Virus record (IMG/VR): IMGVR_UViG_3300034284_000462 | Coordinates: 1-23,093 of that record | DNA: 23,093 nucleotides | From: a virus | Strand: one strand, 5' to 3' | In this document: positions 1 to 23,093 of the stretch, one piece after another | Numbering within the stretch: position 1 is the first letter of the stretch | Layout: every line of letters starts with the position of its first letter | The notes under the pieces: generated by a model | The model's database searches: none | Seen by the model: only the letters and a program-made list of their open reading frames with translations | Told to the model about the DNA's origin: nothing | Position numbers and translations under genes: made by a program

Positions 1-367
1 CATCGTTAAAATAAATCTCGTCGATTGCCTCGACCTCGTGGCCCGCCAGAGCGACGACAAGGTGAAGGTATTCGTTTTTCGTGCCCGTCGTCGAAATGTA
101 AACGATGGTCCCGCTGACGCGGCAACGGCCGTAAATTATTGACCGCGCCGCGATCGGAGAACGCACCATCTGGCCGCGCTCCGAGAGCGACGAGTCGGAA
201 AAGCTCGGCATCTTGGGCGCGAGCAGTTTCGACGCGGCCATTGACGCGGCGGTGACAGCGATGAATTGCACCGTGGCCGCGACCATCGCCAGAGCCTGCG
301 ACGTAATGTAAAACCCAGCCGCCTTAAACGCGGAAGCGATAGCGGATGCGATCAATACTTGTGGCAT
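1..367 (-). CDS. Tail tip attachment protein, gpJ-like (N-terminal part only)
   Basis: The gene starts with ATG at 367 and runs off the window, leaving 122 codons visible. The start is two bases after the upstream gene's stop. The first 50 or so residues are Ala-rich and hydrophobic. They are followed by a segment around residues 65-80 with the pattern RSPIAARSIIYGRCRVSGT and then a LHLVVALAGHEVEAIDEI stretch at about 98-116. This combination is typical of the N-terminus of phage tip attachment / host specificity proteins (lambda gpJ and relatives). Its place, last after tape measure and three tip proteins, is where gpJ lies in lambda-type tail modules. The full protein would normally exceed 1000 residues, and the receptor-binding end is outside the window. 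Family call is from motif memory and synteny. Confidence 0.8.
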   Translation of the reverse strand, partial: MPQVLIASAIASAFKAAGFYITSQALAMVAATVQFIAVTAASMAASKLLAPKMPSFSDSSLSERGQMVRSPIAARSIIYGRCRVSGTIVYISTTGTKNEYLHLVVALAGHEVEAIDEIYFND

Positions 368-369
368 GG

Positions 370-777
370 TTAAAATCTCCAGACTTTAGCGTTCGGGAAT
401 GTCACGAATTGTAGTCCGTCGCGAGCGAGGAAAGCCGCGACGCTGCCGACGCAGATGCCCAGCGCGACACCGTCGCCGCCGTCCTGCGCGACGAGATCGC
501 CGCGACGAGCAAGCGCGGTCGCGATCTTCATCCCTCCCGCTTCATCGACAAGGCGCTCGATTCCGCCGCCTCGATTGAGTGCTCGATGCGCCGAGAGCGC
601 GCTTGCGTATTGCCCGCGCCATTGCGCGGCGATGTCGTGGCCGGTTGCGATCTGCACCCAGTCCGCCGCAAAGAGGCAGCAATCGTTGGAGCCCCACGCA
701 AACGCCTCGTGCCGCTTGCGCTCGATGTAAGCCGTGAGCAGGTCCGGCCAGTTATTGCAGCGCGTGGCCATGTTCAT
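370..777 (-). CDS. Tail tip accessory protein, NlpC/P60-like fold (DUF6950 type)
   Basis: 135 aa. ATG at 777 overlaps the preceding stop by four bases (ATGA). Residues 26-40 contain a WGSNDCC motif followed by hydrophobic residues and ADW, matching the Asp-Cys nucleophile segment of NlpC/P60-like cysteine peptidases. The size and the TGHD segment at 45-48 recall the DUF6950 family of phage proteins. It lies between the gpL-like protein and gpJ-like protein, exactly the slot of lambda gpK / GTA gp14, which bear a peptidoglycan peptidase domain thought to help the tail tip open the cell wall. Oddity: after the Cys the only histidines are at 47 and 64, and the C-terminal half, where the catalytic His is expected, has none. 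It may therefore be a catalytically inactive structural relative. Confidence 0.72.
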   Translation of the reverse strand: MNMATRCNNWPDLLTAYIERKRHEAFAWGSNDCCLFAADWVQIATGHDIAAQWRGQYASALSAHRALNRGGGIERLVDEAGGMKIATALARRGDLVAQDGGDGVALGICVGSVAAFLARDGLQFVTFPNAKVWRF

Positions 778-1403
778 TCGTAGCCGGTGCGCTCGCTCTC
801 GCCGCCACCTTCGTTGATCGGCGCGACGAGCTTGGCATTGCCCCAGTAGATTTGCTTTTCTTGAATCGCCGTCACGAACTCCAGCCCCTTGTCAGAAGGG
901 AAAAGGTTCTTCTGCTCTTGGTCGGTGTAGCGCACTTCACGCGGGCGGCGGAAGTCCACGAGCTTGTTTTCGGCGCTCATCCCGATAGTCGCGTTTTGCC
1001 CGTCGTCGTTTATGCTCATCACGTCCATGCGCCCCGAGAAGATCGTGACCGGCGACGACACGAGTGCGCCGCTGGCTTGAAGCGCGCCGAAGAGAACCGA
1101 GCACTCCCTGCCCTGATAATTTTCGGTGAGCGCAACGGCCAGCATCGCCGTGGGAACGCCCGAGAGCTGCATGGAAATGCCCCGCGCCGCGAGATCCGTC
1201 GTCTCTTCAACTGGCGAGATCGAGCCGAGCGTTCCTATTCCGAGATATGCCGTGCTGCCGACCGTGATCGTTCCGTAGCCGGTCCAGATATGCACCGGCG
1301 TCGCGAAGGAAAGGGAAGCGAGCAGGATCGGCGAGAGCTGCGATGCGCTCACCTCGGTGACCATGTCGTTTGTCAGTCCGCGTCCTGCTGTGGTGATGCT
1401 CAT
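774..1403 (-). CDS. Minor tail protein, gpL / DUF2163-like position
   Basis: 209 aa from ATG at 1403, which overlaps the upstream stop by four bases. The reading frame is open further upstream, but that part lies antiparallel to nothing real and duplicates the previous gene in another frame, so the coupled start is preferred. The protein is beta-rich (TYGTITVGSTAYLGIG-like and VTIFSGRMD segments at 40-130) and ends with a basic, charged stretch around 150-175 (RRPREVRYTDQEQ). This layout matches tail tip hub-linking proteins of the lambda gpL / GTA gp13 (DUF2163) kind, which bridge the distal tail ring and the tip. The family is assigned mainly by position between the distal-tail-like protein and the NlpC-like protein. 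Confidence 0.62.
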   Translation of the reverse strand: MSITTAGRGLTNDMVTEVSASQLSPILLASLSFATPVHIWTGYGTITVGSTAYLGIGTLGSISPVEETTDLAARGISMQLSGVPTAMLAVALTENYQGRECSVLFGALQASGALVSSPVTIFSGRMDVMSINDDGQNATIGMSAENKLVDFRRPREVRYTDQEQKNLFPSDKGLEFVTAIQEKQIYWGNAKLVAPINEGGGESERTGYE

Positions 1404-1990
1404 GTCTCGACGTCCTCGACGATTGAAAAGCTGATGCCGTAAATGCTCGCCAGTTCTATCGACCACTCCGTCGTCGGCTGCGCGAGGCGGAAGACGCCTT
1501 TTGCGTTTGTCTTCACGATTGCCGTCGTGGCTGCGTAACTTTTTCGCAGCACCGGAAAGACATCGACGATCAATCCGCCGCCATCGGCTTTGATGACCTT
1601 GTAAAGCGAGGTGGAGATTTGCAGCCAGTCGCCGACCGCAAACACGCCCGAGCCGCCGGTGTTGATCATCGTCAGCGTCGTGCTGTTCGCCGTCGCGCTT
1701 GAGACCGTAAGCGTGCCGGTAATTGAGCCGCGTGGATTTGCGTTCGCGTAGTCCTGAAAAAGAAACGTGCCGCGCTGAGCCGAGAGCAAGAACGCCAGCA
1801 TCGTCTCGGCATCCGCGCGAGTCATCGGCGGGCAATCAACCGAGCCGAGCCACGCTTGGCCTGCGTGGTTGTATTGCTGCGTTTGCAGGGTAAAGGGCGA
1901 CGTGTTGCGCGACACCGCCGAGACGCCCGTGAGCGACAAGCGCGAGAGGTAGAACGGATCAGGCGGCGTGAGTGGGTAGGAGATAGCCAT
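1400..1990 (-). CDS. Distal tail protein / gpM-like minor tail protein
   Basis: 196 aa, ATG at 1990, five bases after the tape measure stop codon. Residues 1-80 have a start typical of small distal tail proteins: a short Pro-rich N-terminus, then a strand-rich part with a WLGSVDCPPMTRADAETMLAF segment in pieces around 47-67 and an FLFQDYANANPRG segment near 76-88. The second half is beta-sandwich-like. The first gene after the tape measure normally encodes a Dit or gpM-type ring protein connecting the tail tube to the tip (DUF2460 in gene transfer agents has the same slot). I do not recognise the exact family; the role is inferred from gene order. Confidence 0.62.
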   Translation of the reverse strand: MAISYPLTPPDPFYLSRLSLTGVSAVSRNTSPFTLQTQQYNHAGQAWLGSVDCPPMTRADAETMLAFLLSAQRGTFLFQDYANANPRGSITGTLTVSSATANSTTLTMINTGGSGVFAVGDWLQISTSLYKVIKADGGGLIVDVFPVLRKSYAATTAIVKTNAKGVFRLAQPTTEWSIELASIYGISFSIVEDVET

Positions 1991-1995
1991 GACGT

Positions 1996-3429
1996 TTAAG
2001 CGAACGCTGCACGGTAGCCACCCCCGCGCCGCACCATGTCGGGAATCTCAGCCTTGAGCCGCCGCCGCTCTTGTTCGAGGATTGGCACCAGCTCGGCGCG
2101 CGAGACGCCTGCCGCGATGTTGTAGTTCACGGTCACGCCGCCCGCAGATCCGCCGCTGCTGCCCATTGCGCCGTTCGGCACGATGCTGCCCGAGGAGCTG
2201 GGCACGAATAGCTCGGGACCTTTTTCGCCGACGACGTAGGCACCGCCTGCGCCGACAGGTCCGCCCTCGGCGCGGAAGCCTGCCAAAAGCGCGTCACCGA
2301 TTCCCTTGGCGAGCGGTGCGGTAATTTGCTGGCGGAAGACGAGGCGGAGCAGGTCTTGCCCGAGTCCTCTGATGACCTCGCTTAGTTTTTGCCCGCTTAG
2401 GATTGCGTCCTCGAATCCCTGCGCGATCATACCGCCAGCGTCGTCGAAAATTTGATTCTGCTTTTTTAGTGATTCGTTGATGCGCAATGCCTCTTCGTCG
2501 AGGTCCCCGAATAAATCGTTGAGCGCGGCATCTACCCGCGCTTCCTTGTTTTTATTCATCGCAATCGTTAGCAAATCAACTGCGGCAGCGGCTTCCGCGA
2601 ACCCAAACCCTAGCGTTCCACTGGCGGCGACTTTATTGACCTCTTCTATTTGCCGAATAAAAACGCGAGACGGTGAATTGAGATCGCGGTATGATTCCGC
2701 TAGTTTTTCTAAGCCCTCGCGCTCCTTTTCTATGGTCTCGTTCTTTTCCGACCGCGCTTTGATAATTTCAACCGTGTTTTTTTCCTCTGCCGCAAGACCT
2801 GCACTCAGCGACGCAATTCTGCGGTCTTGGTCTGACTGGCGCTGTTTTTCCATTTCCTCGAATGCCTTCCCCTGATTGTCAGCTATCTTTTTATCAGCGT
2901 CTGCGATTAGGTTGATATTCGCAATGAGCAGTGATGCTCGCATCGCCTCTAGTTTTTTAAGCTCTTCGGCTTCTTTGACGCTGCCCATTTGCACCGTTCC
3001 TTCGGTTCCGCCCTCCAGTGGCACAGTCTGCTGAAAAACCTTCTCGCGCAGCTTGTTGATTTCTGCGGCGTTTTTTATGATTTTTTGTTGGATAGTTTCC
3101 AGTTGGCGCACTGGGTCCATTGCTGCGAAAAGACCTGCTTCCAATATGCCTTCCGATTCCAGTCTGGATTCGGTCAAAATCTTGCGGACATTATCCGCAC
3201 GCATAACTAATTCGGTTAATTTTGTGATGGCGGAATCAATGATCGAAGTCAGTGAAAGACCGAGCGCCGCCGCAAAGCCAGCGCCCAGCGCGCGCGGGTC
3301 AAAGGCTTTTTTCATGAAGCCAGCCGCCAACTCAGAACTTTTTTGCAACTTCGCGAGCGAGTTCTGCACCGACGCAAACGCCGCCTTCGTCGCATCGATC
3401 GCTTTGAGTGTGAATGATGCTTCAGCCAT
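1996..3429 (-). CDS. Tail tape measure protein (short)
   Basis: 477 aa. ATG at 3429 overlaps the end of the frameshifted chaperone by eight bases, the usual arrangement. The N-terminus is amphipathic with an Ala/Gly-rich membrane-like segment near residues 45-70. Residues about 110-330 are charged, heptad-like helices (many KxxE, EEMEKQRQSDQ). Residues 385-425 carry the GGPVGAGGAYVVGEKGPELF motif seen near the C-terminus of lambda-type tape measure proteins, followed by a Ser/Gly-rich segment and a basic tail. The protein sets tail length and is ejected with DNA. At roughly 0.15 nm per helical residue the length predicts a tail of about 70 nm. No peptidase domain is visible. Confidence 0.9.
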   Translation of the reverse strand: MAEASFTLKAIDATKAAFASVQNSLAKLQKSSELAAGFMKKAFDPRALGAGFAAALGLSLTSIIDSAITKLTELVMRADNVRKILTESRLESEGILEAGLFAAMDPVRQLETIQQKIIKNAAEINKLREKVFQQTVPLEGGTEGTVQMGSVKEAEELKKLEAMRASLLIANINLIADADKKIADNQGKAFEEMEKQRQSDQDRRIASLSAGLAAEEKNTVEIIKARSEKNETIEKEREGLEKLAESYRDLNSPSRVFIRQIEEVNKVAASGTLGFGFAEAAAAVDLLTIAMNKNKEARVDAALNDLFGDLDEEALRINESLKKQNQIFDDAGGMIAQGFEDAILSGQKLSEVIRGLGQDLLRLVFRQQITAPLAKGIGDALLAGFRAEGGPVGAGGAYVVGEKGPELFVPSSSGSIVPNGAMGSSGGSAGGVTVNYNIAAGVSRAELVPILEQERRRLKAEIPDMVRRGGGYRAAFA

Positions 3430-3903
3430 GGTGCTTCAGTTTTCGGTTTTGGTGCTCTATGTAAACGAGCCAGCCGTTCAATTCCTGCGCTGGCATGGCG
3501 AGAACCTCGCTTGCGAATTTGCCGAGACGGTCCGCGAGAGCATACACGGCGAGGAAGTCGGCAGCTTCTCCGCCGTGAATCAGTTTTTTAAGTCGTCAGG
3601 CCTCGGCCCGTTTTCGGCCAGAATGGCGTTGGCGATGCGGCCCACGACGTTGCTGTCGGCCTTGTTCAAGAGCGTCGGCTTGTGCTCGATCGTGAAGAGT
3701 TTCGCGCCGTGCTCGTCCGTGGCCTTCATGATCAAAATATCGACGAGCAACTCCATGTCGTTTTCTTTGCTGCGACGATAGAGCCGGTTTTTTTCGCCGA
3801 GCGTTACCGGCGATGCGTGGACGACGAGCTTCCACTCGGGCACGTCAATTTTGCGCGTGCCGAGGGAGGCGAAGTGTTCTCTTACGAGGTCGATAGCTTC
3901 CAT
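3422..3903 (-). CDS. Tail assembly chaperone, gpGT-like -1 frameshift product
   Basis: A -1 slip at the A AAA AAC heptamer (3583-3589) lets ribosomes avoid the TGA at 3580-3582 and read a further 53 codons (3583 down to the TGA at 3422-3424), giving a 160-aa fusion. I translated the extension by hand. It begins LIHGGEAADFLAVYALADRL, contains EVLAMPAQELNGWLVYIEHQ and ends KLKHHG. That is an uninterrupted, protein-like sequence resembling gpT extensions (helix, then an E-L-x-x-W pattern). It has no start codon or ribosome site of its own and ends inside the tape measure start, as in lambda. In lambda the G domain binds the tape measure and the T domain recruits tube protein; here that is inferred by analogy. 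Confidence 0.85.
3545..3589 (-). promoter_or_regulatory. Programmed -1 ribosomal frameshift signal (slippery site plus hairpin)
   Basis: On the minus strand the slippery heptamer A AAA AAC lies at 3589-3583 in the correct phase (codons TTA AAA AAC) and is followed at once by the zero-frame TGA. After a 5-base spacer (TGATT, 3582-3578) comes a hairpin from 3577 to 3545: 13-base arms starting CACGGCG and ending CGCCGTG, seven-base loop, one G-T wobble and one mismatch. Spacer length and hairpin size are those of a stimulatory element. Confidence 0.88.
3580..3903 (-). CDS. Tail assembly chaperone, gpG-like (zero-frame product)
   Basis: 107 aa from ATG at 3903 to TGA at 3580-3582. It sits between the tail tube gene and the tape measure gene, the invariable place of the siphovirus tail assembly chaperone. 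The sequence is acidic and helical, beginning MEAIDLVREHFASLG and ending PRPDDLKN. The final codons form a slippery heptamer directly before the stop (see the frameshift feature). The chaperone coats the tape measure protein during tail assembly and recruits tube subunits. The leader upstream of ATG is CA-rich with no recognisable Shine-Dalgarno sequence. Function is assigned from position, size and the frameshift signal rather than residue-level similarity. Confidence 0.85.
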   Translation of the reverse strand: MEAIDLVREHFASLGTRKIDVPEWKLVVHASPVTLGEKNRLYRRSKENDMELLVDILIMKATDEHGAKLFTIEHKPTLLNKADSNVVGRIANAILAENGPRPDDLKN

Positions 3904-3928
3904 GTGTTGTGTGTGTTTTGCTGCGAAA

Positions 3929-4315
3929 TTAGGCGGTCAGCGTGCTCAGAGCGCCGTTGCCCTCGAAGGCAATGGAGCCTTCCACGATGCCGTCGAAGCT
4001 GGCGGAAATGTCGAATTTGGTCACGATGGCCGCGCCCGAATAATACACGTCGCCACTTGACGCGCCCTCTGGGTAGAGGTTGAGCGTGACCGAACTGCCG
4101 ATGGTGATCAGAAGTTGGCCGGCGTCAGTCTCGTCCCAGTAGAGATCGCCCGAGACGCTGAATGTTTTCATCGTCGCGAGACGCGTGCGGTAGGTGTCGC
4201 CGATTACTGAATCCTCGACGACATCTGAACTATGGCTGAGCGCATAATTTCTGAGCTCGGCTATGGTGGTGCTGGAGATTTTGACGAGACCTTCTCGCCC
4301 GAGGTGGTTTGCCAT
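3929..4315 (-). CDS. Major tail tube protein
   Basis: 128 aa, ATG at 4315, one base after the tail terminator stop. The sequence is short and almost wholly beta: MANHLGREGLVKISS start, TMKTFSVSGDLYWDETDAGQ around 48-68, and an AAIVTKFDISASFDGIVEGS-type segment in the last third followed by IAFEGNGALS. This strand pattern (FSVSGD, then FDGIVEGSIAFEGNG) is the signature of the siphovirus tail tube family that includes TP901-1 major tail protein. It forms the stacked hexameric rings of the tail tube. Location directly before the frameshifted chaperone supports the call. No C-terminal Ig-like domain is present. Confidence 0.86.
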   Translation of the reverse strand: MANHLGREGLVKISSTTIAELRNYALSHSSDVVEDSVIGDTYRTRLATMKTFSVSGDLYWDETDAGQLLITIGSSVTLNLYPEGASSGDVYYSGAAIVTKFDISASFDGIVEGSIAFEGNGALSTLTA

Positions 4316-4316
4316 G

Positions 4317-4748
4317 TTAGTCGGTGGTTAAATAGATGCAGTTGAAAGTGTGCCGAGCCGTGCCGAAGCGTTTGTCTTCATCGGGCTCAATAACATAGTC
4401 CACACTGTTAAGATGGAGGTCGCGGCATTGACCGCCGAGCGTCACGTCGGCGAGGACTGCGGCCTCGACCGCCGCGCTGCCGGTGTCGAAAAGGTCGTCG
4501 ATTAAATACGTTCCGCTCTCGGCGATGAAGTAATCGACGATGAGCTGAAGCTGCCGGTATTGCGTGCGGTTGCTCGGCCCGAGCGTGCGGACCTCGATCT
4601 GCTCGCTCACGGCGTAAACCGCTGCCGCGGGAAACGAGATGCTGGCGATCGTGTTGTTGCGCCCGCGGAGGATGTTCGCCGTGGGCACGACGAGAGCGCC
4701 GGTGAGAGCGTTTGCCGTCGCGGTGCGGATGTTGGTGCGTGTGCTCAT
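4317..4748 (-). CDS. Tail terminator protein (gpU-like)
   Basis: 143 aa, ATG at 4748 coupled by a 4-base overlap to the preceding stop. The N-terminus is helical (MSTRTNIRTATANALTGAL). A central region around residues 50-75 reads IEVRTLGPSNRTQYRQLQL. The last third (ADVTLGGQCRDLHLNSVDY, then EDKRFGTARHTFNCIYLTTD in pieces) ends in strands. Size, fold pattern and the slot between the tail completion protein and the tube protein match lambda gpU, which caps the tail tube once its length is set and joins the head. Assignment rests on order plus the terminator-like strand/helix pattern. Confidence 0.72.
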   Translation of the reverse strand: MSTRTNIRTATANALTGALVVPTANILRGRNNTIASISFPAAAVYAVSEQIEVRTLGPSNRTQYRQLQLIVDYFIAESGTYLIDDLFDTGSAAVEAAVLADVTLGGQCRDLHLNSVDYVIEPDEDKRFGTARHTFNCIYLTTD

Positions 4749-5647
4749 GTTTCTTTTGGTATCACCATCCCGCCCTTTACTTTTGCGAATCCGAGGTTGA
4801 CGGCGCGATTCGCGAGGACGGCGCGGTATTTTGAGATCGTGATTTTGTAGCGAATCTTGAGAGCCGAATCTACCACGCGTTGCAGGTCAGGAATCTGGTT
4901 GCCGGTTGTCCGCGCGACTACGAACGGATTCGGCCCAAAGTGAACCTGAGCGTTTCCAGCCTTTGCCATGTGCTTGCGAATCCACGACGGCACGCGCACG
5001 CCGCACGCCATTGCCGCAGCGGCGAATCCAGCCTTCGCGAGTCCGACCTTTTTTTGCGTGTATTTCAGATACGCATTCGCCGCCTGCTCCGAAACCCACA
5101 TCTGGTCCTGCACCGCCCAGCGCCCCACCAGACTCCTCGTGACTTGCCTCCGTCTTCCGCGCTCGGTTCGGTTTGCGAAATGGAAAGCGCGCATCGTTCC
5201 AATTGATGCCGACTCCTGCCAGAACTTCCGGTAGATGCGGATTTTCTTGCCGCCTTCATTTCCCAGACTGACGCCCATCGTCTCGTGGCGCCCGCCGCGC
5301 GGCGGAACCTCCGTTGAGTTTCCGATGCGCTGGAACAAGCCAATCTGAAATTCCTTGGCCATTTTATTTCCGCCGAACAAGTCTCCGAGAATCGCGTTCT
5401 CGCCCTGCTTCCTTGCGTTCGTGCTGAGTCCGCTCGCTTTGGTTTTCGTAATCTCCCCGCCTGTGACCGTCGCCACCGTCGCGCCTTTTTTCGTTTTGTC
5501 TCCGGTCGGCGGCGTGATCTGCATGATCGCCTTCGCGACGTAGGCGGCTTCCTGTTTCACGACCAGACCGAGATCGACCTTTGCAGCGTCGGCAAGTCTC
5601 GCGAGCGCATATTCCAGCTTCTTCGTGTCTGAGAAGATCGAAATCAT
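4745..5647 (-). CDS. Tail completion / minor tail protein (gpZ or HK97 gp10 position)
   Basis: 300 aa, ATG at 5647 coupled by ATGA to the connector gene before it. The N-terminal 60 residues (MISIFSDTKKLEYALARLAD and an EAAYVAKAIMQITPPTGDKTKK-type stretch split around 33-54) look like HK97 gp10-type or lambda gpZ-type neck proteins. The middle is strongly basic (RTERGRRRQVTRSLVGRW near 160-177) and rich in Lys/Arg. It is longer than HK97 gp10 (about 130 aa) and closer to lambda gpZ (about 190 aa), so an insertion or extra domain is likely around residues 65-180. Function inferred from its lambda-like slot between connector and tail terminator. Confidence 0.6.
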   Translation of the reverse strand: MISIFSDTKKLEYALARLADAAKVDLGLVVKQEAAYVAKAIMQITPPTGDKTKKGATVATVTGGEITKTKASGLSTNARKQGENAILGDLFGGNKMAKEFQIGLFQRIGNSTEVPPRGGRHETMGVSLGNEGGKKIRIYRKFWQESASIGTMRAFHFANRTERGRRRQVTRSLVGRWAVQDQMWVSEQAANAYLKYTQKKVGLAKAGFAAAAMACGVRVPSWIRKHMAKAGNAQVHFGPNPFVVARTTGNQIPDLQRVVDSALKIRYKITISKYRAVLANRAVNLGFAKVKGGMVIPKET

Positions 5648-5964
5648 ATCACCTTCGCCACGCTGATTTCACATCCCGCGCCCTCGGCATCCAATGTCAC
5701 GCGCTCGATGAAATAGGTGATGCTTGCCCGAGAAAGCGTCTGCGTGACTTGCGGCGTGGCGCTGACGCTCGACGTCAAAAGGAACACCGTGAATTTGCTG
5801 TCCTCGCGGCGCTGGTCCTCGAAGTCGGCAAACGCATTGCTCGCCGCTGCCCAGATGCCCGTCACGCTCACGCCTTGATAAGTAAACGAGACGCCCGCCT
5901 GCTCCAAGATCGCGGAGAAGTCGGAGTTAATCTGGGTCGGGTCGAAGTCTCGCACGGCTGCCAT
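5644..5964 (-). CDS. Head-tail connector / neck protein (gpFII-like position)
   Basis: 106 aa from ATG at 5964. An AGGAGG Shine-Dalgarno sequence lies nine bases before this ATG, and the upstream stop is two bases away, so the shorter start is chosen over longer in-frame possibilities. The protein begins MAAVRDFDPTQINSDFSAIL and is a compact mixed fold (TYQGVSVTGIW around 42-52, RREDSKFTVFLLTSS near 65-79). It lies just before the gpZ-like and gpU-like genes, the slot of lambda gpFII, which closes the capsid and provides the tail-binding surface. I do not recognise a specific family. Confidence 0.62.
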   Translation of the reverse strand: MAAVRDFDPTQINSDFSAILEQAGVSFTYQGVSVTGIWAAASNAFADFEDQRREDSKFTVFLLTSSVSATPQVTQTLSRASITYFIERVTLDAEGAGCEISVAKVI

Positions 5965-5966
5965 AC

Positions 5967-6611
5967 TTATGCGCCTCCTGTAAAATAAAACCGCGCGTGT
6001 AGCTCCGGCCGGTTCGCGAGGAGCCACGGCTCCGCGTCCTCGTAGCACCGTTGCGCGTCCTGCCCGCAGGTCTGCGAGCCGACGTGGTGAACGTAGGCCC
6101 GCGAGATGAAATGCCGCCGCTTCATGTCGAGGCATTGCACGTCGTCGCTGAACCAATTTATCGGCGGGAAATCAACCCACGCGTCGCGGTGAATCCACGC
6201 GCAAATTGGCGCGATCACCGGCGTCTCGACGATATGCCGCTCGGACTGATAGCGCAGGAAGTCGATTTTCCCGCGCCCGCTGCGCACGTTCTGCTCGCCT
6301 CGCGCATAGTCCGAGCGCGTCGCGACGTAGCCGAGATCGGGCACGACCTTGCGCAGATGCGCGACATCCGCGAGGAGCAACGCCCACGTCGTCGGCGTGA
6401 ACACGATGTCGTCGTTGCAGACGACGACCTCCGAATGCGTTATGAAAGCGTTCCGAACTCCGAAGTTGTACGCCTCGCCGAAGCTGCCGCCGACGTTGCG
6501 GAAGATTATCACCTCGACGTCGCGCGGAACGTAGGCCGCGATTGACGCCTGCATGACCGCAAGGCATCGCGCGTTCGTCGTGCAGATCACGATTGCCGGA
6601 GGCGTGCTCAC
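5967..6611 (-). CDS. Small GT-A-fold glycosyltransferase
   Basis: 214 aa from a GTG at 6611 that overlaps the upstream stop by four bases (GTGA). A GGAGG lies six bases before it. Residues 5-12 (PAIVICTT) form the first strand of a nucleotide-sugar-binding fold. At 62-71 VVVCNDDIVF carries the DD metal-binding motif, and near 151-158 INWFSDDV provides a second acidic motif typical of the acceptor/catalytic side. This pattern matches glycosyltransferase family 2-like enzymes that act without a membrane anchor. No transmembrane segment is visible. Coupled to the larger glycosyltransferase before it and placed among virion genes, it may add sugars to a capsid or tail protein; DNA or host glycan are other possible acceptors. 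Confidence 0.78.
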   Translation of the reverse strand: MSTPPAIVICTTNARCLAVMQASIAAYVPRDVEVIIFRNVGGSFGEAYNFGVRNAFITHSEVVVCNDDIVFTPTTWALLLADVAHLRKVVPDLGYVATRSDYARGEQNVRSGRGKIDFLRYQSERHIVETPVIAPICAWIHRDAWVDFPPINWFSDDVQCLDMKRRHFISRAYVHHVGSQTCGQDAQRCYEDAEPWLLANRPELHARFYFTGGA

Positions 6612-7990
6612 TTCGCACCTCCGAGGATTCCCTTGATGTTCTCGGCGTCGATAAGCGTCACGCCGCTTGCCAGCACGAGCTTGTCCCAGTCGTGCGGCGG
6701 CACCATGCCGTCCTCGATGTGCACCGAGATCATCGCGCGCTCTGTTGCCCGCGGCTGTCCTACGTCGTGGATGAACTGCTTCGACATCGCCATCGTTTCC
6801 TTGTCGTCGGGGCGGACAAGGAAAACGTGCTCGACGGTGTCCGGTTGCGCTGCCGTCCCAAGCCACGCTTCACGGAAGGAGACGGAGCGCGTCGAGTCGC
6901 CGAGGGTTTTCTGCGTGAGCCGAATCGCGGGCTTTTGGTGCTTGTGAAAAGCCCACTGAAGCCCGTCCGCCTTCCTTGGATTGTCCGCGAGCCGGTAGGA
7001 CCGCGCAGCGAGATCGAGACCGGCCCAGCCATACCATTTCACCTCGTGCGTCCAAGGCCGGTCCTTCTCCTTTGGCTCTGGTAGCGACATCATGCGCTCC
7101 GCCCAGAAGCTCGCGCGCCTGCCGTCGTTGCGCTCGAACGCCAGCATGATGACGGAAGCGATGGCCTCGCGGCACCACGGGAAGACGCCGTGCGCGCCCA
7201 TAGCGAACTGCAACGCCTCGCGCCGTGACGCGACGAGCCGCGCGAGGTTGAGCTGAACCTCGTAGCGGAATGAGTCGTCGAGATTCGGGAAGGAAAGCGC
7301 GATGCGCCCGAACTGCTCGGCGGCGGTTTTGTTGCCCGCGCAATAGTGCTCTTGGTGGACGTAAAAGTATTGGGTCGCCGACTCCGCGATGCTTCGCCCG
7401 AGGATTGCGAGGTTGCGTTTCCGGTTGGATTGCTTGATCGCGACCGGCTGATGCCGCCAAACCGGCACCGTCCACTCGTTGTGCAGATCGTTCGGCAGCA
7501 GGAGCAGGTTTTCGTGCACGTCGTGGTGCCAGACTCGACCCGAGGCGAACGCTGTGCGCCGGATGATGCGCTCGCGCTGCAGCTTCTTGCCGGTCCCCCG
7601 CACGTCGTAAGGGCATCGGAGCATGAGCACGTCCTCGGTCAGCTCCTTGAGCCTTTCCCGCAGGTCCGTCGCGTCGGTCAGCACGTCGTCGCAGTCGGCC
7701 CAAAGAAGCCAATCCCCGGTGCCTTGGGCGAAGGCTTGGTTCCGCGCCCTCGCGAACGAATCGACGTGCCGCCACGCCTGCGCAGTGACCCCGTTGCGGT
7801 AGTCCGAAAAGACAATCGGGACCGCGTTGCGCTCGCACCAGTCCCGCGCGAGCTGTTCGGTGTCATCCGGTTCCTGCGAGCCGATGGCGCGCACCAGTGA
7901 GAGTTCGTCGATGATGCCGACGAACGAATCGAGCATGGTCTTGATGTGCGCGGTCTCGTTACCGGCAATCACGCAGAGGGAAATCGTCAT
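6608..7990 (-). CDS. Family 2-type glycosyltransferase with helical C-terminal region
   Basis: 460 aa from ATG at 7990; a GGAGG lies 12 bases upstream, after a terminator. Residues 1-10 (MTISLCVIAG) begin a GT-A Rossmann-like domain. RARNQ at 81-85 and DWLLWADCDD at 93-102 are the expected donor-binding and DxD metal motifs of GT2 enzymes. WHHDVHE at 154-160 fits the usual catalytic/acceptor segment. Residues about 190-380 are helical and TPR-like, as in SunS-type peptide glycosyltransferases. The last 75 residues (from about 385, EHVFLVRPDDKETMAM) look like a separate small alpha/beta domain that I do not recognise. Cytoplasmic, no membrane segment. Likely works with the coupled 214-aa enzyme; acceptor unknown. 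Confidence 0.82.
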   Translation of the reverse strand: MTISLCVIAGNETAHIKTMLDSFVGIIDELSLVRAIGSQEPDDTEQLARDWCERNAVPIVFSDYRNGVTAQAWRHVDSFARARNQAFAQGTGDWLLWADCDDVLTDATDLRERLKELTEDVLMLRCPYDVRGTGKKLQRERIIRRTAFASGRVWHHDVHENLLLLPNDLHNEWTVPVWRHQPVAIKQSNRKRNLAILGRSIAESATQYFYVHQEHYCAGNKTAAEQFGRIALSFPNLDDSFRYEVQLNLARLVASRREALQFAMGAHGVFPWCREAIASVIMLAFERNDGRRASFWAERMMSLPEPKEKDRPWTHEVKWYGWAGLDLAARSYRLADNPRKADGLQWAFHKHQKPAIRLTQKTLGDSTRSVSFREAWLGTAAQPDTVEHVFLVRPDDKETMAMSKQFIHDVGQPRATERAMISVHIEDGMVPPHDWDKLVLASGVTLIDAENIKGILGGAK

Positions 7991-8040
7991 GTTGTTGTGT
8001 TGCCTCCGGTGTGGCGAATCGCGCCGCAGCGTCAAAACAA

Positions 8041-8070
8041 AAAGCCCCACGCGGTGAGGCGTGGGGCTTT
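8041..8070 (-). terminator. Intrinsic terminator ending the HNH/cassette unit
   Basis: A perfect 12-bp stem (8041-8052 with 8059-8070, core GCCCCACGC) closes a six-base loop. Read on the minus strand it is followed by TTGTTTTG, completing a T-rich run, so it terminates leftward transcription three bases after the zinc-finger gene's stop. The plus-strand side has only TTT before CGTTAGG, so it is weaker in that direction. Its presence means the two glycosyltransferase genes need read-through or a promoter of their own. Confidence 0.85.
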
Positions 8071-8072
8071 CG

Positions 8073-8327
8073 TTAGGCAGAGTCCTGAAAGCGGCTCTTC
8101 ACTGGGTATTTGAGTTTGCCGCAGGTCGCGCAGCGAAGACCGCATTGCCACACGCCAGCGGCGTCTTTCTCGTGGTCCACGTGACCGCCGCAAAGACTGA
8201 GCCGGCACATCACGCGCCGCCACAATCCGAGCGGGCGAATCGTGTTGCGCCGCATAAAGGCTTCCTTGTGCGCCTCCGATTGTTCGTCGTTGTGGCGATA
8301 GGGTTTTCCGTCGGGGTCGGTTGTCAT
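8073..8327 (-). CDS. Small putative zinc-binding protein inside the cassette
   Basis: 84 aa from ATG at 8327; a TTG eleven codons upstream is possible but lies in the attC-like element. Cys and His residues cluster at C41, C46, H49, H52, C62, C66 and C69. The final part has two close Cys pairs (QCGLRCATCGKLKYP, 61-75), suggesting one or two zinc-binding knuckles. The N-terminus is hydrophilic. The TAA stop falls inside a GCCTAAC sequence, the same relation between stop codon and core box seen for the HNH gene. There is no clear Shine-Dalgarno sequence. I do not recognise the family. Zinc knuckle plus basic C-terminus would suit nucleic-acid binding, but that is only a guess. Confidence 0.6.
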   Translation of the reverse strand: MTTDPDGKPYRHNDEQSEAHKEAFMRRNTIRPLGLWRRVMCRLSLCGGHVDHEKDAAGVWQCGLRCATCGKLKYPVKSRFQDSA

Positions 8328-8429
8328 AGGTAATTCGTGCCTAACTGTTGCTAGAGCCAACGCCGCTGGCGTCAGCAGATGAGTGGTTTCGGTGCTCCGT
8401 CCGCGCCAGCGTCGCGGCTCACCGTTGAG
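8073..8429. mobile_element. Candidate integron-type gene cassette (357 bp)
   Basis: The segment is bounded by G^TTAGGC (8072-8078) and G^TTAGGT (8429-8435), both fitting the integron core site GTTRRRY. Its right end is an attC-like folded element (8339-8435). Removing 8073-8429 would join the HNH stop codon directly to the terminator at 8041-8070 and keep the stop intact, as expected of an inserted unit. Polarity is ambiguous: the two boundaries define the unit in the plus sense, but the only protein-like reading frame inside (84 aa) is on the minus strand. No integron integrase is in the window. Inference from site structure; not tested with a covariance model. Confidence 0.5.
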
Positions 8430-8435
8430 TTAGGT
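8339..8435. repeat. attC-like recombination site (imperfect long hairpin)
   Basis: Ends are GCCTAAC (8339-8345) and GTTAGGT (8429-8435), matching RYYYAAC and GTTRRRY and pairing over 7-8 bp. Inside are a 7/7 unpaired spacer, a 5-bp stem (GAGCC 8354-8358 with GGCTC 8416-8420), an uneven 5/4 loop, an 8-bp stem (CGCTGGCG 8364-8371 with CGCCAGCG 8404-8411) and a 32-base variable loop. This is the R box, spacer, L box, variable end layout of integron attC sites. The GAGCCAACGCCGC half resembles common attC L boxes. The HNH stop codon lies within the outer box. Confidence 0.62.
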
Positions 8436-9113
8436 CGATTGAATCGCCAAGTAAAAATCAATCAAAGGCTCGGGCCAAAGGCTTTGAGGAACCGATCGAA
8501 AGTCTTTGTATTCGCTGGAAACCCAAAACGGCGACGAGCTTTTGGATTGATTCACGGGCGCTGGCAAAATCTGCAAATTCTCGTGATGATGCCATCCGCC
8601 GTGCTTGATTGGAATGATGTGGTCAACGTGGTGCTCGACTCCGGTTTGCTTCGTGAGCACTTCGGCGGTTTTTCGCATTTGTTCCTCAATCGAGGAATTG
8701 TGGTCCACGTGGAGTTGGTTGCGAGTTGTCGCGCGACGGTTGGATGATTTGAGTGCGCATCGCGGCCGATTTTCTTTGCTCCATTTTTCTACGCGAGCCT
8801 TCATTTTTTCGCGCACGTCCACCCGCTGAGAGTAACGCTCTTTTGCGTATACATTGAATTTGTTTTTGTATGATTCGGATTTTCTGAGCCTGCGCATTTG
8901 CATCCGCGAATCCTCACATCGCTTGTCAAACACAGCCTTGCTCGCCCAATGCTCGCCTCCTGAATAACCGACGCCGTAACCGCAAAAAATCTTTCCGTCC
9001 GATCTTACGTGGCCGGTCTTGATTCGCTTGTCTGGATTAGCGCGCAGCCATTCGCGCATTTCCAGCGCGCATTTCTTTCGTTCCAAGAATCCTATTTCGT
9101 TCCAAGGGTGCAT
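8430..9113 (-). CDS. HNH endonuclease
   Basis: 227 aa, ATG at 9113, preceded at six bases by AGGA, which belongs to the stem of the terminator upstream. The HNH core is at about 161-191: HHVDHIIPIKHGG, then HHHENLQ and APVNQSK, giving the Asp-His pair at 164-165, central Asn near 179 and final Asn/Lys near 188-191. The N-terminal 130 residues are basic and Lys/Arg-rich with Cys at 44, 66 and 119, likely DNA-binding. Free-standing HNH genes of this size between phage structural genes are usually homing endonucleases; HNH proteins near terminase may also help packaging, but this one is far from it. The TAA stop overlaps the outer box of an attC-like site. Confidence 0.88.
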   Translation of the reverse strand: MHPWNEIGFLERKKCALEMREWLRANPDKRIKTGHVRSDGKIFCGYGVGYSGGEHWASKAVFDKRCEDSRMQMRRLRKSESYKNKFNVYAKERYSQRVDVREKMKARVEKWSKENRPRCALKSSNRRATTRNQLHVDHNSSIEEQMRKTAEVLTKQTGVEHHVDHIIPIKHGGWHHHENLQILPAPVNQSKSSSPFWVSSEYKDFRSVPQSLWPEPLIDFYLAIQST

Positions 9114-9119
9114 AAAAAA

Positions 9120-9145
9120 TCCTGCGCTCAGTTAAGAGCGCAGGA
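9120..9145 (-). terminator. Intrinsic terminator after the major capsid gene
   Basis: A perfect 10-bp inverted repeat (9120-9129 and 9136-9145; arm TCCTGCGCTC) with a six-base loop AGTTAA. On the minus strand the stem is followed by six T residues and then the HNH ATG at 9113. It closes the capsid transcription unit 21 bases after the major capsid stop. The AGGA at the end of the 3' arm doubles as the HNH Shine-Dalgarno sequence. Confidence 0.88.
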
Positions 9146-9166
9146 CTTGTTTACGCAAACGTTATC

Positions 9167-10132
9167 TTAACTGAATTGGGTCGTTATAAGCTGACCCGCG
9201 TTCGCATTGACCACCTTCTCGGCGGTGTATTGCGAGGCGCGCACGATGTTCGATTTGATCGCCTCTTCGCGATAGGTCGAGACACCGATCGCTGGGCCAT
9301 ACTCGGACCAGTTCAAGGTGAAGCCTGCGCCACCGCCGAAGAATCCGGCAGACGCCTGCGTGACCGAGCCGACCCAGATCAGGCTGTTTGACCAGACGTT
9401 GCCGGCGGAGAACGCGACACCCTCGGGAGCGGTGTCGTAGCTGGCGCGGCCGATCAGCACTTGGCTGACACCGAACACCTCGGCGGCGGCTTGCGTGCTC
9501 GCGTTGAGGATGGTGTCGGACGAAATGCCAGCGCCGCGAAGGCGGTTCTGGAACTTCGTGCTCGCGCGGATGCGGGTCCACACTGGGTAAGGGATGATGA
9601 CGGACAGGTTCGTGACGCTCTCGCCCTTCGCGAGCAGACGGTCAGCAGCCTCCTGCACGTCAGCGCCGACATCGAACGTGGCTAGATTCGCGGTCGTGTA
9701 GGCGGTGCCGCTGTTGGTCGCGGTAAACGTGGAATTGTCGAACAGTTTTGCAGCAACGCGCAGTTCGTGCGCGAGGAGCAATTTACGCTTGGCGAGCTTG
9801 GCGGCGATGACTTCGGCGTCGAAAAACCGCGCAACGTCAAGCGTCACTGTATCGTCAACGGCCTCCTCGTATCCAAATTCCAAACACGTGTAGGTGTCTT
9901 GGTTAAACGCACGCGTGCCGCGAGCGTATGCGCTGTAAGCGGCGCGGTTCTTGACGTCACTCTTGAGGAGCTGGCCCTCTTTGAGAACGAAGGAAGGGTA
10001 TTGGCCGGCGCGCACGGGCACGTCGAGGATGGGCATGACCTGAGTGCCGATGAGTCCGGCCTCATAGTCTTTTGCCTGCTCGACTACACCGGCGATGTCG
10101 CCGCGAAAAATGGCTGCTGAATTTGTATACAT
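9167..10132 (-). CDS. Major capsid protein (HK97 fold)
   Basis: 321 aa, ATG at 10132. The gene follows the cement protein by 19 bases and is closed by a terminator, typical of the most highly expressed virion gene. The sequence has a mixed N-arm region, a charged helix near 110-135 (AEVIAAKLAKRKLLLAHELR, a spine-helix-like segment), a PYPVWTRIRASTKFQNRL segment around 186-203 and long beta-rich segments towards the end (GGGAGFTLNWSEYG). The size is normal for a HK97-fold capsid subunit without a separate delta domain; assembly is presumably directed by the scaffold-like tail of the upstream protease gene. The leader is A-rich with no Shine-Dalgarno sequence. Confidence 0.88.
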   Translation of the reverse strand: MYTNSAAIFRGDIAGVVEQAKDYEAGLIGTQVMPILDVPVRAGQYPSFVLKEGQLLKSDVKNRAAYSAYARGTRAFNQDTYTCLEFGYEEAVDDTVTLDVARFFDAEVIAAKLAKRKLLLAHELRVAAKLFDNSTFTATNSGTAYTTANLATFDVGADVQEAADRLLAKGESVTNLSVIIPYPVWTRIRASTKFQNRLRGAGISSDTILNASTQAAAEVFGVSQVLIGRASYDTAPEGVAFSAGNVWSNSLIWVGSVTQASAGFFGGGAGFTLNWSEYGPAIGVSTYREEAIKSNIVRASQYTAEKVVNANAGQLITTQFS

Positions 10133-10151
10133 GGTAAGATTTTTTTAGGGT

Positions 10152-10502
10152 TTAGAAGTTCTTCGGAATCATCTCGATGATCGCACCAGCGTCGGACGCG
10201 GTGGTCAGCGATTTGCCGACAGTGATCGTGCCGGTGATGGCAACTTGGCCAGAGGCCACGCTGAAAACCGTGTCACCGACAGTGACCGGACCAGCGAGCA
10301 GAGTGGCCTTGATGGTGGTGCCACCGAGGAACTGCACGGTGACTTGATCGCCCGAGGCGGCGTCGATCAAAGCGACGCCGTCAGGGAGCGAAGCGGTGGC
10401 GGCAAGACCGACGCCGCGATTGCTGGAAATGGACACGAGGCGAAACGCGGTGATAGCCGAGTTTGCGACGAACGTGCCCGCATTTTGGAATGAAGTAGCC
10501 AT
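10152..10502 (-). CDS. Capsid cement / decoration protein (gpD or DUF2190-like)
   Basis: 116 aa, ATG at 10502, ten bases after the protease stop. It is a small, all-beta, Thr/Ala/Val-rich protein: an N-terminal arm (MATSFQNAGTFVANSAITAF), then AATASLPDGVALIDAASGDQ and QFLGGTTIKATLLAGPV segments, ending AGAIIEMIPKNF. The combination of a DGVAL... turn and a valine-rich barrel just before the major capsid gene is characteristic of DUF2190-type and lambda gpD-like decoration proteins that bind capsid surface and stabilise it after expansion. Initiation lacks a recognisable Shine-Dalgarno site; the leader is A/T-rich. Confidence 0.82.
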   Translation of the reverse strand: MATSFQNAGTFVANSAITAFRLVSISSNRGVGLAATASLPDGVALIDAASGDQVTVQFLGGTTIKATLLAGPVTVGDTVFSVASGQVAITGTITVGKSLTTASDAGAIIEMIPKNF

Positions 10503-10512
10503 GTTAGTATTT

Positions 10513-11475
10513 TTAGAGTTTCACGAGTTCGCCGCCTTGAACGCGCGCACGATAAGCGGCGTAGAGGTCAGCATGGTTTTTGACCGCGAAGGAGATCGCC
10601 GAGGATTTGTCGCCCTTGAGCTCAGTGGCTTTTGCGGCGACGATGTCCTCGAACTTCTGCGCTTGCGCGACTGGTTTGGGAGCTTCGGCCGAGGCGATCG
10701 GGGCGGCTGGCGCACCGAACGACTTGGCAAATTCTTTGACCGCAGCGAGAGCCGCAGCATTGGCCGCGAGCTGCACGACTTCAGTCTGTGCGCTCATGGC
10801 GGCGGGTTTCTCAACCGGAGGAGGAAGCGCGGATTCGAGCTTCGCGAGCTTGTCGTTCACGCTCATCATGGCGGATTGGATCATCCCCTCGATGGCCTTT
10901 TTCATTTCTTCGTTCATGGGTAATTCGATTTCGATTTCTGCGGACGGTTGCTCGATTTCGCCGTTCTGAAGTTGTTTCAGTTTACGCGAGAAAAATCCGT
11001 TCGGGTTCGCAGCGGGTTCGCTGACGAGATCCACCGAGTAAATTTCCGAGCACCGTTGCAAAGTCGTGAGCTTGTCCGCGCTCTTTTCCGACGGACCCGA
11101 GAACGCAATCGAGAGTCCGAACGTGTCGGGAATCCGCTCGGCAATCTCCAAGATGTAAGCGCGATGGACCGAAGATTCGAGCAGATGCAAATCCCCGAGG
11201 AGCTTCTCGCCCTCGATGCGCAGCGTGTCGATGTAACCGACGATGTCGCCTGCGCCGCCCGAGTGGTCCAGCTTCACCTTGAGCCCGCCAGCGTATTGCT
11301 CGGCGGCTTTCTTGACCTGCTCTAGCGTCGTGCTGTCGATCATCACGCCGTGACCGAGCGCCGGTCCTTTGGTGATGAGCGAGACGCCGCGAATGATTCC
11401 GGTCTGTGCGTCGATGACGCCTGCGGAGGCTGCGAATGTGATGACGGGTTCCATCGCCAAGGCGACGGCCGTCAA
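10513..11475 (-). CDS. Prohead maturation protease fused to scaffold domain
   Basis: 320 aa from a TTG at 11475, preferred because a perfect AGGAGG lies seven bases upstream; an in-frame ATG at 11454 would give 313 aa. Residues 8-165 form the protease: VKLDHSG (His71), PDTFGLSIAFSG (Ser122) and IYSVDLVSEPAANPNGFF (146-162), the His and Ser motifs and the closing PxANPxG motif of prohead serine proteases. Residues from about 187 (MNEEMKKAIEGMIQS) to the end are Ala/Glu/Lys-rich helix with a Pro-rich linker, as in scaffold domains. The protein would template capsid assembly and then process it. An internal ATG at 10917 could give a separate scaffold, as in lambda C/Nu3, but has no clear ribosome site. 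Confidence 0.86.
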   Translation of the reverse strand: MTAVALAMEPVITFAASAGVIDAQTGIIRGVSLITKGPALGHGVMIDSTTLEQVKKAAEQYAGGLKVKLDHSGGAGDIVGYIDTLRIEGEKLLGDLHLLESSVHRAYILEIAERIPDTFGLSIAFSGPSEKSADKLTTLQRCSEIYSVDLVSEPAANPNGFFSRKLKQLQNGEIEQPSAEIEIELPMNEEMKKAIEGMIQSAMMSVNDKLAKLESALPPPVEKPAAMSAQTEVVQLAANAAALAAVKEFAKSFGAPAAPIASAEAPKPVAQAQKFEDIVAAKATELKGDKSSAISFAVKNHADLYAAYRARVQGGELVKL

Positions 11476-11488
11476 AACTAGTCCTCCT
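11476..11488 (-). promoter_or_regulatory. Shine-Dalgarno sequence deciding a TTG start
   Basis: AGGAGG on the minus strand at 11488-11483, seven bases before TTG (11475-11473). The spacing is ideal for TTG and poor for the ATG at 11454 (28 bases away). The site overlaps the last codons of the 53-aa membrane protein gene, whose TAG stop lies at 11480-11478. Confidence 0.7.
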
Positions 11489-11639
11489 TCTTTGCCTCGC
11501 GCCGCCAGCGCCAGAGAAGAAAAGCAATGCCGAGGAGCGTGCCGACGAGCGCGGCGACCTCGTTGACCTGCGAGAGCGAGACCATTGCAGCGGCTGGCGT
11601 TGCGGCGGTGAGGGCGGCTTTGATGTTGTCGGAATTCAT
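11478..11639 (-). CDS. Small single-span membrane protein
   Basis: 53 aa from ATG at 11639, which overlaps the stop of the preceding holin-like gene by four bases (ATGA). Residues 1-24 are Ala/Ser/Thr-rich; 28-44 form one hydrophobic span (VAALVGTLLGIAFLLW) followed by a strongly basic tail (RWRREAKKED). The positive-inside rule predicts the C-terminus in the cytoplasm. Size and topology fit a small holin, antiholin or lysis accessory protein, and it is coupled to a holin-like gene. There is no endolysin beside it in the window to confirm a lysis cassette. No family recognised. Confidence 0.68.
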   Translation of the reverse strand: MNSDNIKAALTAATPAAAMVSLSQVNEVAALVGTLLGIAFLLWRWRREAKKED

Positions 11640-12043
11640 TTTGATTTTCTCGCCATGCGGTCCCCAAACCACCATCCCACGCAATTAAATGCTGCGAAAT
11701 TGATTTGCTCCACCATCGGCGCACGCTCCGGTCCTACCGAGTGGAAGTAAACGACGGTAGCCACGCCGACGAGCGTGAGCGTGATGAACGGCCGGAACAT
11801 GGTGATGACGTTCGCGCACCACGGCGACACGTTGCTCGGCACGGTCGCGGCCTGCTGGCTCGCCGTGAACGCTGCCCACGCTGCGGCGTCGGCTGCGATC
11901 GTCGCCATCGTCTTCGCCTCTTCGAGCTTCCGTGCGTGGTCCTTGCCCGCTTTGTATTCCTCGAAAAAGCCGTTGCCGATGCGCAGAATCACACCGAGCG
12001 CACCACCACCGAGAGCGTTGCCAAGCAAATCGAGGATGTTCAT
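11636..12043 (-). CDS. Holin-like membrane protein (3TM-holin type)
   Basis: 135 aa, ATG at 12043 coupled by ATGA to the gene before it. The N-terminus (MNILDLLGNALGGGALGVIL) is hydrophobic. Residues about 25-60 form a charged, Ala-rich helix (AGKDHARKLEEAKTMATIAA). A second hydrophobic part at about 80-100 follows WCANVITMFRPFITLTLVGV, and a third weaker span lies near 118-128 (CVGWWFGDRMARKSK). The segment with an Arg-Pro before a membrane helix is typical of the GTA/phage 3TM holin group. Such holins make lesions that release endolysin. The call is by pattern; the neighbouring small membrane proteins support a lysis-related cluster. Confidence 0.66.
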   Translation of the reverse strand: MNILDLLGNALGGGALGVILRIGNGFFEEYKAGKDHARKLEEAKTMATIAADAAAWAAFTASQQAATVPSNVSPWCANVITMFRPFITLTLVGVATVVYFHSVGPERAPMVEQINFAAFNCVGWWFGDRMARKSK

Positions 12044-12186
12044 TTTTTATTAAAGAGGTCGAAGAGCGATTTCATCTTTTCCTCAAGAACTGCCACGCGC
12101 AGGTCGAGCTTCGAGAGCACGATAATCAGGGTTATCATGCCCAAGAAAATCGGCCACCCCTTCACTAGGATTTCGAGCGCGTCCAT
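12040..12186 (-). CDS. 48-aa membrane-anchored coiled-coil protein
   Basis: Translated by hand: ATG at 12186, TGA at 12040-12042, overlapping the holin-like start by four bases. It begins MDALEILVKGWPIFLGMITL; residues 11-25 make one hydrophobic span, then a short heptad helix follows (LDLRVAVLEEKMKSLFDLF, 27-45) and a Lys-Lys end. The single span with a short coiled coil resembles small phage hemolysin XhlA-like or spanin/holin accessory proteins. It has no visible Shine-Dalgarno sequence. Coupling to the holin-like gene is the main support for its being real. Confidence 0.66.
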   Translation of the reverse strand: MDALEILVKGWPIFLGMITLIIVLSKLDLRVAVLEEKMKSLFDLFNKK

Positions 12187-12215
12187 ACACTAGGCACGGA
12201 TGTAAGTTCGCGCCT

Positions 12216-12359
12216 TCACGGCGTCGGCTTGTCAGCGTTTGCAGCGGCCTTGAGCTGTTCGATCTCGGAGAGCGCAGCCGCGAGGGAGTCCACCAGCAGG
12301 TTCAAGGACTGCTGTTGGAGCTGCTGCACGATCGCGTTTTTGTGTTCGTCTTTGGTCAT
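12216..12359 (-). CDS. 47-aa Gln-rich helical protein
   Basis: Translated by hand: ATG at 12359 to TGA at 12216-12218. The sequence starts MTKDEHKNAIVQQLQQQSLN and continues as one amphipathic helix (LLVDSLAAALSEIEQLKAAA), ending NADKPTP. It looks like a short coiled coil without membrane span or Cys. It fills an otherwise empty stretch between the 85-aa gene (nine bases upstream) and the 48-aa gene (29 bases downstream), on the same strand. I do not recognise it; a small assembly or fibre-associated helix is possible. Confidence 0.55.
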   Translation of the reverse strand: MTKDEHKNAIVQQLQQQSLNLLVDSLAAALSEIEQLKAAANADKPTP

Positions 12360-12367
12360 GGTAATTA

Positions 12368-12625
12368 TTATTTAGATACAAGCTCAAACCCCGCGTTCAC
12401 GGCGAGCACGCACGCAAACGCAGCGTCATCCGTCCACGCCGCACATTGCTCTGCCGTCGCGGGCACGAGCCCCACGGCCATGATTTCCACGCCGTCTGCA
12501 TCGAGCAGATGGCAATCGGCCACGGCGGTGACGCCTGTGTAGTTTACATATCGAACTTCAAACAAAGTTCCGACTTTCGGGGCTGCGGGAGAGCCCATTG
12601 TGTATGGTGCAATTGGGATGGTCAT
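12368..12625 (-). CDS. Small beta-rich protein after the tail fibre
   Basis: 85 aa from ATG at 12625; longer in-frame readings run into the fibre gene and are low-quality sequence, so the start after the fibre stop (19 bases) is chosen. The protein begins MTIPIAPYTMGSPAAPKVGT, continues with strands (FEVRYVNYTGVTAVADCHLL) and ends with a helix plus FELVSK. Small proteins right after a tail fibre can be fibre caps, assembly chaperones or enhancing subunits. No family recognised, and the role is only suggested by adjacency. Confidence 0.6.
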   Translation of the reverse strand: MTIPIAPYTMGSPAAPKVGTLFEVRYVNYTGVTAVADCHLLDADGVEIMAVGLVPATAEQCAAWTDDAAFACVLAVNAGFELVSK

Positions 12626-12644
12626 GGGTGTAGTGAGATAGTGA

Positions 12645-15119
12645 TTACGAAAGAGGTCCGACGGTTGCTCCGTTGATGCGGATGTAAAGGCCCGCAGTCG
12701 TTGTCCACATATCGCCGTTTGTCGGAGATGTTGGAGCGGTGCCGTGCGGGATACGCAGCGGCGCAAGACTTGCGGTTGCGGCTGGAGCGATGACGGTGCC
12801 CGCGAAGGTGGCGGTTGATGCATTAACGGTGAGTTGCGGCACCCACGTAATCGTTGATCCCGCCGTGCTAGATACGGCGGTATCCAGTGAAATAGTCCCA
12901 AAAATGTTCCGAATCCGGCTCGCTACCCCAGTATCCATCCGCTTGTAGCTTCCGGCACTACTTTCGTTTGCGCTATCAAAAAGAACCGCGTTGGAGTTGA
13001 ATGAAAATGCTCCAGATGTTTCGCTTTCTGAAAGACTAGCATAAGTCCCAAACTGCATCCCGCGAGCGTAAGTGGCATCCCAATAAGATGAGAAAATCGC
13101 GCTATTCCCAACGGAAATCAGTTTGCCGGTTGAGGTGTTCCCAGTAATAGCTGCCGCGCCCGTCACCGTCACCGCGCCCCCGAAATAGCTCGCCCCACCC
13201 GCCGAGAGCCCACCCGTGACCACTAACGCGCCCGCGCTTGCGGAGCCTGCGGTGGAGGAGTTAATCTTGAGCCCGCCTGCTCCGGTGAGGCCGGTTTCGT
13301 CGGTGGTGCCGATGAGGAGGTTGCGATTGGTAGTAAACCTAGCCGCTTCTACCGCAGCCGAGAAAATCAGGTTGTCCGCAGTTGGATATTGGATTACAAG
13401 CGAACCAGCAACGTATGGCCCGCTTGTGGTGAATCCCTCTGAAATCTGATGGATGTAGCTCTGTTTGGAGCCGCCGACTAGGCTAAGGCTCATAGATGCC
13501 GCAGAACCGCTTGTCGTATTAGAAAAAGATGGGACAAACGCGCTGTTTCCAGTTCTGCTGGCTGTTAGATTGCCGCTCGTCCCCTGCCCCAGCACCAGAC
13601 TCGCGCCGCTGCTGCCGCCCGCGAGCGTCAGGTTGGTCGCGGCGGGGGCGGTGAGGGTCGCGGAGATCGGCGTCGTGAGCGTGGGGCTCGTCCCGAACAC
13701 CAGCGCGCCGGTGCCCGTTTCGTCGGTCACGGCGGTGGCGAGATTCGCCGAAGATGGCGTCGCGAGGAACGTGGCCACGCCGGTGCCGAGACCCGAGACG
13801 CCGGTGGAGATTGGGAGGCCGGTGGCGTTGGTTAGCGTGCCGCTCGCTGGCGTGCCGAGCACCGGCGCGGTCATCGTCGGGCTCGTCAGCGTCTTGTTCG
13901 TGAGCGTATCCGTCGTGGCCTTACCAACGAGGGTGTCCGTCGCATCTGGCAGCGTGATGACGCGCCCCGCAGTCGAGACGGCATCGAGCAAAGTCACCGC
14001 GCTCGCTGCGCTCGACGAGGACCGGAACCGGATGCCCTTGTTGAAATCCGTGCCGTCCGAGATCGTGAGAAGCCCGCTGCCTTTGGGCTGCAAGTGCATC
14101 CCGATGTTCGTGCTCGCACCCTCGGCGAGAATGTGGAGCGGGCTACCGACGCCGATGCCGTTTTTGATTTGGACGTAGTCCGTCGCGCTCGCGATGTCGG
14201 TCAGGCGCAGGATGTCGTGACCTCCGCCGACAATGCCGACCGTGTCCGCCGCTGGCCGGTAGAGTCCGGTGTTGGGGTCGTCGGTAAAGTTGAGCGAGGG
14301 AGCCGCCGCCGTGCCGTCGTCGAGCGTGATGTTGCCGTCGGTCGCGCTGATCGTGATCGAGCCCGCGCCATTCGATATTGCGATGCCGGTGCCAGCGGTA
14401 AGCGTGCTATTCACGAACGCCGAGCCGTTGCCGATTAGGAGCTGTCCGTTGCTCGGCACCGCAACGAGGTCAGTCAATGTCGTTGCGCCCCCGCCTCCGC
14501 CCCCGTTGCCGCGCGCTGCGCTCAGAGTCCAGTCTCCAGCCGTGCGGCTCGGGCGCTCGCGGTTGCCGTCGATGTTGCTCACGAAGCTGTCGCCGTTGAT
14601 CGTGACGAGATCCAGCCGCTGATAGGTTTCATCGGGCAACCACCGGCCACGAGGATTCAGCCCGCGAGGTTCGGCGAACTCCTTGCGCAGTTGGTCGATT
14701 TCGCCAGCGCGCGGGAAGCGCGAGAGTTCGTCCGTGACGATTTCCTTCACCGCGTGCGTGAGCATTGACGCCGCGTCCTCGATGCGCGCCTCGGCCTTCG
14801 CAAGCAGATTCGCGTTCTCCGCGCGCTCGGCCATGAGCACCGAGTATTTCGCGGCGGTAGTGACCTCTAGCTGCTTCGACAACTGCTCGACTTTCGCAGC
14901 GAGCGCCGCGCCGGTCTTCGCGTGCTCGTCGGTCGCCCGCGCTCGGCAGAACTCCTCAAGCTCGGTGCGAATCTGCGGCTCGGCCTCCTCGAACGTGCGC
15001 TCGATTTCCGCGCCAAGATACTCGCGAAGTTGCGGCAATTCCGAGACGAGCTGTTTCAGCTCGGAGCGTTGAACGATTGCCAACTCGATCAGCCGGTCGA
15101 TTTGCGTCTGTGTATCCAT
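12645..15119 (-). CDS. Tail fibre-like structural protein
   Basis: 824 aa from ATG at 15119, eight bases after the portal stop. Residues 1-135 are a long heptad-rich coiled coil ([20 protein letters not shown] onward). Residues 155-204 (NPRGRW..., WTLSAARG) resemble a small CBM5/12-like carbohydrate-binding module found in phage fibres. A Gly run follows at 205-211. The rest is a low-complexity Thr/Ser/Gly/Ala shaft with the common fibre blocks [43 protein letters not shown] and [17 protein letters not shown]. It ends [13 protein letters not shown]...GATVGPLS, with no peptidase-type intramolecular chaperone. It likely binds a host surface glycan. Finding it between portal and protease is unusual. 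Confidence 0.85.
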
Positions 15120-15126
15120 AAAGTTG

Positions 15127-17328
15127 TTATTTCTTCGCGCTCGTTGGCTGCGTTGCAAAGGTGTGCTCGATGATTGATTTCCCGACGATCGGCTTCGCGG
15201 CCTCTCCGCATCGGATGTCGAGCTGCTTGCGGTATTGCTCGACGGCGGTCAGCCAGTCGTTCGGGTTCTCAGGCTTTTCGTGGAGCACCATCGCGACCTC
15301 GGTGGCGGCGGAAAACTCGGTGCGGCTTTCGTTCTTCGCCGAGTTGGCTTGCGCCTTGTTCAGCCGCTCGACGATCGCCGTGGCCCACGCATAACCCTCA
15401 TCACCGCCCCAGCCGTTCCACGCCTGCCAGCCCTTGCCCTGCTGGTCCCACGTCTCGCCTTGCTTGTCGGCCTCGTGCCGGTCGAAGAACGCTTTCATCC
15501 GCCGCACGGTGTCCTCCGACATCGGGCGCTTGTTAATGAGATCCCGAGCCCGCGCGATGCCGACGCTCGTCATGCCGCGCTGTGACATCGGTTTCTTTTC
15601 ACGAATGGCGAGCGCACGGCGCGCGTTGTCGGCCATCGCGTTCGTCGGGATGTAAGAGCCATCGGCGAAGTTGATCGTGACGAGGTTTGCGCTGTTCTCG
15701 ATCTGCTCCACGGGCTCAGCCGGTGCGGGCTCAGCCGGTGCTGGTGCAACGCTCGCCGCCTGCGCCTCGGCCGCGCTGACGCCCACCGCGTCGCCTGCTG
15801 CGGCTGCGGCTGCTGGCGTGCTCGGCAAGGAGTTCGTCGTGAGCCGAATCGCCGTCTCGGGCACGCCATACTTCTCGGCGAGCTGCTTGACGTAAGCGGC
15901 TTCGATCGCGATCTGCTCCAATCGCGTGAAGGCGTCCGTGCCTTCTTCCGCTGCAATTTCTTGCAGCGACTTTGCGCCTTGCCGGTTCTCGTTCATGTTC
16001 GCCGCCGACTCGCGGCCCACGTCGATCGAGAGCTTTGCGGGGAAACGCCACTCGCCCGCGGTTGCGCGGCGCAACGCGTGCACCATCGTCTCGCCCGCGA
16101 GCAGTGGCGGCGGCGGGATTTCCCCGCGCGCGATGGCGTCGAGAATCACGGCGTCCTTGATCGGGTCGAGCACCTTGTCGGTGAGAACACCTTGCTGGCG
16201 CGTAAACACGCGATCGGCTGCGGCGAACTCGGCGCGGACGCTTGGGCCCTTGTAGTCTTGGGTCCCGAACAGAACGCCCTCGGGCACGCCAACGCCAAGA
16301 GCAATCTCGTGCATGAGATGCTGCACGAAGCCGGTGAACGCCTGCGATGGACGCGACGGCATCACCTCCACGCGGTCCGAGTTCTGGAAGTAGCGAATCA
16401 TGCCCACCTCGGTCAGCTCGTTCTTCTGCTGCTGTCCGTTCGGGAGCGAGAGCGCGGGATTCGGCTGGAAAAGGTTGCGCGGATTCGCGATGCCTCGGTC
16501 GTTGAAAATAAGCGCGGCCTGTTGCGATGAGAAACGCACGCCCGCCTTCTCGGCTTGCAAAATGTCGTGAAGCATCCGCGCCGTCTGAATTGCTGCGTGG
16601 AAATCTGTGATGCCTCGATATTGATCGACACGGAATGGGTCGAGGTAGTGACAAAACTGATTCGCGGGAATGTCTTCCGCTCCGAAATAAACGCCGTCGC
16701 GAGTCACTCGGAAAATGCGGTAAGCGACCGGCTGTCCGAAGTCGTTCGTGATGATTCCTTGAAAGTAGTTGTTCGACGCCACCGCCGTGTCGTTCGGATT
16801 GCCGATGCGCGTCGCGGGCACGAGCTGGAGCTTGAGCCCTTCGCCGCTGCGCCGAATCACGAAGCCGCAGTCACCATCGACCGGACGCTCCTCGGCGGCG
16901 AGCTGCACCAATTTCTTGAACGAGTGCCGGTTCGTGACGTCGCACGTCTTGCACCACGAATGAAAATACTCGCTGATGGTTTGGTTGTAGTCGCGGTCAC
17001 CGGTCGTCGGGGAATACTCATTCGGTGTTAAATACGTCCCGAACTTGCGCGAGATTTCGCGAGCCTCGGGAAAATTCTGCACCAAGTCTTGCGCCTCATA
17101 CATCATGACCACGCGGTCCCGCTGGTTCTGCGATGACTCCGCTGGCTGCGCGTATTGTTTCGGAGCATACAAGCGATTGGTCCGCGCCGCGTTATACTCG
17201 AAAAGTGACTTCGCGACGCGGGCCTCCAGCCGTTTCAACGCCCATGTCGGCGCGATGCTTTCGAGCGCGCGGTCAAGCCACGGTTTCTGAGCGATCAATT
17301 TTGACGCGTCGAAAATGTCGTTTTCCAT
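15127..17328 (-). CDS. Portal protein (gpB-like) with extra C-terminal domain
   Basis: 733 aa from ATG at 17328. Residues 1-490 match the lambda gpB-type portal: [10 protein letters not shown] near 43-52, RDRDYNQT/W region near 110-125, [14 protein letters not shown] near 146-159, [20 protein letters not shown] around 345-365 and an [12 protein letters not shown] stretch near 442-453. Portal forms the dodecameric DNA channel at one capsid vertex. Residues about 500-550 are an Ala/Pro/Glu linker. Residues 565-665 form a separate domain ([47 protein letters not shown], then [10 protein letters not shown]) that recurs in other phage structural proteins, of unknown function. Lambda gpB is about 530 aa, so roughly 200 residues are additional. 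The CAAC leader lacks a Shine-Dalgarno site. Confidence 0.9.
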
Positions 17329-17333
17329 GTTGT

Positions 17334-17570
17334 TCAGTTGCCGGTGAAGCTGACAAAGGTCGTATCGGTGGACGTGCCCGCCGCGTCCGTCAATGCGTCT
17401 TGCAGGTTGCCGAGCATATTGTTGAGCGCGTTGAGGTCCGCGCGGCTCACGCTCTTCCCGTTCAAGCTGTAACTCTGGTTGAGCAACACCGCTTGGATGG
17501 CGTCAATTGTCTTGGTCTTGAGCGCGGTCAGGGTCGCGCTGTCCAGTCCGAGAAATGGGTTGTCGAGCAT
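17334..17570 (-). CDS. gpW-like head-tail connector
   Basis: 78 aa, ATG at 17570. The key segment LLNQSYSLNGKSVSRADLNA (29-48) matches the beta-hairpin plus helix of gpW/DUF6148-type proteins (usual form: loop, SYxxNGRxxxRADL). It is preceded by one helix (TLTALKTKTIDAIQAV). The gene lies between terminase and portal, where lambda gpW lies. gpW joins the portal after DNA packaging and prepares the head for tail addition. The C-terminal 18 residues are Thr/Ser-rich and probably flexible, as in gpW. Confidence 0.82.
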   Translation of the reverse strand: MLDNPFLGLDSATLTALKTKTIDAIQAVLLNQSYSLNGKSVSRADLNALNNMLGNLQDALTDAAGTSTDTTFVSFTGN

Positions 17571-17621
17571 ACCAAGGCTCGAAACGTCAAACTAGGCTCG
17601 TCTGTTACTATGGAACGAGGG

Positions 17622-18077
17622 TCATTTGCTCGGTTTTGCGGGCGCAGTGTTGGCCGAAGAAAGATGGGCGTCGATTGCCGCACGGAGCGCCGCGATGTCA
17701 GCCTCCATCGCGTTCCAAAGTTTATGCTCTTCCGTGCCGTCGATGCGCCAGTCCTCTTCCGATGGCTGGATCGTCGATTCGTTGCAGTAGTAGTCCGTGC
17801 TTTTCTGCGCAGCGATTGCCAGTTCACCGATTCGCGCGAGCTTTTCCAGTTCGCGGTTGCGCTCGCGGAGTCCGCGCACGATAGCCAGCGCGTGGATTCC
17901 TTCGGCGGTCTTGTCGGCAGGAAAAGCATTGAGGTATGCGCGCGCGGTTTCGTTGCTCACCGGTCCGTCGCCTTCGGCGCGCGCCAGTTTGTGCGCCTCG
18001 GCCTGCTCGGCGATGTGCATCGGAGAGAATACTCCGAGCGAAGTTTCGTAGTATCGTTTGCGTGGGGTTTTAGTCAT
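17622..18077 (-). CDS. Hypothetical helical protein
   Basis: 151 aa, ATG at 18077 overlapping the preceding stop by four bases. The N-terminus is basic (MTKTPRKRYYETSLG). Residues 60-95 form a charged helix likely to be a coiled coil (GIHALAIVRGLRERNRELEK), followed by Cys97 and Trp109/120 in a polar segment and a C-terminal Ala-rich helix. No membrane span or catalytic motif. It is the last of four coupled small genes between terminase and the gpW-like gene. I do not recognise it; small accessory genes at this place in other phages are often host-takeover or packaging modifiers, but nothing here shows that. Confidence 0.7.
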   Translation of the reverse strand: MTKTPRKRYYETSLGVFSPMHIAEQAEAHKLARAEGDGPVSNETARAYLNAFPADKTAEGIHALAIVRGLRERNRELEKLARIGELAIAAQKSTDYYCNESTIQPSEEDWRIDGTEEHKLWNAMEADIAALRAAIDAHLSSANTAPAKPSK

Positions 18078-18253
18078 TGAAGTTTAGTCTTCGTTGGAGG
18101 TTCCAGTATTCGTTTCCAACGCGCCCGAGCCGCCGCTGACGCGGCAGAAGACCGATCCTTGGCGCTCGTGTGCTTCCAGCGCGTTTTCGCGGCTTTCGAC
18201 TGCTGCGCGCTGTCCTTGAAGCGGTGGCCGCACTTTGGGCATTTGTGTTTCAT
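18074..18253 (-). CDS. Small zinc-ribbon, basic protein
   Basis: 59 aa from ATG at 18253, which overlaps the upstream stop by four bases; a longer in-frame extension is read through the previous gene in another frame and is Arg/Gly-rich noise. The start MKHKCPKCGHRFKDSAQQSK holds a CxxC knuckle (Cys5, Cys8) with His3 and His10 as possible further zinc ligands. The remainder is very basic and Ala-rich (AARARWKRILEPP). It probably binds nucleic acid. The same CPxCG knuckle style occurs in many tiny phage proteins of unknown role. Confidence 0.68.
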   Translation of the reverse strand: MKHKCPKCGHRFKDSAQQSKAAKTRWKHTSAKDRSSAASAAARARWKRILEPPTKTKLQ

Positions 18254-18456
18254 GCGATTTCTCGCACGCGTTTTACCACCTCGCGGCCCGGAGCGAACGG
18301 CAAACCGACGGCTTCCGCGATCTGCTGAAGTTCCTCTGCGTGCTTCCGGCTCAAGTATGCGCCATTGCTCCACGCCACCTCTGCCGCGTGGCGTGCATTT
18401 TTCTCCGCCATTTCGCGCCCTTCGGATTCCCACCAAACATCAAAGCCGGTGTTCAT
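18250..18456 (-). CDS. Hypothetical small helical protein
   Basis: 68 aa, ATG at 18456 coupled by ATGA to the gene before and by ATGA to the gene after. It begins MNTGFDVWWESEGREMAEKN, continues as one amphipathic helix (HAAEVAWSNGAYLSRKHAEE), and ends with basic KRVREIA. No Cys, no membrane span. The tight coupling on both sides is the best evidence that it is a real gene. No family recognised. Confidence 0.66.
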   Translation of the reverse strand: MNTGFDVWWESEGREMAEKNARHAAEVAWSNGAYLSRKHAEELQQIAEAVGLPFAPGREVVKRVREIA

Positions 18457-18713
18457 CGTGCAGCCTTTGCTTCCGCGTAGCTGCGATAGGATTTAGTATC
18501 ATGCCCCATGATTTCTACCGTGATGCGGTATGGCCGGAAGCGATTCCCGCTTTCCGCACATTCAACCACGCGACCCATTCCCCATGTATCGCCGATCTCG
18601 TATTCCTGCACCACGAGTTCACTAGTGAGAATCCGTTTTTCATCTCCAATCACCGTGAAGACTGGAACCGGGCGATACTCCCCGATGTATGATTTGCGAA
18701 TTGGGTGTTTCAT
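18453..18713 (-). CDS. Hypothetical beta-rich small protein
   Basis: 86 aa from ATG at 18713. A further in-frame ATG ten codons upstream (18743) lies at the edge of the 18-bp palindrome; the inner one has AGGA very close to it (one base), so neither start has a good ribosome site. The sequence is mostly strands (YIGEYRPVPVFTVIGDEKRI, LVVQEYEIGDTWGMGRVVEC) with a short C-terminal Ala helix (SYAEAKAAR). It looks like a compact barrel-type protein. First gene of the four-gene block downstream of the palindrome. No family recognised. Confidence 0.66.
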   Translation of the reverse strand: MKHPIRKSYIGEYRPVPVFTVIGDEKRILTSELVVQEYEIGDTWGMGRVVECAESGNRFRPYRITVEIMGHDTKSYRSYAEAKAAR

Positions 18714-18725
18714 GTCCTGATATGT

Positions 18726-18743
18726 ATGCGTGCGCGCACGCAT
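18726..18743. promoter_or_regulatory. 18-bp perfect palindrome, possible operator
   Basis: ATGCGTGCGCGCACGCAT reads the same on both strands with no central spacer, so it suits a dimeric DNA-binding protein rather than a hairpin terminator. It lies in the 128-bp gap between the terminase large gene and the next gene. On the minus strand TTGCAA (18748-18743) and TACATA, 16 bases apart, flank and overlap it and could be a weak -35/-10 pair, placing the palindrome in the promoter spacer. The promoter part is speculative. Confidence 0.45.
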
Positions 18744-18841
18744 TGCAAGAAGATTCGGAATTATTTTTCGTGAGTCAGGGAGAGGCCACAGAACCAGCGC
18801 GCCGCAGACAACTCAGGGGTTTCGTCCCTTCGTGTCTGAGC

Positions 18842-20632
18842 CTACTCCTTCGCCGGCGTGTATCGCACGACGTTGGCGATCGTGGCCATGCAGAGCATCA
18901 TCGCTGAGGTGTCGAGCCCGTGATTCGGCGCGTTGCTTTTGACCTCGCGCCACTCCCAGACGCCGGTGCGAATCTCCACCTTGGATTCGCCCTTGAGGTG
19001 TTCGAGATACAGCGGATTGACATCGGCCGGCAGTAGCCATTTGAGATCGCCCTTGGCCTCCAGCGCGTTCGCGAGCAGGTCTTTGAAGTAGTCGCCTGAC
19101 CAGTCGTAGTAGAACACATCCCCGCCTCGGTAGTCGCTCACGCGCGGCTCGGAGAACGGGAAGTTGATGAGCTTGTCGCTTGCATCGTCGCGCATCGTCC
19201 ACGTCTTGCGAGCGTGCCCGCGCATACCTCGCCAGCCGAAGTCCGCGCAGTCACGGTCCACGTCAGCGGGTCGGTAGCCGCGATCTTGAGCGACGCACGC
19301 GTCCTGCACCTTGTAGCGGTATTGCATCTGGCGAAGCTGGTCCCGCGTCTCGATGCGGCCGAAATAAAGTTGCTTGTAGGTCGGGCCCGTCGCCGAGGAG
19401 AACGCGCCGATTTCCACCCACCAGTGATCTTGCTGGCGGTCCACGGCCATGAACCGGATGAGCTCGCCTTCGATACCCTCGCCGTTACTGAACTGGGCGA
19501 CGGTGTAGTCGGACTTGGTGACGAATAGGTTCACGACCTTCTTCTCGACAATCCACGGGCGCGCTTCGCGCTTCGTGCGAAACTCGATCTTCATTTTGTC
19601 ATCGCCTTGACGGACGTGATGATTGTCCGCCTCGCAGAATTCTTCGACGAGTAACCGCATCGGGCGGCTGACGACCGCCTCCACGCGGAAGCTCTGGATT
19701 TCCGCAGGCGCGGTTGGGTTCATCGGCACAAAGCGACCGGCGCGCTTCCAGCCGTTGCGCGTGGTGTCGGTGTCCGGTGACTCATGGCCGCAGTGAGGAC
19801 ACCGAAAGCGACACGAGGCAACCGCCCGCGGCACGTCCCACGTCTCGTCGTCGCGCTTTGCAGCGGCATCCCAGACCACGCCGCCCCGCAAGCCGGTGTC
19901 CTCGTTTTTATCAAGCGCGAAGGCGATGGGGTGCACCTTGCGGCACGACGGACATTCCGTGCTCCACTCCTGCTGATTGCCTTGGCGGAAGCTGGTGTCC
20001 TCCACGTTGCCGGTTTCCAAATCCATGATCGGCGCCTGCGACGTGTTGTAGATTTTCGATCGCCCGACTTCCTCGAAGCGCGAGACGCGGGCGACGGCGT
20101 GGCCGTAAACCTCCTGCCATTTCGGGAGCCAGATTTCGTCGTTGATCTTGTAGCGGATGGACTGCGACTGCTGGCTGGAAAGATTCGCAGGATTGAGCAG
20201 GAAAAAGAAGCCGCCGAAGTAAATCTCGGTCGTCGTCCGGTGCGGCCCGACGCGCGGGAGCATCGCCGCGACTGGCTTGCACGATTCAAAGATCGGGTTC
20301 AGCCGAGACTTCGCGTGCCGGTCGATCATCTCGTCCGTTTGCATCGTCCACGAGATCGGCCCCGCGTCGTTGCAGATGAGCCACGGCACCCAGATGTCGG
20401 CGACGAGCGTCCCGCCGATTTGCACGGCTTTGCGAAAGTGAACGCGGCGGACGAGCGGGTTTTGCAAAGCGTCGAAGATCGGAATGAGCCACGGGGAAAT
20501 CTTGACGTTGAAGGGGCCGCTTGTCGCGTAGGACTCGGGTAAGATGATGTGCTTGCGCGCCCACTCGTAGATCGGCGAGCGATCGGGCTGCGGCAGGCGC
20601 AGGGTGTTGAGGAGAGCGTCGGAGGCGGTCAC
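18842..20632 (-). CDS. Terminase large subunit, GpA type
   Basis: 596 aa from the GTG at 20632, which overlaps the preceding stop by four bases (GTGA); an upstream GTG at 20698 would add 22 residues. The ATPase has a Walker-A-like KAVQIGGT at 68-75 and a Walker B with Asp-Glu in KINDEIWLPKW (D165, E166). A zinc ribbon is formed by CPSC (227, 230) and CPHC (278, 281). The nuclease part has acidic residues in FMAVDRQQDHWW (D398), QDRGYRP (D450) and HGLDTSA (D574). This is the phage lambda gpA layout: it cuts concatemeric DNA and pumps it into the prohead. The P-loop deviates from GxGKT/S, lacking the usual Lys at its end. Confidence 0.93.
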   Translation of the reverse strand: MTASDALLNTLRLPQPDRSPIYEWARKHIILPESYATSGPFNVKISPWLIPIFDALQNPLVRRVHFRKAVQIGGTLVADIWVPWLICNDAGPISWTMQTDEMIDRHAKSRLNPIFESCKPVAAMLPRVGPHRTTTEIYFGGFFFLLNPANLSSQQSQSIRYKINDEIWLPKWQEVYGHAVARVSRFEEVGRSKIYNTSQAPIMDLETGNVEDTSFRQGNQQEWSTECPSCRKVHPIAFALDKNEDTGLRGGVVWDAAAKRDDETWDVPRAVASCRFRCPHCGHESPDTDTTRNGWKRAGRFVPMNPTAPAEIQSFRVEAVVSRPMRLLVEEFCEADNHHVRQGDDKMKIEFRTKREARPWIVEKKVVNLFVTKSDYTVAQFSNGEGIEGELIRFMAVDRQQDHWWVEIGAFSSATGPTYKQLYFGRIETRDQLRQMQYRYKVQDACVAQDRGYRPADVDRDCADFGWRGMRGHARKTWTMRDDASDKLINFPFSEPRVSDYRGGDVFYYDWSGDYFKDLLANALEAKGDLKWLLPADVNPLYLEHLKGESKVEIRTGVWEWREVKSNAPNHGLDTSAMMLCMATIANVVRYTPAKE

Positions 20633-20865
20633 GCGATCAGGTGGATCGCCCACGTCGAAAACGCTTCGCTCTGACTTATGCCGCGAGCTTTGCACCACGC
20701 GCGGAACCGCGCAGCGACTTGCGGACGGAGGCGCACTGTCACGCCTACGGCACGTTGATCGGGTGCGAGCGGCTTTCGGCCTGCGCCTTTGCGTTTGCCG
20801 CCTTGCTTAGTTCGCGAGGCCGATGCTGGCAAGGTAGCGACGGCGGTTATCTTTTTTAATTTCAT
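20629..20865 (-). CDS. Small basic protein with GGKRKGAGRKP motif
   Basis: 78 aa from ATG at 20865; an in-frame ATG at 20886 would add seven residues. It begins MKLKKITAVATLPASASRTK, then carries GGKRKGAGRKP (about 22-32), a motif common at the N-terminus of small phage DNA-associated proteins, and a C-terminal part (VGVTVRLRPQVAARFRAWCK, then ISQSEAFSTWAI) resembling a ribbon-helix-helix: a strand ending in RLRP, then two helices. It ends in a 4-base overlap with the large terminase start. It overlaps the previous small gene by 59 bases in another frame. Probably DNA-binding; possibly a regulator or packaging accessory. Confidence 0.68.
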   Translation of the reverse strand: MKLKKITAVATLPASASRTKQGGKRKGAGRKPLAPDQRAVGVTVRLRPQVAARFRAWCKARGISQSEAFSTWAIHLIA

Positions 20866-21025
20866 TGTAGGTTGGATATTTTGCATCGGCTTCGCACTCG
20901 GCTTTCACCGCGAGTTGATATTCAGCAAACCCAGATTCTGCTTCAGCGTCGGTTTTCGCAGCGTTAAATTTTGCAAAAGCAATTACGGTGTTTTTCTCTG
21001 CGGCGATGCGGGCGATGTGTTTCAT
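20807..21025 (-). CDS. Hypothetical small charged protein
   Basis: 72 aa, ATG at 21025, with GGGTGATGGC directly upstream as a possible weak ribosome site. It is one charged Ala/Glu/Lys-rich helical sequence (MKHIARIAAEKNTVIAFAKF, AEAESGFAEYQLAVKAECEA) ending in a basic NRRRYLASIGLAN. No membrane span, no metal motif beyond a single Cys. It follows the small terminase by 42 bases and overlaps the next gene out of frame. No family recognised. The clean helical composition favours a real gene. Confidence 0.6.
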   Translation of the reverse strand: MKHIARIAAEKNTVIAFAKFNAAKTDAEAESGFAEYQLAVKAECEADAKYPTYNEIKKDNRRRYLASIGLAN

Positions 21026-21067
21026 GCCATCACCCTATTCACCGTTTGATTGATTGCAAGCACTATT

Positions 21068-21712
21068 TCAAACAATCGCATCCGCCCCCCGCGACCGATC
21101 CAGCGCCTCGCCCTCAAACGTCGCGATGTTCGCGTTGATCACCTCGCGAATCTCGCCGAGGATGACGCCGCCCTCGACGTTCAGCTCCGCCGCGTTCATC
21201 CCGACGCCGCGCGGCCCCAGCTCGACCTCTAGCTTGAGGCGCAGGAGCAGGTTGAGCTTTTGCCCGAGCGTGACCAGCATCGCCTCGACGACTTCGCGGT
21301 CGATGACGTCGCCGGCCTCGCGCTCGTTCTTGGAGCGGGCGAGGCGGATTTGCTCGCGCATGAGCTCGGCTTTGAGCTCGGCGAGGTTCTTTGTCGCCAC
21401 GTCCTTCCCGATCACGTTCTCCGCGCAAAACTGCTGCCACGCGGCCAAGTTTTCGCGGCGTCCGTCCTCGTGCTTTTTCGGTGCGTCGGGGAATCGGTTG
21501 CGGGCGTCGTAGATGGCTTGGCGGGACAGGCCGAGTTCTTTGGCGAGCGTGCTAAGGTCTTTCACCCAGCCGTCGAGCTGGCCGGTCTGGAAATCGTTTA
21601 GCGCCTTGCGCTCCGAGGTCGTCAGCGTCTTGCCGGCCTTGAGTTTTACCGCGATGTTTTGGACGTTGCGGCGGGCGAGGATTTCGCTCGGTGATTGCTC
21701 GGGCTCGGTCAT
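21068..21712 (-). CDS. Terminase small subunit (Nu1-like)
   Basis: 214 aa, ATG at 21712, one base after the glycosyltransferase stop. Residues 53-75 (LSTLAKELGLSRQAIYDARN) are a helix-turn-helix of the kind in small terminases, followed by a polar HEDGRRENLAAWQQFC stretch. Residues 105-150 are a charged helix (AELKAELMREQIRLARSKNE, then EREAGDVIDREVVEAML), the usual oligomerisation core. The C-terminus is acidic/hydrophobic. It would recognise the packaging site and load the large terminase, whose gene lies two small genes downstream. The composition and length are normal for the family. Confidence 0.8.
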   Translation of the reverse strand: MTEPEQSPSEILARRNVQNIAVKLKAGKTLTTSERKALNDFQTGQLDGWVKDLSTLAKELGLSRQAIYDARNRFPDAPKKHEDGRRENLAAWQQFCAENVIGKDVATKNLAELKAELMREQIRLARSKNEREAGDVIDREVVEAMLVTLGQKLNLLLRLKLEVELGPRGVGMNAAELNVEGGVILGEIREVINANIATFEGEALDRSRGADAIV

Positions 21713-21713
21713 T

Positions 21714-22427
21714 TTAGAAGTTGAGAGCGATGGAATACTCGGAGCCGCCGCGAATTATTTGCCGGATGTAACTCGGGTATTTTGCGACGAGTTTCTTGAT
21801 GCACTCCGCTTCCATCTTTTGCGTTCGGTATGATTTACATCCGCCTTCATTCACCCAGTGCGAGTTTGCCCAATAGATGTAACGACAGCACAAAATTCCC
21901 CCGCGCTCCTTGATGTGACGAAGGCAAAGCTCGTAGTCCTCCTTCACGGGAAAATCTTCGTCGAAATAGTATGTGCCATCGTTGATAATTCCCATGCAGG
22001 ATGCCGTGACGTAGCTCCGAAACAAAAATGGTTTGTAGGGGTAAACCGAACGAAGAGCCCCGTCCGTTGAAACCCCCCATATCTTGAACTGAAGTTGATC
22101 TGTTAAATCAAATAGCTTCTGAAATTCTTTGACCCATTGAGCTTCTGTCAGCGCCTTGTCTTTCGCTTTGTTCTCATAGAGCTTCTTCCATCCCTGCGCC
22201 TTTACGTCGTCGTCAATGAAAACGACCCTTTCTTGTCCGCAGTTTTTCAGAATCCAGTTCCTTGTCTTTGTGATTCCTTTCACCTCGTCAGGCACTCCGA
22301 CCACATTCGCGCTCGTCCTTCGGTATTGATTCACCTCGGAGTTAGGCACGAAAAGCACCCCTGACCTCAACAGCTTGTCTGTTTTCGTCTCTCCAGCACG
22401 ACCCTTGCTTGGTATTGCGATGATCAT
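21714..22427 (-). CDS. Glycosyltransferase resembling TET-associated glycosyltransferase (TAGT)
   Basis: 237 aa from ATG at 22427, chosen because it overlaps the ParB-like gene's stop by four bases; a longer in-frame reading is antisense-quality sequence. MIIAIPSKGRAGETKT at 1-16 is the first strand of a GT-A fold. RVVFIDDDV (67-75) has the metal-binding DDD. FDEDFPVKEDYELCLRHI (155-172) holds a catalytic-type acidic motif, and WANSHWVNEGG (186-196) a late conserved patch. The IPSKGR start with the DDD motif matches phage TAGT enzymes described with TET/JBP-type DNA hypermodification systems. The substrate may be modified DNA bases; no TET or methyltransferase gene is visible in the window, so this is not shown. 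Confidence 0.78.
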   Translation of the reverse strand: MIIAIPSKGRAGETKTDKLLRSGVLFVPNSEVNQYRRTSANVVGVPDEVKGITKTRNWILKNCGQERVVFIDDDVKAQGWKKLYENKAKDKALTEAQWVKEFQKLFDLTDQLQFKIWGVSTDGALRSVYPYKPFLFRSYVTASCMGIINDGTYYFDEDFPVKEDYELCLRHIKERGGILCCRYIYWANSHWVNEGGCKSYRTQKMEAECIKKLVAKYPSYIRQIIRGGSEYSIALNF

Positions 22428-23038
22428 TTTTTTACGCGTTTGAACGGTAACACGCGCTCGGTTCCGACAGCATCGAACGCCGACCCCTCCTTGTATCCAC
22501 CTCTCCGCACTTTTTTGAGATCGAAGTATGCGACCATCTCGTCCCACTCGCTTTCATTCTCCGCGATGATGAGCACATATTCTTTGTCTGGTGCCACTTG
22601 GATGCTTTGCTCGTGCACCACTTCGTCCACCTCGTCCATGATCGCGTCGGCTTCCATCATGTCGTCGATTTCCATTTGATTGAATCCGATGTCGTCGGAT
22701 GCGACGCCAGCAGCAAGAAGTGATTTGATTACGTCGGACAGCGAATCTTCCCACTCCGCCAGCTCCGCCGTGCGGTTGTCCGCGATTGCAAACGCCGTAG
22801 CCTCGACGCCCGAAAGTTCGGTCCGCACGATCTGGATCTCGGTCCAGCCGAGTTCCTGCGCCGCGGTGAGCGTTCCGTTGCCGGCCAAGACGATGCCCTT
22901 GGCGTCCACGACGATCGGTTTCTGCTGACCGAACTTGCGCAGCGACGCCTTTATCGCGTCGAGATTTCGGCGCGAGTGTTTGCGGACGTTCGACGGGTCG
23001 AGCGAAAGCTCGGCGAGGGCGATGGTCTGGTGGTTCAT
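22424..23038 (-). CDS. ParB-like nuclease-fold protein
   Basis: 204 aa, ATG at 23038, overlapping the upstream stop by four bases. Residues 1-75 form a ParB/Srx-type domain: LSLDPSNVRKHSRRNLDAIK at 11-30, PIVVDAKGIVLAGNGTLTAA at 41-60 (the GNGTL segment stands where ParB has its GxHR motif) and QELGW. AIADNRTAELAEWED (85-98) is the helix commonly following it in phage ParB proteins. The final 55 residues (EYVLIIAENESEWDEM, then RRGGYKEGSAFDAVG) are a second small domain. Such proteins occur beside methyltransferases or TAGT glycosyltransferases in phages, where they may act in DNA binding or modification. No methylase domain is fused here. Confidence 0.84.
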   Translation of the reverse strand: MNHQTIALAELSLDPSNVRKHSRRNLDAIKASLRKFGQQKPIVVDAKGIVLAGNGTLTAAQELGWTEIQIVRTELSGVEATAFAIADNRTAELAEWEDSLSDVIKSLLAAGVASDDIGFNQMEIDDMMEADAIMDEVDEVVHEQSIQVAPDKEYVLIIAENESEWDEMVAYFDLKKVRRGGYKEGSAFDAVGTERVLPFKRVKK

Positions 23039-23093
23039 ACGTCAAGATTGGTAAAAAAACGAAATGGGGGAAATTGCTCTAGGTCGCTTAACC
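23035..23093 (-). CDS. C-terminal end of an unknown upstream gene
   Basis: The frame open to the window edge encodes LSDLEQFPPFRFFTNLDV followed by TGA at 23035-23037. The stop overlaps the ParB-like ATG by four bases, the junction style seen throughout this operon, and the composition is protein-like, unlike the other two frames (one ends at TAA at once). Nothing about its function can be said. As the gene just before ParB and TAGT, it might encode a DNA-modification enzyme. Confidence 0.55.
   Translation of the reverse strand, partial: LSDLEQFPPFRFFTNLDV

Follow-up and report, generated by a model that had tools for sequence, protein, structure and literature searches.

The question raised by this locus is how a small gene of 84 codons came to lie between an HNH endonuclease gene and the terminator behind it, and whether an integron gene cassette has entered the late operon of a phage, as the initial annotation had inferred from the letters alone. 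The window, i.e. the whole stretch of 23,093 nucleotides (IMG/VR record IMGVR_UViG_3300034284_000462), is a tailed-phage fragment encoding TerL, a lambda-type portal protein, a major head protein and a tape-measure protein. It has no DNA similarity to isolated phages, and a search against Rfam gave no match in it. At the locus the minus-strand order is capsid, HNH, 84-aa ORF, terminator and glycosyltransferase (Table 1). The HNH gene itself looks mobile: it is 98.7–99.0% identical in the related contigs L006 and L002, the flanks of which are only 75–83% identical to the window, and most relatives lack it, their capsid gene being followed directly by the terminator.

Table 1. Features at the proposed cassette insertion (window coordinates).
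Feature	Position	Strand	Remark
Proposed integron gene cassette, 357 bp	8073..8429	+ (attC polarity; ORF on -)	absent from seven HNH-bearing relatives
Left core site G^TTAGGC	8072..8078	+	crossover between 8072 and 8073
Right core site G^TTAGGT (phage target box)	8429..8435	+	present in uninserted L006, L009-L011
attC, 97 nt	8339..8435	+	R2 34.0 bits; R1 18.8 bits; 90/97 identical to G001 attC
attC parts	R'' 8339-8345; L'' 8354-8358; extra base 8359-8360; L' 8416-8420; R' 8429-8435	+	
attC inner stem, 8 bp	8364-8371/8404-8411	+	
Cassette ORF, 84 aa (MTTDPDGKPY...)	8073..8327	-	no Pfam or PHROG match
11-nt leader between attC and ATG	8328..8338	-	common to G001 phage cassette with a different ORF
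HNH/endonuclease VII-like gene, 227 aa	8430..9113	-	stop codon inside target box
Intrinsic terminator hairpin	8041..8070	-	12-bp perfect inverted repeat; conserved in relatives
Family 2 glycosyltransferase gene	6608..7990	-	downstream of terminator

The three boxes on which the inference rested, GTTAGGC, the inverted GCCTAAC and GTTAGGT, are all in place. Both outer boxes double as stop codons, one of the HNH gene and one of the 84-aa ORF, which agrees with the earlier observation that the two flanking minus-strand genes end with TAA inside a box. TTAGGC is the cassette's own 5' end and holds the stop codon of the ORF (TAA on the minus strand). GCCTAAC, the R'' box, occurs a single time on the plus strand of the window; all 7 of its bases pair with the core at 8072 that belongs to the cassette, and its pairing with the GTTAGGT box at 8429 needs one G-T wobble. 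As judged from the sequence, such pairing of R'' with the far core is to be expected of a formerly circular cassette. With both ends exactly at G^TTRRRY crossover points and R'' complementary to the cassette's own end, the segment has what is demanded of a cassette. The exact 357-bp cassette was not found in any integron array.

The uninserted state is found in relatives of the phage. Ten contigs encode a relative of the HNH protein, and in seven HNH-bearing relatives (L005-L011) the cassette is absent and the HNH stop codon is directly followed by the terminator, while most of the other relatives lack the HNH gene as well. The prediction that excision of 8073-8429 would join the HNH stop to its own terminator is thereby borne out. 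Without this segment the window reads GACCTAACGAAAGCCCCACGCC from GAC to the terminator stem, 22 nt in length, and the junctions of L005 and L007 also measure 22 nt. The target box GTTAGGT is kept in L006, L009, L010 and L011 (plus-strand view GTTAGGTCGATTG). L006, which is without the cassette, carries an HNH allele that is 98.7% identical to that of the window over the 462 nt held. Intact flanks, as a precise insertion requires, are kept in the uninserted relatives L005-L011. Identical copies of the cassette are present in L003 and L004, L016 begins within the cassette and is partial, and L002 stops at the HNH stop codon. The terminator, which lay 3' of the HNH gene before insertion, now lies 3' of the cassette ORF.

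It seems rather unlikely to us that the cassette came by homologous recombination with a cassette-carrying phage instead of by an integron integrase (IntI) acting at the locus. HNH alleles do move between phages, with 98.7% identity in the HNH gene where the flank is 75% identical, and such an exchange may explain the spread among L003, L004, L016 and the window. However, it cannot explain the first event, the ends of which are exactly the IntI crossover points.

The element at the right-hand end folds in the layout that had been described for it, with a 7-bp R stem, a 5-bp L stem (GAGCC/GGCTC), an 8-bp stem and a 32-nt end. Counting 7 bp for the R boxes leaves spacers of 8 unpaired nt; in the predicted fold one more pair forms and 7 nt stay unpaired. 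The 5/4 asymmetry places the extra base on the 5' (plus) arm. The element thus shows the four boxes (R'', L'', L' and R'), the unpaired spacers and the additional 5'-arm base that are expected of an attC. The fold z-scores are -2.3 for the plus strand and -3.3 for the minus strand. Only one of 300 dinucleotide shuffles of the whole window reached the plus-strand stem score for any RYYYAAC...GTTRRRY pair, in a test that used a simple stem score with the window's plus value as reference. In ~600 kb of related phage DNA, all matches scoring >15 are copies of the element of the window. A first attC descriptor was over-strict and missed the window's own site; a relaxed version was used.

The covariance search that the initial annotation had called for was performed with two models: R1, trained on 34 attCs located close to intI genes of bacteria and plasmids, and R2, trained on 13 attCs from one array in a bacterial chromosome (locus L309) with no phage sequence in the training set. 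With R1, the plus strand of 8339-8435 is the top match of the window at 18.8 bits (E 0.0057; minus strand 12.2 bits), which is a modest score, as many bacterial attCs reach 30-60 bits. R2 assigns 34.0 bits with E = 3.8e-8 to the plus strand and 15.0 bits to the minus strand. Since R2 also picks up attCs from integrons of other phyla (19-49 bits), it can be regarded as a general attC model. The calibrations were short, and the E-values are rough. Over the window, neither R1 nor R2 found a second convincing attC.

The polarity of the element had been left unresolved. Because both R1 and R2 score the plus strand higher and because of the homology to bacterial attCs, the attC is read as plus; on sequence grounds this settles the polarity, and the gene on the minus strand is antisense to its own attC. 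The usual, though not obligatory, sense orientation of a gene to its attC is not met, and we count the antisense ORF, unlike typical bacterial cassettes, against a cassette insertion.

A sister cassette resides in a different phage. A search with a degenerate pattern of the window attC's 5' half led to L192, which lies in G001 (IMGVR_UViG_3300003267_000135), a contig of 66 kb that encodes primase/helicase, terminase and virion proteins. The attC found there is 90/97 (93%) identical to that of the window and has an identical 11-nt leader and a different gene. The G001 integron is complete, with intI, an attI-like G^TTAGGC and three attCs (R2 scores of 35.5, 33.3 and 18.3 bits), and its cassette ORFs are on the strand opposite to the attC. 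Its IntI scores 266.7 bits, above the TIGR02249 cut-off, and seven sister integrases score 339-354 bits. The intI gene of G001 holds an NN gap, and both gene halves are flanked by phage genes; a misjoin would leave the integron in a phage, and this intI copy should not be taken as intact. In L198, portal and major head genes come after intI, and in L205, L207 and L213 a DnaB-type helicase gene is located upstream of the array. With IntI above a curated cut-off, phage contigs and adjoining attCs, the G001 clade qualifies as phage-borne integrons. The antisense arrangement is usual in this clade, where more coding sequence runs toward intI in 14/14 loci versus 12/63 bacterial or plasmid loci, and the window ORF is likewise antisense. 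These numbers come from a simple longest-ORF count, and some of the 14 loci are near-identical.

An ordinary phage gene with an intergenic hairpin could in principle also have been gained or lost by short-homology or illegitimate recombination at the CCTAAC direct repeat present at both ends, the likeness to attC being coincidental. The 84-aa ORF is in parts similar to ORFs of a related phage, and stop codons account for the TAA in both boxes. Nevertheless, we hold this to be highly improbable in view of the E-value of R2, the rarity of equally good shuffles, the pairing of R'' with the far core at 8072, and a sister attC that, with a different gene, adjoins a true intI.

In the IntI tree, the G001 clade holds viral contigs only, as does, in this sample, the IntI clade of L197-L216. 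A phage-only IntI lineage is unproven, as the bacterial set of the tree was picked by likeness to another query and as 78 of the 388 genomes searched in the G002 phylum have matches at E 1e-45 or better. In these 388 genomes, BLAST of the attC gave short, weak matches only. Other viral contigs (L220, L221, L225, L228, L252, L258, L267, L271 and L276) carry intI together with strong canonical attC arrays, the best sites of these nine reaching ~40-59 bits; some may be prophage or host fragments. In L106 (KX853513, Virus Rctr41k), an integrase at 4680-5678 that is annotated as xerD is 45% identical to IntI1 and has small plus-strand ORFs upstream; R1 found no attC in L106.

No IntI was found in the window or in its 39 relatives, many records of which may be fragments. 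This weighs against an insertion by IntI: the enzyme must come from elsewhere, and since none of the 39 relatives encodes IntI, the integrase probably acted in trans. A complete integron, i.e. intI and attI beside an array, is not present in the window, which may itself be a fragment. Neither does the window, with its one attC, qualify as a CALIN (at least two attCs without intI). L015, whose TerL is 93% identical to that of the window, has two R2 attC matches (32.5 and 24.7 bits) with antisense ORFs in a ~2 kb insertion between a small gene and terL. Together with the window cassette, the attCs upstream of the terminase gene in L015 indicate that cassettes entered this phage group at two places. 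We also noted several small ORFs and either two or three attC-like sites in the ~2 kb insert (L015 2152-4320), the flanks of which are partly duplicated on both sides. The presence of at least two attC matches at another locus of so close a relative would fit a larger integron or attC cluster in the window's phage that has eroded to one cassette. We consider such a remnant very unlikely, as the single cassette has clean boundaries, the empty sites have conserved flanks and R1 and R2 gave no other convincing attC in the window.

The 84-aa protein had been proposed as a query for integron arrays. It gave no match in the search of bacterial genome contigs, but a sister attC is present in a phage-borne integron. 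The product has zinc-ribbon-like cysteine pairs at its C terminus, as do small ORFs in L015 and in a cassette of G001. The C-terminal half of the ORF (window 8076-8243, minus strand) resembles the small cysteine-rich ORFs L015 3439-3588 and L192 1235-1408, the latter in a G001 cassette. A zinc-ribbon family carried by cassettes is possible, and a zinc-binding role of the 84-aa protein, the function of which is unknown, is a guess from the cysteines. A phage origin of the gene itself is also possible, given that a related phage has ORFs similar to parts of the protein.

Taken together, the covariance match and the empty sites support the initial inference, and we regard it as very likely that 8073-8429 is a mobile integron cassette which was inserted by IntI, whose activity is inferred, at a secondary (attG-like) site in the late region of the phage. 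An integron integrase would have excised the cassette with its 97-nt attC as a circle from a phage-borne integron such as that of G001, a step that we infer. IntI from a host integron or from a co-infecting integron-bearing phage in the same cell would then act in trans, and the folded bottom strand of attC would recombine with G^TTAGGT at the HNH stop; recombination at this secondary site is inferred because the boundaries are exact and empty sites exist. Once inserted, the 84-aa ORF would be co-directional with late transcription and lie between the HNH gene and the terminator, where it could be read from the phage's own promoters. This arrangement is observed, whereas transcription in the late operon and expression are inferred. 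The host of the phage is not established. With TerL, only 32% identical matches in two of the 388 genomes were obtained, R2 cannot assign a host because it detects attCs of other phyla too, and the likeness of the attC merely suggests Verrucomicrobiota.

Integrons have been studied mainly as bacterial gene-capture platforms, e.g. for resistance genes. Because a closely matching cassette sits in the complete integron of another phage, our findings suggest that phages trade genes via a system known mainly from antibiotic resistance. We speculate, tentatively and without holding it to be probable yet, that a tailed-phage clade with its own integrons, a separate IntI lineage and antisense cassettes trades small genes with unrelated phages, its cassettes inserting at GTT boxes in late operons of IntI-less phages. 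If true, this would constitute an inter-phage gene exchange network, and the antisense orientation may suit phage transcription; its consistency within a single phage clade makes one ask how such cassettes are expressed. What the locus contributes is a phage site known in both filled and empty form, a target box that can be named and, in the complete integron of another phage, a sister cassette; these make cassette traffic between phages testable.

In a literature search of incomplete coverage, we came across no phage insertion of a single cassette for which empty alleles occur naturally, and no clade of phage integrons whose cassettes are antisense. Qi et al. 2023 (PMC9892861) described both temperate phages that carry intI and phage CALINs, the latter having at least two attCs, and attCs of Tetrasphaera phage TJE1 recombine with attI1 (PMC9892861). 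The TJE1 cassette region has two R1 matches (18.2 and 16.9 bits), level with the 18.8 bits of the window; we equate them with the assayed sites from position only. The window resembles such phage CALINs in carrying an attC-bearing cassette in a phage genome without intI, at similar R1 scores, but differs in having one cassette instead of at least two attCs, a secondary site, natural empty alleles and an antisense ORF. Papers that PMC12901181 cites describe attG insertion in the genomes of bacteria. In general, cassette insertion at attG or secondary sites shares with the window the crossover at a GTT-type box outside an integron, with flanking bases neither lost nor duplicated, whereas the target in the window is a phage late operon and not a bacterial chromosome or plasmid. 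The chromosomal integron G140 (locus L309), from a phylum-level search centred on a Verrucomicrobia MAG, has a similar attC sequence (GCCTAAC..TAGAGCCAACG...GCGGCTCA..GTTAGGC) of equal polarity, but its cassette genes are sense to the attC, in contrast to the antisense phage ones. G001 agrees with the window in attC sequence (93% identity), leader, antisense ORFs and a stop codon in GCCTAAC, but it is a different phage that, unlike the window, has intI, an attI-like site and three attCs.

Follow-up and report, generated by a model that had tools for sequence, protein, structure and literature searches.

The left end of the window, as we call the whole 23,093-nt stretch of DNA from an uncultured bacterial virus analysed here, raises the question of what a TAGT glycosyltransferase modifies when its gene lies between a ParB-like gene and the terminase genes of a phage. 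The question reaches beyond this genome. According to PMC13216743, 288 of 753 phage genomes have solitary TAGT homologs, a set expected to include new transferases. If the explanation favoured below is right, the locus offers a clear example for working out the targets of such TAGTs.

Results

Gene order and identity of the glycosyltransferase

On the minus strand the order is cos-ParB-TAGT-TerS-TerL, with a 55-nt leader running from 23093 to ParB (Table 1; ORFs were chosen mechanically). The original prediction of a ParB-like ORF and a 237-aa glycosyltransferase with IPSKGR and DDD motifs upstream of terminase was borne out, the terminase gene being TerS and all three genes being consecutive on the minus strand. 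It had seen the three genes joined by ATGA overlaps; this is correct for the ParB/TAGT junction only, the TAGT/TerS joint consisting of the TAGT stop TAA, one base and the TerS ATG.

Table 1. Features at the left end of the window, in window positions.
Feature	Position	Strand	Basis
ParB-like protein, 204 aa (head and tail)	22424..23038	-	ORF call, profile, model, fold comparison
TAGT glycosyltransferase, 237 aa; DDD 22206-22214, ED 21936-21941	21714..22427	-	PF20691, phrog_842, invariant residues, GT-A model
Terminase small subunit (TerS), 214 aa	21068..21712	-	phrog_57, E 4e-7
Terminase large subunit (TerL), GpA type; start codon uncertain	18842..20698	-	PF05876, E 6.7e-23
Exchangeable cassette (remainder of ParB and TAGT)	21714..22745	-	48-52% G+C, flanks 64%
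ParB head, about codons 1-98, constant in lineage	22746..23038	-	DNA homology to other-cargo loci ends at minus-strand base 348
P motif GNGT replacing GxxR, inside ParB head	22871-22882	-	81/81 lineage heads
ParB residues 137-204, the tail specific to window-type TAGT	22427..22630	-	tail profile 11/11 TAGT-1 loci, 0/70 others; conserved
Non-coding leader, cos to ParB	23039..23081	-	houses the originally predicted 'partial gene'
Left cos end, 5'-GGTTAAGCGACC on minus strand; contig terminus	23082..23093	-	12-nt overhang length is a guess

The 237-aa protein belongs to the TAGT family, as had been proposed: it scores 54.2 bits (E 2.5e-14) against PF20691, well above the curated cut-off of 27.5, and matches phrog_842 (E 2.7e-24), and its residues D72-D74 and E163-D164 are invariant across 19 sequences. 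Its AlphaFold2 model (pLDDT 85.6, pTM 0.86) has a GT-A fold with the conserved acidic motif and resembles viral TAGTs with TM values up to about 0.8, among them a Klebsiella phage beta-glucosyl-HMC-alpha-glucosyltransferase. In the PDB the model finds GT-A enzymes, TarP first, the nearest solved structures being teichoic-acid and other glycan glycosyltransferases. A family-2 glycosyltransferase (PF00535; 6608-8050, minus strand), separate from TAGT, is encoded among the virion genes, where together with a second glycosyltransferase-like ORF recognised by eye it takes up window positions 5967-8050 (minus strand); Pfam family-2 glycosyltransferases occur in relatives too (4 of 41 ORFs).

A genome end instead of a partial gene

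The original prediction had further read a partial gene at 23035-23093 and had suggested an oxidising or methylating enzyme just past 23093. A ParB search yielded 80 related contigs. In 50 of them the very first letter is the initial G of a motif resembling GGTTAAGCGACCT; another 15 have the motif internally, where it mostly follows G-rich sequence containing GACTTCTAGG or a variant (a loose cos match in L106 was left out of these 15), and the far side of contigs joined across cos is the right end of the genome. The other 15 include L059 (+1 base), L091 (same position, variant letters), several contigs that start slightly later, a few more distant relatives, and L034 and L099, whose leading letters resemble a sequencing adaptor. 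The window thus has a fixed genome end beside its terminase genes, as in a lambda-type cos (50 of 80 contigs start there, 15 are joined). The cohesive end of lambda is GGGCGGCGACCT, and the left end here behaves as a lambda-like cohesive end would; a 12-nt 5' overhang is a guess from L126, a single, chimeric right-end contig with 12 nt beyond the cut and then unrelated sequence.

Because the contig end is the end of the linear genome, the supposed partial gene is the terminal leader, that is, the 55 nt preceding ParB; a run of about 18 codons with no stop arises by chance in roughly 4 of 10 cases ((61/64)^18). A gene cut at this point was accordingly rejected in favour of a genome end with a conserved motif. 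The genome end also leaves no room for a missing enzyme right past 23093, and base-modification families were absent from the 31 right-arm ORFs of two relatives, one a carrier of a second kind of TAGT (TAGT-2) and one of a methylase, neither of which carries the TAGT of the window. The original interpretation was sound as to family and broad role and misdirected as to the place to look next; the more telling context, overlooked at the time, consists of the terminase neighbourhood and the cassette exchange.

An exchangeable cassette of DNA-modifying enzymes

The lineage set comprised 81 loci with ParB and TerS, the window included. Between these two genes lie a ParB-fused methylase (28 loci), Mom (17), a C5 methylase (12, of which six carry a second SAM methylase), a window-like TAGT (11), TAGT-2 (6), an ABC-ATPase/GNAT (5) or other cargo (2); one of these last two (L095), counted inside the 70 other-cargo loci, is itself a TAGT-2 (63% over 293 aa). 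In these counts each of several near-identical contigs counts separately (L002 matches the window letter for letter along its whole length). L001, which is the window, and L032 and L033, which sit on the contigs of L011 and L012, are omitted from the cargo counts; families were named from a single representative of each cluster, and the cluster of 13 TAGTs includes L013 and L014, whose terminase differs. The representative cargos are all DNA-modifying or predicted to be so (N6/N4 and C5 methylases, Mom, TAGT and ABC-GNAT), and for an ABC-GNAT protein DNA acylation has been predicted before (PMC7824862, in excerpt).

When the left end of the window was compared with these loci by BLASTN, the match covered the leader and ParB codons 1-98, broke off, and resumed with TerS and TerL; none of the 70 other-cargo loci matched inside the cassette. 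The left edge lies at base 348 in 41 loci and at 343-412 in the other 29, and the right edge, present at this place in 69 loci, begins at 1365-1460, the TerS start being 1382. The G+C content of the window cassette is 48-52% versus 64% in the ParB head and TerS, and in each cargo class the cassette mean is below the TerS mean. A quick terL tree with 72 rows, 61 of them different, and SH-aLRT support only needs at least 26 changes of cargo; 300 shuffles gave 35-45 changes, which indicates that cargo is partly inherited and often exchanged. Well-supported neighbours with unlike cargo are L058 (C5 methylase) and L003 (TAGT), and L074 (Mom) and L059 (methylase). At the level of aligned loci it is thus shown that sister phages replace the ParB tail and the enzyme, as one block, with other DNA-modifying enzymes.

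Similarity to the DNA of sister phages also breaks at 20634-21068, between TerS and TerL, and at 17603-18842, between TerL and portal. An HNH/endonuclease VII-like gene (8430-9113, minus strand; phrog_1035, E 2.1e-11) adjoins the presumed capsid gene. Because one lineage contig (record G040, 48.8 kb, with L111-L113) includes an SU10-type capsid gene, it is a possible chimera, and nothing was drawn from it. The one GTDB match is a contig of a Betaproteobacteria MAG (L144), on which no host gene was recognised by eye.

Head and tail of the ParB-like protein

The ParB-like protein scores 22.6 bits against PF02195, under the cut-off of 26.3, and matches PHROG ParB families down to E 1.7e-36; its model (pLDDT 79) finds Noc and ParB by Foldseek (E about 1e-6), and the tail model is weak, with block means of pLDDT between 43 and 80 from residue 131 onwards. 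GNGT stands in place of GxxR in 81 of 81 lineage heads, and the arginine is kept in all 17 readable TAGT-associated ParBs elsewhere in the set. According to the excerpt of PMC12704722, nucleotide binding is lost when the P-motif (GxxR) arginine is changed to alanine. Since GNGT occupies this motif throughout the lineage, the ParB of the window is not filed as an NTP switch, and an NTP-gated clamp, considered for the lineage, was rejected.

A TAGT-type tail profile was built on 12 TAGT-linked ParBs of non-lineage phages, using their C-terminal 85 residues. With E values of about 1e-22 to 1e-24 it matched every one of the 11 window-type TAGT loci, against none of the 70 others. Similarly, a TAGT-2 tail profile from six annotated TAGT-2 phages found 6 of 6 TAGT-2 loci as well as L095, and no further locus at E<1e-3. 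In Psychrobacter phage Y8A the ParB precedes a Mom-like gene, and its tail matched 12 of the 17 Mom loci, leaving five Mom loci unmatched, and no other class. Between the window ParB and that of phage L013 the head is 33% and the tail 72% shared. DNA distances of the head correlate with those of terL (r 0.848) and terS (r 0.888), compared with r 0.112 for cargo; linkage to the neighbouring terS accounts for at least part of this pattern. These comparisons of aligned proteins and genes show the ParB to be a chimera, the tail of which tracks the enzyme class and the head the phage lineage. The coupling of TAGT to ParB that had been proposed is supported, and the fusion of methylase to ParB in 28 of the 81 loci argues for a physical partnership of ParB and enzyme. 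Phage ParB domains are frequently fused to N6N4 methylases (PMC12704722, in excerpt).

Terminase neighbourhood beyond the lineage

ParB lies directly upstream in all 28 window-type TAGT loci with upstream DNA present. Terminase follows TAGT in all 30 loci: the 12 lineage loci were each recognised by a TerS match, and 18 loci lie outside. The 18 outside loci were recruited by TAGT and not by terminase; in 17 a TerS and/or TerL ORF follows TAGT within about 450 bases, and in the eighteenth (L015) TAGT is fused to TerL. The TerS and TerL queries came from the same loci, and their family was assigned separately by Pfam; the families found among these neighbours differ (Terminase_3, Terminase_6N and GpA). 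In L015 (672-3416) TAGT and TerL form a single 915-aa ORF. In its relative L146 (71% to L015) they are separate with an ATGA overlap, so the fusion is a single case that may be recent or an error.

Among ten annotated TAGT-2 phages, chosen from 30 listed of 38, a terminase is annotated within three genes downstream in seven (c5, NTR1, phi jlb1, Porphyromonas 005a, Ld17, SPF_0923, there as 'putative phage terminase', and 666R9) and nine genes on in HHTV-2; none was present in the stretch read of the two large phages pv27 and Aeromonas 65. ParB is directly upstream in seven of the ten, that of NTR1 being our reading of an unnamed ORF. Ten of 12 isolates read for ParB context have an annotated terminase downstream in the stretch, the exceptions being Twister6 and NatCom_24097; this is not a rate, because the isolates were hand-picked from 40 listed of 426, several of them for lying near a record end. 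The link of TAGT to terminase is not universal, as Quhwah, pv27 and Aeromonas 65 show none in the stretch read. In Mycobacterium phage Typha (L156) queuosine-type genes are annotated between ParB and terminase, and in Arthrobacter phage LiSara (L160) a PAPS-reductase-like gene and a methyltransferase.

Search for precursor-base enzymes

TET/JBP (PF12851) was found in none of 30 TAGT records, mostly fragments, with no control genome matching, and in none of 16 further records, again mostly fragments, with two controls matching below the cut-off. The thymidylate-synthase type (PF00303), a family that includes the base hydroxymethylases, was found in none of 36 records, mostly fragments, with 9 of 14 controls matching. 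A C5 methylase was present in 3 of the 36 records, none of them from the lineage.

Discussion

A modification gene between a ParB-like gene and terminase is not new in itself. The site between ParB and the terminase large subunit has been called the ParB-Tls locus, other DNA-modifying genes occur there, and it was suggested that ParB directs modification during packaging (PMC6536676, in excerpt, citing Iyer et al. 2013 for the name and the suggestion). We therefore rejected novelty for the order as such. The window locus is of the ParB-Tls type, with which it shares the ParB-like gene, the DNA-modification gene or genes, terminase and the ParB-methylase fusion. It differs from what that excerpt describes in its place at a cos end, in the exchange of whole enzyme classes at fixed edges, in the enzyme-specific ParB tails and in the head lacking the P-motif arginine, and through this variant organisation the mechanism becomes testable. 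A partial literature search, not worded for each point, turned up no mention of the exchange of alleles at fixed edges, the enzyme-specific tails, the loss of the arginine or the cos-end site; these may still be in print.

We give about an even chance to the following explanation, which starts from the gene comparisons: a DNA-modification cassette of ParB-Tls type sits at the cos end of a phage with GpA-type terminase, ParB would be a two-part adaptor, and phage DNA would be glycosylated before or during packaging. The tail would hold the enzyme, and the head would hold a lineage-specific partner, such as the packaging complex, cos DNA or another. The ParB-TAGT complex would be made late and would glycosylate phage DNA before or while terminase packages it, and the resulting virions would carry sugar-modified DNA resisting restriction. 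As the head is without the P-motif arginine, ParB would be expected to act as a fixed adaptor and not as an NTP-gated clamp. This explanation is favoured by the tail specificity shown, in profile matches, with three enzyme classes (TAGT-1, TAGT-2 and Mom), and also by the block exchange, the tracking of terL and terS by the head, the ParB-methylase fusions and the recurrent place beside terminase. Against it, the link between head and terS may be plain physical linkage, the searches described above found no hydroxylated-base enzyme, TAGT has no terminase in the stretch read of Quhwah and two large phages, the L015 fusion is a single case, and the predicted tail fold is of low confidence. A bolder version, in which a head no longer binding NTP docks on the terminase/cos complex, tail-matched enzymes are interchangeable and TAGT puts its sugar on ordinary bases without a hydroxylated precursor, seems improbable to us; its last point is drawn from the interchange of TAGT with enzymes that need no such precursor, and the whole, if true, would mean that the lineage changes its virion DNA chemistry by one recombination.

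The two-part cassette probably puts sugars on phage DNA, and DNA modification, the role first proposed, is to judge from the comparisons the likeliest function of TAGT. That its target is instead a protein or a cell-surface glycan is very unlikely in our estimation: GT-A enzymes are versatile, the nearest solved structures act on teichoic acid and other glycans, and the virion gene cluster has its separate family-2 enzyme (6608-8050), but Pfam, PHROG and fold all group the protein with DNA TAGTs and the alternatives in its slot are DNA-modifying enzymes. We regard as similarly remote a restriction-modification-like pair in which ParB would be a nuclease directed at host or rival DNA and the enzyme would shield the phage. 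A Bacillus cereus ParB-methylase does nick DNA (cited in PMC5512222, in excerpt); however, the conserved arginine that the same excerpt puts in the active-site pocket is missing in 81 of 81 heads.

As to which base would receive the sugar, classical hypermodification, in which TAGT glycosylates a hydroxylated pyrimidine supplied by an enzyme encoded in the right half of the genome, is a real possibility that falls somewhat short of even, and it is compatible with the two-part adaptor. The right half lies outside the 23,093-nt window, and T-even TAGTs add glucose onto already glucosylated hydroxymethylcytosine (PMC13216743 and PMC13390438, in excerpts). This is countered by the lack of TET/JBP in 46 records (poor control) and of PF00303 in 36 (good control), mostly fragments in both cases, and by the interchange of TAGT with enzymes acting on ordinary bases. 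The part given to packaging is questioned by another account, namely that the cassette is a late pair of modification genes placed ahead of terminase because late transcription crosses cos at this point, ParB aiding the enzyme on DNA with no link to packaging. Late expression is established for Mom of phage Mu and fits this account, as does the chance that the head-terS correlation is linkage. A late activator is named, in the context of Mom and phage Mu, in the excerpt of PMC10434257. The recurrence of the order ParB-enzyme-terminase with TerLs of different families argues against timing as the whole explanation, which we consider rather unlikely.

If the two-part ParB with its packaging partner is right, the 2013 proposal that ParB steers DNA modification during packaging becomes directly testable, because head and tail are separable for partner tests, and this phage group would alter its virion DNA chemistry via one cassette swap at a fixed place. 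Cultured phages to which the comparison points for virion DNA analysis are Lactobacillus c5, phi jlb1, Escherichia 666R9 and Psychrobacter Y8A.

Among known systems, the match of Lactobacillus phage c5 (EU340421.2) to the arrangement of the window is nearly complete, with an annotated cos at 1-11, ParB, an unnamed gene matching TAGT-2, two small ORFs, TerL and portal; its TAGT is of the second kind, its TerL is another one and its ParB retains GxxR. The T-even beta-glucosyl-HMC-alpha-glucosyltransferase (PF20691) is alike in family and fold, whereas T-even phages make the hydroxymethylated base and have another glycosyltransferase (PMC13216743, in excerpt), neither of which was seen here with the TET/JBP and PF00303 searches, which covered mostly fragments with poor controls for TET/JBP. 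In the cultured Microbacterium phage Quhwah group ParB and TAGT are one gene apart and the ParB tail is weakly like that of the window (E 0.012); unlike in the window, a UDP-glucose dehydrogenase comes next and no terminase follows in the stretch read. Psychrobacter phage vB_PmaS_Y8A has ParB, an unnamed gene, TerS and TerL in this order, but its cargo is Mom and not TAGT: the unnamed gene (L172:3501-4154, from ParB to TerS) is 49% identical to the Mom of the lineage. In the excerpt of the Y8A paper the ParB gene is read as a partition gene and a different ORF is named Mom.
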